From contig PNAS01000032.1 in the NCBI GenBank assembly GCA_003169695.1, forward strand, positions 1 to 64,000: DNA of 64,000 nucleotides, read 5' to 3'. The stretch's first letter is position 1. Every line of letters starts with the position of its first letter. Origin of the DNA: Spartobacteria bacterium. Lineage in GTDB: Bacteria; Verrucomicrobiota; Verrucomicrobiia; Chthoniobacterales; UBA10450. The notes beneath the pieces are model-generated. The model saw only the letters and a program-made list of their open reading frames with translations, searched no databases and was not told the origin of the DNA. Shown here piece after piece: positions 1 to 64,000 of this stretch. The position numbers were made by a program, and so were the translations under genes.

Positions 1-411
1 TCCTTACCAGCCCCGGATGGTGCGTATGCAGGGACGGCGGGCAGCTCGACCACCATGACTAATTTTTCCTTCACTGGGACTGGTACAGGTGCTGTCCTCG
101 TCGGGGGGACGGTCGTCAATGAGTGGTCATTTTCATCTGGGGGAAACACCTATTCGTTCAATCTAGAGTCTCTAACTAGCGCCACCATAACCAACGGAAC
201 AATAGCTATGAGTGGAACAGGGACAGCATTTATTAACGGCGGGGATGCCTCGACTGCGACTTGGGCTCTGCAAGGCACTGGCCATAACTTCACATTTAAC
301 TTTTCGACTGCTTCCACCTCAGCTGTTCCGGATGGTGGTTCCGCGGTTGCTCTGCTAGGGATTGCGCTCGCCGGAATCGAGATCGTGCGCAGGAAAATTA
401 AGGCTGCTTAA
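1..411 (+). CDS. Secreted protein with VPDGG-type C-terminal sorting signal (5' partial)
   Basis: The reading frame is open to the left window edge, so the true start lies upstream; the ATG at 55 is probably internal. The visible part is rich in Gly, Thr, Ser and Asn with beta-rich character, as in exported surface proteins. The C-terminus has the tripartite sorting signal: the motif VPDGG at about 27 residues from the end, a hydrophobic helix (ALLGIALAGIEIV), then a basic tail (RRKIKAA). This matches the VPDSG/PEP-CTERM class processed by exosortases in Verrucomicrobiota. The passenger part has no recognisable domain. A strong terminator follows 45 bases downstream, so this is the last gene of its transcript. 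Confidence 0.75.
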   Translation, partial: SLPAPDGAYAGTAGSSTTMTNFSFTGTGTGAVLVGGTVVNEWSFSSGGNTYSFNLESLTSATITNGTIAMSGTGTAFINGGDASTATWALQGTGHNFTFNFSTASTSAVPDGGSAVALLGIALAGIEIVRRKIKAA

Positions 412-456
412 AGAGAGCGACAGACTTCACAACTTCACAATAAACCGAAACAAATT

Positions 457-491
457 GCCGGGCAGGGTGAAAACCCTGCCCGGCTTTTTTT
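457..491 (+). terminator. Rho-independent terminator
   Basis: A perfect 12-bp stem (GCCGGGCAGGGT with ACCCTGCCCGGC) closes a GAAA loop and is followed at once by seven T residues. It lies just downstream of the sorting-signal gene and would end its transcript. Confidence 0.93.
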
Positions 492-900
492 GCTGTGAAG
501 AGAATTGATCGCCCTCTCAACCAGGTCGCGCTCCGTCCAGAAGGCTGCTCTCGAAAGTTCTTGCAAGCGTAGTCACCGGTCGCTCTAATTGACCGTGCAA
601 AATCCCGACCACCTGGGGATTGGCGCTCAGGTCGAAGATACGAGCCGAGATTCGGCAGCGTGGCGAGGGTCGAGTGGGATGCGACGAGTTGTCCTTGCTA
701 TGCCCAAACGAGGTTTCAGATGCGCAAGGGTTGAACGGCATATCAGAGATCGCGGAGTGGGAGCGCTGGACCTTTGAGTATTTGCCGGACGGGAGCGTGC
801 GATTCACGAATCTCTAATCAAACTGTACCATTACCGGCTGATCGCGGAACGTTCGGCCTACTTCTCGTTAGGCACCGCGTGCCGGTTACACTCACGTCAC
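492..900. other. Gene-poor stretch with a possible decayed coding fragment
   Basis: No convincing complete gene is visible. One + frame (stop to stop, about 593-817) ends in a protein-like segment, AEWERWTFEYLPDGSVRFTNL split as AEWERWTFEY then LPDGSVRFTN plus a final L, which could be the tail of a small gene starting at TTG 620 or a decayed fragment. No ribosome-binding site or recognisable domain supports it. Confidence 0.3.
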
Positions 901-1508
901 ATGCGCACCCGTCTCGGATCGGCAGCCATCTTCTGCGTTATGACCGCCATGTTCTTCCTCGAACTCACGAGAGGTGCAGTCGGAAACGATGCTCGTCTGC
1001 TTGGACTCGGTGCTCTACCCGATAGCGGTCAGATTCATCACGAGTACTGGCGCCTGATCACGTTCGGGTTCTTACACGGCACTCTCATACATGTCCTGCG
1101 AATACTGTCCTGTTGCTCTTGCTCGGACCCGTCGTAGAGCGTCGCGCCGGTACCGCGTGGCTCCTCTTCATGTTCCTGAGTGCATCAGTGGCAAGCGGCG
1201 TAGGCATCCTCGTCAAACATCAGCTCTTGCCGTCGCAGGGCGCCTTGCTCGGTGCTTCCGGTGGACTATTCGGCCTTCTAGGGGCCGCGCTCGCGCTCGT
1301 CTTTCGGCTCCCCTCACAAACCCGTTTGATTCGAATCGGCCTGATGGTCGTGCTCGTTCTGGGACTAACCTACTCAGTCTTACCAGGCATTAGCATGATC
1401 GGGCACATCATTGGCTTGGTCGTCGGCACCGCGATCGCACTCTTGATCCCTCTGGACGCACAACGCCAGCGGTCGCCGCCTTTTGCCGGAACTGCGGATG
1501 ATCCTTGA
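901..1508 (+). pseudogene. Rhomboid family intramembrane serine protease, frameshifted
   Basis: Two overlapping frames together make one small rhomboid protease. The first (from ATG 901) carries the first membrane segment and YWRLITFGFLHG; the second carries ANTVLLLLLGPVVERRAG, the catalytic serine motif GASGG, and the histidine motif GHIIGLVVG in the last helices. Adding one base near 1098 (after codons HV) would restore the family pattern HVLANTVLLL. Both catalytic residues are intact, so the break is either a recent mutation or an assembly error. Rhomboids cleave membrane-embedded substrates. The gene stands alone on this strand next to the cassette-like region. Confidence 0.75.
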
Positions 1509-1641
1509 GCCATCGCAACACCGCGTGGCATTGCCCCAAAGGTGTAGCCAAAGCTCTAGGGGAGGAACAGCCTTCGCTAGATCACAATAATGGGTGCTTG
1601 CGCTTTGACGATTGCTAAAGGCGACTTACGATACTGGAACG

Positions 1642-2130
1642 ATGTCGCTACGAAATGTTCTGGTTGTGTCCGCGATCTGGCTGGCCACCTCCGCCCTGGC
1701 GCTCGCGGGCGATAGCGCGAGCGGGACGACTACATTCAAGACCGGCAAGTGCGCGGTGAAATACGGATGCCTCGTGCGCGGCCCGGATGAGATGGATCCG
1801 AGCAAGACAGTCCTGCGGATTTACCTCTCCAGCGTCGACGTCGGCGCAAAGATCAAAGCGTGCAAGACCCTCTCCTGCGCCGACAACGCGCTCGAGGACG
1901 GCGCGATGGTCGACTTCAGTAATGCCCGCCACCTCGCCTACGCAGTTCGGTTAAATGGCGAACGCCTGCAATACTCCGGTGGCACCAACGGCGAAGCCTT
2001 CACGCTCACCACCAGTGAGTCGAACCACCTCGTCGGCAAATTGCACATCGACGATACCACGGCCGATGGGGCTAAAGTCGACGCCACCTTTGATCTCACC
2101 CTTGTGAACACCTTCGCGAGCGTTCGTTAG
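1642..2130 (+). CDS. Secreted protein of unknown function
   Basis: A protein of 162 residues with a clear signal peptide: MSLRN, a hydrophobic core (VLVVSAIWLATSALA), and likely cleavage after LALA. The ATG at 1642 is preferred over the upstream in-frame ATG at 1612 because it begins the signal peptide. The mature part has four cysteines (CAVKYGC and CKTLSC), suggesting two disulfides, and ends in a beta-rich segment (DATFDLTLVN). I do not recognise a family. Its stop codon lies inside GTTAGGC, a sequence also found at the cassette-boundary sites just downstream, so it may be part of that array in the opposite direction. Confidence 0.7.
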   Translation: MSLRNVLVVSAIWLATSALALAGDSASGTTTFKTGKCAVKYGCLVRGPDEMDPSKTVLRIYLSSVDVGAKIKACKTLSCADNALEDGAMVDFSNARHLAYAVRLNGERLQYSGGTNGEAFTLTTSESNHLVGKLHIDDTTADGAKVDATFDLTLVNTFASVR

Positions 2131-2147
2131 GCGACTGCGAATCGGCC

Positions 2148-2175
2148 AGCGGTTGACTGTATCGGGTGGTTAGGC
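2148..2175 (-). repeat. attC-like half-site
   Basis: The stretch GCGGTTGACTG...TGGTTAGGC is nearly identical to 2793-2819 (GCGGTTGACTG, then TGGTTAGG). Read on the minus strand it starts with GCCTAAC, the R'' core of an integron attC site, and lies just after the end of the minus-strand gene at 2194-2694. A matching second half is not clear, so the site may be truncated or recombined. Confidence 0.45.
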
Positions 2176-2193
2176 CTCATCGCTAGAATCATA

Positions 2194-2694
2194 CTAGTTC
2201 ACCGCAGCCGCGGTGGGTGGCTCCTCATTTGAGATGTCTACCACGCAACGCCATTGCCCATCCGCGTTCAAGCGCCAGACCGATATTCCTCTAAGATGAA
2301 GCGTCATCGGCGTGCCGTTCGGACCAGGAACGGAGAACTCGTCGGTGCCACGCATGTAGGCCAGGTTGCCATCGGGCGAGAATACGGGCTTTTCCGACGC
2401 CCAGTGGATTTTGAATCCCGGAGTGTTGAGGCTCGCCGCGACATAGGCGCGAATCGCCGCCTTGCCCTCAAGCACGGGCTGCCTCGGAAAAATGAGCACC
2501 GCGTCGTCGCTCCAGTACGAAACAATCTTGTCGACATCCTTACCCTCCGAGGCAAGGTCGGCCCACTCGGCGTCCTGATGCAATAACTTTGCCCGCTCCA
2601 CTGCGGGATCAAAATCCTGGCGAGAGCAGCTAACAAATATGAAAAGAAAAGCGAATAAAAGCGACCGACCTGATATTAACAAAATAGTTTTCAT
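2194..2694 (-). CDS. SnoaL/DUF4440-like lipoprotein (NTF2 fold)
   Basis: A protein of about 166 residues. The start at 2694 (MKTILLISG) gives a signal peptide ending in a lipobox (FVSC), so it is probably lipid-anchored. The mature part has the NTF2-like DUF4440 pattern: LHQDAEWADLASEGKDVDKI, YWSDDAVLIFPRQPVLEGKA, a middle strand with GTDEFSVPG, and a final strand WRLNADGQWRCVVDISNEE. Such proteins bind small ligands or act as enzymes; no specific role follows. It starts 3 bases after an attC-like site, the layout of an integron gene cassette. Confidence 0.8.
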   Translation of the reverse strand: MKTILLISGRSLLFAFLFIFVSCSRQDFDPAVERAKLLHQDAEWADLASEGKDVDKIVSYWSDDAVLIFPRQPVLEGKAAIRAYVAASLNTPGFKIHWASEKPVFSPDGNLAYMRGTDEFSVPGPNGTPMTLHLRGISVWRLNADGQWRCVVDISNEEPPTAAAVN

Positions 2695-2697
2695 GAA

Positions 2698-2820
2698 GTC
2701 TAACGAGAACAAGATCAGCCAGAGCTGGCGAGAGCGAGCGTGACCTGCAATAGACGTGTTTTCATAATGTGAAGCGAGGCAGTACGCCGGCCGGCGGTTG
2801 ACTGCAGCGCATGGTTAGGT
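2698..2820 (-). repeat. attC-like recombination site (complete)
   Basis: On the minus strand this 123-bp element runs from ACCTAAC (R'' type, positions 2820-2814) to GTTAGAC (R' type, 2704-2698). The stop codon TAA of the upstream gene (2815-3075) lies inside ACCTAAC, and the next gene starts 3 bases after the far end. Inner flanks share TCAnCC on both arms. This is the arrangement of integron cassette attC sites; the length is within their known range (about 55-145 bp). Confidence 0.6.
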
Positions 2821-3075
2821 CTTTTTCTTCATTCGGAGCGGTTCGCGGTTCCGGAATGAAAGCGCAAGCACAGGCTTGTCGCCGACTCCCATCCTGCGGT
2901 AGTTCACAAATGCCGTGCAATCTAAAACAGCTTCGTACTGCTCCGGACACCGCCGGGCAAAATCGGTGCAGTCACCAAGGTCCATGACGAACATGCAGTC
3001 TGGAACCGCGTGCACTCTTGCTGGCAGTGTGGGATGCGCAGCTCGAACTGCTTTCGAGAATCGCCGTTGAAGCAA
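2815..3075 (-). CDS. Small hypothetical protein
   Basis: A frame of 86 codons with a TTG start at 3075. It carries five cysteines and a charged C-terminal tail (RMKKKT). No domain is recognised and no signal peptide is seen. The main support is its position: its stop codon overlaps the ACCTAAC end of an attC-like site, which is how cassette genes end. It could be a truncated gene, because no good ribosome-binding site precedes the TTG. Confidence 0.45.
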   Translation of the reverse strand: MLQRRFSKAVRAAHPTLPARVHAVPDCMFVMDLGDCTDFARRCPEQYEAVLDCTAFVNYRRMGVGDKPVLALSFRNREPLRMKKKT

Positions 3076-3258
3076 ATTTAGAGGCCAAGGGGCACGTGGG
3101 TTCGCTAAGCGCCGTGCAGGCCTTTTCAGAGGCTTTGGCGCGCTACGTTACCTTGGATTCGGCAGCGGAGTGCATGCGATCTGATCAATTACACTAGCTA
3201 AGATCGAATGCATGGCGCAGGGGCCGTAGAGGGCAGCGCTTGGTGAAACTGCATAAAC

Positions 3259-3597
3259 CTATTTCTCATCGGAAGATTGCTCGATATTGAACATCATACC
3301 ATACGGATCTCTGAGGTAGCAGCGCGGGATCTTCGGATTTTCTTCTATTACGGTGCAACCGGCTGCTACAAGTTGCCGCTTGGCGGCTTGCATGTCTGGC
3401 ACAAGAAAATCAAAGACCGGCCCATGTCCTTTGCCCTGTTCGACGTACAGGCAAAAAGAGCCGGTTTCAAAACCTACGATCGTTTCGCCTTGGTGCGTGA
3501 TCGGTAGACCGAGAACCGACCCATAAAACTTCAGCGCTTCTGACCACTTTTCGGTTCGAACGATAATATCTCGCGAAGCTCTAAATTCACTGGGCAT
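3259..3597 (-). CDS. VOC family (glyoxalase/bleomycin resistance-like) protein
   Basis: A single VOC domain of about 112 residues with paired beta-alpha-beta-beta-beta modules: SRDIIVRTEKWSEALKFYGS, LGLPITHQGETIVGFETG, then DFLVPDMQAAKRQL and CYLRDPYGMMFNIEQ. The residue pattern with E near the C-terminus (NIE) fits metal binding by this fold, but the substrate cannot be read. The start at 3597 (MPSEF) is chosen because GGGG precedes it at a suitable distance; an in-frame ATG lies two codons upstream. The gene has the same strand as its cassette-like neighbours. Confidence 0.8.
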   Translation of the reverse strand: MPSEFRASRDIIVRTEKWSEALKFYGSVLGLPITHQGETIVGFETGSFCLYVEQGKGHGPVFDFLVPDMQAAKRQLVAAGCTVIEENPKIPRCYLRDPYGMMFNIEQSSDEK

Positions 3598-3702
3598 ATG
3601 CATCCCCAATAATAAGGCGGGCCGCCCGATGCGTGTCTAGACAAAGCGCTTTGTCATCGCTCCTGCGGTGATCGGGGATGTGCTGAATCACGCAACGGGT
3701 AG

Positions 3703-3728
3703 CCGTTGGCTCCAGCGCGGCGTTAGGC
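3703..3728 (-). repeat. attC-like half-site
   Basis: The segment CCGTTGGCTCCAGCGC followed by GGCGTTAGGC matches the 2796-2820 site (GTTGACTGCAGCGC, GGTTAGG). The stop codon TAA of the gene at 3723-4070 sits inside GCCTAAC, as in cassettes. The next 75 bases include a perfect 14-bp palindrome (ACAAAGCGCTTTGT, 3641-3654), which could be the hairpin arm of the same site; a second R box is not evident. Confidence 0.45.
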
Positions 3729-4070
3729 GGCATCTGTTTTCGAGCGTCCAGCAAATATAGCCACTAGCAGAAAAACATAAATGACCGCTTGCAGCACCGA
3801 ACCAACAATGGAGAGCGTGGTAAACGCCCACATACGGCTTTCCCGTTCTCCGCTCTGAAATACCCAAAGCTGGAGCATAGTCTGCCCGACAGGCATGACG
3901 AAGCAAAGAATGAGGGCGAGACCGAAACCCAGAAGTGCCCACGGCGAACCACTGGATGCCTGCCGCCATTTGGCGAGGATGACGATGCTAGCCACAAGGC
4001 AAACAATGAGTCTCGGCAGATACATCGCAAACATTGAAAGGAATATTGGGATCTGGTCAGTATTGTTCAT
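3723..4070 (-). CDS. Small integral membrane protein
   Basis: A protein of 115 residues with three to four predicted membrane helices: IFLSMFAMYLPRLIVCLVAS, then ALLGFGLALILCFVMPVGQ, and a last one around LQAVIYVFLLVAIFAG. The ATG at 4070 opens the frame. No family is recognised, though the pattern recalls small uncharacterised inner-membrane proteins carried by cassettes. Its stop overlaps an attC-like R'' box and it starts 24 bases from the complete attC-like site at 4094-4173. Confidence 0.65.
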   Translation of the reverse strand: MNNTDQIPIFLSMFAMYLPRLIVCLVASIVILAKWRQASSGSPWALLGFGLALILCFVMPVGQTMLQLWVFQSGERESRMWAFTTLSIVGSVLQAVIYVFLLVAIFAGRSKTDAA

Positions 4071-4093
4071 AACGTCTTGGTGCGTGTGTTGTC

Positions 4094-4173
4094 ACCTAAC
4101 GAGAATAAGATCAACTGCGATTGGAACGGGTGTAGAAGCAATCGCGCCATCCCCTTGCATTGCCTGGTTAGAT
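4094..4173. repeat. attC-like recombination site (complete, 80 bp)
   Basis: The ends are ACCTAAC (4094-4100) and GTTAGAT (4167-4173), matching RYYYAAC/GTTRRRY. Inside, GCGATTG and CAATCGC form a stem. The left flank CTAACGAGAATAAGATCA is almost the same as that of the 2698 site (CTAACGAGAACAAGATCA). Genes diverge from it on both sides. Confidence 0.65.
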
Positions 4174-4206
4174 GGTTGCGTGATACACCAACGACGAGGC
4201 TTTGGT

Positions 4207-4517
4207 ATGTGCGTTGCTCTTCTGGGCCATGTGAAAGCGCCGATTGTTTCGCTTCTCTTTGTTGTCGCGGTCGCGCACGCCGCCGACGTTACCAACTATG
4301 GACCGACTGACGAGACACAGTTTGCAGAACGGTGCGCCTCGCGCGCGAGGCCGGCGTAAGCATCGGCATGAACGCCCGGCAATGCCTTCTCGCGTGGGAA
4401 CTGCCGGAACACATCAACGAAATCATCACATCGAATGGCAAACACCAACAATGGGTGTACGGCACACACAAATATCTGTATTTCGACAACGGGATACTCA
4501 CGGCGATCCAGGAGTAG
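4207..4517 (+). pseudogene. Small secreted protein, frameshifted
   Basis: The ATG at 4207 follows a GAGG site by 7 bases and begins a signal peptide (APIVSLLFVVAVAHA, cleavage near AHAAD). The first frame stops at 4359. A +1 base near 4330 (in the run ACGGTGCG) joins it to the second frame, which continues RLAREAGVSIGMNARQCLLA and ends QQWVYGTHKYLYFDNGILTA-IQE. That C-terminal pattern (QWVY, YLYFDNG, LTAIQ) is seen in many small periplasmic proteins of unknown role. Either a recent frameshift or an assembly error. It begins 33 bases after an attC-like site and is probably a cassette gene in + direction. Confidence 0.6.
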
Positions 4518-4533
4518 ACCATCTAAGGTGTGA

Positions 4534-4869
4534 TTATGCCGCTTTTTTTCGGCAGATCCAGCGTATTAGCCGACGAAAGCCGCTCTCTGAAGACTGCACT
4601 GCATATTTGCATTTCAGAAAACGATCATATTCAGCTCGAAAATGCGGTTTCGAAAGGACGCCGTAGGCTTCGGTAATCTCCTGCGTGCGCTGGTGGGCAT
4701 TCCGGGCGTGATCTGTTCCTGGGGCAAACTTGTCCGGAAGAAACGCCTCGATGTGAAATCGGTGCGCCGCTCTGATCTGCTCCGCCGTGGCATCCCGCGG
4801 AACGTCGAGGATATCGTAGTAATCCCGCGTGGAACTGGGTCGCATGAACACTGAGGGGATAGATTTCAC
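4534..4869 (-). CDS. J-domain (DnaJ-like) protein
   Basis: A protein of 111 residues dominated by one J domain: RDYYDILDVPRDATAEQIRA for helices I-II, then the loop FLPDKFAPGTDHAR, then EITEAYGVLSKPHFRAEYDR for helices III-IV. The signature tripeptide HPD is LPD here, so stimulation of a DnaK partner may be impaired. A short basic tail (RRLIRWICRKKAA) follows. The frame opens with GTG 4869; an ATG at 4845 is an equally good start. No dnaK or grpE is nearby, so this is a stand-alone J protein. Confidence 0.75.
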   Translation of the reverse strand: MKSIPSVFMRPSSTRDYYDILDVPRDATAEQIRAAHRFHIEAFLPDKFAPGTDHARNAHQRTQEITEAYGVLSKPHFRAEYDRFLKCKYAVQSSESGFRRLIRWICRKKAA

Positions 4870-5351
4870 TTTCTTCTCAGACGCCTTTCTTAGACAAACA
4901 GGTTTCCCCTCACGACAACGAAAATAATCTCCCGAAACGCTCGAACATTTGCGATTGCAGGCATACTACTAGCGCTGCGCGTTCCTGCCTCGGCGGTCAC
5001 GCTGACGCCCGCACCTACCGGCGCACAGATCGCTGCTCGACGCTGAAAACGTGGTTGTTGACCGTCGGCGCTATGTGAATCTCGCTGCTCTTTTGCTTGC
5101 ACTCTGGAAAGTGGCGTTTCAGGAGTGCCAGCAACAGAGTGTCGCTGTATTCAAACGGCGCGGACGGAAACGGCCGCGAAAAGAAGCTCGATTGCTAGAA
5201 ATAATTTTTGCATGCGGCCTCAACTCTTATCTACTCGGTTCCGCTTGGCGAGTCATGAGATGGGAGCGCTCTCCAAACTCATTGCTCGCTCCTGCTCCTG
5301 CCCGTTCTCGTAATCGAAGAGGATGGAGTCGAGCAGGAGGAAGAGGAGATT
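4870..5351. other. Intergenic stretch without a supported gene
   Basis: No intact gene is supported. A + frame around 4910-5046 encodes a signal-peptide-like segment (FAIAGILLALRVPASAVTL) but lacks a start codon (ACG where ATG would be expected before KIISRN) and stops soon after, so it may be the broken 5' end of a secreted-protein gene. Confidence 0.35.
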
Positions 5352-5425
5352 CGGAGTCTACGGGGCTCGAACCCGCAACCTCCGCCGTGACAGGGCGGCG
5401 CTCTAACCAATTGAGCTAAGACTCC
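5352..5425 (-). tRNA. tRNA-Asp (GUC)
   Basis: Read on the minus strand, a complete cloverleaf starts with acceptor GGAGTCT and ends with AGACTCC plus discriminator G. The D arm contains AGCTCAATTGGTTAGAGC, the anticodon loop CTGTCAC gives GUC, and the T arm contains GGGTTCGAGCC. G at the discriminator position agrees with aspartate identity. CCA is not encoded. Confidence 0.95.
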
Positions 5426-5579
5426 TCGCAAAAAGCGAAGCAGGTTAGGTCGCGCCATTCGCACCTTCAACCTCTTTTTCGTCGCGAGAGAGCGCAGAGA
5501 GGCACGCGCTTGCCGCCCACAGAGAAAACGCGACTCAGCGGAAGCTTCGCCCTCGCGATCGCGAAATGTCGGCTCCTGT

Positions 5580-5607
5580 TTGCGGCGCGTCACACGCGGC
5601 TTATAAT
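5580..5607 (+). promoter_or_regulatory. Candidate promoter of the ARC ATPase gene
   Basis: A consensus -10 box TATAAT (5602-5607) lies 16 bases after a weak -35 (TTGCGG, 5580-5585). Transcription would start about 8-10 bases before the ATG at 5623, so the mRNA would be nearly leaderless, consistent with no Shine-Dalgarno sequence before the gene. Confidence 0.45.
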
Positions 5608-5622
5608 CGCGTAATTCTCCGA

Positions 5623-7314
5623 ATGAACGACGAGCGCAGCAAAGAAGTCGAAAACACAGAAGATCGCGCGGGTAAGCGCGAATTAAGTTTGCTCGACGCA
5701 TTCGATCTTGTTCTCGCTTCCATCCCTCGGGAAGATCGGAATCGTCGCGAGTTGTTCGTCCTGCGGTCGGAAATTGCCGCCCAGGAAGAGACGATCGGCG
5801 AAGCGCAGCAAATGATCGAGAAGCTCGAGGAAGTCATCAAAAAGGTGACCTCGCCCGCGAACCGCATCGGTACTTACCTCAGCAACCCAGCGCGGGAGAC
5901 GGCGCACATTGTCGTTGGCGGAGCGGATTATTATTGCAACGTCGATCCGCGCATCCATCTCGCGAAGCTCAAAAAAGGCACGCGTGTTCTTGTCAACGAA
6001 GCCTATGTGATTGTGGGCGACCTCGGTTTCGAAACCGCCGGCCCGGTCACGAAAATCACGGAGGTGCTCGGCCCCGATCGGCTCCGTGTTGGCTCGGAAC
6101 ATGGGTTGCAGTCTTTGATCCTCCAGCGCTCCGCCGAGTTGATGAAGGCGACTCTCAAATCCGGCGATGACGTTCGGGTCGATCCGAATTACCGGATTGC
6201 GCTTGAAGTTCTTTCCCATCCGCAATCACGCGAGCATTATCTCGACGAAGTGCCGGAATTGCCCTGGGAGAAAGTCGGCGGACAGGATCAGGCGCTGCAA
6301 GCGATCAAGGACGCCATCGAGCTGCCGCTTCTCCACGGCGAGCTTTTCCAAAAATTCCAGCACGCGACGCCGAAAGGCTTCCTACTCTACGGCCCGCCCG
6401 GCTGCGGCAAAACGCTCATCGGCAAAGCCACGGCTTACAACCTGACGAAACAGCTCCGGGAAAAAACAGGCAACGAGATGAACGAATATTTCATGCACGT
6501 GAAAGGCCCGGAGATTTTGAATATGTGGGTGGGTGAATCCGAGCGGATCGTGCGTGAAATATTCTCGACCGCGCGCGAGAAACGCCGGGAAGGCTTTCTG
6601 CCTTTTCTCTTTATCGATGAAGCGGAAAGCATTCTCGGCACGCGCCGTGCCTCTCGTTATTCGAACATTCTCTCCACGCTTGTGCCGATGTTCTGCTCGG
6701 AGATGGATGGCATCGACTCGCTCCACGACGTCGTCATTATTCTCGCCTCCAATCGCGCGGACTTGATCGATCCCGCGATTCTTCGTCCCGGCCGGATCGA
6801 CCGGAAGATCAAGGTAAACCGGCCAAACAAGGACGGAGCGCGCGAGATCTACCGAATCTATCTCACGAACGATCTCCCGTACGACGGTGCGCTCGCCAAG
6901 GAGGCCGGCAACATCGGGGCCGCGATCGATCGGCTGGTCGAGCGCATCCTGGAAATGCAATTCGCGCGACGCGACGAAAACAAATTTCTTGAGATCACGC
7001 TGCGGAGCGGGCGAAAGGAAACTCTTTATCGGAGCGATCTCCTGAGCGGCGCGATCATCGCGTCAATCGTCGAGCGCGCAAAAGGGCTTGCCATCAAACG
7101 GGCGATCGCGACGCAGGAGGATCATGGCATCAGCGAAAGCGATTTGCAGCTATCGTTCATCGCCGAATTCAAGGAAAATGACATTTTCCCACCAACCGAT
7201 ATGACTGAAGATTGGTTCAAGCTCATCGATTACGATCCGGAAAACGTCGTGAAAATTTCGCCGGTGCGCCGGGAAGAGCAGTCAAAACTGCCCAACCATC
7301 GCGGTGTGATTTAG
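5623..7314 (+). CDS. arc: Proteasome-associated AAA ATPase (ARC/Mpa family)
   Basis: A hexameric ring ATPase that, in pupylation systems, unfolds modified proteins and feeds them to the 20S proteasome. From ATG 5623 it has 563 residues: an N-terminal coiled coil (about 40-75), two OB-like domains (about 80-205), then the AAA domain with Walker A GPPGCGKT (257-264), Walker B FLFIDEAE (328-335) and arginine-finger region RPGRIDR (388-394). Order and length match Mpa. Two differences stand out: the pore loop reads KGPEILNMWVGESE, with Trp where Mpa has Tyr (NKYVG), and the C-terminus is NHRGVI, lacking the GQYL tail by which Mpa opens the 20S gate. An upstream in-frame ATG (5566) is less likely. 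Dop lies 4.3 kb downstream; no proteasome subunits are in the window. Confidence 0.93.
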   Translation: MNDERSKEVENTEDRAGKRELSLLDAFDLVLASIPREDRNRRELFVLRSEIAAQEETIGEAQQMIEKLEEVIKKVTSPANRIGTYLSNPARETAHIVVGGADYYCNVDPRIHLAKLKKGTRVLVNEAYVIVGDLGFETAGPVTKITEVLGPDRLRVGSEHGLQSLILQRSAELMKATLKSGDDVRVDPNYRIALEVLSHPQSREHYLDEVPELPWEKVGGQDQALQAIKDAIELPLLHGELFQKFQHATPKGFLLYGPPGCGKTLIGKATAYNLTKQLREKTGNEMNEYFMHVKGPEILNMWVGESERIVREIFSTAREKRREGFLPFLFIDEAESILGTRRASRYSNILSTLVPMFCSEMDGIDSLHDVVIILASNRADLIDPAILRPGRIDRKIKVNRPNKDGAREIYRIYLTNDLPYDGALAKEAGNIGAAIDRLVERILEMQFARRDENKFLEITLRSGRKETLYRSDLLSGAIIASIVERAKGLAIKRAIATQEDHGISESDLQLSFIAEFKENDIFPPTDMTEDWFKLIDYDPENVVKISPVRREEQSKLPNHRGVI

Positions 7315-7401
7315 ATGGATTGTGCGCTCCGTCGCACGATTTTTTCATTTCGCGGCTGCCCTGCCATTCTTTGTCATCGAGCGCGGAGCGCTCGATCCAC
7401 C
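7315..7401. repeat. Dispersed ~90-bp repeat with inverted ends, copy A
   Basis: Left end ATGGATTGTGCGCTCCGTCG, right end GCGCGGAGCGCTCGATCCACC (split: GCGCGGAGCG, CTCGATCCACC). The ends are inverted copies of each other. The same layout recurs at 9278, 21466, 26954 and, degraded, 34855. Confidence 0.7.
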
Positions 7402-7473
7402 CGTGTCATTCAGTATGCAAAGCGACCGAAAATCGCTTCCGCTCTCCCCTGTACGTCGGTTAGCATCGGCCGC

Positions 7474-9273
7474 ATGAAATGGATCGCTCGCTTCATTGCT
7501 CTGTCGATAGTCATGGCGGCGCTTGGCCCGATCTTGCGCGCCCAACTGACGCCAGAGCCTAGAACCGACGTTTCGAACAAGGCGCTCATCACGAAAGCGA
7601 CGCCAGCGGTCAGTCCGCCCTCGAACAAGACTGGCACTGCAGACATCGCCGCGCTTCACAAGATGGCCGACGATTATTACGCGTGGCGTAATGAAAATTA
7701 TCCTGTCGGCAGCAGCGATTCCGGACTCCACACCTGGGATGATCGCCTGACCGACTACTCTGCCGAAAAGATTTTGGAGCGCGCACAGCACGTCCGTAAA
7801 TTACTTGATCGGGTTCGCGCCCTGGCTGCCGCCAACTGGCCGAAGGATGATCGGATCGACGGGATGCTCTTCCGCTCGCAGCTGGAAGGCGTTGACTTCA
7901 ACAGTCGCGTGCTGGGATCAGAAAATACAGACCCGCAAGTTTACGTCGGCGAATGCACGAACGGGATTTTTTCACTGCTAAAAAAGGAATACGACGCACC
8001 GCGCAAACGCGCGCTCGCCGCGACGGCACGTCTCAAACAGATGCCGGCTATGCTCGCCCAAGGCGAGCGCAATTTGCAGAAACCGGTCAGACTTTTCGCG
8101 GAGTTCGCGATTGCTTCCGCGCGCGCAGTCGATCCACTCTTCAACGACAGCCTCATGACGCTGGCGCGCGATCTCCCGCCTAACGAGCGCGACGATCTGG
8201 TGAAAGCGCGCGAGGCCGCGCTGACGGCGATTCATAGTTTCGCTGATCGACTGGAAAAACGTTTGCCCTCAATGGTGGCCTTCGCGCCGATGGGGACGGT
8301 GAATTACAATTACTACCTCAAGCACGTGCTCCTGCTCCCGCTGGATGCGCAACAGGTGGAGATGTTGGGCCGCGCGGAGCTGGCGCGTTATCGCGCGCTC
8401 GAATCCCTTCTGCCCGATCCGTCGCTCGCCGATCCGAACCCAGTACGCAGCAAGAACATTCCGCCGGATCAGGCGTCGTTCCTCAAAGCGTATGAAAGCC
8501 GCGAGCAGGAGATGATTGATTTCCTGAAAGAACATCATCTCGTGACAGTCCCCGATTATCTCGGGCACTTCGAAATTCGCCAGCTGCCCGAAGCGTTCAA
8601 GCCAACCAGTCCTGGCGGCTTCATGAATCCGCCGGGCGTCTACGACAAAGACCCAACCGGTTTTTATTTCATCCCGACCTACAACCCTCAGTCGAAGAAT
8701 TTCTACATCCGCGCGGCGATTGAAGACCCACGACCGATCCTCGGGCATGAAGGCATTCCCGGACATTTCATGCAACTCTCGATCGCGAACCATCTCACCG
8801 ACGAAATCCGCCGCCAGCATAGCGATGGCGTGTTCGTCGAAGGCTGGGCGCTCTACGGCGAGGAGATGCTCATGCGCACCGGCCTTTATCCGGAAAACTC
8901 CGCTTCACAAGGCCAGATTCTGCGGCTCTCTCGCTACCGCTCCGCGCGCATTGGAGTCGACGTGAATTTGCACACCGGCCAGTGGACGTTCGACCAGGCC
9001 GTCCAGTATTTCATGGAAGCGGGGGGGCTCGATCGCGAAGCAGCGGAGGGAGAAGCCGCGGGCGCGGCTTCCAGTCCCACCCAAAAGATCAGCTACATCG
9101 TCGGGAAATGGCAGATCATGAATCTGCTTGGCCGTTATCGCGATAAAGCCGGCGCCAATTTCCGTCTCGGCCAATTCCACGACGACCTGATCAAGAACGG
9201 CAGCCTCCCGCTCTCAATCGTCGAATGGATCCTCCTCGACGACCCGTCGTCCGCCGAGCAAGTGATGCGCTAG
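7474..9273 (+). CDS. DUF885 family secreted metallopeptidase-like protein
   Basis: A protein of about 600 residues. The frame is open upstream through the repeat, but ATG 7474 begins a signal peptide (MKWIARFIALSIVMAALGPI, cleavage near LRAQ), so it is the natural start. The body is a DUF885 domain, with the family's zinc-site pattern HEGIPGHFMQ in the last third and a conserved Glu-rich helix after it (GVFVEGWALYGEEM). DUF885 proteins are helical and resemble M32-type carboxypeptidases; many are predicted periplasmic peptidases. It stands between repeat copies A and B, so it is likely its own transcript. Confidence 0.85.
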   Translation: MKWIARFIALSIVMAALGPILRAQLTPEPRTDVSNKALITKATPAVSPPSNKTGTADIAALHKMADDYYAWRNENYPVGSSDSGLHTWDDRLTDYSAEKILERAQHVRKLLDRVRALAAANWPKDDRIDGMLFRSQLEGVDFNSRVLGSENTDPQVYVGECTNGIFSLLKKEYDAPRKRALAATARLKQMPAMLAQGERNLQKPVRLFAEFAIASARAVDPLFNDSLMTLARDLPPNERDDLVKAREAALTAIHSFADRLEKRLPSMVAFAPMGTVNYNYYLKHVLLLPLDAQQVEMLGRAELARYRALESLLPDPSLADPNPVRSKNIPPDQASFLKAYESREQEMIDFLKEHHLVTVPDYLGHFEIRQLPEAFKPTSPGGFMNPPGVYDKDPTGFYFIPTYNPQSKNFYIRAAIEDPRPILGHEGIPGHFMQLSIANHLTDEIRRQHSDGVFVEGWALYGEEMLMRTGLYPENSASQGQILRLSRYRSARIGVDVNLHTGQWTFDQAVQYFMEAGGLDREAAEGEAAGAASSPTQKISYIVGKWQIMNLLGRYRDKAGANFRLGQFHDDLIKNGSLPLSIVEWILLDDPSSAEQVMR

Positions 9274-9277
9274 GAAA

Positions 9278-9365
9278 GGTGGACCGTGCGCTCCGTCGCA
9301 CGGTGGCAAACGTGCCGGCGAAGCCGGGAAATAGAAACATCGCGCGGCGGAGCGCGCGATCCACC
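9278..9365. repeat. Dispersed ~90-bp repeat with inverted ends, copy B
   Basis: Left end GGTGGACCGTGCGCTCCGTC, right end GGCGGAGCGCGCGATCCACC. Starts 4 bases after the DUF885 stop. Middle contains GGCAAACGTGCCGGCGAAGC. Clear member of the family at 7315, 21466 and 26954. Confidence 0.75.
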
Positions 9366-9415
9366 CAGACCTCTGATTTCATCTCTGGACCCCGGTTTTC
9401 GCGTTACACTCGCGA

Positions 9416-10618
9416 ATGTCTGGTGACGCCAACTCGGTCCTTATCATCGGCGGCGGCCCAGCCGGACTGCGTGCCGCGGAAGTGGCGAACGCCGCGGGGG
9501 CGCGCGTCGTCGTGTGCGATGCGCAACGTTCCGTCGGCCGGAAATTTCTCGTCGCCGGCCGAGGAGGACTCAATCTCACGCACGGCGAGCCGGTGGAAGA
9601 CTTCCCGCATCGCTATGTCGACGAACCGGATCGCTGGCGCGATTTGCTCCGCGAATTCGGCCCGGACGATTTGCGCGCTTGGGCGGCGAAACTAGGTGTC
9701 GAAACTTACGTTGGGACGAGCAAACGCGTTTTTCCGCTTGGACAAAAAGCCGCAGGACTCTTGCGCGCATGGCTCAGACGTCTGCGCGCGAGCGGCGTAG
9801 AATTTCGCATTGGTTCGCGCTTGGTCGATCTCGGACGCGAACGTGATGGCTGGCGCGCCGAGTTCCAAACTGTTGACAGGACGTTCTCGCTCACTGCTGA
9901 TGCGATCGTTCTCGCGCTCGGCGGCGCCTCGTGGCCGGAAACCGGATCAGACGGGATATGGCCCGCGATTCTGGCCGCTCACGGAGTGGATGTCGCTCCG
10001 TGGGTTCCGGCGAACTGCGGATGGGGAGTCGACTGGCCTTCCGAGTTGCTCGCCCGTGTGGAAGGATTGCCTCTAAAAAATCTCACCGTGCGCGCGGACC
10101 AAGAATCAGTCTCGGGCGAATTGCTCATCACGCGCCATGGGCTCGAAGGAGGCGCCATTTATCGTCTTGGCCGGACGCTTCGCTCGATGAAGCAGCCGCG
10201 TTTGGAGATCGATCTCAAACCGCAGCTTTCGGTCGAAACGATGCGCGAGCGCGCTATCAGTCCGCCTGAGGCACGCGATTGGTTCCACGCCTGGAAGCTG
10301 AGTCCGGCGGCTGTCGTGTTGCTCGAAACGTTCTATGCAGAAGACTGCAACGATCGCGAACGACTGATGGCCCGCGCGAAGAATTTCACGCTGCCGCTGC
10401 GCGGCCCGCGCCCGATCGCGGAAGCGATTTCTTCCGCCGGCGGCGTGCGCTGGTGCGAGCTCGATCAGTCTCTTATGTTGCGCAAGCTTCCCGGCGTTTT
10501 CGTTGCCGGCGAGATGATCGATTGGGAAGCGCCCACCGGAGGCTATCTTCTGCAAGGCTGTTTCGCGACCGGCACCCGTGCCGGCCGCGTCGCCGCAGGG
10601 AGGGGCGCCGAATGTTAG
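9416..10618 (+). CDS. HI0933-like FAD-dependent oxidoreductase (PP_4765 subfamily)
   Basis: A flavoprotein of 400 residues. The N-terminal Rossmann motif VLIIGGGPAGLRAAE binds FAD; GRKFLVAGRGGLNLTHGE is the diagnostic HI0933-family segment; the C-terminal GGYLLQGCFATGTRAGRVAA closes the FAD site. The segment VFAGEMIDWEAPTGGYLLQG-like pattern is typical of the short PP_4765 branch. Substrate unknown; no membrane segment or signal peptide. ATG 9416 lies 51 bases after repeat copy B, with no strong ribosome-binding site. It sits between the ARC and Dop genes on the same strand, but no functional link to pupylation is known. Confidence 0.88.
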   Translation: MSGDANSVLIIGGGPAGLRAAEVANAAGARVVVCDAQRSVGRKFLVAGRGGLNLTHGEPVEDFPHRYVDEPDRWRDLLREFGPDDLRAWAAKLGVETYVGTSKRVFPLGQKAAGLLRAWLRRLRASGVEFRIGSRLVDLGRERDGWRAEFQTVDRTFSLTADAIVLALGGASWPETGSDGIWPAILAAHGVDVAPWVPANCGWGVDWPSELLARVEGLPLKNLTVRADQESVSGELLITRHGLEGGAIYRLGRTLRSMKQPRLEIDLKPQLSVETMRERAISPPEARDWFHAWKLSPAAVVLLETFYAEDCNDRERLMARAKNFTLPLRGPRPIAEAISSAGGVRWCELDQSLMLRKLPGVFVAGEMIDWEAPTGGYLLQGCFATGTRAGRVAAGRGAEC

Positions 10619-10684
10619 CGCTCAATTGCAAAGGGGATGGCGGTCCTGTGAGCAACGCCGGCATCTCGCCAGTTTAGCGCCACT

Positions 10685-11221
10685 TTATCTCGCGCGGTTC
10701 GTTCGAAGCACGAAACTTGCGGCCGCAGTGCGATTCTCAACGCCAAGCTTCGGGAAGATCCGCTCGAGATATTTGCCGATCGTTCCTGTTTTCAAACTCG
10801 AAATTTCGCCGATCTCTGCGTTGGTCTTACCGCGCGCGACCCATGAGAGCACTTCTGTTTGCCGCTCCGTCAAGGCGCAGCGCCCGCCATTGCTCGCGGG
10901 GATTCCCCGATTCTGTTGCAACAACAGACAGACCGAATTAGCTTCACGACAAAGCAGTTGAACGCAGAGTCGTCTTCCTGGCTGGTCCACGATGAATCTC
11001 GACGGCTGCCCCCCGGAGGTCCCGTCAGAAAGCCAACGGGTTATTGCCTCCGGGAGGCGATCCGAGGGGGAGGCCGCCGCGAAAAGAGCCCTCATCCAAA
11101 GATCCGCTCGCGCCGTCGCAAACTGACTCCGCCCGTCCGGCGACACGACAAGCAGCGCTTGCAGGGCCTCAGCCGGATCTGGGGCGCGGTCGGTTTGGTC
11201 GGAGGATGGATCTAAGGACAT
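10685..11221 (-). CDS. LuxR-type DNA-binding regulator
   Basis: A protein of 178 residues with a C-terminal helix-turn-helix of the LuxR/GerE type: LTERQTEVLSWVARGKTNAE followed by IGEISSLKTGTIGKYLERIF and KLGVENRTAAASF. The N-terminal 110 residues (VVSPDGRSQFATARADLWMRAL) resemble a degenerate PAS-like sensing region, without a receiver domain or phosphorylated Asp. It is read against the flanking flavoprotein and Dop genes and could regulate either, but no operator is identified. ATG 11221 has no clear alternative. Confidence 0.85.
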   Translation of the reverse strand: MSLDPSSDQTDRAPDPAEALQALLVVSPDGRSQFATARADLWMRALFAAASPSDRLPEAITRWLSDGTSGGQPSRFIVDQPGRRLCVQLLCREANSVCLLLQQNRGIPASNGGRCALTERQTEVLSWVARGKTNAEIGEISSLKTGTIGKYLERIFPKLGVENRTAAASFVLRTNRAR

Positions 11222-11601
11222 GGTCTAAAAAGTGACTACGGGATCCGCCCGTCAAAGTTGGCGAATTTCTTCAAGAACTCTTGATTCTCCGTCTGAGCGG
11301 ACGCTTCAGATGTGGGCTGCTGGAATAACGCCCGCCGCTCCCTGGCGGAAACACCCCCGGGTTCGTCGCATCTTGCGCCCCTTCACGCACCGACCCGGGA
11401 GCCCTACTGGCGACCCACTACCATCAGGGAATCATCCCCAGCACGCGCTTAATCAAGGCGCCATTGCCTGGCGGTTGATAGTGGCGAAAGCCAGGCTGCG
11501 GGCGGGGCTGCATCTGATTTGCTCCTCGCAAATCGCGCCCGCGCGCGCCGATCAACCATCCCGTTTCGACTAGCGGGCGCGGTGCAGTATGTTGAGCGGC
11601 G
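11222..11601. other. Gap upstream of dop with possible small minus-strand frames
   Basis: No gene is certain. On the minus strand one frame ends MQPRPQPGFRHYQPPGNGAL-IKRVLGMIP (stop at 11424), and another, further along, ends ENQEFLKKFANFDGRIP (stop near 11246). Both look protein-like (Pro/Gln-rich, then charged) but lack starts and are in different frames; they may be remnants of one broken gene or a small unrecognised one. The last 20 bases hold the dop start region, with no strong ribosome-binding site. Confidence 0.3.
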
Positions 11602-13143
11602 ATGAAGAGAGTCTTGGGGATCGAGACGGAATACGGGATCACGATTCAGGGCACCGAATCAGTGGACGTAGTTGCCGAATCGATCGAGCTGGTGCGCTCC
11701 TACACGGAGCATGGCGCCCACATGAAATGGGATTACGGCCTCGAAGATCCGCATCGCGATGCGCGTGGGTTCAGGGCGGCGGAGCTGCTCCAGGACGCGG
11801 ATGAATCGGCCTACTACGAGATTGATAAGAATCGGCCGCTGAGCTTCGAGGAGATTAAAAGCGATCTCGTCCTGTCGAATGGCGCGCGCTTTTACAACGA
11901 TCACGCGCATCCAGAATACTCGACTCCGGAATGCACGACGCTGCGGCAGTTGGTCGCGCACGAAAAAGCCGGCGAACGGATTCTGGCGGAGTGTGCACGT
12001 CGGAGGAATTTGAAACTCCCGGCGAACCAGGAGGTACGGTTGTACAAGAACAACACCGATTTCGTCGGCCACAGTTACGGATGCCACGATAATTACCTGA
12101 TGCGGCGCGATGTACCGTGGGATCAGCTGGTCGCCGGCGTGCTGCCATTTTTGATTACGCGGCAAATCTTCGCCGGCGTCGGCAAAATGGGAATCGAAGC
12201 GGAGAGCGTCGCGGGTCAACCGGGAGTGTTTCAGATTTCGCAGCGGGCCGACTTCTTCAGCGCGCTCGTAAGCATCGATACGATGAACAAGCGACCGCTC
12301 GTAAATACGCGCGACGAGCCGCACGCGGACGCCAACCTTTACCGGCGTTTTCACGTGATCATCGGTGACTCGAACATGAGCGAGTGGGCGACGGCGTTGA
12401 AGGCCGGGACGACTGCGCTCGTGCTCGATCTCATTGAACGGGGGGAAGCGCCGCAGATCGAAATCGCGCAACCGATCGATGCGACAAAATCCATCAGCCG
12501 CGACCAGAATCATGATTGGATCATCGAATTGACCGATGGGCGCAAGATTTCCGCGATCGATGTGCAGCGGCTCTATTTGAAAGCGGCGCAGAAGGTCGTG
12601 ACGGACGATGCGGAAACGATCTGGCTCTTGCTGGAATGGGAAACGGTGCTGAATGATCTCGAGCGCGATGTGGCGCTGACCCGCGACCGCGTGGATTGGG
12701 TGGCGAAGAAGTTTTTGCTCGGCGCGTTTCGCGAAGAAGAGAAGCTTTCGTGGACCGATCCGTGGCTCCAAGCGATCGACCTCGAATATCACAACATCCT
12801 CCCGGACCAAGGCCTGTTTTACGAGTTGCCGCGGCAGGGTTCGATGAGGAGCATCGTGAGCGAGGAAGAAATTAAGAGCGCGATCTTCACGCCGCCGGAC
12901 ACGACACGCGCATATTTTCGCGGCCGGTCGGTCGCGAGATTTGACGACAGGATCACCTCAATTCAGTGGGATGAAATTGTGTTCAACAAGGGTGGCCGAC
13001 CGCTTCGCATCACGCTTCCCGAGCCATCAACCGACATGCGACTTGAAGGACTGAACGCGGTGGTGCGTGACTCGCAAGACTACACTGAGTTCCTTCGGGG
13101 AATTTCCTCGCGCGCAGGTGCCGCTGTGCCGGACGAAAAGTAA
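11602..13143 (+). CDS. dop: Dop: Pup deamidase/depupylase family carboxylate-amine ligase fold enzyme
   Basis: A protein of 513 residues closely matching Dop rather than PafA. In Mycobacterium, Dop deamidates the C-terminal Gln of Pup and removes Pup from substrates, using ATP. Metal/ATP-binding glutamates are in LGIETEYGI (E8, E10). The catalytic Asp is in NDHAHPEYS (D100), the Dop signature; PafA has DVGSHPE there. The Dop-specific loop is present (WDYGLEDPHRDARGF and the acidic stretch after it, about 43-88). Further matches are YKNNTD, NTRDEPHAD, HVIIGDSNMSE, and the C-terminal TRAYFRGRS. ATG 11602 is the only reasonable start. No pafA, pup/UBact or prcBA is seen here; ARC lies upstream on the same strand. 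Confidence 0.95.
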   Translation: MKRVLGIETEYGITIQGTESVDVVAESIELVRSYTEHGAHMKWDYGLEDPHRDARGFRAAELLQDADESAYYEIDKNRPLSFEEIKSDLVLSNGARFYNDHAHPEYSTPECTTLRQLVAHEKAGERILAECARRRNLKLPANQEVRLYKNNTDFVGHSYGCHDNYLMRRDVPWDQLVAGVLPFLITRQIFAGVGKMGIEAESVAGQPGVFQISQRADFFSALVSIDTMNKRPLVNTRDEPHADANLYRRFHVIIGDSNMSEWATALKAGTTALVLDLIERGEAPQIEIAQPIDATKSISRDQNHDWIIELTDGRKISAIDVQRLYLKAAQKVVTDDAETIWLLLEWETVLNDLERDVALTRDRVDWVAKKFLLGAFREEEKLSWTDPWLQAIDLEYHNILPDQGLFYELPRQGSMRSIVSEEEIKSAIFTPPDTTRAYFRGRSVARFDDRITSIQWDEIVFNKGGRPLRITLPEPSTDMRLEGLNAVVRDSQDYTEFLRGISSRAGAAVPDEK

Positions 13144-13235
13144 CAGCGGCGTTACTAACCTCCCCTTGCTCGGCGGCGCCGATCGTAGCAGGCATTCCAC
13201 AAATCGCCCAGGAGTTCGGCAGGGATAAGGGCAAT

Positions 13236-13374
13236 GTGCCCTTCCGTAACAACGGGGGCAGACTGGCGATGGACGGAAATCAACACCCCGGCACCGGTAC
13301 CGAGCGGCCTTTCGTTGCAGGTTTTCGAAACAACGCCGCCGGTCCTCAGCCGCCAGATTCGGGACCAAGGTAAG
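13236..13374 (+). CDS. Possible small disordered protein downstream of dop
   Basis: A speculative frame of about 45 codons: GTG 13236 preceded by AAGG, ending with the stop at 13372-13374, 3 bases before the convergent phosphorylase gene. The peptide is Gly/Asn/Pro-rich and has no hydrophobic core (FRNNGGRLAMDGNQHPGTG, ending QPPDSGPR). Its place just after dop is where pup-type genes often sit, and low-complexity character would fit. However, it ends in Arg, not the Gln/Glu needed by Pup or UBact, so it is not called a modifier. It could also be chance. Confidence 0.2.
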
Positions 13375-13377
13375 CGC

Positions 13378-15933
13378 CTACGACCAGGTGATCAGGCGCA
13401 ACTCGTGCGTTTGCATGAGATTCGGATGGATCGGGACAACGCGAACGCTAAAGCCGTAGGTTCCGCTGTCGGAAGCCGGGACCGAGCCTCGGTAAGTGTA
13501 ATTCCCCTCGCCTTCCGCCGGCGAGCTCCCGTCGAGAACCGTCACGGCAGGATTTCTGATTCCGCCGTTGTCGGCCTCCCCGTGATAAGCCTCGACGCGA
13601 ACGTGGTCCGGCGCGACGGCGCCGAGATGAACTTTCGCAGAAACCTGCAATGTTTCGCCGACTTGGATATTTTGGCGATCAGTGTTGCCGACCTGAACAT
13701 CCAGGATGGTCACTTGTGGCCAATCTTTGCGCATCTGCGCTTTCCACTTGCTGAGCTCTGTCGCCGCGGCGCAGTCGTCGCGCGCGAACTCCTGGTGGGC
13801 TTTGGCCGCCGGGGTGTAGAGACGCTCGGTATATTCCTTGACCATCCGATGCGTGTTAAAAACCGGAGTGACGCTGCGGATCGATTCACGCATCAACTGG
13901 AGCCAGGCGAGCGGTAATTTCCCATCCGGCTTTGCGTAATAAAGGGGAATGATCTGGTTCTCGAGGAGGTGGTAAAGGCTGCCCGCGTCCACCTCGCTTT
14001 GGAAGTCGACAGTCCCACCCTTGATTTCAGCGCCGATCGCCCAGCCGTTATTACCGTTGTAGCTCTCGCACCACCAGCCATCCAGAACGCTCAAATTCAA
14101 TCCGCCGTTTGGCGGTAGTTTCATTCCGCTCGTGCCGCTTGCCTCCAGCGGGCGGAGCGGATTGTTCAACCAAAGATCGACGCCTTGAACGAGCCGGCGC
14201 GCAATGTAGGTGTCGTAATCTTCCACGAAGACCATGCGGTTTTCGAAACCCCGTTCGCGGCTGAATTTATAGACCTGCTGGATGAGCGCCTTGCCGCCTT
14301 CATCTTGCGGATGCGATTTACCGGCGACGATGAATTGCACCGGCCGAGTGTCGTCGTTGAGGAGGCGCTTCAGACGTTCCTGATCGCTGAATAACAATGC
14401 GCCGCGTTTGTAGGTGGCGAAACGTCGCGCGAATCCGATCGTCAGAATTTCCGGGTCGAGGATGCGGTTGACGCTGCGGATGGATTCCGGCGATTCGCCG
14501 GCCCGCTCGCGCGCCATTCGGACGCGCTCCCGCACAAACTCGACCAGACGCAGTTTCAATTTCTGGTGCGTTTCCCAAAGCTGCGCATCAGGAATATCGG
14601 TCACGCGCCGCCAGAAATCCGGGTCCGTCAGATGGCCCTCCCAATCTCCGAGATATTTTTGATAGAGGGCGGAGAACTCGGGCGCCATCCACGTCTTGGT
14701 GTGCACGCCATTCGTAATGCTGGTGATGGGAACTTCGTGCCCCGGCACCCCCGCCCAGACATCTTTCCAAAGTGATCGGCTAACGTCGCCGTGCAGTTTA
14801 CTGACACCGTTTGAGTGCCGGCTGAGCCGCAAAGCCAGCACCGTCATGCTGAACGCGTCCAACGGATTCACACTCGTTTGACCCAGGCGGAAAAACTCGT
14901 CGAACGGAATTTGCAGCTGTGCGGCAAATTCGCCGAAGTATCTTTTCATCATCTCCCGCGGAAAAGCGTCGTTGCCCGCGGGTACGGGCGTGTGCGTCGT
15001 GAAAACATTGGCCGAGGCGACCACTTGCAAGGCGGAATAAAAATCCAGTTTCTTCTCAGCCACGTTCAGCCGAATGCGCTCGAGCGAGAGGAAGGCCGAG
15101 TGACCTTCGTTCATGTGAAAAACCTCCGCTTCGATGCCGAGAGCGATGAGCGCTCTGACGCCGCCGATGCCAAGGACGATTTCCTGGCGGATGCGCATTT
15201 CGAGATCGCCACCGTAGAGTTCGGCGGTGATCCGGCGATCTTCCGCTTTGTTCTCCGCGATATCGGTATCGAGCAAGTAGAGGCTGACACGCCCCACGTG
15301 CAGTTCCCAAATTTTCGCCCACACTTCCCGGTCGAGGAGACGGACAGAGATGAGCAGATTGCTGTCGCCGCTCCGCACTTCCTTGATCGGGAGGTGATGG
15401 AAGTTCTGGTTGAGGCTGACGGCGTGCTGGATGCCTTCCTTGTCGATCTGCTGTTTGAAGTAGCCGTGCCGGTAGAGCAATCCGATCGCAACAAAGTTCA
15501 GGTCGAGATCGCTGGCTGACTTGCAATGATCCCCGGCAAGAATGCCGAGGCCGCCTGAGTAATTCGGGATCGATTCGTGGAAACCGAATTCGGCGGAAAA
15601 ATAGGCGACCGGTTTTTCAATCGCGCTGCCCTTGCCGGTTTTTCCGTAAGTGTCTTTCCGCGCGAGATAATGGCGGAAGGCGTCGTGCACTTCCGTGAGC
15701 TCACGCAGAAAATTTTTGTCCTGAGCGACCTCCACGAGCCTCGCCTGCCGTGAAAGTTGGAGCATTCTGACGGGATTGTGGTTCGTACGATTCCAGAGCT
15801 CGGGATCGAGATGGCGGAAAAGACCCCGCGCCGAGGGTTCCCAGGTCCACCACAAATTGAAAACAATCTCGCGCAACGGCTCGAGGGTAGCCGGCAGCGT
15901 GGGGATCACATTGTATGTGTGGTAGGTCGGCAT
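13378..15933 (-). CDS. glgP: Alpha-glucan (glycogen/maltodextrin) phosphorylase
   Basis: Releases glucose-1-phosphate from alpha-1,4-glucans using pyridoxal phosphate. Length (851 residues) and the N-terminal AYF-SAEFGFHESIPNYSGGLG region place it in the short alpha-glucan phosphorylase family (TIGR02094 type), which lacks the classic N-terminal regulatory part. The cofactor lysine lies in ASGTSGMKLPPNGG, near residue 602. Other family segments are YLARKD, VFTTHTPVPAGNDAF, and ITNGVHTKTWMAPEF. The C-terminal 120 residues (WPQVTILDVQVGN and on) form the extra beta domain seen in this branch. The gene converges with dop. Start ATG 15933. Confidence 0.93.
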   Translation of the reverse strand: MPTYHTYNVIPTLPATLEPLREIVFNLWWTWEPSARGLFRHLDPELWNRTNHNPVRMLQLSRQARLVEVAQDKNFLRELTEVHDAFRHYLARKDTYGKTGKGSAIEKPVAYFSAEFGFHESIPNYSGGLGILAGDHCKSASDLDLNFVAIGLLYRHGYFKQQIDKEGIQHAVSLNQNFHHLPIKEVRSGDSNLLISVRLLDREVWAKIWELHVGRVSLYLLDTDIAENKAEDRRITAELYGGDLEMRIRQEIVLGIGGVRALIALGIEAEVFHMNEGHSAFLSLERIRLNVAEKKLDFYSALQVVASANVFTTHTPVPAGNDAFPREMMKRYFGEFAAQLQIPFDEFFRLGQTSVNPLDAFSMTVLALRLSRHSNGVSKLHGDVSRSLWKDVWAGVPGHEVPITSITNGVHTKTWMAPEFSALYQKYLGDWEGHLTDPDFWRRVTDIPDAQLWETHQKLKLRLVEFVRERVRMARERAGESPESIRSVNRILDPEILTIGFARRFATYKRGALLFSDQERLKRLLNDDTRPVQFIVAGKSHPQDEGGKALIQQVYKFSRERGFENRMVFVEDYDTYIARRLVQGVDLWLNNPLRPLEASGTSGMKLPPNGGLNLSVLDGWWCESYNGNNGWAIGAEIKGGTVDFQSEVDAGSLYHLLENQIIPLYYAKPDGKLPLAWLQLMRESIRSVTPVFNTHRMVKEYTERLYTPAAKAHQEFARDDCAAATELSKWKAQMRKDWPQVTILDVQVGNTDRQNIQVGETLQVSAKVHLGAVAPDHVRVEAYHGEADNGGIRNPAVTVLDGSSPAEGEGNYTYRGSVPASDSGTYGFSVRVVPIHPNLMQTHELRLITWS

Positions 15934-16075
15934 GAAGGTGCGGCGCCTGAATAGGAACGAAGCGTGAATCTGGCAAGAAAGACTTTAGCATCAAGCGTTC
16001 CATCGGCGGCCAACTACTGTAGCGATGCTCTATGAGCGCCGGCGTTTTTTGATTCACTCGGTCGGGGGTCATGGA

Positions 16076-17647
16076 TTAGTCTCGCGCGCGAAGCGATCGA
16101 GGCGCGAGAATTAATCCAAGCATCACACCGGTCAGCAGGCCACTCATGTGCGCGGCCATGCTAATCTGCGGCGTGGAGAGATCGAACGCTGTCTGGATCG
16201 CGACGATGACGAGAATGTTTTTCAAGCGACGCCCGGCCATCGGCGCGTGGCGGTGGCGCCAAAGCAAACCCGCCCACACACCAACTAAACCCATGACGCA
16301 GCCAGAGGCACCGACCAGCTGTTCGGCGCTATTCAAGCCAAGCAGGCGCAGGAGCAGGACACCGACGCCCGAGCCCAATCCCGAGAGCAGATAACAAATG
16401 CCAAAACGAATTGAGCCAATCGCTTGCTCCAATCCCGGGCCGATAATGAAGAGCGCATACAGATTAAAGAGAAGATGAAGTGGGCCGTAATGGAGGAAGA
16501 GCGAAGTTAGAAGACGCCAATATTCTCCTCCGAAACGAACGGCGACGAACTCGAGTGCACCCAACCGGTGCAACGTAAACGGGTTGGTCGAGCCGCCCAG
16601 CGCATACTCCGCGACGAACATCGCGATATTAAGCGCGATGAGAATCAAGACGACTCTTGTGGGCCGCGCTGTTTCTGATGCGAAGACACGCGTCGATGGA
16701 CGATCGCTTCGCTCGATGCGTCGAAGTAGCGCATCAGTGCCCGGCGAAAATGGCGTGTGCGCGATTTCGTTTACGCGCTCCAGACGATGCGCGGCTTCGG
16801 CTCGGACCAACGCGTCACCTGTGGTGGCGCGCAGCTTTTCCAGTCGCGCGCGGCCGGCCATTGTTTCGCCTGCCGCAAGTTGGCCGATCCCAATCCAAAA
16901 CTCCTTCGTGTCGCGCGAAAGTTTGCGCAGCTTCGTTTCGAGGAGATTCGAGAGTGCCTGAAGGCGGCCGCCAAACGCCAGAACCGGCAGTAAACCGACA
17001 TCGTAAAGCCAGAGATGTTGTGACGCAGACCTCATGCTTTTAACGCTCGTCGTGAATTCGAGGAGAAGCTCGTCCCGCGCACCGGTCTCGCCGAGAGCGC
17101 GCAGATAAAGTGGCTGCAAGGCAAAATCGGTTTGCATGATTCCGGGAGGCAGGTCGCCGCGGAGCCACCCAAGCAGACCATTCCAATCGCCGCGGATTCG
17201 AAAAGATTGGGCGATCGCCTGGCGACCGATGTTCGTGTAGCTGCTCTGCAACGGCCCAAGAAGCGCGAGCGCGGAATCGAAGTCGCCTCGTTGTGCGAAC
17301 TCGAGCGCTCGGAGCAGATCGGATTGCTCGAGCAAACCGTCAGCGGGATGGAGGAAGCGAAGTGCGCGCGCGAGTCGCCAGGCAGAGGCGTAGCGTTGCA
17401 GCGCGACGAGCTCGGCTGCCTTTCGCAATCCAACCAAGGGCACGAGCATCAGGACAAGCCAGGCACCGCCGCCGACAAATCCCGCGGTGTTCGGCTTTAA
17501 GATCCACGACACTCCCGTGACCAGCAGCACCGCGAAGGCCGCAATGCGCCAGCCGCGATTCAATCCGCCGCGCCTCCAGGTTTGGGCGAGCAAGGTAAGC
17601 GGCGAGACGCAGGCGATGAAAAGCAGGATGTGATTGAGGTCGATCAT
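16076..17647 (-). CDS. Rhomboid protease with large N-terminal membrane/helical-repeat region
   Basis: A protein of 523 residues. The N-terminus has two to three membrane helices (ILLFIACVSPLTLLAQ, IAAFAVLLVTGVSWIL, GGGAWLVLMLVPLVGL), then about 230 residues of helical, TPR-like soluble sequence (SDLLRALEFAQRGDFDSALA and similar). The C-terminal 200 residues are a rhomboid domain: EYWRLLTSLFLHYGPLHLLF-N, catalytic serine GASGCVMGL, and histidine AAHMSGLLTG. Both catalytic residues are intact. The helical region may present substrates or partners, which is inference. Distinct from the frameshifted rhomboid at 901. Confidence 0.88.
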   Translation of the reverse strand: MIDLNHILLFIACVSPLTLLAQTWRRGGLNRGWRIAAFAVLLVTGVSWILKPNTAGFVGGGAWLVLMLVPLVGLRKAAELVALQRYASAWRLARALRFLHPADGLLEQSDLLRALEFAQRGDFDSALALLGPLQSSYTNIGRQAIAQSFRIRGDWNGLLGWLRGDLPPGIMQTDFALQPLYLRALGETGARDELLLEFTTSVKSMRSASQHLWLYDVGLLPVLAFGGRLQALSNLLETKLRKLSRDTKEFWIGIGQLAAGETMAGRARLEKLRATTGDALVRAEAAHRLERVNEIAHTPFSPGTDALLRRIERSDRPSTRVFASETARPTRVVLILIALNIAMFVAEYALGGSTNPFTLHRLGALEFVAVRFGGEYWRLLTSLFLHYGPLHLLFNLYALFIIGPGLEQAIGSIRFGICYLLSGLGSGVGVLLLRLLGLNSAEQLVGASGCVMGLVGVWAGLLWRHRHAPMAGRRLKNILVIVAIQTAFDLSTPQISMAAHMSGLLTGVMLGLILAPRSLRARD

Positions 17648-17692
17648 CTCGTTCGCTTTGGAATTGAATACCCGTTCGCGAAAACCTTCGGA

Positions 17693-17720
17693 GTTGGACG
17701 TTGAACGTTGGACGTTGGAC
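17693..17720 (+). repeat. Short tandem repeat, 7 bp x 4
   Basis: Four consecutive 7-mers GTTGGAC, GTTGAAC, GTTGGAC, GTTGGAC, followed by a partial fifth (GTTCAAA). It lies in the gap between divergent genes. Similar TTGGACGTTG strings occur in the extra segment of uvrB. Confidence 0.8.
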
Positions 17721-17770
17721 GTTCAAATTCCCAAAACAAGAACTTTAACCGGCGACGAAGGAACACACTG

Positions 17771-18427
17771 ATGCGTCTGAAAGTAACTCTTTATCTCGAG
17801 GTGATTTCATCCTGGTGCTTCTGGGCACTGCCCGCATGGTCGGAATTGCAAAAGCGCTACACGAGCCGAGTTGATTTTGATTGGAAGATCGCCCTAATGG
17901 ATCCGACTGGTTTGCCGGCGACACGCGAGCAGTCAGAATGGTTTTACCGCCGCAGTGGCACCATGATGCGGTCGCCGTTCATGCTGAACTCGGGATGGTT
18001 TGAGCCCGGATCTAAAGAATATCTCGCGCCGAATCTCGTGGCCGAAGCGGCGCGGGACTTCGGGATCGTGGATGACCGGATCTGGACAGCGATCGCGCGC
18101 GCCGCGTTGCGGGAGGGACAACAGGTCGGCAAATGGGAGGTAGCCGCGGCAGTTGGCGCACAAGCCGGAAACTTCGACAAAACAAAACTGCTCGAACGCG
18201 CGCGGTCCGCTAAGGTGGAAGCGCGAGCCCGCGCTAGCACGGCAGAGTTTCTCGCCTTGCAAGTGACCCAGCGACCGACCTTCGTGATCGAGAGCGAGAT
18301 CGGAGATCGCGTGGTTCTTTCCGGTATCGCGACGCTGCCGCCGCTCGTCGCCACCATCGATGCAATGCTCGAAGATCTCGCGGCTTATGAATCGCACGCC
18401 GCGCATTTCGGCGCGCCGCCAACTTAG
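17771..18427 (+). CDS. DsbA/2-hydroxychromene isomerase-like thioredoxin-fold protein
   Basis: A protein of 218 residues with the DsbA-like fold typical of the HCCA isomerase/FrnE superfamily. The N-terminal strand and active-site region read VTLYLEVISSWCFWALPAW: one cysteine only, at SWCFW, so a dithiol CxxC is absent and it may use glutathione. A cis-proline follows near the C-terminus (TQRPTFVIESE). Start ATG 17771 is preceded by AAGGA at proper distance. No signal peptide, so cytosolic. The exact substrate cannot be told. Confidence 0.8.
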   Translation: MRLKVTLYLEVISSWCFWALPAWSELQKRYTSRVDFDWKIALMDPTGLPATREQSEWFYRRSGTMMRSPFMLNSGWFEPGSKEYLAPNLVAEAARDFGIVDDRIWTAIARAALREGQQVGKWEVAAAVGAQAGNFDKTKLLERARSAKVEARARASTAEFLALQVTQRPTFVIESEIGDRVVLSGIATLPPLVATIDAMLEDLAAYESHAAHFGAPPT

Positions 18428-18515
18428 GTAGGGACTTTTCTCCGAACGTCCGTCGAACTCTTTCTTCTCTGCCGCTTGGCAGAAGACAAGTCGGACGCCT
18501 CGGAGATGCGTCCCT
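18428..18515. repeat. Imperfect inverted repeat between genes
   Basis: The left arm TAGGGACTTTTCTCCGAACG and the right arm CGCCTCGGAGATGCGTCCCT are imperfect reverse complements. Arms of this kind (GGGACGCATCTCCGAGG) look like a degenerate dispersed element. The rest of the gap to 18725 shows nothing else. Confidence 0.4.
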
Positions 18516-18725
18516 GCCTGATAGATTAGCCTTGCCACCGAAGGAATGTTGCCTACATCTTCCAGTCGGCTTGCGAAAAGCGCAGGTCCGTCACCGCAAT
18601 ATCCGCAGCCGTGGTGAGGCAGAAGTGTTTCGTTCGTCAGCAATGACGCCCGGAAAAGATGCGGTGAAATAAATACGGTGTGGCGGTTCACTTCCCGTTT
18701 CGCCGGCCAGGAGCTTTGATTTAAT

Positions 18726-19319
18726 CTGCAACCACAAATTCGTGTAAACGGTCGGATTCGCGCCCGAGAAGTCCGGGTCATCCTCGCATCCACCAGCGAA
18801 CAACTCGGCGTCATGAAGCTTTCTGACGCCTTGCGCAGAGCTCAAAGTCTCGGCCTGGATCTGGTCGAAGTCGCACCCACGGCCAACCCGCCGGTTTGCA
18901 AAATCGTCGATTTCGGAAAGTTCCGCTACGACGTTTCCAAGCAGGAGAAGGACAAGAAGACTTCGGGGACGAAACTGAAGGAAATCAAGTTCCGGGTAAA
19001 CATCGACGATCACGATTACCTGACGAAGATTCGGCACGGCGAAGCGTTTCTCGACAAGGGGAACAAGGTGCGGGTGCAGCTGCAATTCCGCGGCCGTGAA
19101 ATGGCCCATCAGGAATTCGGAATGCAGCTCATGGAGAAGGTGCGCGACGATCTCGGCGGAATGTCGCAAGTCGAGATGGAACCGAAGATCGCTGGTCGCA
19201 ATGTAACGATGACGCTATCGCCGCTGCCTGCCGCCCGCAGAAAGCGACGGTTTTCCATTCCAGCGGATGACGCGGAAGAGCGGGTGGCGGAGAAGAGTGC
19301 CGCAACGGCCGGAGAATAG
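18726..19319 (+). CDS. infC: Translation initiation factor IF-3, non-AUG start
   Basis: IF-3 binds the 30S subunit and checks start codon and initiator tRNA. The first ATG (18813) is too late: the frame before it encodes the conserved IF-3 N-terminus, RVNGRIRAREVRVI, needed for the first domain, and has no ATG, GTG or TTG. The best starts are CTG 18726 (12 bases after AGGAG at 18709-18713) or ATT 18738. Escherichia coli infC starts with AUU and is autoregulated by it, so a rare start here would fit the same control. Domains: N-domain DLVEVAPTANPPVCKIVDFG, basic linker KQEKDKKTSGTKLKEIKFR, C-domain LQFRGREMAHQEFG. A low-complexity tail follows. rpmI and rplT do not follow it. Confidence 0.9.
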   Translation: MQPQIRVNGRIRAREVRVILASTSEQLGVMKLSDALRRAQSLGLDLVEVAPTANPPVCKIVDFGKFRYDVSKQEKDKKTSGTKLKEIKFRVNIDDHDYLTKIRHGEAFLDKGNKVRVQLQFRGREMAHQEFGMQLMEKVRDDLGGMSQVEMEPKIAGRNVTMTLSPLPAARRKRRFSIPADDAEERVAEKSAATAGE

Positions 19320-20150
19320 CTACAACGACTGACCTGTCGTTTGCGGCGGCGCGGCGGGGGATTGTTCGGGGATCAGTTCGTTCGCTCGCGTGATATGGAC
19401 CGCTCGACCTGTCGCCTCGTCGATTGAAACCACCACGCCGCATAAGCGGACGTCGCCGCGCGCAACCGGAAAGAGCGCGGGCAAATTTGAGATGAAGCGG
19501 GTCACGATCGGATTAATCGCGCGACCCAGGATTGAATCTGCAGGGCCGCACATTCCGGCATCGCAGAGAAACGCCGTGCCTCCCGGGAAAATCTGTTCGT
19601 CGGCCGTTTGGACATGCGTGTGTGTGCCGATAACGGCTGAAACTTTTCCATCGAGAAAACGTCCGATCGCGATTTTCTCACTCGTCGTCTCGCCATGGGC
19701 ATCGACAAAAATTACCGAAGTCTGCTGGCGCATTTTCTCGACCGCGATCTCGAGCGCTTGAAAAGGATTTTCGAGGATTGGCTGCATGAACGTCCGTGCC
19801 TGGACATTGATCACACCTACGGGCCCCTTCGCCGTTTCGAGCACGATCGAGCCGCAGCCGGGCGTGCCCACAGGATAATTCACCGGGCGCAACAAACGCG
19901 GCTCCGTGTCAATGAAAGCGACGATTTCTTTTTGATCCCAGACGTGATCCCCAGTCGTTATCACCGAGACGCCCGCGCGCAGGAGATCGATGGTGATTTT
20001 CGGCGTGATTCCGCGGCCGCCCGCGGCGTTCTCGCCGTTGACGATAATGAAATCGACTGCGTGCGATTCCTTCAAGCGCGGCAACTGCGCGATCACGGCG
20101 CCGCGGCCTGGCTCGCCTACAACGTCGCCGAGAAAAAGAATCGTCAGCAT
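19320..20150 (-). CDS. YmdB-like metallophosphoesterase (TIGR00282 family)
   Basis: A protein of 276 residues. The start is ATG 20150 (MLTILFLGD), since the longer frame upstream has no homologous sequence. Metal-binding motifs of the calcineurin-like family are clear: GDVVGEPG, NGENAAGGRGIT, TGDHVWD, DAHGETTSEK and GTHTHVQTADE. YmdB of Bacillus is a cyclic-nucleotide phosphodiesterase that affects biofilm fate. The C-terminal 25 residues (PEQSPAAPPQTTG) are disordered. Its stop abuts infC, which is convergent. Confidence 0.92.
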   Translation of the reverse strand: MLTILFLGDVVGEPGRGAVIAQLPRLKESHAVDFIIVNGENAAGGRGITPKITIDLLRAGVSVITTGDHVWDQKEIVAFIDTEPRLLRPVNYPVGTPGCGSIVLETAKGPVGVINVQARTFMQPILENPFQALEIAVEKMRQQTSVIFVDAHGETTSEKIAIGRFLDGKVSAVIGTHTHVQTADEQIFPGGTAFLCDAGMCGPADSILGRAINPIVTRFISNLPALFPVARGDVRLCGVVVSIDEATGRAVHITRANELIPEQSPAAPPQTTGQSL

Positions 20151-20188
20151 CCGGCGAGCATCGTATTGAACAGACGGAAATCCAAACC

Positions 20189-21466
20189 GTGATCTCTCGT
20201 CATTTTCACTTACGGATCTTCGTCTCCCTTTCCCTGCTGTTGTTCGCGGCTTCCGCAACCGCGGCAGATCACCTCAGCAATCCTTTGGCCGATCCACCGA
20301 AGTGGAAGGTGCTCGAGAAATATCAGAAAACCATCACCCACGATGAATTTGAGCGACTGCTGCGTGACGTTTATTGCAGCCACGGAATCAGCGATGAATT
20401 CATCCGTATCGATCGAGATTTCGCGTGCATCCTCAGGAACAGAGACGCGCAGACGTGGTTCACGCTTCGCTTTGCCAAAGACGAGCGAAGGCGCAGATCG
20501 GCGGCCCGCGACTGGCGGCCCGCGCAATCCCTGCCGCGTCAAAGACGGGCGGGCGTTCTCTCAGGCCTAAGGATCGCGCTGGATCCCGGTCATATCGGCG
20601 GCGAGTGGGCGAAGATGGAAGAACGCTGGTTCAAACTGGGCGACGCACCGCCGGTAGAGGAAGGCGAGATGACATTGCGGGTGGCGAAGATATTGGCGCC
20701 GAAACTTCAAGCATTGGGCGCGCGCGTTTCGTTCGTGCGCGACAAGCCAGAACCAGTGACGCCGTTCCGTCCGGACGATTTCAAAGGAGCCGCACGCGAA
20801 GTGTTAAAGGCGGGTGGAACGGAAAATCCGCGCGAGGATTTCAACGGACCAGACGACCCTCTAAAGGAGCAAACCGTTCGGTGGCAGAGCGAAATTCTCT
20901 TCTATCGGAACAGCGAGATTCGTCAGCGGGCGCGGCTCGTCAATTTCCGGCTGCATCCCGATCTCGTTCTTTGCCTGCATTTCAATGCGGAAGCCTGGGG
21001 TGACGAGCGCAATCCGACGTTCATCGATAAGAATCATCTGCATCTTCTCGTAAATGGATCCTACCTGGAATCCGAGCTCGCGTTTGATGACGAACGTTTC
21101 GAGATGTTGCGGCGATTACTGAGTCGCACCTACGACGAGGAGATCAAGATCGCCGACACAGTTGCGGCGGCGATGGCGAAGGAAATGCAGCTGCCATCGT
21201 ATCAGTATACGACCAACAACGTCACCAATGTCGGCACGAGCGGTTACGTCTACGCGCGCAACCTGATGGCGACGCGACTTTATCAATGTCCGGTGGTTTA
21301 CTTCGAGCCCTACGTCATGAACAGCAACGAAGTCTTCGCGCGCGTTCAGGCCGGAGATTATGATGGAACGCGCCCCGTCAACGGCGTCGAACGTCCAAGC
21401 ATTTATCGCGAGTACGTCGACAGCGTGGTCGAGGGTTTGGTCGAATATTATCGCGGCGCGCGGTAG
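20189..21466 (+). CDS. Exported N-acetylmuramoyl-L-alanine amidase-like protein
   Basis: A protein of 425 residues, GTG start 20189, with a signal peptide (RIFVSLSLLLFAASATA). The amidase_3 signature appears as GLRIALDPGHIGGEW, where the first zinc His is in DPGH; the catalytic region LVLCLHFNAEAWGD supplies the second His; and a family Glu lies near VVYFEPYVMN. A large insertion sits between the first two motifs (about 165-270). It may cut peptidoglycan stem peptides or have a related role. A repeat begins at its stop codon. Another amidase is at 33026. Confidence 0.8.
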   Translation: MISRHFHLRIFVSLSLLLFAASATAADHLSNPLADPPKWKVLEKYQKTITHDEFERLLRDVYCSHGISDEFIRIDRDFACILRNRDAQTWFTLRFAKDERRRRSAARDWRPAQSLPRQRRAGVLSGLRIALDPGHIGGEWAKMEERWFKLGDAPPVEEGEMTLRVAKILAPKLQALGARVSFVRDKPEPVTPFRPDDFKGAAREVLKAGGTENPREDFNGPDDPLKEQTVRWQSEILFYRNSEIRQRARLVNFRLHPDLVLCLHFNAEAWGDERNPTFIDKNHLHLLVNGSYLESELAFDDERFEMLRRLLSRTYDEEIKIADTVAAAMAKEMQLPSYQYTTNNVTNVGTSGYVYARNLMATRLYQCPVVYFEPYVMNSNEVFARVQAGDYDGTRPVNGVERPSIYREYVDSVVEGLVEYYRGAR

Positions 21467-21553
21467 GTGGATCGCGCGCTCCGCCGCGCGATGCTTTGAA
21501 TATGCGACTGCGCCGCCACTTTGCCATCGAGTGACGGAGCGCTTCGATCCACC
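21466..21553. repeat. Dispersed ~90-bp repeat with inverted ends, copy C
   Basis: Left end GGTGGATCGCGCGCTCCGCC, right end GACGGAGCGCTTCGATCCACC (GACGGAGCGC then TTCGATCCACC). Lies in the gap between the convergent amidase and aroB genes and touches both stops. Confidence 0.75.
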
Positions 21554-22617
21554 TAGAGCTTCTCTAGCGCCGCGGCGATGTCATCCACGGTCACATCGGT
21601 CGCGAGCCGCGCGGAACCGATCGCGGGCGTGACGACGAAGCGCACTTCTTGACGCTTAAATTTTTTGTCGAATCGAATTGCATTGAGAATCTTTTCTCGA
21701 GGGAAATCTGCGGGCAACCGCGTCGGCAAATCAAAGGCGAGAAGCGTTCTAAGAATTCGATCCCGCTCTGTTTCGGACAAACCTGCCTTTCGCAGTGAGA
21801 TTTCGCACGCCGCCACGACCCCGAGGCTGACCGCTTCACCGTGCAGAAAATCGCGGTAATTCCCTGCCCGCTCGATCGCGTGTCCCACCGTGTGGCCGAA
21901 ATTGAGCAACGCCCTTTCGCCTTGGATCTCGCGTTCGTCTGCGGCCACGATCTTCGCTTTGATTTCGATATTTCGTCGCACGAGCGCGGCGATATCTTGA
22001 CGGTCAAAGTGCTGCAGCAGTTCAAACATTTCCGCGTCGCGGATGATCGCGTGTTTGAGGACCTCCGCGAACCCCTGCTTCCATTCTCGCGGAGGCAATG
22101 TGTCCAGCGTATCGACATCGGCAATTACGAGCGTGGGATGATGCCACGCGCCGATCATATTTTTCCCAACTGTTGTGTTTACCGCGGTTTTTCCGCCGAT
22201 GGAACTGTCAACTTGCGCGAGCAAGGTCGTCGGCACCTGCACATAGGGGATTCCGCGATGATAAATCGCCGCGACAAATCCCGTGAGATCACCAACCACT
22301 CCGCCGCCAAGTGCCACGAGAAACGACGAACGATCCAAACGCGTCTCGCTCATTCGATTGCAAATCGCTTCGGCCTCATCCAGCGTCTTCGATTTTTCGC
22401 CGGATGGAATAATGATAAGCGTTGGCTTGAAACCAGCACTCGTCAGGCTTTGCACGAGCGTCTGGGCGAAGCGCGCTGCGACGTTGTCGTCAGAAACGAT
22501 CGCACAATCCCGCCCGCTGAGTTTCTGCGAGAGCAATGCCCCTGCTTCTTCGAGCAGACGCGAACCGACCAGCGCTTCGTAGCTCTGATTGCCCGCCTGA
22601 ATCATAATTGGCGTCAT
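21553..22617 (-). CDS. aroB: 3-dehydroquinate synthase
   Basis: Second enzyme of the shikimate pathway, NAD- and metal-dependent; converts DAHP to 3-dehydroquinate. Length 354 residues from ATG 22617, with GGGVVGDLTGFVAAIYHRG as the NAD-binding stretch, VPTTLLAQVDSSIGGKTAVN, a metal-site segment FGHTVGHAIERAGNY and HGEAVSLG. All key residues present. The gene is alone; no other aro gene lies near. Confidence 0.97.
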   Translation of the reverse strand: MTPIMIQAGNQSYEALVGSRLLEEAGALLSQKLSGRDCAIVSDDNVAARFAQTLVQSLTSAGFKPTLIIIPSGEKSKTLDEAEAICNRMSETRLDRSSFLVALGGGVVGDLTGFVAAIYHRGIPYVQVPTTLLAQVDSSIGGKTAVNTTVGKNMIGAWHHPTLVIADVDTLDTLPPREWKQGFAEVLKHAIIRDAEMFELLQHFDRQDIAALVRRNIEIKAKIVAADEREIQGERALLNFGHTVGHAIERAGNYRDFLHGEAVSLGVVAACEISLRKAGLSETERDRILRTLLAFDLPTRLPADFPREKILNAIRFDKKFKRQEVRFVVTPAIGSARLATDVTVDDIAAALEKL

Positions 22618-22757
22618 GAGTCTTATACCATCCCGTTCCCGCAATCGGCGGGGCGGCTCAATCGTATTGACTGCATCCCTGGCCAGAAAGCGAAAAGCTG
22701 CATCTCGCCTCGGAAGTTACCTTGACAATCGGTCGCGCACTTCATCTAAGTGTTGTT

Positions 22758-23192
22758 ATGCCAGATCCGGTCGATCCACCGCCACCTATCCCGAGCTCAT
22801 CTCCGGCTCCAGCTGGAAATCCTCAGTCCACGGGATTGCCGTCAAACGTCGCCGCCGCCCTCGCCTGTATTCCGCTCGTGGGGGGCCTGATCTTTTACAT
22901 CCTGGAAAAGCACGATCAATTCATTCGCTTCTACGCTATGCAATCGATCATCTTCGGTGGCGCTTGGTTCCTCTTCAATATCGTTTCGATGGTCGTTCAC
23001 CTGATTTTTGGAAGCGTACCGGCGATCGGTGTTATTCTTTCGCTTCTCTGGGGCCTGATCGCAATGTTGGTTCACCTCGCTTTCCTTATTGTTTGGATCA
23101 TCGCGACCGTGAAGGCGTTTACAAATGTGCGCTGGGACATTCCTTTCGTGGGCCCGATCGCTCGCAAGCAGATGGGCGAATCTCCTCTCTGA
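22758..23192 (+). CDS. DUF4870-like small membrane protein
   Basis: A protein of 144 residues starting at ATG 22758 with a Pro-rich cytosolic N-terminus (MPDPVDPPPPIPSSSPAPAG) followed by three helices: ALACIPLVGGLIFYILE, QSIIFGGAWFLFNIVSMVVH and LSLLWGLIAMLVHLAFLIVW. The pattern LEKHDQFIRFYAMQS is typical of the DUF4870 (Tic20-like) family, whose role is unknown. A strong GGACGAGC hairpin follows. Confidence 0.8.
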   Translation: MPDPVDPPPPIPSSSPAPAGNPQSTGLPSNVAAALACIPLVGGLIFYILEKHDQFIRFYAMQSIIFGGAWFLFNIVSMVVHLIFGSVPAIGVILSLLWGLIAMLVHLAFLIVWIIATVKAFTNVRWDIPFVGPIARKQMGESPL

Positions 23193-23198
23193 CCGGAG

Positions 23199-23218
23199 GG
23201 ACGAGCTTCTGCTCGTCC
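23199..23218. repeat. Short perfect hairpin (REP-like)
   Basis: An 8-bp perfect stem GGACGAGC/GCTCGTCC with loop TTCT between two convergent genes. No T-run follows, so it is more likely a REP-type element or weak terminator than a classical one. Confidence 0.55.
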
Positions 23219-23249
23219 GTGACGCCGCGGTGAATTCCTTTCGAATTGC

Positions 23250-24389
23250 TTAGTCGCGCGCGAGCAGCTTCACTACAATCTCTGTTAGCACCAATTCGTG
23301 ATCGAGCTGGCTGGTAACTAGGCGCAGATTCGCTTCCAGGCAAGCTTCCAAGCCCGCGATTAGCTGCACCGTCTCAAATCGATGCGCCTGCTGCGCGGCG
23401 AGGCCGAGCGCATAGCCATTGATCGAGCCGTCCTTTTTCCGAGGCAAATGCTCCGTCGCTTCGGCGGGCAAACGATTCAACGCGGAAATGAAGGCGAATG
23501 GAGCGTGCGGACGCGGAATTCGGTTCCGTTCCATCAAGTCCTTTGCGAGCAGCAAATTCCGAATGGTCGGGAGGATCGCGACCAGCAAAATGCCGATCGC
23601 GGTTTCACCCTGGTCGAGCAATCGCTTGACCAGCGTGAGTGCGCGTTCGAGGTGGCAAGCAGCGAGCGCGTTTCCCAGCTCGAAGATGACACCGGCGCGG
23701 GAAAGCGGCACGAGCTCGCGCACCTGCTCGACCCGGACCTGACGATCGCCGCCCAAATAAAGATCGACCTTTTCCAGTTCGTTTTCGATCTGCCGTGTAT
23801 CGCCGCCGGTCAGCAGCACGAAAAGATCCAGCGCCTCCTCTTCGAACTGCAAGCCGCGCGATTTTGCGCGCCGCCGGACGATCTCCGTGGCTTCTTCTTC
23901 CCAACCCACTCTGGACGAGTCGAGACGGTCGATTGCCTGGAGTTCAGCGCGCTTGCCGAGCGTTTTGTAAAAGGAGCGGCGCTTATCGACTTCGGTCGCG
24001 CTGATCAGCAACGTCACTTCTGAACCCCACCCGGCCTCGAGTAACTCCGCGAGATCATCCAACGCGGATTGCACAGAGGCGGAGCGGCCGATGACACTAT
24101 CGCCAAGAAAGTTTGCGTTTTTCAACCAGACCAATTTTCCATCACCGAAAAATGGAAGCGTTTGCAAAGCCTCGATCGCCGACCGGATTCTCGAAACCGC
24201 CTGATCTACGTTGTCGGCACAAGCATCGATGACTTCGACACCGAAATCGCCGGCGTCAGGCGGGGCCAATTTCGCCGCCAACTCCGATGCGGAGCGTTTC
24301 ACCTCGCTCTCATCCGACCCGACGATCGCGTGGATATTCGATGCAGACTCGGCTGTTTTTGCTTTTGCTTTCGGCACCGGTGACGGCAA
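23250..24389 (-). CDS. holA: DNA polymerase III delta subunit
   Basis: The clamp-loader subunit that opens the beta clamp. Length 379 residues, with low-complexity leader then the delta pattern: IHAIVGSDESEVKRSASEL, DNVDQAVSRIRSAIEALQ and LPFFGDGKLVWLKNANFLGD, followed by LLISATEVDKRRSFYKTL and the C-terminal collar domain (FELGNALAACHLERALTLVK). No ATP-binding motif, as expected for delta. Start ATG 24389; a later start is possible but unneeded. Confidence 0.9.
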   Translation of the reverse strand: MPSPVPKAKAKTAESASNIHAIVGSDESEVKRSASELAAKLAPPDAGDFGVEVIDACADNVDQAVSRIRSAIEALQTLPFFGDGKLVWLKNANFLGDSVIGRSASVQSALDDLAELLEAGWGSEVTLLISATEVDKRRSFYKTLGKRAELQAIDRLDSSRVGWEEEATEIVRRRAKSRGLQFEEEALDLFVLLTGGDTRQIENELEKVDLYLGGDRQVRVEQVRELVPLSRAGVIFELGNALAACHLERALTLVKRLLDQGETAIGILLVAILPTIRNLLLAKDLMERNRIPRPHAPFAFISALNRLPAEATEHLPRKKDGSINGYALGLAAQQAHRFETVQLIAGLEACLEANLRLVTSQLDHELVLTEIVVKLLARD

Positions 24390-24593
24390 TTCTAGCCGGC
24401 CCCCGTATCTTGCAAAGAAGTTCCAGAATCTTTCGCCGCATAGTTGCGGAATTTTTCATCTAGCGCCGCGTTACTCGCGAATTTCCCGGCATAAATGCGA
24501 AGGGGCGCGGATCGAACGGCTGATGCCGCGCGAGCGCGTCCTCCCGCGGGACGATTGACCAGGCTTGGGACGGCCGACGTCTAAACTTCGGAT

Positions 24594-24629
24594 GTGAGGT
24601 CCCTCGCCGTCTTCGCGGCTCGGGATGAC
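24594..24629. repeat. Dispersed intergenic element at the uvrB 3' end
   Basis: Reads GTCATCCCGAGCCGCGAAGA followed by CGGCGAGGGACCTCAC on the minus strand. This string type is a common dispersed repeat in soil bacterial genomes. It begins 3 bases after the uvrB stop. The 24390-24593 gap shows nothing else. Confidence 0.5.
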
Positions 24630-24631
24630 AA

Positions 24632-26920
24632 TCACACCCGTGAGCCACGCCGACGCTGGGCACCGCCACGCGAATACTTTACCGGCTTCCGCTTCGGTTC
24701 GATTTTCGTAAGGCCGGTGCCGCTCTTCACTTCCATGATCTGATCGCGCAAAAGCGCGGCGCGCTCGAACTCCAAGTTCGCGGAGGCGCTTTGCATCTCG
24801 TCTTCCAATTCGCGAAGTAGCTCAGTGAGATTGAAATCCCCACCGGCTTCCTGAATCACCGACGCGGCGATTTCCCGTCCGCGCAAAATTGTGTGCAGAC
24901 TTTCCTGAATGGCCCGCTTCACCGTCGTGGGCGTGATGCCGTGTTTCTCGTTGTACTCCATCTGCTTGGTGCGCCGGTAATCGGAGATCGAGATCAGCGC
25001 CTGCATGCTTTGCGTGACGGTGTCGGCAAAGAGAACAACCTCACCGTTGATGTGCCGGGCCGCCCGTCCCGCGGTCTGGATCAGAGAAGTCTGGCTGCGC
25101 AAAAACCCTTCTTTGTCGGCATCAAGAATGCAGACGAGCGAAACTTCAGGAAGATCGAGCCCTTCACGGAGGAGGTTGATGCCGACGAGAATATCGAAGT
25201 CGGCCGCGCGTAATCCGCGCAGGATTTCCACGCGTTCGATCGTGTCGATGTCGCTGTGCAAATAACGCACTTTCAATCCGACATCGCGCAGGTAATCCGA
25301 CAAATCTTCCGCCGTGCGCTTGGTCAGCGTCGTGACGAGAACGCGCTCCCGCTTTTCGACGCGCTGCCGGCAAAGCTCGATCGTCTCATCGATCTGATTC
25401 TTGAGCGGCTTTAACGTGATTTTGGGATCGAGCAACCCCGTCGGCCGGATAATCTGCTCGACCACAAGCGGTGCCCCCGCCGTATGCACATCGAACTCCT
25501 CGGGCGGCTGATCGGTCCGGCTGACGATTGCTCTTCCAGTGTCGTTGGGCGTTGGACACTCGCCACGGCGTAGCCCGTTCCGGGCGGAGGCGGGTTGGCC
25601 CCTGGACGTTGTCCGTTTCCCATTCCCAGCTTCCCCCGCGACCACAAAAGGCACCAGCTCCTCCTCCCCAATCCGCTCTCGTTTGTGCGGAAAGTAGCCC
25701 TTGTTCCCGACCACACTGTTTTTGATCTCGAACTCGGCGGGCGTCGCGCTCACGTACGCGATCTGGTTCGTCATCCCCATGAATTCCTTGAAATTCAGCG
25801 GCCGATTATCGAGCGCGCTCGGCAGCCGAAAGCCATATTCCACTAGAACGGTCTTCCGCGACCGGTCGCCTTCATACATCCCGCCGATCTGCGGGATCGT
25901 CGCGTGCGATTCATCCACGACGAGCAGGAAATCTCTCGAAAAGAAATCGAGAAGCGTGAACGGCTTCGATCCCGGCATCCGGCCGGAAAGATGTCGCGAA
26001 TAATTCTCGATTCCATTGCAGAATCCCATCTCCTGCAACATCTCGAGGTCGTATTCGGTCCGCATCTTCAAACGTTGCGCTTCGAGCAGCCTGCTCTGCG
26101 ATTCGAGCTCCACGATGCGCTGGTCGAGCTCGCTCCGAATCGAGGAGAGCGCGCGATTCAATTTATCCGCAGGCGTGACGAATTGTTTCGCCGGATAAAA
26201 CGTGATGAGGCTGAGCGCCTCGTGCGCGTGACCAGTGAGCGGGTCGAATCGCGTGATCGCATCGATCTCGTCACCAAAAAATTCGAGTCGGATCGCTTCT
26301 TCATCCGCCGTGGCTGGGTAAACCTCTACGACATCGCCGCGCACCCGGAACTTGCCGCGCGAGAAATTCATGTCGTTTCGCTCGTAAAGCATGTCGACCA
26401 GCCGGCCCAGGACGGCTTCGCGGCTGATCTGCTGCCCGCGTTTCACGGTGAGGAGCATGCGTAAGTAATCCTCGGGCGACGTGACGCCGTAGATGCAGGA
26501 GACGCTCGCGACCACGATCGTGTCGCGTCGCGAAAGCAACGCGCTGGTCGCGGAAAGCCGGAGCCGCTCGATCTCCTCGTTAATCGACGAATCCTTTTCG
26601 ATGTAGGTATCAGAACGCGGGATGTAGGCCTCCGGCTGATAGTAATCGAAGTAGCTGACGAAATATTCGACCGCATTCCGCGGAAAGAATTGCTTGAACT
26701 CCGAGTAAAGTTGGGCCGCAAGCGTCTTGTTGTGCGAGATGACAAGCGTGGGGCGATCAAGCTCACGGATGACGTTGGCCATGGTGAATGTCTTGCCCGA
26801 GCCGGTCACGCCGAGAAGCGTTTGATGACGATTACCGGCCTCGATCGACTTCAGCAGCTTCGCGATCGCCTGGCTTTGATCGCCGCGCGGCTTGTAGTTC
26901 GATTCGAGTTCAAACGGCAT
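24632..26920 (-). CDS. uvrB: Excinuclease ABC subunit B, with an extra internal segment
   Basis: Damage-recognition helicase-like subunit of nucleotide excision repair. Motifs: Walker [16 protein letters not shown], beta-hairpin region [24 protein letters not shown]-like [14 protein letters not shown], helicase motif VSATPAEFE, motif [15 protein letters not shown] and the C-terminal UVR domain ([20 protein letters not shown]). Most UvrB pass quickly from the VSATPAEFE strand to [14 protein letters not shown]. Here about 75 residues lie between them, including a polar part (about 435-476) encoded by 25508-25633 that reads [20 protein letters not shown] and looks like translated repeat DNA. Start ATG 26920 ([15 protein letters not shown]). 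Confidence 0.95.
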
Positions 26921-26953
26921 CGGGCAAGTTAGCATTCAGCACGCGAGTGTCAT

Positions 26954-27043
26954 GGTGGATCGAGCGCCGCCGCTCGATGATAAAGGGGCCCCGAAGCTTT
27001 CCGACAACACGACAGGCATCACGCGACGGAGCGCGCGATCCTC
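26954..27043. repeat. Dispersed ~90-bp repeat with inverted ends, copy D
   Basis: Left end GGTGGATCGAGCGCCGCCGC, right end ACGCGACGGAGCGCGCGATC followed by a mutated CCTC in place of CACC. Lies between divergent uvrB and the TolB/TPR gene. Confidence 0.65.
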
Positions 27044-27127
27044 ATTGCAACGCGGCCAAGAGGCGGAGTCGCTTCGCTTTTAACTCGCCACGCCTCGGAA
27101 GCACGGTACTAATTCAGGTGGAAACGA

Positions 27128-29182
27128 ATGAACCCTGGAAACTTTTTCTCCGAAATGCGGCGGCGAAACGTCTACAAAGTCGCGATCGCCTACGCCATCG
27201 TGGCGTGGCTTCTTATCCAAGTCGCGACGCAAACGTTTCCATTTTTTGAGATTCCAAGCTGGTGTGTGCGGTTGGTGATCATCCTTCTTTTGCTCGGCTT
27301 TCCTATCGCGGTGATTCTCGCCTGGGCTTACGAACTCACGCCTGGGGGAATCAAGCGGACGGAAGACTTGGCGCCGGAGCAATCGATTAAGCCCGCCGGC
27401 GGCCGGAGGCTCAACTCATTGATTATCGGAGTTCTGCTTTGCGCGATTGCATTACTTGTCTTCCAACGATTCCGGCGCAGCGGGTCTTCAACCTCAGATG
27501 CGCCCGATAAAAGCATCGCAGTGCTGCCATTCGATAATTTCAGCGACGAAAAGGAGAACGCGTTTTTCGCTGACGGAATTCAGGACGACATTTTGACCAG
27601 CCTCGCAAAGATTCACGACTTGAAGGTGATCAGCCGCACCTCAGTGATGCCTTACCGCGGCACGGGCAAAACTAATCTGCGGCAAATTGCGGAGACGCTT
27701 GGCGTGGCCAACGTGCTGGAAGGAAGTGTGCGCCGGGGAGGAAATCGCGTAGTCGTGAGCGTGCAGCTGATCGATGCGCGCAACGATCACCACATTTGGG
27801 CGAATCGGTACGACCGCCCGCTGGCGGATTCGCTCGGTTTGCAAGGCGAGCTCGCCGCGGAGATCGCCGCGGAGCTGCGCGCAACCCTTAGCCCAGAGGA
27901 AAAAGTGCGGGTCGAGACCAAGCCGACCGAGAACCCGGAGGCTTATGTGCTTTACCTGAAAGCGCGCTTGTACGAATCGAATCCCGATCGTTTGTTCGAA
28001 GATTACAGCGTGGCGGAGCAGCTGTATGGCGAAGCGATCCAGCACGACCCGTCGTTTGCGCTGGCTCATGCGCGACTCTCCGCCACGATCGCGCGGATTT
28101 ATCACTGGTTCGATCCGATCGACGAGCGCAAATCGCGGATGAAAACGGAGGCGGAAAAAGCTTTGCAGCTCCGACCGGATCTCGGCGAGGGACACCTCGC
28201 GCTTGGCCTTTATTATTATTGGGCGGAGACAAATTACGAAAAGGCGCTGGACGAGTTTGCGGTTGCGGCTAAGGCCCTGCCTAATGATAGCGATGTCGGT
28301 TATTTCGCCGCCGCAATTCGACGGCGCCAGGGGCGGTGGAATGAAAATCTCGAGCTCCTGAAGAAAAGCCTAACGATCGATCCGGGGAATGCGAACGTCG
28401 CCGAAGAGATTGCATATACTTATGGCTTTCTGCACGAATGGCCTGAGGCGGTGCGGATGCACGAGCGCTGGACCGCGCTGGCTCCGGACTCCGTCAACGC
28501 GAAAATCAAACGCGCGTACGTCGACTTCTGGTCTCAGGGAAGCACCGCAGCCTTGAAGGAAGTGCTCGGGAAGATTTCGCCCGGGGTTGATCCGGCCGGC
28601 CTTGTGACCAGAGCGCGCTGGGACCTGGCCATGATTCAACGCAGTTACGACGCGGCGGATCAGGCCTTAACCGCGTGTGCGCTCGACCAATTTCAATCGA
28701 ACGGTCAGCCGACTCCGAAGAGTTTCTATCGCGGATGTGTCGCACTTGCGCGCGGCGCTCAAGCGGACGCGCGCAAGAATTTTGAGCTGGCGCTACCCTC
28801 CTTCGAAGAAGCGGTGCGACAAGCGCCGGCCACCGCAATACGTCACGCCAATCTCGGCTTGCTCTACTCGTTCATGGATCGCAAAGAGGAAGCCATACGC
28901 GAAGGCCACCGCGCGGTGGAACTCGAGCCGGATTCGAAGGACGCTGTCTTTGGGCCCTGGATGACAGGCTATCTGGCGATGATTTACGCGCGCGTCGGCG
29001 AAACAGATTCGGCCCTGCCGCTGCTCGAGCATTTGCTCACGTCTCCCGGGCCGATTGACAATACGAACTGCTGCGTCACACAAAATGATCTTCGCAACCG
29101 CTGGCAGTGGGACCCGTTACGCAACAATCCGCGTTTCCAGAAGCTCCTCGCCGAGCCAGCGCCAAAAACGGTTTACAAGTAG
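27128..29182 (+). CDS. Membrane TolB/FlgO-like plus TPR protein, paralogue 1
   Basis: A protein of 684 residues. N-terminal cytosolic start MNPGNFFSEMRRRNVYK, then two membrane helices (AIAYAIVAWLLIQVATQT, LVIILLLLGFPIAVILAWAY), a third around 98-115. Next a FlgO/TolB N-like domain: KSIAVLPFDNFSDEKENAFF, ADGIQDDILTSLAKI, NVLEGSVRRGGNRVVVSVQL. The C-terminal 350 residues are TPR repeats. Such proteins are common in Verrucomicrobiota and often occur as multiple paralogues, sometimes related to adenylate-cyclase-type sensors; their role is unknown. The gene is followed by the remnant and a second paralogue. Confidence 0.85.
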   Translation: MNPGNFFSEMRRRNVYKVAIAYAIVAWLLIQVATQTFPFFEIPSWCVRLVIILLLLGFPIAVILAWAYELTPGGIKRTEDLAPEQSIKPAGGRRLNSLIIGVLLCAIALLVFQRFRRSGSSTSDAPDKSIAVLPFDNFSDEKENAFFADGIQDDILTSLAKIHDLKVISRTSVMPYRGTGKTNLRQIAETLGVANVLEGSVRRGGNRVVVSVQLIDARNDHHIWANRYDRPLADSLGLQGELAAEIAAELRATLSPEEKVRVETKPTENPEAYVLYLKARLYESNPDRLFEDYSVAEQLYGEAIQHDPSFALAHARLSATIARIYHWFDPIDERKSRMKTEAEKALQLRPDLGEGHLALGLYYYWAETNYEKALDEFAVAAKALPNDSDVGYFAAAIRRRQGRWNENLELLKKSLTIDPGNANVAEEIAYTYGFLHEWPEAVRMHERWTALAPDSVNAKIKRAYVDFWSQGSTAALKEVLGKISPGVDPAGLVTRARWDLAMIQRSYDAADQALTACALDQFQSNGQPTPKSFYRGCVALARGAQADARKNFELALPSFEEAVRQAPATAIRHANLGLLYSFMDRKEEAIREGHRAVELEPDSKDAVFGPWMTGYLAMIYARVGETDSALPLLEHLLTSPGPIDNTNCCVTQNDLRNRWQWDPLRNNPRFQKLLAEPAPKTVYK

Positions 29183-29326
29183 GCGCCGGGAAATTTCCTT
29201 TCCGTCACAACGGACGCTCGCTGTTCCATCGTAGCAACGTGACCTGTCCGCGCTCGCTGTCTTCTCGGCGCCAGCTTAGAATTGGCAAACGACCGCGCGT
29301 TCCCATTGAAACCACGAATATACGGA

Positions 29327-29433
29327 ATGGACCCAAAGAAATTTTTCACCGAGCTGAAGCCGCGCAAGGTTTACAAGGTCGGTCGCATATGCGGTTGTCG
29401 GCTGGCTGCTGATAATCGCGGAGCTGGGTGACC
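29327..29433 (+). pseudogene. Remnant of a third TolB/TPR paralogue (N-terminus only)
   Basis: ATG 29327 begins MDPKKFFTELKPRKVYKV, very like the N-termini of both neighbours. After a single-base shift the next frame reads AYAVVGWLLIIAEL, the start of the first membrane helix, and the similarity then ends. So only about 35 codons of a former paralogue remain between the two intact copies. Confidence 0.75.
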
Positions 29434-29449
29434 TAACAAGTAGTCTGCC

Positions 29450-31465
29450 GTGAACCCGCATAGCTTTTTCGATGAACTCCGGCGACGCAATGTCTATCGT
29501 GCGGCCGCCGCGTACGGTGTCGTCGCCTGGCTCTTGATCCAGATCGCGACGCAAGTTTTTCCATTCTTCGACATCCCGAATTGGGCCGTTCGTTTTGTAA
29601 TTATCTCGCTCCTGCTCGGTTTCCCGGCAGCCATGATCGTCGCGTGGATCTATGAGTGGACGCCCGAAGGGCTCAGGCGCACAGACGAGGTGCCACCCTC
29701 GGACTCGATCGGCCGCACCACCGGCCGGAAGCTCGATTTTCTCATCATCGGCGCGCTTCTCATTATCATTGGGGTACTGGTATGGCAGCGTTTTTCCCCG
29801 GGGCGAGAAAGGAGCATCGCGGTGTTGCCGTTTGAAAACTTCAGCACCGATAAGGAGAACGTCTTCCTTGCCGACGGCATTCAGGACGATCTGCTGACGA
29901 ACCTCGCCAAGATCAAGGACCTGAGAGTGATTAGCCGCACCAGCGTGATGAAATACCGAAACGCAGACACGCGGAACATCCGGGAAATCGGCAAGTCGTT
30001 AGGCGCAGCGAACATTCTCGAGGGGAGCGTGCGGCGTCTCGGAGATCGGATCGCCGTGAATGTGCAGTTGATCGACTCGAGCGCCGATCGCCACATCTGG
30101 GCGGAGCGTTACGACCGCAAGATTGCCGATGCGGTAGGAATTGAAGGCGAGCTGGCCACAGAAATCGCTGAAGCGTTGCGCGCCACGCTTACGCCGGACG
30201 AAAAGATTCGGGTCGAACAAAAGCCGACCCAAAACGCGGACGCCTACGTGCTTTACCTGCGGGCTCTCCCTTACGAGCAAGGGCCCGACACATTGCTCCA
30301 AGATTATAAGCGCGCCGAACAACTTTATAGTCAGGCGATCGCTCTCGATCCGAACTTTGCGCTTGCGCATGCGCACCTCGCATCAACCTGCGCGGAGATT
30401 TTCCATTTCCACGAACCCCTCGACTCATGGAAAACAAGGGCGCGGAGGGAAGCCGAAACGGCTCTGAACCTGCAATCCGATCTTGCCGAGGCCCACTTTG
30501 CGCTCGGCCAGTGCATTTACTGGATGGACGAAAACTACGAAGACGCACTAGCCGAATTCGCGATTGCGCAGCGGTTGTCGCCGAGCAACGCGAACGTCGG
30601 CGTGCTGGTCGCCGCAATCCATCGGCGCCAGGGCCACTGGGAGGAATGCCTGGCAGCGTTTGAAAAAATCCAAAGGCTCGACCCGGAGAATCCGAACATC
30701 GTTCGAAACCTCGTTTTCACCAATTCCGCGCTGCGCCGCTGGCCAGAAGCAGCGCGTGCGGCCCAGCGGCTCCGCGCAATGGCACCCGATTCGCTCGTCG
30801 CAAGAATTCAAACTGCCTATATCGATTTCCAGTGGAAAGGCGACACGACGGCGCTAACAAGCGCGTTTGGGCAGATCCCCGCGAGGGAGGATCCCGATGG
30901 CGTCGTTACTTCCTGCAATTGGGAAGGGGCGATGCTGGAACGCGACTTCGCCCGAGCCGAGCGGGTTCTTGCGGCGTCGCCTTTGACCGAGGTGTCGTAT
31001 CTCAACGGTGGCTTGACCCCAAAAAGCTTCCTGGCCGGCTGCACGGGTGTCGCGCTTGGCGACCCGGTGCTAGCCAGCAAGAATTTTGAGGCCGCTCGCA
31101 AGGTATTTGAGAGCGCGGTAAGGGAGGCTCCAAATGTCGCCGAACGACATGCGAACCTCGGATTGTGCTATGCCTTCATGGGACAAAAAGAAAACGCCAT
31201 TCGAGAAGGGCGGCGGGCGGTAGAGTTGAAGCCAGAATCAAAAGACGCATACGACGGTGCGATCATGAATTGCTGCCTTGCCCTCATCTACGCGCGCGTC
31301 GGCGAGACCGATCTCGCGATCCCATTGATCGAACGATTGCTCCGCACACCCGGCGCTGTCGACAGTGTGAATTACAGTATCACCGTGAATGATCTGAAGT
31401 TTCGATGGGAATGGGACTCATTGCGTTCCGATCCCGTCTTTCAGAAACTTGTTTCCACAAATTGA
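29450..31465 (+). CDS. Membrane TolB/FlgO-like plus TPR protein, paralogue 2
   Basis: A protein of 671 residues with GTG start 29450 (MNPHSFFDELRRRNVYR). It matches paralogue 1 throughout: membrane helices AAYGVVAWLLIQIATQVFPF and FVIISLLLGFPAAMIVAWIY, the TolB-like part RSIAVLPFENFSTDKENVFL, ADGIQDDLLTNLAKIKDL, NILEGSVRRLGDRIAVNVQL, and TPR repeats to the end. The pair arose by tandem duplication. Signals to a partner and localisation remain unknown; no signal peptide is seen, the first helix serving as anchor. Confidence 0.85.
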   Translation: MNPHSFFDELRRRNVYRAAAAYGVVAWLLIQIATQVFPFFDIPNWAVRFVIISLLLGFPAAMIVAWIYEWTPEGLRRTDEVPPSDSIGRTTGRKLDFLIIGALLIIIGVLVWQRFSPGRERSIAVLPFENFSTDKENVFLADGIQDDLLTNLAKIKDLRVISRTSVMKYRNADTRNIREIGKSLGAANILEGSVRRLGDRIAVNVQLIDSSADRHIWAERYDRKIADAVGIEGELATEIAEALRATLTPDEKIRVEQKPTQNADAYVLYLRALPYEQGPDTLLQDYKRAEQLYSQAIALDPNFALAHAHLASTCAEIFHFHEPLDSWKTRARREAETALNLQSDLAEAHFALGQCIYWMDENYEDALAEFAIAQRLSPSNANVGVLVAAIHRRQGHWEECLAAFEKIQRLDPENPNIVRNLVFTNSALRRWPEAARAAQRLRAMAPDSLVARIQTAYIDFQWKGDTTALTSAFGQIPAREDPDGVVTSCNWEGAMLERDFARAERVLAASPLTEVSYLNGGLTPKSFLAGCTGVALGDPVLASKNFEAARKVFESAVREAPNVAERHANLGLCYAFMGQKENAIREGRRAVELKPESKDAYDGAIMNCCLALIYARVGETDLAIPLIERLLRTPGAVDSVNYSITVNDLKFRWEWDSLRSDPVFQKLVSTN

Positions 31466-31537
31466 TCCTCTGAAGCCATCGTCGGTGGGCGGTGTCGGGC
31501 TGATGCCGATGTTCCTTCCCTCCAACAAGCGAAGCGG

Positions 31538-33025
31538 CTAGAGCGCAATTCCGATTTCCAAATCGGCAAAAGCGCGACCGAGATTGTCCAGGACATCGCT
31601 GGGCAGCAGTGATTGCTCGCTCGCGCCGCCTTGGAAAATGGCGATCTCGGCGGAACGGCCACAGAGCCAGGCGCCGACGCGCGCAGCATCGTAAAGGGAT
31701 AACCCCTGTCCAATCAGGCCGGCACAAACGCCGGTTAGCACATCGCCCATTCCGCCTGTGGCCATCCCGGGATTTCCGGTGCTGTTGAAGCTGAGTGGTT
31801 GATCGCGTTGGGCGACTATCGTGCGGCTGCCTTTGAGCAAAAGCGTGACGGGAAACTGCTCGCAAAAACTTCTCGCAATTCCGGCGCGAGCCATTTTCCC
31901 AGAAGCGAAGAGCCGCTGCATCTCGCCGGGATGCGGTGTGAGAAGTCGCGGGCCGCGGCAACGTTGCAGCACTTCGATTTCCTCCGCCAAAATATTCAGC
32001 CCGGCCGCATCGACCACCATTGGTTGCTCGACGCGGGCAATGAGGTCGCGTATCCGCGCAGCGTTCGCGTTTCCCAAGCCCGGTCCGAGCGCCCAGACAT
32101 CGATCCTCTCCTCAGGGAGATCGCGATAGGCACGCGTTGCTTTCACCATCACTTCCGGCGGGGCCGCCGCAGCGGCGATTTCATAAATATCTTCAGGAAC
32201 GAAAAGCTCCACGAGTCCCGCGCCGGAACGCAACGCCCCGGCGCCGGTCATAAGCGCGGCGCCAACAAATCCCTTCGAACCCGCCACCACGGCGATGCGT
32301 CCAAACTGGTTCTTGAACGCGCCGAATTTCCGGCGTGGGACGAATCCAGCCAGGGCTTGGGTCGTCGCCATGATTTCATTGCGACCGCCTCCCACCTCGA
32401 GATCGGACAGCGGCAAGACGACAATGCGACCGACGAAATCGATCGCGGCGTCGGCCATCAGTCCATGCTTGGCAAACCCGATCGCAACGGTGAAATCGGC
32501 TACGACAGAATCGGGATCAATTTCGCCTGAGTCACTGTTCAAGCCGGTGGGAAGATCGACTGCGAAGACAAAAGCGTTTTGCTCAACGCGGACGCGATTG
32601 ATTTCGCGCGCGGCCGCGCGGATCGGCTCGCGCAAAAGCGACTTCGTCCCGACGCCGAGGAGCCCATCGAGGATGATCGTGCGGCCAACACTTGGGTGAG
32701 CCCCAGCAGGCGCCGCCGGCGCATCGCGCAGAGCCGCAAGTTTCTTGCGGGTCAATTCGCTGCAATCGCTTTCTGGAAATGGGAGGCGGACATCGATATT
32801 CCACCCCTCACGCTGCAAGCGCTCGGCTGCGACGAGCGCGTCACCACCGTTGTGGCCTTTCCCGGCGTAGACGATGCACACGCCAGCACGCGGGAAGAAC
32901 TGCTGGACCGCTCGCGTCACTCCGGCGCCGGCCTGATCCATCAAGACATCGATCTCGAGCCCACGCGCGAAGGCCGCCTCTTCCGCCGCGCGCATCTCCG
33001 CCGAGCTCACGATCGGCGAGTCCAA
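31538..33025 (-). CDS. nnr: Bifunctional NAD(P)HX epimerase/dehydratase
   Basis: Repairs hydrated NADH and NADPH. Length 495 residues: N-terminal YjeF epimerase (about 1-215; GHNGGDALVAAERLQREGW, VDLPTGLNSDSGEID) and C-terminal ADP-dependent dehydratase of the ribokinase fold (AVVAGSKGFVGAALMTGAGA, LLTPHPGEMQRL, GNPGMATGGMGDVLTGVCAG). The TTG start at 33025 follows the stop of the amidase gene directly, with GGAGG inside the end of that gene, so the two are translationally coupled. Both domains are intact. Confidence 0.93.
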   Translation of the reverse strand: MDSPIVSSAEMRAAEEAAFARGLEIDVLMDQAGAGVTRAVQQFFPRAGVCIVYAGKGHNGGDALVAAERLQREGWNIDVRLPFPESDCSELTRKKLAALRDAPAAPAGAHPSVGRTIILDGLLGVGTKSLLREPIRAAAREINRVRVEQNAFVFAVDLPTGLNSDSGEIDPDSVVADFTVAIGFAKHGLMADAAIDFVGRIVVLPLSDLEVGGGRNEIMATTQALAGFVPRRKFGAFKNQFGRIAVVAGSKGFVGAALMTGAGALRSGAGLVELFVPEDIYEIAAAAAPPEVMVKATRAYRDLPEERIDVWALGPGLGNANAARIRDLIARVEQPMVVDAAGLNILAEEIEVLQRCRGPRLLTPHPGEMQRLFASGKMARAGIARSFCEQFPVTLLLKGSRTIVAQRDQPLSFNSTGNPGMATGGMGDVLTGVCAGLIGQGLSLYDAARVGAWLCGRSAEIAIFQGGASEQSLLPSDVLDNLGRAFADLEIGIAL

Positions 33026-33892
33026 TCAATCCTCCGATTTCTTTTTCCGGGTCACTTTCTTCCTGGGCGTATCGTCGTCTTCGTCGCTTTTCTTCTTTTT
33101 CCGGCTGGTTGTATGGTGCACCACCTTCGAAGACTTCCTGTTCTTCGAATATTTCGATCTCGATGACCTGGTCGAACGTTCGCGCACCGCATCAGCGCGC
33201 ACAAAGTCGCGGTTCGCGCCGGTGTTGAAGGGCTGCGGTCCATACTGGCCGGCGGTTGAAAGCGAAGCGGTAAGGGGGCGACTGAAGGGCGGAGGCTGGC
33301 GCCGAATTCCACGCGCAATTTGTTCGGCCAGCTTTTGCCGGTAGTTATCGGTTTGAGCGAGCCTGCCTTCAGTGGGGTTAGTCAGAAAACCGCACTCGAC
33401 GAGCACTGATGGAATCGCCGTCCTTCGCAAAACGAAGAACCCGCGGCGCCGAATTCCACGGTTTTCTGTCGGCGCACCTGCGACGACGTTCCGGTGAATG
33501 CTGGCCGCCAGGCCCGCGCTATCGCCCCTGTAATAGTAGGTCTCGATGCCGTTGGCGCCGACGCGCGACGAACAATTGAAATGAATCGAGATGAAAGTCG
33601 CGTCGCGATACGAGTTAGCGATCGCCACCCGCGTTCCCAGCGAAACAAAAACATCTTGATCCCGTGTCATGATCACTCTGTAACCGTCGGTTTGCAGGAT
33701 TCGCCTCAGACGCTGCGCGACGTCGAGCGTCTTGTCTTTCTCGGCAATGCGTTGACCGGGAACACCGCCGCGGTCGTAGCCCCCGTGACCGGCATCAATC
33801 ACCACCGTCGCACGCGACTGGCCGCAGGCCAAAGAGGCGAGCGCCATGAAACCCGCGGTGGCCGCGCCGGGAATAAAATGGTGAAGATTCAT
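33026..33892 (-). CDS. N-acetylmuramoyl-L-alanine amidase (amidase_3) with basic tail
   Basis: A zinc hydrolase of 288 residues that cleaves cell-wall stem peptides. Start ATG 33892 begins a signal peptide (MNLHHFIPGAATAGFMALAS). Catalytic motifs: VVIDAGHGGYDRGG, the IAEKDKTLDVAQRLR Glu region, DATFISIHFNCSSR and VLVECGFLTNPTEG. The last 70 residues are Lys/Arg-rich and disordered (KKKKSDEDDDTPRKKVTRKK), likely contacting acidic wall or membrane polymers. It heads the operon with nnr; the upstream gene at 33914 is 21 bases away and probably co-transcribed. Confidence 0.9.
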   Translation of the reverse strand: MNLHHFIPGAATAGFMALASLACGQSRATVVIDAGHGGYDRGGVPGQRIAEKDKTLDVAQRLRRILQTDGYRVIMTRDQDVFVSLGTRVAIANSYRDATFISIHFNCSSRVGANGIETYYYRGDSAGLAASIHRNVVAGAPTENRGIRRRGFFVLRRTAIPSVLVECGFLTNPTEGRLAQTDNYRQKLAEQIARGIRRQPPPFSRPLTASLSTAGQYGPQPFNTGANRDFVRADAVRERSTRSSRSKYSKNRKSSKVVHHTTSRKKKKSDEDDDTPRKKVTRKKKSED

Positions 33893-33913
33893 TGAGCCGG
33901 TAGACAGCAAGTC

Positions 33914-34789
33914 TTAATCCTCCGCGGGGACACTGGACGGCCGGGCCGACAATTTCGGGGCGGGGCTCCGCGCGGGTTGCACGATCGGCAGGTCGAGCCT
34001 CCCGCCACTCACCGTGATAGCGCCATCCGCCGCATGCCTCAAACGCGGGCGCGTTCTTGTTTCCATAAAGGTAGAGTGCGCCAGAAGTTCGCCGTTCAAG
34101 CCAATATGGGAATAAGCCCAACTTCGTGGCGCCGCGCAATGAAGAACATGCAGTTGATTTGCGCGATCGAGCTCCGCTTGCGGTTCATCGTAGGCAATGA
34201 CGCGACCTAACGAGTACGTCGTGTAAACGACGCCGCTGTTCTTGTTCTCCACTCGCACGTAGAGTGAGGTGTGGTCCGGGAAACGATTCGAAAGAAGCGA
34301 GTAAGTGCGTACCTCGCCCGCCCACGGTATTCCGTCCGGGATGCCGACCGTCTTTTGCCAGACCGGCCGGGCGTCCGCTACCTGGAAAACTTTTGCCTGA
34401 GAATAGAAAAACTTGTTCAGGTCGGCGAAGTAAACGTTCGCGCGCACATGATAAGCGCCAAGATCTTGCACGGGGAAAAGGGGCGTCAGATTGATTTTGC
34501 GCGTGACGGTCTTGCCCGCCTCCACATGAAGGGTTGGCTCCGGCGCGCTCTGCTTCAGTGGCGCGAGTACGTGGCCTTCCCCGGCGTTGATTTCAAAACC
34601 GAACCAGCGTTGGCCGCTTTCATCGTGGAGATCGACGTCGCGACCGGCAAGATTTGTGATCTTAACGGTCGCCATGACCGGCTCGTGCGCGACATACTGC
34701 AGCCGCTTGAACTTCAATTCCACCTGGATCTGCGCCTGCGCCGCCGCGGCAAGAAAGATAAGCAGGGTCAATTGAACGAGAAATTTCAT
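33914..34789 (-). CDS. Exported protein of unknown function
   Basis: A protein of 291 residues with a signal peptide (MKFLVQLTLLIFLAAAAQA). The mature part looks like an all-beta fold: QVELKFKRLQYVAHEPVMAT, VKITNLAGRDVDLHDESGQR, and a middle Ig-like region. The Pro-rich tail (PIVQPARSPAPKLSARPSSV) resembles a linker. I do not recognise a family beyond typical verrucomicrobial secreted proteins. It probably leads the transcript with the amidase and nnr. Confidence 0.7.
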   Translation of the reverse strand: MKFLVQLTLLIFLAAAAQAQIQVELKFKRLQYVAHEPVMATVKITNLAGRDVDLHDESGQRWFGFEINAGEGHVLAPLKQSAPEPTLHVEAGKTVTRKINLTPLFPVQDLGAYHVRANVYFADLNKFFYSQAKVFQVADARPVWQKTVGIPDGIPWAGEVRTYSLLSNRFPDHTSLYVRVENKNSGVVYTTYSLGRVIAYDEPQAELDRANQLHVLHCAAPRSWAYSHIGLNGELLAHSTFMETRTRPRLRHAADGAITVSGGRLDLPIVQPARSPAPKLSARPSSVPAED

Positions 34790-34854
34790 CGGCGGCTAGA
34801 ATAACGCATCTCGGTGGAGAAGAAAGAATGGTGTCGCGACGCGTCGAAATGTGT

Positions 34855-34922
34855 TGGTCGATCATATGCTCCGCCGCACGATGGCAAAAGTGGCCACGAA
34901 ACATTGCGCGACGCCTGGATCG
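34855..34922. repeat. Degraded copy E of the dispersed repeat
   Basis: Contains GGTCGATCATATGCTCCGCC, CGCACGATGGCAAA and a right half CATTGCGCGACGCCTGGATC, related to the end pairs of copies A-D. Too degenerate to be certain. Confidence 0.45.
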
Positions 34923-34960
34923 GAGCCTCGAGATCGTCTCGGGCGCGCGTACCGCTGGCA

Positions 34961-36079
34961 TCACTGCGAAGGAGCGATGAGGGGCGGTGGGAAAAGATTG
35001 AGAAGCTTCGTTGGATCGGCGCGGACGGCCTGTAACTGGTCGTTGTAATAAATGCGCACGATGTAACCGAAATACTTTCGGTGGCCGCCTTCACCCGGCA
35101 GTTCCGCCGAAGGCTCCTTCTTCGTGGAGCTCTTCTTCTTCGTGCCGCCCGGTGGCGTGACCGCCGCGGCCGCGGCCGACAACGCCGCGTCGGACGAAAT
35201 CGGTTTGTTCTTTGGCCGCAAATAGGTCACCGCCAGAACCTCCGGATTTGTGTCCTTCCAATCGTGGCGCGGCGTGAGCCACTCGTAGCTGACATCCGCG
35301 TCGGTCAGGACCACGTCTTTGTTGTCCACCATGTCGTAGAAGAACACCTGGATTTTGACTTTCGTGTGATCGATCACCGTGTCGGGCCGCACCTTCACGG
35401 AGATCTTCAATTTCATGTTCGTCTCCGCGTCCGCATCGGGAGAATCTGTCGCAGTCACCTCGGTGATGCCAAAGGTCGAGCCGTCAGGGATCCCATCTGC
35501 ATCATCGCGTGTCGTGCCGGCATCGAGTGGCGAAACTCCCGCAAGGCCAGGGCCGGTTGTAGTAGTTGCAGCAGCCAGGACGCCGCTCTTGAGTTTCATG
35601 TCCGCAAGCTCATAAAGCGCTCCAGCCGAAGGACCGATTTCCTGGATCTTACGCCACGTTTCATTCGATCGTTCGAAGAGCTGGATCGATTCGTAAATCA
35701 TCGCCATCTGCGCAAGCACGTTCGCGTTCTTGGGATCGCTCTGCGCCGCTTCCTGGAGACGGAGGAGTGCGTTGGTCGTATCACCTTTATCGCGCAGCAA
35801 CGTTGCTTCCTTCAAAAGCTGTTCCGCAACGGAAAGCACCGCGGCGCTGGGGGGCGATTGGACGGTGGCCGGCGCAAACGTGGTTTGGTCGACCGGAGCG
35901 GCTGTGGTTTTGGGCGCCGTCGGCACCTTCGGATGCGCAGCGGCGTATTCGGCGCGCGCCCGGCCAATGTAATGGACAGCAACGCCGGCAATCTCTACTG
36001 CACCAAAAACCGCCACAAGGCCAAGCGCGATCAAGAAAATCTTATCCGGTGGTGTGGGAGACAGGTTGGCCGCTTCCAT
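34961..36079 (-). CDS. Membrane-anchored protein with TPR-like segment
   Basis: A protein of 372 residues. One N-terminal helix (IFLIALGLVAVFGAVEIAGV) anchors it, followed by a Thr/Pro-rich linker, a TPR-like unit (LLRDKGDTTNALLRLQEAAQ, SDPKNANVLAQMAMIYE), an acidic stretch, and a beta-rich domain (KLKISVKVRPDTVIDHTKVK, VQVFFYDM-like IQVFFYDMVDN). A Lys-rich patch (TKKKSSTKKEPS) interrupts the C-terminus. No family is recognised; perhaps a verrucomicrobial envelope protein. Confidence 0.65.
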   Translation of the reverse strand: MEAANLSPTPPDKIFLIALGLVAVFGAVEIAGVAVHYIGRARAEYAAAHPKVPTAPKTTAAPVDQTTFAPATVQSPPSAAVLSVAEQLLKEATLLRDKGDTTNALLRLQEAAQSDPKNANVLAQMAMIYESIQLFERSNETWRKIQEIGPSAGALYELADMKLKSGVLAAATTTTGPGLAGVSPLDAGTTRDDADGIPDGSTFGITEVTATDSPDADAETNMKLKISVKVRPDTVIDHTKVKIQVFFYDMVDNKDVVLTDADVSYEWLTPRHDWKDTNPEVLAVTYLRPKNKPISSDAALSAAAAAVTPPGGTKKKSSTKKEPSAELPGEGGHRKYFGYIVRIYYNDQLQAVRADPTKLLNLFPPPLIAPSQ

Positions 36080-36233
36080 ATGTCGCCAATTATGCTCTGT
36101 AAACGACAGCCCGCAAAGCTGTCAATTGGTGTTCTTCCATCCTGTTCCTGTTCGTGATCGGCAAAGAACTGAGCATGAGCATACGCACGAAATGCAATTA
36201 CTACGCAGGCCGCAGACTCAGTGGGGACTCCAG

Positions 36234-36704
36234 CTACCGGGAAATATCAGCCTGACTGAGAAGCTTGAACCCTTCGCCGAGCAGCACGGAAGACGCGCAA
36301 TCCGTGTCGTCAACGTGCAAAGCCAGCGCCGCGAATCCGCGCGGATGCGTCAGCAACGGGTAAGTGAAATGCACGTTCACCTCCGCCATCAGAAGCGCCG
36401 CAAGGAGTTTAGCCAGCTGGGTCGCCACCTCCCGCAATTCCACCACGACCATGGTGCAAACTCCGAATGGCACATCGTGCTGGCGGAAAAGCTCTTCCAC
36501 CTGTTCCGGATCGCTCACCACGATCCGCGCGATCGCAGAGTCCGTCGATTCCGAGATGCTGAGCGCCACGACATGAGTGTTATGCGTATGCAGCAGTTTC
36601 ACCACGTCGAGCATCGCGCCGACCTTGTTGGGGAGAAAAATCGAGAATTGTTTGACGAGAGGTCCGTCAATTTTTGAAGTGGTTTGCGGCAGATCGACAG
36701 GCAT
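36234..36704 (-). CDS. ACT-domain protein
   Basis: A protein of 156 residues with two ACT-like units: VKQFSIFLPNKVGAMLDVVK and the second in VPFGVCTMVVVELREVATQL. ACT domains bind amino acids and control enzymes or are stand-alone sensors. No catalytic domain is present, so it probably regulates another protein; which one is unknown. ATG 36704 is a clear start. Confidence 0.75.
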   Translation of the reverse strand: MPVDLPQTTSKIDGPLVKQFSIFLPNKVGAMLDVVKLLHTHNTHVVALSISESTDSAIARIVVSDPEQVEELFRQHDVPFGVCTMVVVELREVATQLAKLLAALLMAEVNVHFTYPLLTHPRGFAALALHVDDTDCASSVLLGEGFKLLSQADISR

Positions 36705-36840
36705 GAACGAGGTCGCGCCACCCGGGCTGACTGGGATGCGCGCGCGGAAAGTATGTCATCGCCTTCCTTTTTTTTGCAAACGAATATTGGCTGCGGGCAC
36801 TTTAGCGGTCCCTCTCTGCCGGGGCGTTCGGTTACTCTTT

Positions 36841-36951
36841 AACCACGGATCACGCGGAAACCGCGGATAAAGGACGAAGAAACAACATGCGGCCAACCCC
36901 AGCCATTCAGTTCCTTTTCTTTCATCCGTGTCATCCGCGTAATCCGCGGTT
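36841..36951. repeat. Inverted repeat of the CGCGGAT type
   Basis: The left arm AACCACGGATCACGCGGAAA, CCGCGGATAAAGG, and the right arm CCTTTTCTTTCATCCGTGTC, ATCCGCGTAATCCGCGGTT are inverted copies about 40 bases apart. Related CGCGGATnACACGGATGAA elements are widespread in the phylum. The rest of 36705-37075 holds no gene. Confidence 0.7.
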
Positions 36952-37075
36952 CATATCTGTTGTCACCGTCCCGCTCTGCCGGCGCCCCTGTGGATTGAAC
37001 GGACGGCGCACCAGGGCTAGAGCTGTGATTCTAGCTGTTCATTTCAAACCATCGCTTTAGATTCGCAGCCCGAAG

Positions 37076-38578
37076 ATGGACGACGAAAATAGTTTGATCG
37101 CGCAACGGCGCGAAAAATTGGAGGCTCTCCAGGCGCGCGGCGCGAACCCCTTCGGCCGCGCTTACGGAACTTCCGGCACCATCGCAGAGGTGCGCGAAAA
37201 ATTCTCCGACGGCGCCACGCTTCGCGTCGCCGGCCGCATCACCGCCCACCGCGACATGGGCAAAAGCCATTTCGTGGACCTGCGCGATTCCACCGGTCGG
37301 CTTCAGGTCTACATCCATGCGAAAGAAGTTGGCGCTGAAGTGATCGAGATGTTCAAGCTGGTCGATCTCGGGGATTTCATCGGCGTGGAAGGAGCCTGTT
37401 TTCTCACCAAGACCGGCGAGCCGACGCTGAAAGTGCACACACTCGAAATTCTCGGAAAATCGCTTCGCCCCTTGCCCGAGAAATGGCACGGACTTCAGGA
37501 CGTAGAGGCGCGCTATCGTCAGCGCTATCTCGATCTTCTCACAAACGAGCAATCACGCGCCGTCTTCGAAAAGCGGATCATGTTTGTTCGCGAAATCCGG
37601 CATTTTATGGAGGCGCGGGGCTTTCTCGAGGTGGAGACGCCAATGTTGCAAGCCGTCGCGGGCGGCGCCGCAGCGGAACCCTTTCGGACCCATCACAAAG
37701 CGCTCGGTCTGGAGCTTTATCTTCGCATCGCGCCGGAGCTTTACCTCAAACGGCTGCTGGTTGGCGGCTTCAACAAAGTCTTCGAGTTAAACCGAAATTT
37801 TCGGAACGAAGGGATCTCAAGAAAACACAATCCCGAGTTCACGATGCTCGAAGCGTATTGGGCCTACGCCGATTTCGAGAAGATGGCGGACCTGGTCGAG
37901 GAGCTCATTTGCCATCTCGCGAGTAAAACCCTGGCGGGATGCGCTCCGTCGCGTCCAAGCGAGCCAGGGACAGAACAAAGTCCGTCCCTCCTGATCGAGC
38001 ATCGCGATGCGGAGGGAAACGTGACGCGCACAGTCAATCTGGCTCGGCCGTGGCGGCGCGCGCGTTACCGTGATTTGATCCGCGAGATCGATCCCGAATG
38101 GTTCAATTACACTAGCGAAAAACGCCGCGAGCGATGCGCCGAGCTCGGCGTCGAGATCAATCCGCGCATGGCGGACTACGAGGTGACCCAGCAGGTTTTC
38201 GAAAAGTTAGTGGAAGAGAAGACATTCGACCCGCTTTTTGTGACGCATTGCCCGAAGGAGTTGGTCCCGCTCGCCAAACAAAATCGGGAAGACGATTCGC
38301 TCGTGGACGTTTATGAATTGATCATTAACGGCCAGGAAATTTCCCCCGGTTACTCCGAGCTGAACGATCCAACGACCCAACGCCAGCGGTTGCTGGAACA
38401 AGCGGGCGAAGAGACGCAAAAGATCGATGAAGAGTTTTTGCTCGCCTTGGAACACGGCATGCCGGCGGCGGGTGGCTTTGGCATCGGGATCGATCGCCTC
38501 ACAATGCTGCTTACCGGCGCCGAATCAATCCGCGACGTGATCCTCTTTCCCTTGCTGAAGCCGAAAAATCGCTTGTGA
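37076..38578 (+). CDS. lysS: Lysyl-tRNA synthetase (class II), with a short extra segment
   Basis: Charges tRNA-Lys. Length 500 residues. N-terminal OB-fold anticodon domain (GRITAHRDMGKSHFVDLRDS), then class II core: motif 1 around RFLEVETPMLQ-like GFLEVETPMLQAVAGGAA, motif 2 FELNRNFRNEGISRKHNPEF, and motif 3 GGFGIGIDRLTMLLTG. Compared with other LysRS, about 20 residues (from 37922 to about 37990) appear added between VEELICHLA and LLIEHRDAEGNV; the DNA contains GATGCGCTCCGTCGCG, like the dispersed repeat. Start ATG 37076 is 42 bases before conserved sequence and seems right. Confidence 0.96.
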   Translation: MDDENSLIAQRREKLEALQARGANPFGRAYGTSGTIAEVREKFSDGATLRVAGRITAHRDMGKSHFVDLRDSTGRLQVYIHAKEVGAEVIEMFKLVDLGDFIGVEGACFLTKTGEPTLKVHTLEILGKSLRPLPEKWHGLQDVEARYRQRYLDLLTNEQSRAVFEKRIMFVREIRHFMEARGFLEVETPMLQAVAGGAAAEPFRTHHKALGLELYLRIAPELYLKRLLVGGFNKVFELNRNFRNEGISRKHNPEFTMLEAYWAYADFEKMADLVEELICHLASKTLAGCAPSRPSEPGTEQSPSLLIEHRDAEGNVTRTVNLARPWRRARYRDLIREIDPEWFNYTSEKRRERCAELGVEINPRMADYEVTQQVFEKLVEEKTFDPLFVTHCPKELVPLAKQNREDDSLVDVYELIINGQEISPGYSELNDPTTQRQRLLEQAGEETQKIDEEFLLALEHGMPAAGGFGIGIDRLTMLLTGAESIRDVILFPLLKPKNRL

Positions 38579-38667
38579 CCAGGTCCTGTGGGTCCGTCGG
38601 AACGTCTGAAAGCGCACCGCGGCGAAATCGACGTCAGGCCTCCTGACCACCACCAGAGGCATGTGTC

Positions 38668-39492
38668 ATGACCCCGAATATTGTCCGCGATAAATTGGAA
38701 GAGCATCTTGTTCGCTGCAATTCAGTTCTCGCCATGTGGGAAGCGGGATCGACAGCATTCGGTCGCGCCGACGATTATTCCGACCTCGATCTCGGCGTTC
38801 TTGTCAAGGAGGGGAGCAACGATAAAGTCTGGCGCGTCGTGGATGAGGCATTCGATGAACTGGGAGGCGTCGCTTTGCGCTGGAACGAACCAAGTCCGGT
38901 TTTTTCCGGGATGGACAAGAGAATATTTCGGCCCAGGCAAGCCAGGCAATGGTTTCAGGTAGACGTCGGATTGTTCCCGGAAACCGCAAAGGAGCTTTAT
39001 AACCAGCCCGAGCGTCACGGCCAAATCGTCGTTATCTTTGACCCTACTGGCCGATTGGCGCCGCCGCCGTGGGACGAAGAGTTAAACCACAAGCGTATCT
39101 GCGAGGCGCTCCACCAGAATCTAATGAAATGGCAGATCTATTACGGCTGGTTCCGCAAGGAACTCGCTCGGGGACGGCCCGCAGACGCCTTTGTCATGCA
39201 TCTTTACCTAACGGTGATGCCCTTGCTGGCTGTGCTGAACATGCGCTATCGACCGACCAGGTGGGACTTCGGGTTCCGCTACCTCAAAGAAGAATTACCC
39301 GCAGAAGTAGTCAGCATCGTCGAAAGGCTTTGCTATTTGGCCGATCCGAACACAATGGAAGCTAGATTTTCCGAAGCAGAACGGCTGCTGCGAACCACGC
39401 TGAAGGAACTGAAGGAGCGAGGAATTGTGTCGACTGACAGTAAAGGCGTCGATATTTCCGCGCCGTTGCAGGATTCTGTTAGCTCAAGGTAG
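38668..39492 (+). CDS. Nucleotidyltransferase-fold protein
   Basis: A protein of 274 residues. The N-terminus has the nucleotidyltransferase motif GSTAFGRADDYSDLDLGVLV with the expected Asp pair (DLD) and later Asp (FQVDVGLF), as in NTP_transf_2 proteins. A helical C-terminus (KWQIYYGWFRKELARGRPAD and on) could bind a substrate, as in aminoglycoside or minimal nucleotidyltransferases. The substrate cannot be named. An AGAGG site precedes ATG 38668 by about 10 bases. Confidence 0.8.
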   Translation: MTPNIVRDKLEEHLVRCNSVLAMWEAGSTAFGRADDYSDLDLGVLVKEGSNDKVWRVVDEAFDELGGVALRWNEPSPVFSGMDKRIFRPRQARQWFQVDVGLFPETAKELYNQPERHGQIVVIFDPTGRLAPPPWDEELNHKRICEALHQNLMKWQIYYGWFRKELARGRPADAFVMHLYLTVMPLLAVLNMRYRPTRWDFGFRYLKEELPAEVVSIVERLCYLADPNTMEARFSEAERLLRTTLKELKERGIVSTDSKGVDISAPLQDSVSSR

Positions 39493-39533
39493 GCATCAGC
39501 ACCGTGTCCAAGACCTAACGATCAAACGTTGAT

Positions 39534-40106
39534 GTGAGAGCAGCGCCGACCGAGACTCGTTTCTTCGCCACGCCGGAGGTCTTTCGGAAATGGCTGCAGG
39601 TCCATCACGAAAACACTCGCGAGCAATGGGTCGGCTTTTACAAGAAGAGTTCCGCCCGGCCAAGCATCACGTGGTCAGAGTCCGTGGACGAAGCTCTTTG
39701 CGTGGGCTGGATTGACGGGCTGCGAAAAACGATCGATGCGGCCAGTTACAAAATCCGGTTCACGCCGCGCAAGACAACGAGCAATTGGAGCGCCGTCAAT
39801 ATTGGTCGGGCGAAGGAACTGACGAAACAGGGACACATGCGTCCTGCGGGACTGAAGGCCTTTGAGCTGCGCAAGGAAGAGAAATCCGGAGTTTACGCCT
39901 ACGAGAACCGAAAATCAGCGGTCATGGGAGAGGCCGCTGTGAAGCAGTTCCGGTCACGTCCCAAAGCTTGGGATTCCTTTCAGAGCCAGCCTGCGTCGTA
40001 TCGCCAGACAGCAATCTGGTGGGTGCTAACCGCGAAGAAGGAAGAGACCAGGCAACAGCGGCTTGAAAGGCTCATCGCGGCGTCGGAAGCGGGGCGGAGG
40101 ATCTAG
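39534..40106 (+). CDS. YdeI/OmpD-associated family protein
   Basis: A protein of 190 residues, GTG start 39534. The family pattern is clear: KWLQVHHENTREQWVGFYKK, SITWSESVDEALCVGWIDGL, RKTIDAASYKIRFTPRKTTS, NWSAVNIGRAKEL. The C-terminal third has the usual helical tail. YdeI-type proteins are cytosolic and associated with stress or peptide resistance in enterobacteria; the activity is unknown. No partner gene is adjacent. Confidence 0.85.
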   Translation: MRAAPTETRFFATPEVFRKWLQVHHENTREQWVGFYKKSSARPSITWSESVDEALCVGWIDGLRKTIDAASYKIRFTPRKTTSNWSAVNIGRAKELTKQGHMRPAGLKAFELRKEEKSGVYAYENRKSAVMGEAAVKQFRSRPKAWDSFQSQPASYRQTAIWWVLTAKKEETRQQRLERLIAASEAGRRI

Positions 40107-40152
40107 TTCTGCGTTTCATCCGTGTAGATCTGTCGCTGGAAAGCTCACCGTG

Positions 40153-40731
40153 CTAGACCAGATCGCACGCCTCCGCCGGCATCCAGTGAGCGTCGTGCCC
40201 CTCCCATTTTACGTTGCAGCCAATGGGATTGGTAAGCGGAACCGTCACGGGTTTCCCGGCCAGATGTTCCTCTGGAGCGCGATCCAGATCGTGCGTCTTC
40301 GCCTTCTCTGGCTGTCACGGATTGTCGGCGCGCGGCCGGTGTAAATGAGGCGTCGCTCGCGACCAAAAACATAGAAATGCGGCGTGCGCAAAGCGCCGTA
40401 AGCGCGCGCCACCTCCCGCGTTTCGTCATACAGGTAAACCCAGGGAAATTCATGTTCGCGCATCCGCTGCACCATGTGCGGAAAGTCATCTTCGGAATAG
40501 GTGTTACGGCTATTCGAATTGATCGCGACAAATCGCACACCACGGTCCGAAAATTTCCCGGCTGTCCGGCGCGTCGCTTCGTCGGACCCCGTGACGTACT
40601 GGCAATGATTGCACGTAGAAAATCACCAGGACCGCATCGGCCGCGAAATCCGAGAGCGCGTAAGTCTTGCCATCAGTCGCCGGCAGTCGAAATTCCGCCG
40701 CGCGACCGCCGATTCGCAAAGTGAAGCTCAT
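40153..40731 (-). pseudogene. Redoxin (thioredoxin-like, AhpC/TSA type), disrupted
   Basis: Read from ATG 40731: [20 protein letters not shown] and [12 protein letters not shown], then the frame shifts at the active site. The next frame carries [37 protein letters not shown], and [19 protein letters not shown] second shift near 40330 leads to DNP, an in-frame TGA, then [11 protein letters not shown] and the family end CNVKWEGHDAHWMPAEACDL. So there are two frameshifts and one stop. The redox CxxC (CNHC) is intact. The combination makes real decay more likely than error. Confidence 0.8.
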
Positions 40732-40813
40732 TGGTATTCGTGCACTGGCCAGCGCAGTTGCGCAAACCCGCCGTTGAAATGGATTTTGACGCGGTGACAT
40801 GCTACCTTGGTGG

Positions 40814-41149
40814 ATGGATACGCCCAAGATCATTGCCTACTTGAAGACCACCTGCGGCTGGAGCGCCGGCGTCCGCGCCGTGCTCGCCAAATACAATCTC
40901 CAATACACCGAGAAGGACATCATCCAGAACCCGGCCTTCCGCTGGGAAATGGAAACTAAAAGCGGGCAGCCGCTCTCGCCCTGCGTCGAGATCAACGACA
41001 AAATGCTCGTGGATGTGAGCGGCGAAGAAGTCGAGGAATACCTCATCGATCACAAGATCGTGCAGCCCAGTGCTGCCGAGGCCGGCGTGCCGATCAACGC
41101 GCCCTGCCCCACCGAGCAGCATGACAGTGCGGTGCGGATGCGATTCTGA
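40814..41149 (+). CDS. Glutaredoxin-like protein
   Basis: A protein of 111 residues with a glutaredoxin fold: [20 protein letters not shown] with active site CGWS (one cysteine, as in monothiol glutaredoxins), [15 protein letters not shown], and the cis-proline region [21 protein letters not shown] short extra tail follows ([20 protein letters not shown]). The ATG 40814 is the natural start. It lies beside the broken redoxin on the opposite strand. Confidence 0.85.
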
Positions 41150-41152
41150 GCC

Positions 41153-41189
41153 GTTAAATTGTTAGATAGTTAAAACGTTAAATGGTTGA
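41153..41189. repeat. AT-rich GTTAAA-type low-complexity run
   Basis: A string of GTTAAATTGTTAGATAGTTA, then AAACGTTAAATGGTTGA lies between the glutaredoxin and PBP genes. Similar GTTAAATGGTTGAAAGTTGA occurs upstream of tsf/rpsB at 59718. It looks like a short degenerate repeat, not a regulatory site. Confidence 0.5.
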
Positions 41190-41251
41190 GGCGCTCTCAA
41201 GCGTTGAGCCGGTCCACCCTTTAGTGTTTCAACGATTTTGACTTTTAGACG

Positions 41252-43429
41252 ATGAGGCTTTTTGCTCGCACCGCTTCGTCGAAAAAAGGCGGCGACTCAC
41301 GCAGGGGACGCACGTTTCGCATTGGCTGGAAGCTGGCGTTGGTCGCGTTGCCAATCACCGCCGTTTTCGGCGTTCTCATGTTCTACGCTATCTGGGCGCA
41401 GACATTCGACCTGAAAACCGTCGGCGATATGCCCGAGCGCAACACGGTTTTCGACGTCGATGGGAAAATCTATAGCCGGCTGGCCGGCGCGAATCGGCTG
41501 AAGGTGGCGTTGAATGAGGTTTCTCCGTTCTTTGTCGATGCGCTGCTTGCGCGCGAAGATACGCGGTTTTTCGAACATGGCGGTATCGATTGGCGCGGTA
41601 TTGCCCGCGCTCTGGTCAGAGACATATTGAGCGGATCGGCCAAAGAGGGTGCGAGCAGCATCACGCAGCAGCTCGCCCGCAACAGCCTGCCGCTCGGTGG
41701 CAGGAACCTCAGCCGCAAACTTCTGGAAGCCATGGTATCATTGCGCATTGAGCGCGATTTCACCAAGCAACAAATCCTGGAACTGTACATTAACCGCATC
41801 TACTTCGGCTCCGGCTGTTACGGAGTGGAGACCGCGTCGCTCGCTTACTTCGGAAAAAACGCCTCGAAGCTGAATCTCTCCGAAGCGGCCATCCTGGCCG
41901 GTCTCATTCGCAGTCCGAATCGCTTTTCTCCGCTCAAGAATCCGGAAGGCGCCGCCTTGCAACGGAAGACGGTGCTCGATCGGATGCTCGATCTAAAAAA
42001 GATCAGCGCGGCGCAGGCTGAGCAAGCGAAACTGACAAAAATCACTTCGCACCCGAAGCGGCTGCCTCAAATCCAGGAGAACTATGCGATGGACGCGGTG
42101 CAGCGTGATTTGAATCTGCTGCTTACGCCCGATCAGATCGATAATGGCGGACTTTACATTTATACGACGCTCGATCCCGTGGTGCAGGTAACGGCAACGC
42201 AGGCGCTCGAAACGCAATTGAGTAAAATTGAACGCCAATCAAACTTCCGTCATCCGGCGAAGGCGAGCTATCGGCCGCCGGAGGACGGAGAAGATTCCTC
42301 GATGCCGTATCTCGAAGGGGCGCTTGTTGCGATCGATAATGCGAGCGGCGGAATCCGGGCGCTTGTCGGCGGTCGCGACTACGCGCAGAGCAAATTCAAT
42401 CGCGCCCTGGCACCGGCAAACCGGCAGGTCGGTTCCTCTTTCAAGCCGTTCGTCTATGCGGTCGCCTTCACGCACGGACTCCTACCCGGCGCCGCGATCA
42501 GCGATGGCCCGATTGAACCGGGGGAAATTCAGGGCGCGGGAAATTGGACGCCGGGAAATTCCGACGGCACCTACGGCGGCATTCAACCGGTCTCTTACGG
42601 ACTGATCCATTCACGCAACACGATGAGCGTGCGCGTCGGCGAGATCGCGGGGCTCGACGACGTCCAGAAGATCGCGACGACAGTCGGACTGGGAGAAAAC
42701 ATTCCGCACGGGCCGGCGATCTTTATCGGTTCGTTCGAGACCAACCTGAAAGATCTCACCGCAGCCTACACGGTTTTTCCAAATGCCGGTGTCCGAAAGC
42801 AGGCTTACATCATCGAGCGGATCGACGACCAGGATCACAACCCGATTTACCGCGCCGCCCACGTCACCATCCCAGCGCTTGATCCCAGCGCGGCATGGAT
42901 GACCTCGCAACTCATGGAGCAGGTGCTGACCAGTGGAACCGCCGCGAGCGCGAAGTCGTTAGGCTTCAAACTCCCTGCCGCCGGGAAAACCGGAACGACC
43001 AACGATTACAAAGACGCGTGGTTTCTCGGGTACACGAACGCGTTGACTTGCGGCGTTTGGGTCGGCTTCGACCAACCGGTGACGATCATTCCACACGGCT
43101 ATGGCGCCGCGCTCGCCTTGCCGGTGTGGACAGAGGTAATGACGAAGGCGGCACAGCGTTATCCCGCGAATGAATTACAGCCAACGATGCCCATGGCGCG
43201 GGCAACGGTTTGTTCCATTTCAAATCATCTTGCCACGACGGGATGCAACGCGGCCGGGACCGCGTATGAAATCACGCTGCCCGACGACAAGGTTCCGCAA
43301 GCCGTTTGTGAAATTCACGGAGGCACACAGACCCAGTTCGCGCAAAAATTGCAGGATCTCGGGCAGAAAGCTGGAACACTCCCAAATCGTGTCTTTCAAT
43401 CGTTTCGCAAATTCTTCGGCGGCAAATGA
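41252..43429 (+). CDS. Class A penicillin-binding protein (PBP1A type)
   Basis: A bifunctional peptidoglycan synthase of 725 residues: one membrane helix (ALVALPITAVFGVLMFYAIW), the glycosyltransferase 51 domain with catalytic Glu in AREDTRFFEHGGID (about 101), EGASSITQQLARN, and the transpeptidase with active Ser in GSSFKPF (about 393), SRNT (about 455) and KTGTTNDYKDAWF (about 578). It polymerises and cross-links glycan in the periplasm. A C-terminal beta segment follows the transpeptidase. All catalytic residues are intact. ATG 41252 starts a basic cytosolic tail. Confidence 0.95.
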   Translation: MRLFARTASSKKGGDSRRGRTFRIGWKLALVALPITAVFGVLMFYAIWAQTFDLKTVGDMPERNTVFDVDGKIYSRLAGANRLKVALNEVSPFFVDALLAREDTRFFEHGGIDWRGIARALVRDILSGSAKEGASSITQQLARNSLPLGGRNLSRKLLEAMVSLRIERDFTKQQILELYINRIYFGSGCYGVETASLAYFGKNASKLNLSEAAILAGLIRSPNRFSPLKNPEGAALQRKTVLDRMLDLKKISAAQAEQAKLTKITSHPKRLPQIQENYAMDAVQRDLNLLLTPDQIDNGGLYIYTTLDPVVQVTATQALETQLSKIERQSNFRHPAKASYRPPEDGEDSSMPYLEGALVAIDNASGGIRALVGGRDYAQSKFNRALAPANRQVGSSFKPFVYAVAFTHGLLPGAAISDGPIEPGEIQGAGNWTPGNSDGTYGGIQPVSYGLIHSRNTMSVRVGEIAGLDDVQKIATTVGLGENIPHGPAIFIGSFETNLKDLTAAYTVFPNAGVRKQAYIIERIDDQDHNPIYRAAHVTIPALDPSAAWMTSQLMEQVLTSGTAASAKSLGFKLPAAGKTGTTNDYKDAWFLGYTNALTCGVWVGFDQPVTIIPHGYGAALALPVWTEVMTKAAQRYPANELQPTMPMARATVCSISNHLATTGCNAAGTAYEITLPDDKVPQAVCEIHGGTQTQFAQKLQDLGQKAGTLPNRVFQSFRKFFGGK

Positions 43430-43467
43430 GGCAACGATCGCAAAAACCGCGATGATCGATTAAGGTC

Positions 43468-43824
43468 ATGCCTGTAACGCTTTTCAGGATTGCAGCCGCT
43501 CTTTGTCTGCTCGCGGTGGGTCTCGGCGCATTCGGCGCCCATGCTCTAAAGGCCACGCTACAAAGTCACGGGATGCTCGACGTCTGGAACAAAGCCGTTC
43601 TGTATCATTTTCTGCACGCGCTTGCGCTCGTCGCTCTCGCACTGCACGGCGCCGGGAATCGGGTCGCGTATTTTTTGATCGTCGGGGGCATTGTCTTCTT
43701 CAGCGGCAGTCTCTATACGCTGGCCCTGACGAATCTCCGCTGGCTAGGCGCGATCACACCGATCGGCGGCCTCTGCTTTCTCGCCGGCTGGGCCTGGCTC
43801 ATCATTTCGCCACCGAGATTGTAG
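43468..43824 (+). CDS. DUF423 family membrane protein
   Basis: A protein of 118 residues with four helices and the family pattern RIAAALCLLAVGLGAFGAHA, KAVLYHFLHALALVALAL, FFSGSLYTLALTNLRWLGAI, TPIGGLCFLAGWAWL. Homologous to YgdD, of unknown function. ATG 43468. A short GCTCGCC/GGCGAGC hairpin (about 43830-43845) follows before the mechanosensitive channel gene. Confidence 0.9.
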   Translation: MPVTLFRIAAALCLLAVGLGAFGAHALKATLQSHGMLDVWNKAVLYHFLHALALVALALHGAGNRVAYFLIVGGIVFFSGSLYTLALTNLRWLGAITPIGGLCFLAGWAWLIISPPRL

Positions 43825-43915
43825 CGACGCTCGCCAAGGCGAGCACCTCTCCATTTGCCGAGCGTGCAACGAGGCTTGTGACATTTGGGCCCCCGCTGAT
43901 ACTCTGCGGCAGCTG

Positions 43916-45421
43916 ATGTTTACCACTTTGCTCCAAGCGCATAAGCCCACAGTTACCGGCATTATTTTCGTCGGGACGTTTTTCGCGGCTCTAACCATCG
44001 GCCGATTCCTCAAGCGCCGCGCGGGCGTGCGTCTCGGCATTCTCTTCAAACTCTTTTGCCTCGTGCTTGCGTTCTATGCCGCGACGGCGTTTTACGGTGT
44101 GCATGTCGGATGGCGCAACCATGTCGACGCAGCCGCCATTTGGTTAACCACCGCTTTCGTCGTCGCTCTTCTCGATCGCTATCTCTGGGACGCCTACTTC
44201 GAGAAGAAACGTCAGACGCCGATCCCCCATTTTCCGCGTCAGGTGGTCGCGCTCTTGATCTACGTGATCGCGGTGTTGCTCGTGTTGATCGTCGTCTATC
44301 ACGCCCAAGGGCTATTCACGCCCGTGCTCGCCACCTCGAGCGTTGTCGCAGTCGTTCTTGGATTCGCGATGCAGGATCTCATCGGGGGGATTATCGCCGG
44401 AATCGCGCTGCAAATCAGCAAACCTTACAAAGTCGGGGACTGGCTCAATATTCAGGATCGGTTCGCGGAAGTGATGGAGATCAATTGGCGTTCGACCCGG
44501 CTGCGGACGAACGACGGAATTTACCTCGACGTTCCGAACTACGCCATCGCGCGGGGAACGATCATCAATCTTCATTACCCGACGCAGACGCACGCAATGC
44601 GCCTGCACGTGGGGGTCGACTACAATGTGCCGCCGAATCGCGTGAAAGACTCGCTTCTGCGCGCCACCTCGAGCGCCGAGGGCGTCATGCCAGAGCCGCA
44701 CCCGAAGGTCTTTGTAATGGATTTCGCTGAGTCGGCCGTCACGTACGAAATCAAATTCTGGATGGGAAACCACGCCACCTACAACGACGTTTGCGACGCG
44801 ATCCGGACTAATATTTGGTACGAATTCAAACGTCAGCGGATCGTGATCCCGTTCCCGATTCGGACTCTCCACCTGGAACGGAGACGCCAGCGCACCGTTC
44901 CGGAAGGACACGAGGAGGCTCAGGCCATTCTGCGGGGGGAACCGCTTTTCGATTGCCTGGACGATGCGCAACTGGACAATGTGTTGCACAGCGCGCGCAT
45001 CAATCATTACGGCCGAGGCGAACGTGTGATCGAGGAAGGAGCGGAGGGCGACTCGATGTTCATCGTACTGCGCGGCAGCGTGCACGTTTCCGTTCTACGG
45101 AATGGCGCCAATATTCGTCTTGGGAGCATGCGGTCGGGTGATTGTTTTGGCGAAATGTCGTTGCTCACGGGTGAACGGCGTTCGGCTACTATTCGCGCGG
45201 ACGGCGATTGCGAACTTTTGGAAATCAGCAAAGAGATCATGGCTGAAGTAATGCGGGATTCGCCGCAGTGCCTGACTCAGCTCAGTGAGATCCTGGCGAA
45301 GCGAAAACTCGAGGGTGAGGGCATTTTGAGAGATGCGGCGCAGCCGGATGTTAGTGCGAACAAAGAGCGCGAGTATCGCGCGTCTTTTTTGCGCCGTCTG
45401 CGCACCGTTTTCGAACTTTAG
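43916..45421 (+). CDS. MscS-type mechanosensitive channel with cyclic-nucleotide-binding domain
   Basis: A protein of 501 residues. The N-terminal 110 residues hold several membrane helices; then the MscS core with pore helix LATSSVVAVVLGFAMQDLIG and beta domain KPYKVGDWLNIQDRFAEVME, TRLRTNDGIYLDVPN. The C-terminal 150 residues (about 340-470) are a cNMP-binding domain: GERVIEEGAEGDSMFIVLRG, FGEMSLLTGERRSATIRA, with the phosphate-binding cassette Arg and Glu. Such MscS/cNMP fusions (bCNG type) are gated by ligand more than by tension. No cyclase is adjacent. Confidence 0.92.
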   Translation: MFTTLLQAHKPTVTGIIFVGTFFAALTIGRFLKRRAGVRLGILFKLFCLVLAFYAATAFYGVHVGWRNHVDAAAIWLTTAFVVALLDRYLWDAYFEKKRQTPIPHFPRQVVALLIYVIAVLLVLIVVYHAQGLFTPVLATSSVVAVVLGFAMQDLIGGIIAGIALQISKPYKVGDWLNIQDRFAEVMEINWRSTRLRTNDGIYLDVPNYAIARGTIINLHYPTQTHAMRLHVGVDYNVPPNRVKDSLLRATSSAEGVMPEPHPKVFVMDFAESAVTYEIKFWMGNHATYNDVCDAIRTNIWYEFKRQRIVIPFPIRTLHLERRRQRTVPEGHEEAQAILRGEPLFDCLDDAQLDNVLHSARINHYGRGERVIEEGAEGDSMFIVLRGSVHVSVLRNGANIRLGSMRSGDCFGEMSLLTGERRSATIRADGDCELLEISKEIMAEVMRDSPQCLTQLSEILAKRKLEGEGILRDAAQPDVSANKEREYRASFLRRLRTVFEL

Positions 45422-45537
45422 GACGCGTCTTCGGGTCAGCGCGCGTCCCATCGCGGTGAAGCACCTGTCCTGGGCTCAAATACCCATTGCCAGCGAGGTA
45501 AAACTTACTAAAGTCCCCCACTTTCAACGGAGCCACT

Positions 45538-47613
45538 ATGACCTTTCTCGCCTTCAACATTCTTCACTCCGGTGTGACTCTTTCGATGGTCTGCGCGATC
45601 GTTGGCCTGGCCTTCGCGTTTTTCCTGATTAAAGCCGTCATCCGGTTGTCTCCGGGAAACGAGAGGATGCGTCAAATCGCCGGTGCAATCGAAGAAGGCG
45701 CAAAGGCTTACCTGAAGCGCCAGGTCATGACAATCAGCGTAATTGCCGTCGTGATTTTCATTCTTCTCTACATTTTTCGAGATCCAGCCACGGCAATCGG
45801 ATTTCTGATCGGCGCTTTTTGCTCACTCGCGGCCGGATACATCGGGATGCGGATCGCGGTGCTGGCCAACACCCGAACCACTCAGGCCGCCACTCAGTCC
45901 CGGTCCGCGGCCATGCGCGTCGCGTTTAACGGGGGCGCTGTGACCGGCCTCCTGGTCGTGGGCCTTGCCCTGCTCGCCGTTGGCATCTTCTACACGCTGA
46001 CCAAGCACTGGATGGGGCCCGGCCTCGCGGTGAAAAGCCTAGTGGGGCTGGCATTAGGCTCGAGTTTAATCAGCGTCTTCGCGCGGCTCGGCGGCGGCAT
46101 CTATACCAAGGCGGCGGACGTAGGCGCCGATCTGGTGGGCAAGATCGAAAGCAACCTCGAGGAGGATGACCCGAGGAACCCGGCCACCATCGCGGACAAC
46201 GTCGGCGATAATGTGGGTGATTGCGCGGGCATGGCCGCGGATGTTTTTGAGACCTACGCCGTTAGCCTGGTCGGTGCCATCTTGGTGGGGGCGCTAACGC
46301 TCGCCACGTATCCCGCAGCCGTCATTTATCCCTTTGTCCTCGGCGGCATCTCTGTCCTCAGCGCGATCATCGGCATTCTTTTCGTCAATATCAGTGGCGG
46401 AAAACCCGCCACTGTCTTGATGGGGGCCGTCGGCGCGAGCGCGCTCGTTTCAGCCGTTCTGTTTTGGCCGGCGACTCATCTGCTTTTTCCAAGCGACGTC
46501 ATCATCAGGGGTGTTGCACGCTCAGCGAACGATCTCTATTTCGCGTCGCTCGTCGGCCTCCTCATGACAGGCGTGGTCGTCGTCATCACAAATTATTACA
46601 CCTCCACAAGTTTCGCCCCGGTCCGAAAGATTGCGAAGGCTTCCGAAACCGGCCACGCCACTAATATCATTGCGGGACTTGCGATAGGCCAGCACGCCAC
46701 CGCGTTGCCCGTCGGCTTTATCGGCATCGCGATCTTGCTCAGCTTTCATTTCGCGGGCCTCTACGGAATCGCAATCGCCGTCATGAGCATGCTTTCGATG
46801 GCGGGGATCATCATTTCGCTCGATGCCTTCGGTCCGATCACCGACAACGCGGGCGGCATCGCCGTCATGAGTAACTTACCGAAGGAAATCCGGGGAATTA
46901 CCGACGAACTCGACGCTGTCGGCAACACCATGAAAGCGGTGACAAAAGGTTATGCGATCGCTTCCGCCGGGTTGGCGGCGTTGGTGCTCTTTGGTTCCTA
47001 CGTCGAGGAATTAAAGGCGCATTTTGGAGCGAACCATCGCACCTATTCATTCGATTTTTCACTAAACGATCCAAAGGTGATTATTGGCTTGTTCATTGGC
47101 GGATTGCTGCCGTTTGTGTTCACAGCGTTTAGTATGGACGCAGTCGGCAAAGCTGCCGGCGCAGTCGTGCGTGAAGTGCGGCGGCAGCTCACGGCGAAAC
47201 CCGGAATTTTGCGCGGCGAAGACGTGCCCGAATATGGCACCTGCGTCGATATCGTGACGAAGGCGGCGCTACGCGAAATGATCGTTCCCGCGTTGTTGCC
47301 GGTTGTGTTTGTGATCGCGGTGGCGGTGATCAAGCCGCTCGGGCCCGTGGTATTGGGGGGAATGCTGGTAGGTACAATCGTCACCGGGCTATTCGTCGCG
47401 ATTGCGATGACCTCCAGCGGTGGCGCGTGGGACAACGCGAAGAAGTATATCGAGGAAGGAAACCTCGGCGGCAAAGGCTCATTCGCCCACGCCGCCTCTG
47501 TCACGGGCGACACCGTCGGAGATCCTTACAAGGACACAGCCGGCCCGGCGATCAATCCAATGATCAAGGTCGTGAACATCGTCGCGATCCTGATCATCCC
47601 GATTTTCTTCTAA
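45538..47613 (+). CDS. hppA: Membrane-bound proton-pumping pyrophosphatase (K+-independent type)
   Basis: Couples pyrophosphate hydrolysis to ion pumping. Length 691 residues, with 15-16 helices and the catalytic signatures [50 protein letters not shown] and [20 protein letters not shown]. The site that decides potassium dependence reads [15 protein letters not shown], with Lys and Thr as in K+-independent H+ pumps. Gene alone; ATG 45538 preceded by GGAG (TTCAACGGAGCCACT). Confidence 0.96.
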
Positions 47614-47672
47614 AGGCTTCGGTCACCAAGAAAGACGCTCTCCTCGCGGCTGCCATACCGCTAAGCCGGCAG

Positions 47673-48103
47673 TTATTCTTTCTCCTGCTGGACCTTGGTG
47701 ATTTGCGAGTGGAGCGCCTGCCATTTGTTATCTTTCTTTTCGAAGACGTCGATCACGCGCGATAGTGGCCGTTAGTATGTTGCCGTCATTTTCACCACGC
47801 CGGTTACATGCGCGAAATTGTCCCCGAGCATTTTGATTTTGACGTCACTCATCGAGGCGGATTTGCAGACAAACGTCTTGTCCTCGAGTTCCTTGATATC
47901 TTGCGCCTTCGTCATGATCGTGCCGTCAGAATCGGTGAGCGTCCAATCTTCAGCTTCGACGGTCTTCAGGAAAGCAGTGTCGCCTTTTACGTAAGCATCC
48001 AACCAGTGCTGATCGAGCGCTTTCAGTTCGGTTTCGACGGGCAACCGAGCGCGACCGTCGCGAGACCGGCAATCATAAGTGACGTGATGAGAGATATCTT
48101 CAT
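47673..48103 (-). pseudogene. NTF2-like (DUF4440) exported protein, disrupted
   Basis: ATG 48103 begins a signal peptide, MKISLITSLMIAGLATVALG followed by C, but its frame stops soon. One base shift leads into VETELKALDQHWLDAYVKGD, then DFTA-like core ending VVKMTATY with a TAA stop; the same frame then continues past the stop with RVIDVFEKKDNKWQALHSQI and TKVQQEKE, the normal family end. So a frameshift after the signal peptide and an in-frame stop break the gene. Its domain matches SnoaL/DUF4440. Confidence 0.7.
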
Positions 48104-48197
48104 GGCTGGATTCCGATTTGACAGAACAGGCGAGTCAATCCACAACTGAGCCCACCCCTTTTCACTTTTCCGAGGCGGGAATCCGGTCGAAACGAAC

Positions 48198-48590
48198 ATG
48201 GAAGAACAACGTGACTATCAACTGGTCTCCGCAGATCAAACGGCGCTGAAGAAGGAACTCGCCAAGCCTGATGCGGGCGCGACTCCTTTTAAAGTCGTCG
48301 TCGATCCGGAGATGCGCGTGAAGTTGAGACACGCGTTGATCGAGCTGATCGACTATCACGACGAAGCGCTGGCCGAGCACTTTGCCGAGGGGAAACTGGC
48401 CCTCGAATCGTACAAGGAATACATCGAGCTCTTCGCGCGCAGCCTGAAAGAAACCATGGAAAGCCGCGAGGGCGTTTCGTATTTGCTCCGGGCGGTCGGA
48501 TTCGAAGTGCGGCCCGATGAGATCAATCTCAATCCGGAGTTGCGCTGGAAGCGCGGGAAGCCGGGGGCGTTCGGTTCCAGCCTTCTTTAG
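48198..48590 (+). CDS. Conserved hypothetical protein
   Basis: A soluble, highly helical protein of 130 residues, rich in Glu and Lys: VDPEMRVKLRHALIELIDYH, then LALESYKEYIELFARSLKET. It starts with ATG 48198 and ends FGSSLL. No family is recognised; no membrane or signal peptide. It lies 61 bases before the receiver/MBL gene, in the same direction, and may be co-transcribed. Confidence 0.65.
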   Translation: MEEQRDYQLVSADQTALKKELAKPDAGATPFKVVVDPEMRVKLRHALIELIDYHDEALAEHFAEGKLALESYKEYIELFARSLKETMESREGVSYLLRAVGFEVRPDEINLNPELRWKRGKPGAFGSSLL

Positions 48591-48651
48591 CCAAGCGCCA
48601 AAAACTCTTGGTTTCAGGGAAGTCGCCTGACAGAATTTCGCGCTAGGTCCC

Positions 48652-50025
48652 ATGCCCACGGTCTTACTCATTGACGACGATGCGGAAAGCCGTACGCGCA
48701 TCGCGCGCCTCTTCGCGCGTCATGGCTGGGATACGATCGAAGCAGAGGACGGCACGGCCGGAATCGACCTTGCCTTCGCGGAACAGCCCAACATGATCGT
48801 TTGTGATTTGCTGCTGCCCAGGATCAGCGGCCTTCAGGTCTGCCGTGCGATCCGAGAGAAACTTGATTCGCCAAAGATCATTATCGTTGCCGGCCGCATC
48901 TATGACATTGATCGCGATGCTGTTTTGGAAGCAGGTGGCGACGGTTATTTCGTTAAGCCGTTAAAGTGGGATAAGCTCGCCGCCGTGATTAAACGCCCTC
49001 GTCGCCCGCGCCGAAAACTGACCCCGCGCCAGTCGCGCGCCCTTAAGTTTCATCCGCCGTCGACGCGCATAAAATTCTGGGGGGTCCGCGGCTCAATCCC
49101 CGTTCCCGGCCCGTCGACTATCGGTTACGGTGGAAACACCACTTGCGTAGAGGTTCGCACCAACGGCGACATCATTATCCTCGACGCAGGTTCCGGAATT
49201 CGCGAGTTGGGGCTTGCTTTGGAAAAGGAATTCGGTACCGCCCCGATCAATCTAACATTGCTTCTGACTCACACGCACTGGGACCATATTCAAGGGCTTC
49301 CTTTTTTTCTTCCGGCATACAAAGCCAAGAACTCCATTCGCGTTTTGGGATATGAGGGCGCGCGCGCCGGCCTCGCAACTATTCTGGCCGCCCAAATGGA
49401 GGTTCCGTTTTTTCCGGTGAGCTGGAGCGATCTGCCGGGGACGATCAAGATCCAAGAGCTCAAGAAGATGGAATTTTCGATCGGCAAAGTGCGGGTGCGT
49501 TCGAGATTTTTGAATCATCCGGGAGTCTGCGCAGGCTACAGGCTTTTCACAAAGGAAGGCTCTATCGCCTTTCTGCCAGACAATGAGCCGTTCGAACCCT
49601 TGAAGTTAAAACTGGCCGCGCGGGATGGCACGCACCCGCAAAGAGCACGCGCGCAAGCGGCGGTTCAACGATCGAAGCTAGTCGAATTTCTAAAAGATAC
49701 GGACGTCCTGATTCTCGACGCCCAATACACCGACGAGAAATATCAGGAGCACATTGGTTGGGGACACGGCGCCCTCAGCCGCGTCGTTTCGCTCGCTTTG
49801 GAGGCTCGGGTGAAGAAATTGTTTTTGTTTCACCACGATCCCGCACACGACGATCGGAAAATCGAGGAAATGCTGGAGGGAGCGCGCTTCTTGGTGGTAG
49901 AGAGTGGTCGCCAGTTGGAAGTGGAAGCCGCACGTGAAGGCGCCGAAATCTGGTTGAGCGGGCCAGCGCGAGCTCGATCGTTGTCGGTCATCAGCCACTT
50001 GCCGCGCAGCCAAAGACGGTCTTAG
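48652..50025 (+). CDS. Receiver domain fused to metallo-beta-lactamase-fold hydrolase
   Basis: A protein of 457 residues. The first 120 are a receiver domain: VLLIDDDAESRTRIARL, phosphorylation Asp D52 in IVCDLLLPRISG, and Lys in YFVKPLKW. The conserved Thr/Ser before the Asp-to-Lys strand is replaced (IIIVAGR). Residues about 140-440 form an MBL-fold enzyme: FWGVRGSIPVPGP, zinc motif LTHTHWDHIQGLPFF, a Gly-rich segment DAQYTDEKYQEHIGWGHGAL and FLFHHDPAHDD. The FWGVRGS branch includes cyclic-nucleotide phosphodiesterases and uncharacterised enzymes. Phosphorylation may switch the hydrolase. No histidine kinase is adjacent. Confidence 0.88.
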   Translation: MPTVLLIDDDAESRTRIARLFARHGWDTIEAEDGTAGIDLAFAEQPNMIVCDLLLPRISGLQVCRAIREKLDSPKIIIVAGRIYDIDRDAVLEAGGDGYFVKPLKWDKLAAVIKRPRRPRRKLTPRQSRALKFHPPSTRIKFWGVRGSIPVPGPSTIGYGGNTTCVEVRTNGDIIILDAGSGIRELGLALEKEFGTAPINLTLLLTHTHWDHIQGLPFFLPAYKAKNSIRVLGYEGARAGLATILAAQMEVPFFPVSWSDLPGTIKIQELKKMEFSIGKVRVRSRFLNHPGVCAGYRLFTKEGSIAFLPDNEPFEPLKLKLAARDGTHPQRARAQAAVQRSKLVEFLKDTDVLILDAQYTDEKYQEHIGWGHGALSRVVSLALEARVKKLFLFHHDPAHDDRKIEEMLEGARFLVVESGRQLEVEAAREGAEIWLSGPARARSLSVISHLPRSQRRS

Positions 50026-50045
50026 GTTTGGCCCCGCATCCCGCT

Positions 50046-50119
50046 TGCCTCGTAGTGTAATGGTAGCACCAGAGATTCTGGATCTCTTTGTCAAGGTTCG
50101 AATCCTTGCGAGGCAGCCA
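50046..50119 (+). tRNA. tRNA-Gln (CUG)
   Basis: Cloverleaf with acceptor TGCCTCG pairing with CGAGGCA, D arm TAGTGTAATGGTAGCA, anticodon loop TTCTGGA giving CUG, T arm AAGGTTCGAATCCTT, discriminator G and encoded CCA. The weak U1-A72 pair is typical of glutamine tRNAs. Confidence 0.95.
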
Positions 50120-50157
50120 GCCCACGACCGCCAGATCGGCACCCGCAGACGGAAACT

Positions 50158-50568
50158 CTAAGGCAAATGTAGCGCTCTCCGCACTGGAACCGTAAGCCTG
50201 CCCGTTACACGCTGAGCGTGATTTTTCTGCACCCGGGCGATCGCGTCACTGACTTCTTCAGACATGATTCCATCTATCGGGCCGCAGTAGTAGCCCTGGC
50301 TGCGTAAACACACTTGCAGCGCGCCTACATAGGCTGGATCAGCGAGCAGCTCGTGTCTCGACATAAGATAGTAAAAAACACGATGGCTGTACCGGCGGGA
50401 AAAATCTGTCGGATATAAAGTGGACATCTGGTGGAGGAGACCCCATTCGTCTCTTGGAGCCAGGGGATCCGTTGAGTGGAAAAGCGGGTCATCCGAAGCG
50501 CGCGCACAGACGGCGGATAAAGCAATCAACGAGACGATGAGGATGCAACGAAATGGATTTGGAAACAT
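50158..50568 (-). CDS. Exported peptidoglycan-binding-like domain protein
   Basis: A protein of 136 residues from ATG 50568: signal peptide (MFPNPFRCILIVSLIALSAV), then a PG_binding_1-like helical unit at the C-terminus (LQVCLRSQGYYCGPIDGIMS, EEVSDAIARVQKNHAQRVTG). The pattern G-YYCGPIDG is typical of that repeat. Upstream codons exist but have no start suited to a signal peptide. May bind the wall. Genes around are unrelated. Confidence 0.75.
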   Translation of the reverse strand: MFPNPFRCILIVSLIALSAVCARASDDPLFHSTDPLAPRDEWGLLHQMSTLYPTDFSRRYSHRVFYYLMSRHELLADPAYVGALQVCLRSQGYYCGPIDGIMSEEVSDAIARVQKNHAQRVTGRLTVPVRRALHLP

Positions 50569-50677
50569 AAATCGTTCTGAAGGAAAACGGCTGACGAAAT
50601 GAATCACGTCCAGCTTCCGGGAGCTAGCGAAAAAAACGGCAAAGAAAATGCCATGATATACACGCTCGAGTGACCGC

Positions 50678-51217
50678 TCAGCTTTGGCGCGTTTGGGCGT
50701 AAGAGTAGCAGTCGCGGGGGATCGCGGAGACATTAGGTTGAAGCGACCATTGTTTAAGAACACCCTCACACAGAAATCCCGCCTTTTCGAGGACGCGCGC
50801 CGAGGCTCGGTTCTCGACGTCGCAGACCGCCCAGACTCGGAAAATGGATGGATCGCTGAAGGCCCAGCGAACTATGGCTGCGACCGCTTCGGTCATTAGG
50901 CCGCGACCCCAGTGGGAGCGAGCCAGGAGATATCCGAGATTGACTCCGTTCTCGTCCTTCCGAGCAGCGATGGAACCAACGAGCTCGTCGGCATCGCGGG
51001 TAACAATGAGCCAGCAGAACCGCGTTTCTGATGTCCAGCCGCTCACGAACCGTTGGATCGCCGTCTGCGCATCCTGAACGTGGGTGTGTGGCCGCCACAT
51101 CAGATACCGGGTCACTTCCGCGTCCTGCCCATAGGTCCTGAAGATTAGAGGAGCATCATCCTCGCGCGGCTTCCGCAGGATCAATCTAGCCGTTTGCAGC
51201 GTCTCGGGAGGCGTCAT
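50678..51217 (-). CDS. GNAT acetyltransferase (RimJ/RimL-like)
   Basis: A protein of about 179 residues with the GNAT fold: TARLILRKPREDDAPLIFRT, then acetyl-CoA motif GYLLARSHWGRGLMTEAVAA, and C-terminal NRASARVLEKAGFLCEG. These are typical of RimJ/RimL amine acetyltransferases; the substrate is unknown. Start taken at ATG 51217 (MTPPET); ATG 51229 is also possible and would overlap tadA. Confidence 0.85.
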   Translation of the reverse strand: MTPPETLQTARLILRKPREDDAPLIFRTYGQDAEVTRYLMWRPHTHVQDAQTAIQRFVSGWTSETRFCWLIVTRDADELVGSIAARKDENGVNLGYLLARSHWGRGLMTEAVAAIVRWAFSDPSIFRVWAVCDVENRASARVLEKAGFLCEGVLKQWSLQPNVSAIPRDCYSYAQTRQS

Positions 51218-51221
51218 CGAG

Positions 51222-51710
51222 TCACGCATCAGGGACGCTATCTCGTCGTCTGGCTTGGAAGAATGCTTGCAGAAGACTGGCGCATTCTTCCTGTAGAACG
51301 CCCGACGTAATTTCACACCGGTGATTGAGCGACGGAAATTGCACAACGTTCAACACGCCGCCAGCCGCGCCCGCACGGGGATCCGCACAACCGAAGATGA
51401 CCCGCCGCATGCGCACATGCACCAGGGCACCGGCGCACATGGCGCACGGTTCCTTCGTCACGTAGAGATCACAGTCGTTCAACCGCCAATCGCCCGCGGC
51501 CGCCTCCGCTTGTGTAATCGCGAGCATCTCGGCGTGAGCGGTGGCGTCCCTTAACATTTCCACTTGATTGGAAGCGCGTGCGATGATCTTTCCCTGCCGC
51601 ACGATGACGGCGCCGACCGGCACCTCTTCTTTCTCAAAGGCTTTCGTGGCCAGGCGCAACGCCTCTCTCATGAAATAAAGGTCGCTTTGCAGATCGATGA
51701 AATTATCCAT
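51222..51710 (-). CDS. tadA: tRNA adenosine(34) deaminase
   Basis: Converts wobble A34 to inosine in tRNA-Arg(ACG). About 162 residues from ATG 51710. Zinc and catalytic motifs are DATAHAEMLAI (HAE) and TKEPCAMCAGALVH (PCAMC); also EVPVGAVIVRQGKII. The tail QEECASLLQAFFQARR matches TadA. An alternative ATG two codons upstream exists. The GNAT gene follows at once on the same strand. Confidence 0.94.
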   Translation of the reverse strand: MDNFIDLQSDLYFMREALRLATKAFEKEEVPVGAVIVRQGKIIARASNQVEMLRDATAHAEMLAITQAEAAAGDWRLNDCDLYVTKEPCAMCAGALVHVRMRRVIFGCADPRAGAAGGVLNVVQFPSLNHRCEITSGVLQEECASLLQAFFQARRRDSVPDA

Positions 51711-51788
51711 GTGCAATTCGCCTAACCACTGTTCTCAATCGGGCTGAATACGTCCATTCGTGTGGAACGGGGCGAACTAATCATAACC

Positions 51789-52436
51789 ATGAAAAAAATC
51801 ATCGTCCTTCTGATTACGTCCATTCTTTCGCTCGCGACGGCGGGCGCGGCGACCGAACAAGAAGTGGTTAATCAATCCGCCTCCATTCTGCGAGACTTTC
51901 GGAGGATGCCAGAAAAAGGCATCCCCGCTCACGTACTTCGCCAGGCCAGAGGGCTCGCAATCCTGAGCGTGGTCAAGGTGGGTTTTGGTGTGAGCGGCAA
52001 AGGCGGGCAAGGTGTAGTGGTTGCCCGCACGGGTCGAGGCTGGTCCGGTCCGTCTTTTGTGGGTACTGGCGGCGCTGGCTGGGGTCCCCAAATCGGCGCA
52101 CAGATCACCGACTTTGTGTTTGTGCTCAATTCCAAAGCCGCCGTTCGCGCCTTGTCACGCGACGGCAATGTCACGCTCGGTGCCGATGCGAGCGTAGCGG
52201 CCGGACCGGTGGGCCGTGATGCGCACGCGGGGGTGACGCCGACCGCGGCTATCTACACCTACAGCCGGAGCAAGGGCCTCTTTGCCGGAGCGTCGCTCGA
52301 AGGAGCGATTATCGCTACGCAAAAAACGGCCAACGCCCGCTATTATGGCCGGCCAGTCCGGGCGAACGATATCTTGACCGGACGCATTGCTGCGCCAGCC
52401 AGGGCGAGTGTTCTTCGCGCCGCTCTTGACCGGTAG
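51789..52436 (+). CDS. SYLF (YSC84-like) lipid-binding protein
   Basis: A protein of 215 residues with signal peptide MKKIIVLLITSILSLATAGA from ATG 51789. The SYLF domain follows with VLRQARGLAILSVVKVGFGV, GKGGQGVVVARTGRGWSGPS, FVGTGGAGWGPQIGAQITDF and SRSKGLFAGASLEGAII. It binds phosphoinositide-like lipids in other organisms and is common as an exported bacterial protein of unknown role. Confidence 0.92.
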   Translation: MKKIIVLLITSILSLATAGAATEQEVVNQSASILRDFRRMPEKGIPAHVLRQARGLAILSVVKVGFGVSGKGGQGVVVARTGRGWSGPSFVGTGGAGWGPQIGAQITDFVFVLNSKAAVRALSRDGNVTLGADASVAAGPVGRDAHAGVTPTAAIYTYSRSKGLFAGASLEGAIIATQKTANARYYGRPVRANDILTGRIAAPARASVLRAALDR

Positions 52437-52520
52437 CCGAAGGGGCGAAAGAGCCGGTCCCTACAGGATTGGCGACAATTTGCTTTACAACGCGGCACTT
52501 CCTTCGGCACGTTCAACGAC

Positions 52521-53033
52521 GTGCGGATGATCGTTGCATCCATGGCGCTCCTCACCGGTATCTCGGCTGCTTCCGCACAGGAACAAGAGGGTAAACTCGT
52601 CGATCGTATCCTGAAACCGAATATGTCGTTAGTAAACTCCGCGCAAAACAAACAGTTCGACGCCACTGGCACTTCCGGCGCCAAGAGTGCATCATTCAAA
52701 AGCTTTTACACACCAGAGAAGTCGCTCGCGAAATCGTTTCCCGCCGGGCGCGCTCTCTCTCCGAGACAATTTGCGACCCGGCACTTCCGGGCAGGAGTCT
52801 CAACCGCGAATATTGCACCCAGGTCGCAGCTAACGAAAACCGACACAGTTTATGTTGCATCCCGTGCCTACGCCACTCGCGTTGCTCCGGAAAACGGCAG
52901 TAGTGTGGACGTGGCTTCTTTCGTCGGTAATCGCCCATTTCTCGGTCGAGGCAAGGGCCAAAAGGCGTTGAGCGCTCGCGACACGCCGCTCACCGTCGAG
53001 CAGGTGCGAGAATTGTTGAACAAGAACAAATAG
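52521..53033 (+). CDS. Exported hypothetical protein
   Basis: A protein of 170 residues with a signal peptide (MIVASMALLTGISAASA). The start may be GTG 52521 or ATG 52527. The mature part is polar, with repeated Phe/Arg segments (FYTPEKSLAKSFPAGRALSP) and a C-terminal helix TPLTVEQVRELLNKNK. No family known. Located between SYLF and tyrS genes on the same strand, possibly co-transcribed with the first. Confidence 0.6.
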   Translation: MRMIVASMALLTGISAASAQEQEGKLVDRILKPNMSLVNSAQNKQFDATGTSGAKSASFKSFYTPEKSLAKSFPAGRALSPRQFATRHFRAGVSTANIAPRSQLTKTDTVYVASRAYATRVAPENGSSVDVASFVGNRPFLGRGKGQKALSARDTPLTVEQVRELLNKNK

Positions 53034-53058
53034 GGCTCCGGTCTCTGCATTTTCCCAC

Positions 53059-54225
53059 ATGCAACCGGACGAAACTCTTTCCCTTCTTAAACAAGGCAGC
53101 GCGCAGATCATCAGCGAGGCGGAGCTCCGCCAAAAGCTCGCGCTCGGCCGGCCGTTGCGCGTCAAACTAGGGGTCGATCCCACGAGTCCAGACCTTCATC
53201 TCGGGCACGCGTTGATCCTCCGGAAACTGCGGCAATTTCAAGATCTCGGTCATCAAGCGGTTCTGATTATCGGCGATTTCACTTCGATGATTGGCGACCC
53301 GAGCGGCCGGTCCGCGACTCGCCCACAGCTCGATCGTGAGCAGGTTTTGGTCAACGCCGAGACGTATCGCGAGCAGGCGTTCAAGGTGCTCGACCCTGCC
53401 CACACACGAATCGTCTCCAACGGCGAATGGTTCGAACCAATGCGGTTCGAGCAAGTCATTCGCCTCAACAGCCTGGTAACGCTACAGCAAATGCTTCAAC
53501 GGGAAGATTTCCGGGACCGGATCAACCGGCAACAGCCGATTCACGCGCACGAAATTCAATATCCGATCATGCAGGGCTGGGACTCGGTCATGGTGCAAGC
53601 CGACGTGGAACTGGGCGGTACGGATCAGCTCTTCAATATTCTCGTCGGTCGCGACCTCCAAAAGCAGGAAGGTCAGCCACAGCAGGTTGTTTTTGTTCTG
53701 CCCATCCTCGAAGGGCTCGATGGCTCCATGAAGATGAGCAAGAGCCTCGGGAATTATGTCGGACTGAACGAATCCGCTTCCGAAATCTTCGGCAAATTGA
53801 TGAGTATTTCCGATGAACTAATGGCCCGCTACTATCCGCTTCTTCTCGGCAAGGCGCTGGACCCTAACGCACATCCGCTGGAAGCGAAGAAGCAGCTCGC
53901 ATCCACGATCGTAGAAACGTATCACTCGCGCGAAGCCGCCCAGAAAACTCTTCGTGAATGGAACGCACGCTTCAGTGAGAAGAGACTGGGCGACGCCGAT
54001 CTGCCGACGTTCCGTCCAGCCAGCTCGGACATCGTTTCCATTGTCGCGTCCGCCTATGCGGATGCTTTTGCGGTCACGAAATCTCGTGCGGATGTGCGTC
54101 GTCTCATCGAACAAGGCAGCATCCAATTGGATGGGGCGAAACTTCAGGATCCGAAAGCGGTCCTCCAGTTGCGATCCGGTCAGGTGCTGCGGCTCGACAA
54201 GACTCGAGCTGTCCGAATCGGATAA
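53059..54225 (+). CDS. tyrS: Tyrosyl-tRNA synthetase
   Basis: Charges tRNA-Tyr. Length 388 residues. HIGH-type signature DLHLGHALILRKLRQFQDL, tyrosine-binding FTSMIGDPSGRSATR, KMSKS motif GSMKMSKSLGNYVGL, and a C-terminal S4 domain (VRRLIEQGSIQLDGAKLQDP). ATG 53059 agrees with the family N-terminus. Confidence 0.96.
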   Translation: MQPDETLSLLKQGSAQIISEAELRQKLALGRPLRVKLGVDPTSPDLHLGHALILRKLRQFQDLGHQAVLIIGDFTSMIGDPSGRSATRPQLDREQVLVNAETYREQAFKVLDPAHTRIVSNGEWFEPMRFEQVIRLNSLVTLQQMLQREDFRDRINRQQPIHAHEIQYPIMQGWDSVMVQADVELGGTDQLFNILVGRDLQKQEGQPQQVVFVLPILEGLDGSMKMSKSLGNYVGLNESASEIFGKLMSISDELMARYYPLLLGKALDPNAHPLEAKKQLASTIVETYHSREAAQKTLREWNARFSEKRLGDADLPTFRPASSDIVSIVASAYADAFAVTKSRADVRRLIEQGSIQLDGAKLQDPKAVLQLRSGQVLRLDKTRAVRIG

Positions 54226-54292
54226 CCCCGCGCACAAACAAAAGAGCACAAAGCAAACGCTCCGTGCTCCTTGTTGAAAATAAACCTCGGTC

Positions 54293-54769
54293 TTAAGCCG
54301 TCGCCGTCCCGTACATTGGTAGCATCGGCGACCGCTCGACGACCGGCGCGGCGATTCCTTCGAAGTGAGCGCGAATGCTTCGAAGCTCAGAAGTGACAAA
54401 CGTGTCCACGAAATGAAACCGGCGATCCAGCCACGCGAACAATTTGCTCTTGATCTCGTAATGCAAGGCGAGCGTGACTTCCGTACAGTTCGGCCGGATT
54501 TCGGTGAACTCCGCCAATCCCATCACGTCCAGGTTTCCACCCGTGGATTCAAACACCATTTGATCGGGCGACTCGCTTTCAACCGACAACAAGACCGTCC
54601 GAGCTTCAAAGCCCAGCGGTCCGCGAAAACTAAAATCAACCGTTTTCGACGATGTAACGGTAGCTTTAGTCACCATTACAAACTGCCGTCGATACGATTG
54701 AATGCTCGCCAGACGTGTTTTGCACTCTTCAAGCGATTGATTCATGTGCAGGGTTTTTTGTAGCAACAT
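54293..54769 (-). CDS. SRPBCC-fold protein
   Basis: A protein of 158 residues from ATG 54769, whose pattern of strands and last helix fits the START/SRPBCC fold: VTSSKTVDFSFRGPLGFEA, LSVESESPDQMVFESTGGN, LAEFTEIRPNCTEVTLALHY, ending with an amphipathic helix (RFHFVDTFVTSELRSIRAHF). Binds a hydrophobic ligand in other cases. A perfect 9-bp inverted repeat, perhaps an operator, lies 83 bases upstream. Function unknown. Confidence 0.7.
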   Translation of the reverse strand: MLLQKTLHMNQSLEECKTRLASIQSYRRQFVMVTKATVTSSKTVDFSFRGPLGFEARTVLLSVESESPDQMVFESTGGNLDVMGLAEFTEIRPNCTEVTLALHYEIKSKLFAWLDRRFHFVDTFVTSELRSIRAHFEGIAAPVVERSPMLPMYGTATA

Positions 54770-54851
54770 AGGATTAGGGTTAGTGCCGGATAATCGAGCA
54801 ACGCACATGCCATCAAATCCTTCCTAGGGAACGGCTTCCATTCCGCACAAA

Positions 54852-54874
54852 TAGTGTAACTATTCGTTACACTA
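54852..54874. promoter_or_regulatory. Operator-like perfect palindrome
   Basis: TAGTGTAAC, a 5-base spacer TATTC, then GTTACACTA: a 23-bp perfect inverted repeat of the sort bound by dimeric regulators. It lies between the SRPBCC gene (start 54769, minus strand, 83 bases away) and the 3' end of bioD. No regulator gene is adjacent. Confidence 0.6.
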
Positions 54875-54894
54875 GTGTCTAATTGCCGACCAAT

Positions 54895-55552
54895 TCATGG
54901 CATAGCCGCCTTGCCGAAGAAACCCACCGCAGTCCCCCATTCCGCGGTTAATTCAGTCGCTTCTTCGGCCAACAGTGGCAGGATCGGCACGTCGAGTACT
55001 TGGCGCAAAATGTCGGCATTGGTTTTCGCAGCAATGTCGGTTAATCCCGCAGTGTCGTTCAAGACGACTCCCGCGCAGACCAATCCATATTCGATTACGC
55101 TGCGAACGGTCAGGCTCGTATGATTAAGGCAGCCGAGACGGTTTTGTGCGACCACCATCACCGGCAATTTCATTTGCGCTGCGAGATCACTCACGAAAAA
55201 ATCGCGGCGAATTGGAACGAGCCATCCGCCCACTCCCTCGACCAGGACGAAATCAAAACAGTCTTCGAGTGTGCGCAGTGCGTCGACCAGCCGCCGTTCG
55301 TCGATCACGACCTGCTCAATGAGAGAAGCCGAGAGAGGAGCTGCTGGAGTCTTCAGCCAGACAGGATTTATCTCGTCGATTGACAGCCCCTCGCTACTGG
55401 CTGCTAGCAAACGCTCCGCGTCGTTTCGGTCGCCGCAGCAGATCGGCTTCATGCCGGCGCAGCGCAGGCCACTGGCCCGGCCCGCGCGGAGAAGTTGCAC
55501 GGCCGTGGGTCTTCCCGACTCCGGTATCGGTGCCGGTGAGGAATAAATTCAT
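54895..55552 (-). pseudogene. bioD: Dethiobiotin synthetase, frameshifted
   Basis: Makes dethiobiotin from DAPA, CO2 and ATP. From ATG 55552 the frame gives MNLFLTGTDTGVGKTH, the P-loop, then goes out of frame. The next frame, from about 55500, continues QLLRAGRASGLRCAGMKP, later FVLVEGVGGWLVPIRRDFF, MVVAQNRLGCLNHTSLTVRS, GVVLNDTAGLTDIAA. A change of one base near 55503 would join them. The rest of the gene is intact, so a sequencing error is quite possible. Other bio genes are absent from the window. Confidence 0.85.
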
Positions 55553-55575
55553 TCGAGGCGCTCAATCGCCCGGGG

Positions 55576-56286
55576 CTAAGCCGCGCGAACTCGGCCCGCT
55601 TCGATCGTTTCCATTATCGATTGAAAAATTTTCGCGCCATCGGCACTGCCCAGACGGAGCTCACACGCACGGTCAGGATGAGGCATCAATCCGAAGACAT
55701 TGCCTTCGCGGTTGCAGATTCCCGCGATATTTTCGATGGAGCCGTTCGGGTTCGCGGACGGATCCACGCGACCGTCTGGCGTCGCGTAACGCAAAATGAT
55801 TTGTCGACGCTCGTTCAGTTCTCGCAGCGTCGCTTCATCCGCGAAAAAGCAACCTTCTCCGTGGGCAACGGGCAGACGCAAGAGCGCCCCTTGCGGGCAA
55901 CTGCGAGTAAAGAGAGAATCAGCGACCTCGACTCTGGTTGTCACCATTTCGCAAACGAAGTGAAGAGAACGGTTCCGAACCAAGGCTCCGGGAAGCAAAC
56001 CGATTTCGCAAAGAATTTGAAACCCGTTGCAAATACCGATGACTAATCTCCCATTTCGCGCCTCGTCTACCACGCTTGGCATAATCGGGGAAAACCGTGC
56101 GATCGCCCCGCAACGAAGGTAATCCCCATAGGAAAATCCCCCCGGTAGCACAATCGCGTCGAAACCATCCACCGATGTCTCCTTATGCCAGACGTATTCG
56201 GCACGCAGCCCCGCGATTCCGTTTAACGCAGCGATGCAATCCTGATCACAGTTAGAACCTGGAAACTGGATGACGGCGAATTTCAC
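55576..56286 (-). CDS. purQ: Phosphoribosylformylglycinamidine synthase, glutaminase subunit
   Basis: Supplies ammonia from glutamine to PurL in purine synthesis. Length 236 residues, class I glutaminase: FAVIQFPGSNCDQDCI, LPGGFSYGDYLRCGAIA, catalytic Cys in VIGICNGFQILCE, and the His/Glu pair near LMPHPDRACE. A GTG start overlaps the purS stop by 4 bases (GTGA), so translation is coupled. Confidence 0.95.
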   Translation of the reverse strand: MKFAVIQFPGSNCDQDCIAALNGIAGLRAEYVWHKETSVDGFDAIVLPGGFSYGDYLRCGAIARFSPIMPSVVDEARNGRLVIGICNGFQILCEIGLLPGALVRNRSLHFVCEMVTTRVEVADSLFTRSCPQGALLRLPVAHGEGCFFADEATLRELNERRQIILRYATPDGRVDPSANPNGSIENIAGICNREGNVFGLMPHPDRACELRLGSADGAKIFQSIMETIEAGRVRAA

Positions 56287-56531
56287 TCGGCGCTCCCCAT
56301 GTTCTGCACTTCGTAATCTTCGATCACTGGATTCGAAAGCAAATCACGGCAAAGAGCGTGCAGCCGCGATTCAACGTCCGGCGCCTTTTCGTCGATCTCG
56401 ATCTCAAGATATTTTCCGATCCGCACGCTGCTTACCTCGGGCATTCCGAGGTGTTGCATCGCATTGCACACCGCCGCGCCCTGAGGATCAAGCACCGCGG
56501 CCTTCGGGGTCACCACGACATTCACTTTCAT
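56283..56531 (-). CDS. purS: Phosphoribosylformylglycinamidine synthase subunit PurS
   Basis: Small subunit that holds PurL and PurQ together. Start ATG 56531 gives 82 residues: MKVNVVVTPKAAVLDPQGAA, VCNAMQHLGMPEVSSVRIGK, YLEIEIDEKAPDVE. Overlaps purQ by 4 bases. purL is not present in the window. Confidence 0.93.
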   Translation of the reverse strand: MKVNVVVTPKAAVLDPQGAAVCNAMQHLGMPEVSSVRIGKYLEIEIDEKAPDVESRLHALCRDLLSNPVIEDYEVQNMGSAE

Positions 56532-56575
56532 GCCGAAATATCCGGAGTTGGATCGTGATGGACAAGCGCAATCGT

Positions 56576-58294
56576 TCATCCACGAAACGAAGCGGATTCG
56601 CGCACTACTTCCGCCGGTTTCTTGTCTTCACGCAGTCCCAGGAAGACCGGCTGACGCAATTTGCCGTCGCGTGTCCATTCGGCAAACTTCACCTGGCAAA
56701 CAAAACCCGGATTGATCCATTCGCATCGACGCATCATCGCCGGCGTGATGCCCTGGACCCATTGTCCCGCCTGCTTCGACGGCAAGTCGGCAAACGGACA
56801 ATCATCACGCTTCTCGCTTTTGAAACGCTTGTGCAAGGACGCGAGTAGCTTGGTGTTGAATCCGGTCCCAACTTTGCCGGCAAAGAGCAAACGCTTCTTC
56901 TCGTAGTAGCCGACAAGCAACGCCCCAAAATACCTTCGCGCACCCTGCGGCGGCGTGAAGCCACCGATCACAAATTCCTGCTCATTCACACATTTGAGTT
57001 TGATCCAGGCGCCGCTGCGACGATCGGGTTCGTAAACCGAACCGCGTTGTTTGCCGATGACGCCTTCGAGGCCCAGTCGCTTCACTTCCCGCAGAAGCGC
57101 AGTCGGATCGCCGTCAATCTCTCCGGAAAATCGGATTGAATCCGCTGCATCCTCACAAAGCGTTGAGAGCAGAGGTTTCCTGCGCTCGAGCGGCAGGCTC
57201 GTCAGGTTTTTCCCGGCGGCCTGCAGCAGATCGAACACATAATAATAAATTGGCGATTGCCGGCCCTCCATTTCACGCGCCTGAAGCAGCTGAAAAGACG
57301 ATCCGCCCTTCTCATCCAACGCGACAACCTCGCCGTCGATCACACAATCCGTTATCGGCAACGCTCGCACCGCCTCGGCGACTTCCGGAAATCTCGCAGC
57401 CAACTCGTTGCCGTTCCGCGAAATCAAATTGACCTTCTCGCCGTTCTTGACCGCGATCAGACGAACACCGTCGAACTTCAGCTCGTAGATCCAATCCCCC
57501 GCGGTTGGCGGCGTTTCGAGCAGCTTCGGCTTCATCGGCGGAATGAAGCGCGGCTTGCTCGCGGGCAACTTCGCTAATTCTTTCTTTGGTAGGGAGGGCG
57601 CGCTGCGCCGTCCGCGCCCTTTTTTCGGTTTGGCTTCCTCAGCCCGATCGTCTTTTTTTTTAAGCGCCGTTTTGACCCGGGATTTCAAGTTCGGCTTCGA
57701 CTCGTCCTCCCGATTCGATTGCCACTCCGCGTCACGTTGCGCCGCAATTTGCGCCATGGTGCGCCCAGTCTTGACCGATTGATCGTCGCGCTTTTTCGAG
57801 ATGGGTCGGACACTCTCTCCGCTCTTCAAAAGCAGCCATTGCGGCTTGCCGGCTTCCATTCGAGTTCGGATCAAGGCCCATTCTCCTTTTGCCTTTTCGC
57901 CATCGAGCACGAGATGAAGTCGGCCCTCCCGCAACGCCTTTGGCGGCTCTTCGCCATAGACATGGTAATTGCCGCGGTCCCACAGCATCACAGTCCCGCC
58001 GCCGTATTGCCCCTGCGGGATAACTCCTTCGAAGGTCGCGTATTCGATCGGATGGTCCTCGACCTCCACCGCCAGATGCTTTTCGCCTTTTTCCCACGGA
58101 AGCCCTTTCGGAACAGCCCAGGATTTAAGCACGCCCTCCATCTCGAGGCGGAAGTCATAGTGCAATCGACTCGCGTCGTGTTTTTGGATGACGAAACGGC
58201 ACGCGCCTTTGACGAGCTTCGGCAACGGCTTCCCGCCTTTCGGCTCGGCCGTCACCGCAAAATTCCGCTTCTTCTTGTATTCGGTTAATCCCAT
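56576..58294 (-). CDS. ligD: Non-homologous end-joining DNA ligase (phosphoesterase plus ligase, no polymerase)
   Basis: A protein of 572 residues. N-terminal 3'-phosphoesterase domain (RFVIQKHDASRLHYDFRLEM, EDHPIEYATFEGVIPQGQYG, GGTVMLWDRGNY), a basic linker of about 80 residues, then an ATP-dependent ligase: nucleotidyl-Lys in YELKFDGVRLIA, LISRNGNELAARFPEV, DGEVVALDEKG, LEGVIGKQRGSVYEP and WIKLKC. The polymerase domain of full LigD is absent, and so is Ku in this window. The stop lies 44 bases before purS. Confidence 0.93.
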   Translation of the reverse strand: MGLTEYKKKRNFAVTAEPKGGKPLPKLVKGACRFVIQKHDASRLHYDFRLEMEGVLKSWAVPKGLPWEKGEKHLAVEVEDHPIEYATFEGVIPQGQYGGGTVMLWDRGNYHVYGEEPPKALREGRLHLVLDGEKAKGEWALIRTRMEAGKPQWLLLKSGESVRPISKKRDDQSVKTGRTMAQIAAQRDAEWQSNREDESKPNLKSRVKTALKKKDDRAEEAKPKKGRGRRSAPSLPKKELAKLPASKPRFIPPMKPKLLETPPTAGDWIYELKFDGVRLIAVKNGEKVNLISRNGNELAARFPEVAEAVRALPITDCVIDGEVVALDEKGGSSFQLLQAREMEGRQSPIYYYVFDLLQAAGKNLTSLPLERRKPLLSTLCEDAADSIRFSGEIDGDPTALLREVKRLGLEGVIGKQRGSVYEPDRRSGAWIKLKCVNEQEFVIGGFTPPQGARRYFGALLVGYYEKKRLLFAGKVGTGFNTKLLASLHKRFKSEKRDDCPFADLPSKQAGQWVQGITPAMMRRCEWINPGFVCQVKFAEWTRDGKLRQPVFLGLREDKKPAEVVRESASFRG

Positions 58295-58321
58295 TGCCGA
58301 TTAGGAAGGAACGATATCACT

Positions 58322-58365
58322 AAAAACGAAATCGCCACCGCAGTCACGCGGACTGTGGTGGCGAT
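58322..58365 (-). terminator. Rho-independent terminator
   Basis: On the minus strand, a 15-bp stem (ATCGCCACCACAGTC with GACTGCGGTGGCGAT) with loop CGCGT is followed by TTCGTTTTTA. It lies between the YciF-like gene and ligD and would end the former. Confidence 0.8.
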
Positions 58366-58385
58366 CAATATTGGCCGCGTTGCCC

Positions 58386-58932
58386 TTACCGGCGACGGCT
58401 CGTTTTCTTCGCCGTGCGCTTCGACGCTCCATTGCCGTTGGCCCCGCTCGCCTCGACGTTGATAATTGATTCCGCGAGACCCGTCAGCTGCTTGTCCGCT
58501 TCGGCCTCTTCGTTGAGGGTCCGCTGGAGCGTTGCGACGGCGCTGTTGTCGCCGAGGAGCGACGCAAAGGTCCGCACCACTCCATAGCCCGCGATCTCAT
58601 AATGCTCGACCCGCTGAGCCGCACCAATGAGGGCGGCATCCAGAACGGAGTCGTCGCCATCCTCCTTAATGATTTCGCTGCCTTCCTTCCACGAGGTCTT
58701 TCATTGCCTTGCAGGTCCTGCCGGTTGGCTTCTCACCCAACCCCTTGAAAATCTTTTCGAGGCGGTCGACATGCCCCTTGGTTTGTTCGAGGTGATCCTG
58801 AAAAGCGCGTTTTAGCTCAGGAGCCGAAGCTTTCTTCGCCATTTTCGGCAGCGCCTTCACTAGTTGATTTTCGGCGTTATAGAGGTCTTTCAACTCGTCG
58901 ATATACAGGTCTTTCAAAGAATCCATGCTCAT
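58386..58932 (-). pseudogene. YciF-like (DUF892) ferritin-fold protein, frameshifted
   Basis: From 58932 (MSMDSLKDLYIDELKDLYNA) the frame covers the first helices: ENQLVKALPKMAKKASAPEL, then KAMKDLVEG and stops. Removing one base near 58682 gives GSEIIKEDGDDSVLDAALIG, AAQRVEHYEIAGYGVVRTFA, then SLLGDNSAVATLQRTLNEEA, the normal second half, and a Lys-rich tail. YciF-type proteins are stress-induced ferritin-like proteins. Decay or an assembly error; only the one base is wrong. Confidence 0.8.
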
Positions 58933-59077
58933 AATTATTACTCCTTCGTTAATGTTTGAAGGGCCGGGAAAATCCTCAGCACCCCGAGTGGCTTCGCGTG
59001 AAACCGATACAAATTAGAAACGCGGGAGCGGGTGCTCGTCCGTGTGTTTTTCTTCTGAAAACGGAAATACAAACGAG

Positions 59078-59713
59078 CTAAGCCGCGGCTTCCGTTTCCG
59101 CGGGCGACGCGACTTCGGCACCGAGGGGCTCACCCACCAAATAGCGAGTGAAACGACGGATCACGATGTTCTCACCCAGCGCGGCAATCTTGGTCGCGAC
59201 CAGTTCTGTCACGGTCTGGTCGGGGTTCTTGATGAACCCCTGTTCCATCAGGCAAACCGTGCTGTAGAATTTATCGAGTTTCCCGGCGACGATTTTCGAG
59301 ATCACGTTCTCCGGCTTGCCCCTCACCTGCGCTTCGTAAATGGCCCGCTCCGATTCCACCAGCTTCTCCGGCACGTCTTCGCGATTCACGTAAAGCGGAT
59401 GCGCCGCCGCGACGTGCAGTGTGATGTCCTTCACGAATTCACGAAAGCCTTCGTTCTTCGCCACGAAATCCGTTTCGCAATTCACTTCCACCAGGACGCC
59501 GACTTTCCCCTGCAAATGAATGTAGGAGGCGACGATCCCTTCCTTTGTCGCCCGCGAGGCTTTTTTTCCCGCGCTGGCGATGCCTTTCGTGCGGAGCGCG
59601 GCCTCAGCCTTTTCCAAATCGCCGCCCGATTCCGCGAGGGCGCGCTTGCAATCCATCATGCCGGCGTTGGTCTTTTCCCGGAGCTGCTTGACGAGTTGAG
59701 GATCGATTTCCAT
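59078..59713 (-). CDS. tsf: Elongation factor Ts
   Basis: Nucleotide exchange factor of EF-Tu. A short EF-Ts of 211 residues: UBA-like N-terminus LVKQLREKTNAGMMDCKRAL, the TDFV motif in VNCETDFVAKNEGFREF, and the C-terminal core YSTVCLMEQGFIKNPDQTVT. Follows rpsB, the usual order, with 81 bases between. Start ATG 59713. Confidence 0.95.
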   Translation of the reverse strand: MEIDPQLVKQLREKTNAGMMDCKRALAESGGDLEKAEAALRTKGIASAGKKASRATKEGIVASYIHLQGKVGVLVEVNCETDFVAKNEGFREFVKDITLHVAAAHPLYVNREDVPEKLVESERAIYEAQVRGKPENVISKIVAGKLDKFYSTVCLMEQGFIKNPDQTVTELVATKIAALGENIVIRRFTRYLVGEPLGAEVASPAETEAAA

Positions 59714-59753
59714 GAGAAGTTAAATGGTTGAAAGTTGATGGGTGATGGCGCGG

Positions 59754-59773
59754 GATGGTTTGATTAAACCATC
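59754..59773. other. Stem-loop between rpsB and tsf
   Basis: GATGGTTT and AAACCATC form a perfect 8-bp stem with loop GATT. It may modulate tsf expression or mRNA stability; it has no T-run on the minus strand and so is not a terminator. Confidence 0.35.
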
Positions 59774-59794
59774 GCCATTCGATCAGCCTCTTTC

Positions 59795-60526
59795 CTACGC
59801 GGAGACGCCCGCCATCTCCACTTGCTCGCGGACGCGAGCTTCGCCGGTCGCCGAAACAATGGCGTCGACGAGCTTTTGCAGCATCACGCGAATCGCGCGG
59901 ATGGCGTCATCGTTGCCGGCAATCGGATAGTCGATTATCTCGGGGTCCGCATTCGTATCCACGATCGCCACCGTCGGGATTCCCAACCGCCGCGCTTCCA
60001 AAACCGCGTTCGCCTCGCGCGTCGTGTCGATGATGACCATCGCGTCGGGCAAGGCCGACATCTCAAGAATTCCGTCGAGATTGCGCCGAAGCTTGGCCGC
60101 TTCGCGATTGAGCGCCGCAAGCTCCTGCTTGCCCATCTTCTTGTAGTCCGGTGACTCTTCGATCTGCTCGATGTACTTGAGCCGGCCGATACTTTTCCGG
60201 ATGGTCGCCAGGTTCGTCAGCGTGCCACCTAACCAGCGCTGGTTGACGTAAAATTGTCCGCAGGCTGTGGCAGCTTCCTTGATTGCTTCCTGCGCCTGCT
60301 TTTTGCAACCGACAAAAAGAATCTTTCCACCGCGCCGAGTTACTTCCTGGAGAAACTCGGTGGCGCGCTGAAGCTGCCGCGCAGTCTCATCAAGGTTGAT
60401 GATGTAGATCTGGTTACGTTTTTCAAAGATGTAAGGCTTCATCTTCGGGTTCCAGCGTTTGGTTTGATGACCAAAGTGGACCCCTGCTTCGAGCAGCTCA
60501 GGTACTAATTCTGTCGGTATCGCCAT
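59795..60526 (-). CDS. rpsB: 30S ribosomal protein S2
   Basis: Length 243 residues with the S2 signatures LLEAGVHFGHQTKRWNPKMK, RNQIYIINLDETARQLQRAT and PDAMVIIDTTREANAVLEAR, plus the usual IDYPIAGNDDAIRAIRVMLQ. Heads the rpsB-tsf unit. ATG 60526. Confidence 0.97.
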   Translation of the reverse strand: MAIPTELVPELLEAGVHFGHQTKRWNPKMKPYIFEKRNQIYIINLDETARQLQRATEFLQEVTRRGGKILFVGCKKQAQEAIKEAATACGQFYVNQRWLGGTLTNLATIRKSIGRLKYIEQIEESPDYKKMGKQELAALNREAAKLRRNLDGILEMSALPDAMVIIDTTREANAVLEARRLGIPTVAIVDTNADPEIIDYPIAGNDDAIRAIRVMLQKLVDAIVSATGEARVREQVEMAGVSA

Positions 60527-60604
60527 AGGTAATTTTCGAGCCGCAGCTCGGGCTGCGGGGAACGGGGAAGATGCTCTAGTGGCTCGGCAAAGGCAAACGG
60601 AATA

Positions 60605-61168
60605 TTACCGGTTTTCCCCGGTAGAATGACCCTCATCGTGGAGGTGCTCGGCATACCGCGCCAGCAGCCAGCAAAGGTCCGAAAGGCGGTTTAGATAACG
60701 CAGAATCTCGACATTAAATTTCTCCGCGTTCGCCATCAATGTCGCAACCCGGCGCTCCGCCCGCCGGCAAACCGTTCGAGCCAGATCGAGTGCGGCAGAA
60801 TCCATTGTCTTCCCGGGAACCGCCCATCCCTTAAATTTACCGAGCCTGTTCTTCTCCAGGTCTTCCACGACCGAAGTGAGTCGATCGGTCATGGCGGATG
60901 AGGTCAGCTGAAAACCATCCTTTACGTAGCGCTCCAAATCCTCCGGTGCGGTCGCAAGTTCTCCCATCACTGTGACCAGGTCTTTTTGCACTGCATAGAT
61001 TTGTTCGGTCAGAAATGAATCGGTCGCGGTGACGCGGGCGAAGCCCAGCGCCGCATTCAACTCGTCCACGCATCCGTATGCATCTACGCGTGCTTCGGTC
61101 TTTGGAACGCGGCGCCCATACATCAGCGACGTCTCACCCGCGTCGCCGGTTTTTGTTGCGATGGACAT
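60605..61168 (-). CDS. pduO: ATP:cob(I)alamin adenosyltransferase (PduO type)
   Basis: Makes adenosylcobalamin. Length 187 residues: MSIATKTGDAGETSLMYGRR as the N-terminal ATP-binding motif, ARVDAYGCVDELNAALGFAR, and C-terminal CRRAERRVATLMANAEKFN, RYLNRLSDLCWLLARYAE. All core residues are present. No neighbouring cobalamin gene. Confidence 0.93.
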   Translation of the reverse strand: MSIATKTGDAGETSLMYGRRVPKTEARVDAYGCVDELNAALGFARVTATDSFLTEQIYAVQKDLVTVMGELATAPEDLERYVKDGFQLTSSAMTDRLTSVVEDLEKNRLGKFKGWAVPGKTMDSAALDLARTVCRRAERRVATLMANAEKFNVEILRYLNRLSDLCWLLARYAEHLHDEGHSTGENR

Positions 61169-61247
61169 CTGGAACGTTCCTCAAAACACGAATGACGAAT
61201 CAGCTCTCGCCAATTCGTCATTCAACATTCGCACTTTGTAGTTCGCT

Positions 61248-64000
61248 CTATCCGAGCGCCGGCTGAATTTCCGGTTCGTCCACCAGAGACGTTCCGACTT
61301 GCTCGCCCAACTCCACGAGTTTGATTTCGCGAACCGCCGGGAACCCGGTGCCCGCCGGAATGAGGTGACCCATGATGACGTTCTCCTTGAAGCCGCGTAG
61401 ACGATCGACTTTGCCAAGCGTCGCCGCTTCGGTGAGCACGCGCGTGGTGTCCTGGAACGAAGCCGCCGAGATGAAACTGTCGGTTTCGAGCGAAGCCTTC
61501 GTGATGCCGAGCAGGACCGGCGTCGCCTCGGCCGGCTTGCCGCCCTGCTCCACCACCTTGGTGTTCTCAGCTTCGAAATCGAGACGATCGACTTGATCGC
61601 CCCAGAGGAGGGACGTGTCGCCGGGATCGGTAATCTTCACCTTCCGCAACATCTGGCGCACGATGATCTCGATGTGCTTGTCGTTAATTTCCACGCCTTG
61701 GAGGCGGTAAACTTCCTGTACTTCGTTTACCAGGTGCTCCTGCAAGTCCTGCGGCCCGCAGACCTCGAGAATTTCATGCGGGACGACGGGACCTTCGGTC
61801 AACTGCTGTCCTTTTTTCACAAAGTCGCCTTTGAAGACGATGATATGCTTGGTCAGCGAAATGAGATGCTCCTCTTCGGCGCCCGTCTCCGGATCCTTCA
61901 AGATGAGTTTCCGCTTACCCCGCACCGTGCCGCCCATTTCGACGGTGCCATCGATCTTTGCGATCTCTGCCGCGTCTTTCGGACGCCGCGCCTCAAAAAG
62001 TTCAGCCACGCGAGGCAGACCGCCCGTAATGTCCTTCGTCTTCGCGATCTTCCGCGGCGTCTTCGCGAGTAATGCGCCCGCCCGGATTTTCTGACCTTGC
62101 TCCACGATTACGTGCGCACCGGCCGGAATCGAGTAGCTCGCCAAAACTTCCTTCTTGTCCCCGACGACCACGATCTGGGGATGCAGATCTTCTTTGTGCT
62201 CGATAATGACCGTGCCCATCAGGCCGGTCGCTTCGTCGACGTCGCGCTTGATCGTGACGCCGGCAATCATATCACGGAATTCGATTTTGCCGGTCTTGTC
62301 CGTCAGAATCGGAACGTTGTACGGATCCCACTGCACAAACGTCTCGCCTTTTTTCACCTGAGCACCATCCGGCTTCGAGATCACGGAACCAATCACAACA
62401 TTGTAGCGATCCAGCTCGCGTCCCTCGGAATTGTGCACGCTGATCGAGCCATTTTTGGTGAGCACGATCCAGCTTCCGTCGAGCGCTTGCACCGTGCGGA
62501 GATCGTTGAATTGCAGGGCGCCATCGTTCTTCGCCTTGATGATCGGCTGCTTGAACGTCTGGCTCGCCGTGCCGCCGATGTGGAACGTCCGCATCGTCAG
62601 CTGCGTGCCAGGTTCGCCGATTGATTGCGCCGCAATAATTCCGACCGCTTCCCCCAGCTTCACAAACTGCCCGGTCGCCAGGTTGCGTCCATAGCACTGG
62701 GCACAAACGCCACGACCGCATTCGCAAGTTAGTACGGAGCGAATCTTCAGGCTCTCCACGCCCACCTTTTCAATCGCCGCTGCGATCGGCTCATCGATGA
62801 GTTGATTGGCCTTGACGACCTTCTTCTTGGTAACTGGATCAACGACCGACTCGCAGCTGACACGTCCGATGATTCTCGTGGCGAGGTCGACGACCTCTTC
62901 GTCGCCCTCGTAAATCGATTTCACCGTGATGCCGTTCACAGTCCCGCAATCCATCTCGTTGATGATCACGTCTTGCGACGCGTCCACAAGTTTGCGGGTG
63001 AGATAGCCGGAATCCGCCGTCTTCAACGCGGTATCCGCGAGACCTTTGCGCGCACCGTGCGTCGAGATGAAATATTCGAGCACGCTCAACCCTTCTCGAA
63101 AGTTCGAGGTAATGGGCCGCTCGATGATTTCACCTGACGGCTTAGCCATCAATCCGCGCATGCCCGCGAGCTGCTTCACCTGCTGCCGGTTGCCTCTCGC
63201 GCCCGAATCCACCATCAGGAAGACGGGGTTCAATTCCTTGCGGCCCTCGTTGTGTTCGAGGGTCCGGAACAAGACGTTCGAGATTTCGTCGCCGGCGTGC
63301 GTCCAGATATCGATGATCTTGTTGTAGCGCTCGCCGTCCGTGATGATGCCCTTGCGATACTGCTGCTCCACCGTCTTGATCGACTTGTAAGCGTTCTGCA
63401 GTTCCGTTTCCTTTTCTTTCGGGATGATCATGTCGGAAATTCCGATGGAAATTCCCGCCTTGGTCGCTTCCGCAAAGCCGAGTTCTTTCAAACGATCGAG
63501 GGTTTCGACGGTGCCTTGCTGTCCGGCCACCTGGTAGCAGCGCCAAATGATGTCGCTCAGCTGTTTTTTGCCGGCGGGTTTGTTGAAGAATCCGAGCTTC
63601 TTCGGCCAGATCTCGTTAAAGATCACGCGGCCCGCGGTCGTTTCGATGACACGCTCGGCGGAATTGCCATAAATGGTTTCCTCGCCAGCGTCCGGGTTCT
63701 TGAATCGAATCCGGTCGTGCGTTTTTACCGCCCCATCGGCCATCGCGAATTCCACTTCGGTCGCATCCGCAAAAAGCGGCAGCCGTGACTCGACCGCAGT
63801 GCCTGTCGCGCGCCGTGGATTTTGCGTGAGATAATAACATCCGAGCGTGATGTCCTGAGAAGGCGTCGTGATCGGCTTCCCGCTCGATGGGGAGAAAATG
63901 TTGTTCGGCGCGAGCATCAGCATGCGCGCTTCCATTTGCGCCTCCACGGAGAGTGGCACGTGCACTGCCATCTGGTCGCCATCGAAGTCCGCGTTGTATG
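61248..64000 (-). CDS. rpoC: RNA polymerase beta' subunit (N-terminal part beyond the window)
   Basis: The C-terminal 917 residues of beta', still open at the right edge, so the start lies outside. The first residues encoded inside the window, [17 protein letters not shown], contain the three catalytic Asp that bind magnesium. Later parts include the bridge helix/trigger loop region, [20 protein letters not shown], the zinc-binding cysteines in [18 protein letters not shown], and the end [20 protein letters not shown]. No intein or insertion is seen in the visible part. Confidence 0.97.

Follow-up and report, generated by a model that had tools for sequence, protein, structure and literature searches.

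The window, a stretch of 64,000 nucleotides (C50:1-64000) from a draft genome of 85 contigs (94% complete, 1.62% estimated contamination), carries two genes of a pupylation-type system, arc and dop, with three other genes between them (Table 1). The longest arc ORF spans 5566-7314 on the plus strand; in 5/5 same-genus relatives the match to ARC starts at query residues 18-20, close to the second Met of this ORF (residue 20), which supports a start at 5623. A Pfam search found an AAA domain together with both proteasomal-ATPase OB domains, and the protein scored 458.6 bits against TIGR03689 (pup_AAA), below the cut-off of 504.75. Its best PDB matches were mycobacterial-type ring ATPases, with Mpa structures at 346 bits. 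The Walker motifs (GPPGCGKT and FLFIDEAES) and an aromatic pore loop (NMWVGESER) are both present; among 48 distinct ARC reads, 47 contained MWVGE and the pattern was not found in the remaining one. We conclude that the ARC/Mpa ring subunit of the original prediction is real.

Table 1. Features of the arc-dop region, in window coordinates.
Feature	Position	Strand	Evidence
arc/mpa, 563-aa ring subunit (from ATG) of a proteasomal AAA ATPase	5623..7314	+	PF00004, PF17758, PF16450; TIGR03689; Mpa structures
Last two arc codons, Val-Ile C terminus, candidate 20S docking end without tyrosine	7306..7311	+	conserved tails
DUF885 protein, not thought part of the system	7315..9273	+	PF05960, 247 bits
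HI0933/TIGR03862-type flavoprotein, not thought part of the system	9416..10618	+	TIGR03862, 383 bits, above cut-off
LuxR-type (GerE) regulator	10685..11221	-	PF00196, 51.8 bits
dop, 513-aa enzyme of depupylase/deamidase type, UBact the inferred substrate	11602..13143	+	PF03136, TIGR03688, 5lrt, Dop clade 100/100
Dop-loop, Dop residues 58-90, absent from PafA	11773..11871	+	alignment; loop as defined in a section of PMC7947786

The same holds for Dop. Its product matched PF03136 at 543.9 bits and the Dop structure 5lrt at 421.9 bits, and it scored higher with the Dop profile TIGR03688 (487.5 bits, just below the cut-off of 492.3) than with the PafA profile TIGR03686 (382.0 bits). In a tree, it fell in the Dop clade with 100/100 support, and it contains the Dop-loop.

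The interval between arc and dop (7315-11601) measures 4287 bases and is filled, as had been stated, with 4.3 kb of unrelated genes. Among 20 fetched arc-dop loci of relatives, those with the DUF885 gene next to arc or dop all belong to the same genus, apart from that of G091. We also considered whether a UBact modifier might be hidden in this gap. This was rejected: by eye, no similar ORF of at least 30 aa was listed at 4800-14000, and the sole strong profile match in the genome lies on contig C69, the other three (on C51, C17, and C6) being weak (E 0.02-0.85). Genome-wide profile searches indicated that the window contains neither a 20S subunit nor a ligase nor a modifier, in agreement with the original prediction, and the other matches sit on contigs C84, C69, and C23.

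On C84, a second Pup_ligase gene stands alone at 121466-122773. Its product matched PF03136 at 420.6 bits and scored higher with the PafA profile TIGR03686 (316.5 bits, cut-off 551.3) than with the Dop profile TIGR03688 (306.2 bits). Because phmmer ranks Dop structures first (251 bits, above PafA at 220 bits), we considered that this gene might encode a second Dop. We rejected that reading on three grounds: the alignment shows the Dop-loop to be missing, the tree places the protein in the PafA clade at 100/100, and the TIGR03686 score exceeds that of TIGR03688. We therefore assign it as a PafA-type ligase.

The modifier and the proteasome core were found at a third locus. A UBact of 56 aa ending in TGQ lies upstream of prcB on C69 and scored above the cut-offs of both NF033388 (79.3 bits, cut-off 35) and PF20513 (76.5 bits, cut-off 27.8). 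Proteasome-family matches in the genome were confined to C69, which carries prcB (TIGR03690, 126.9 bits), and C23, which carries prcA (TIGR03691, 84.7 bits; Pfam, 19.6, cut-off 22.4), and all of these scores are below cut-off. The PrcB score comes from a copy shortened by the contig end. The ends of C69 and C23 have exactly 23 bases in common; read across this overlap, prcB encodes 274 aa, with its stop codon running into the start of prcA. The flanks of prcBA, a LysM gene in divergent orientation and an amidase gene, are shared by 5/5 same-genus relatives. This synteny and the shared 23 bases suggest that the two contig ends are neighbors and that UBact, prcB, and prcA form one operon interrupted by the assembly. 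The PrcB sequence contains ATTI...DRR, and in the orthologue from the relative G037 the threonine at residue 53 aligns with the first residue of chain 1q5q_H, as is expected of a beta subunit with an N-terminal Thr after a propeptide. A Thr-Thr active-site start was present in all of the 62 PrcB loci that were read, a total that includes repeats and second beta genes. Because ARC, Dop, PafA, PrcB, and PrcA all fell below their NCBIfam equivalog cut-offs, our orthology calls rest on Pfam, the tree, and synteny.

The suggestion that the rest of the system might lie elsewhere in the genome was therefore right, with PafA on C84, UBact-prcB on C69, and prcA on C23, although the parts occupy two further loci and not one complete cluster. 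In substance, this is the first of the two findings that had been named as refuting the original prediction. All six genes are kept, in three places, so the machine is an ordinary one rather than a reduced one, and ARC and Dop very probably supply two of six components in a complete UBact (Pup-like) proteasome system. The genes, their families, their co-occurrence and order, the threonine, the Gln end, and the Dop/PafA split are each directly observed; how the parts would work together we infer from the analogous Pup system of mycobacteria. Dop would convert the Gln at the C terminus of UBact to Glu by deamidation (TGQ to TGE) and could also remove UBact again; PafA, with ATP, would link the gamma-carboxylate of this Glu to target-protein lysines. 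The ARC hexamer would then bind UBact on the tagged proteins, unfold them, and pass them to the 20S core. In this core, built from PrcA and PrcB, removal of the PrcB propeptide would expose the active Thr.

We surveyed 117 genomes of the order with profiles for four components and found Pup_ligase in 47, UBact in 46, TIGR03690 in 47, and ARC in 44, the last at a threshold of >400 bits that we chose to fall in the score gap between 423 and 148 bits. At least one component was present in 48 genomes, and all four in 42. As a control for specificity, the same searches were run on 14 well-known genomes. UBact matched none of these, and Pup_ligase matched one (Corynebacterium glutamicum). TIGR03690 matched eight, none above cut-off, and TIGR03689 matched all 14, one of them above cut-off, indicating that the beta and ARC profiles, used alone, are not specific.

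Across the order, arc-dop, UBact-prcBA, and pafA form three separate loci, and in the genus of the window other genes are inserted between arc and dop. UBact shared a contig with Dop in 0/42 genomes and with PafA in 2/42, >5 kb apart in both. The clustered order dop-pup-prcB-prcA-pafA, a usual rather than a necessary trait of such systems, is thus replaced by three loci. The second refuting finding, a standard arrangement in close relatives, was obtained in part: an intact arc-dop-UBact-prcB-prcA-pafA cluster is present in 6/6 genomes from a different family within the class, which at a guess may be the Methylacidiphilum group of Iyer et al. 2008, and arc and dop lie side by side in 23 of the 44 genomes of the order with ARC above 400 bits (our own included). 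The original statement that pup/UBact and prcBA are the usual neighbors of dop is true of that other family and of the sections consulted of PMC2588565, where Pup is said always to adjoin a gene of the PafA family, and of PMC3511204, but not of this order. A figure legend in PMC3511204 calls the gene order rigidly conserved in all pupylation-competent organisms, and a passage of the same paper describes pafA as sometimes set apart by unrelated genes; in one Verrucomicrobiota order, that gene order is broken wherever it could be checked. A canonical arc-dop-UBact-prcB-prcA-pafA operon may have been cut in this order at dop/UBact and at prcA/pafA, and the DUF885, flavoprotein, and LuxR-type genes would then have entered between arc and dop in the genus of the window.

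The coupling of ARC to the 20S core is the weakest step because ARC is without the tyrosine thought to be needed for docking. All 38 distinct ARC tails of the order end in [VI][IV], and 6/6 reads from the other family end in VV; no Y, F, or W occurs in the last four residues of any of these. The linker ahead of the terminal pair is hypervariable. On the side of the core, K49 of PrcA is invariant in 22/22 distinct sequences and aligns with the K of HKVSELYDR in alpha chain 1q5q_A, a position which we take to be the docking-pocket lysine of the alpha subunit. The tails thus depart from those of HbYX/GQYL-docked proteasomal ATPases, whereas the pocket lysine does not. It is quite possible, if short of probable, that throughout this class ARC docks on the 20S core via a tyrosine-free aliphatic pair (V/I-V/I-COO-), unlike HbYX/GQYL, and that in the order of the window the operon has dissolved into three units, each under its own regulation (the ring with the depupylase, the modifier with the core, and the ligase), so that tagging, untagging, and degradation could be tuned apart. 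Alternatively, the system could be complete and ARC nonetheless stay off the core, acting by itself to unfold or chaperone UBact-tagged proteins while another activator serves the 20S. The lack of an aromatic residue in the last four positions of every tail fits this alternative, given that a section of PMC8755798 names the penultimate tyrosine as the main binding determinant. We nevertheless consider it unlikely, since the terminal pair is fixed as V/I behind a hypervariable linker and the lysine that aligns with the alpha pocket is invariant, both of which agree with a different type of docking end, and arc shares a cluster with prcBA in the other family.

Very improbable is a second alternative, that the contigs with UBact and the proteasome are contamination from another bin and that the genome itself lacks them. 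The fragmented draft, its estimated contamination, and the position of the UBact-prcBA locus at two contig ends would allow this, but 5/5 same-genus relatives share the prcB-prcA locus with its LysM and amidase flanks, with UBact read in each, and PrcB and PrcA share 91% and 89% identity with their counterparts in G037, which is also the closest genome for Dop (86%) and PafA. The reduced system that had been proposed would give Dop and the ring some other purpose, with neither a ligase nor a modifier nor a proteasome at their side. It matches the window taken by itself, where these two are the only components found, but is extremely improbable: unless the contigs with the other parts are foreign, the searches of the whole genome refute it in this case, and it runs against the 42 of 48 genomes with any component that have all four. 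A false lead, a proteasome-free Dop/ARC system in this genome, is thereby removed.

The Gram-negative UBact-proteasome system, whose genes reportedly lie in one cluster, has the same parts as the system described here (UBact above both cut-offs with a TGQ/TGE end, Dop, PafA, ARC, PrcB, and PrcA); it differs in that the genes here occupy three loci and that the ARC tail is two aliphatic residues, tails having been compared within this Verrucomicrobiota class. With the Actinobacteria Pup-proteasome, our system shares the enzyme families, the probable chemistry, and a Dop-loop in Dop and not in PafA, but the modifier is UBact instead of Pup, ARC ends in [VI][IV] instead of GQYL, and the order dop-pup-prcBA-pafA is broken up. 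The Methylacidiphilum Pup system, as presented in a section of PMC2588565, belongs to the same phylum and has the same components; there, Pup adjoins a PafA-family gene, and here UBact does not. UBact receives one passing mention in the consulted portion of PMC11354881. Two features are new against the published accounts compared: the gene order is broken, and ARC ends in a pair of aliphatic residues with no penultimate tyrosine. The verrucomicrobial origin of the genome, guessed from the sequence, was borne out. In a scan of named genomes, the best 80 of 292 loci all carried titles of Verrucomicrobia or its subgroups, bar one "PVC group bacterium".

The original prediction had ARC, the proteasomal ring ATPase, and Dop, the depupylase/deamidase, in the window without a proteasome, ligase or modifier. 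Domain, profile and PDB matches showed that both proteins were correctly recognized. The ARC scored 458.6 bits on TIGR03689, under that model's cut-off of 504.75, and its best PDB alignments were Mpa-type chains. The Dop scored 487.5 bits with the Dop model versus 382.0 bits with the model of PafA, the ligase, and 421.9 bits against the solved Dop structure 5lrt. Matches from all five same-genus relatives begin at residues 18-20 of the longest arc ORF, and its second Met falls at residue 20; ATG 5623 is therefore the better start. Between arc and dop lie a DUF885 protein, an HI0933-type flavoprotein and a LuxR-type regulator (opposite strand). Adjoining arc on its other side is a short protein which, judged by eye, carries a DnaJ J-domain-like stretch (YYDILDVPRDATAEQIRAAHR).

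Coordinates of features in the window and in compared genomes of the order (G-numbers, genomes; C-numbers, contigs; L-numbers, loci)
Feature	Location	Strand	Evidence
ARC/Mpa-type AAA ATPase	window 5623-7314	+	AAA domain and both proteasomal-ATPase OB domains
Dop-type enzyme	window 11602-13143	+	PF03136, 543.9 bits
Short protein adjoining arc	window 4534-4869	-	
UBact and 20S subunits (L160)	G023:C66:13404-14479		
Split PafA match (L140)	G002:C23:60423-61723		
Second UBact match	G004:C227:16626-16781		72.4 bits
Second 20S beta genes, genus g25	G022:C519; G047:C44 (L163); G065:C501; G077:C6 (L162)		

The remaining components were found elsewhere in the same draft genome (4.14 Mb, 85 contigs, 94% complete). 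PF03136 matched two genes, the window Dop and one on contig C84, which scored 316.5 bits with the PafA model versus 306.2 bits with the Dop model. The C84 protein has no counterpart of Dop residues 58-90, the stretch corresponding to the Dop-loop, which passages of PMC7947786 describe as found in Dop and missing from PafA. In a tree of 42 proteins, it was placed in the PafA clade, split from the Dop clade with support of 100/100; counter to this assignment, phmmer ranked a Dop structure over PafA.

PF00227 matched a 20S beta subunit truncated by the end of contig C69. It also gave a weak match of 19.9 bits, under the cut-off, on C23, to a gene at the contig's end that scored 84.7 bits with the bacterial 20S alpha model. 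Directly upstream of prcB, a 56-residue ORF with the C terminus RQRTGQ cleared both models of UBact, the modifier (NF033388, 79.3 bits; PF20513, 76.5 bits). The two contig ends have exactly 23 bases in common, and prcB read through the join encodes 274 amino acids, its stop codon overlapping the prcA start. The UBact and prcB calls also overlap (1184-1354 versus 1351 onward in locus L005). In all five same-genus relatives, the block, UBact included, is on one contig, preceded by a divergent LysM gene and followed by an amidase, and the same two genes flank our C69 and C23 ends. Given the 23-base overlap, the overlapping genes and the single-contig block with the same flanks in relatives, UBact-prcB-prcA is most likely one operon. 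The pafA gene is at least 43 kb from both ends of C84. On the left, UBact is preceded by 20 kb of C69 and arc by 5.6 kb of the window's contig, C50; therefore, the three loci are not neighbors concealed by contig ends.

Across 117 genomes of the order Chthoniobacterales, we found profile matches for Pup_ligase in 47, UBact in 46, TIGR03690 in 47 and ARC in 44, the last at >400 bits, a threshold of our own choosing (all scores were >423 or <148 bits). Any of the four components occurred in 48 genomes and all four in 42. As controls, we searched 14 well-known genomes: Pup_ligase matched one and UBact none, while TIGR03690 matched eight (none over cut-off) and TIGR03689 all 14 (one over cut-off), so these last two profiles are unspecific when used alone. 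The exceptions were G022, G053 and G071 (no ARC >400 bits), G039 (no UBact), G111 (no UBact or beta) and G023 (UBact and beta only). Five of these six are drafts with at least 370 contigs; G023, with about 110 contigs and 96% complete, is not. It has UBact and 20S subunits, but neither a match to the Pup_ligase family (E up to 0.001) nor an ARC >400 bits; either the draft lacks two unlinked loci, or the system of G023 is truly reduced. All components are present in G092, its genus-mate.

Gene order in the order is split. Of the 44 ARC-bearing genomes, 23 have arc and dop side by side (profile matches separated by <300 bases), 10 have them at a distance of 0.6-5.7 kb and 11 carry them on separate contigs. 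All six genomes of the window's genus fall in the 0.6-5.7 kb group; with ARC positions taken from the profile search, four of the five relatives have the window's three genes in the gap and G058 has DUF885 only. UBact shared a contig with Dop in none of the 42 genomes having both and with PafA in only two of 42 (G003 and G030; 5.8 and 7.1 kb between starts), and PafA shared one with Dop in none of 39 listed genomes (0/41 with G039 and G111 added), counts to be read knowing that many of the drafts have short contigs. In 30 of 46 genomes, UBact lay >10 kb inward of base 1 of its contig, the end measured in every genome. In the window's family, PafA had DUF5069 and a PhhB-like gene as neighbors in 10 of 10 fetched loci and HtrA-like genes beside it in nine.

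Among 387 genomes of the phylum, UBact was above cut-off in 10, four from this order and six from a single further family within the class, with two more matches under cut-off. All six genomes of that family carry arc-dop-UBact-prcB-prcA-pafA inside about 7 kb. In the simplest history, which is drawn from gene order, this cluster would be ancestral in the class and would have been cut in this order between dop and UBact and between prcA and pafA, with pafA still fairly near UBact in two genomes of one family; in the window's genus, insertions would later have parted arc from dop.

The UBact/Pup-proteasome system itself is already known, since Pup relatives beyond Actinobacteria, including verrucomicrobia, were reported in 2008 (passages of PMC2588565). 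That account has Pup always next to a PafA-family gene, whereas UBact and PafA rarely share a contig in this order. Passages of PMC3511204 call the gene order "rigidly conserved" in all pupylation-competent organisms and also mention pafA at times set apart by unrelated genes. A literature search covering listings, abstracts and passages, with the original UBact paper outside it, returned neither the split gene order nor the tyrosine-free ARC end described below.

If the mycobacterial system is a guide, Dop would turn UBact-Gln into UBact-Glu and strip UBact off conjugates, PafA would attach UBact to lysines, and ARC would recognize and unfold tagged proteins, feeding them to PrcBA. Among 33 distinct UBact sequences from fetched loci of the order, 27 end in GQ and six in GE; in the other family, five of six end in GE and one in GQ. 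Because the ends vary, deamidation would be required in some genomes and not others, and because some UBacts already end in GE, UBact removal could be the role all Dops share.

Published accounts have proteasomal ATPases docking via a penultimate tyrosine or GQYL (passages of PMC8755798 and PMC12288473). In this order, all 38 distinct ARC tails end in two residues that are each V or I (VI 31, II 5, VV 2), a count which is not a probability as the sequences are related by descent; the other family ends in VV in six of six reads, and the last four positions held no aromatic residue in any tail of either group. The linker ahead of these residues is hypervariable, and such fixation at the tip of an otherwise unconstrained tail suggests a binding end. 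In all 22 distinct PrcA sequences, the lysine aligned to K of HKVSELYDR in chain 1q5q_A, which we take to be the pocket lysine, is invariant. Our guess is that ARC still docks on the 20S core through its end; the less likely alternative is that it does not dock there.

In genus g25, all four drawn genomes have an additional 20S beta gene, located on a different contig from UBact, and the three additional copies read (G022, G047 and G077) retain the active-site Thr motif. The PafA match of G002 is split in two with two bases between, as if by a frameshift or assembly error, and G004 has a second, weaker UBact match in addition to its normal one. Among the best 80 of 292 loci in a scan of named genomes, L227 is a UBact locus whose contig is catalogued as Prosthecobacter debontii, presumably outside Chthoniobacterales, which could be wrong binning.
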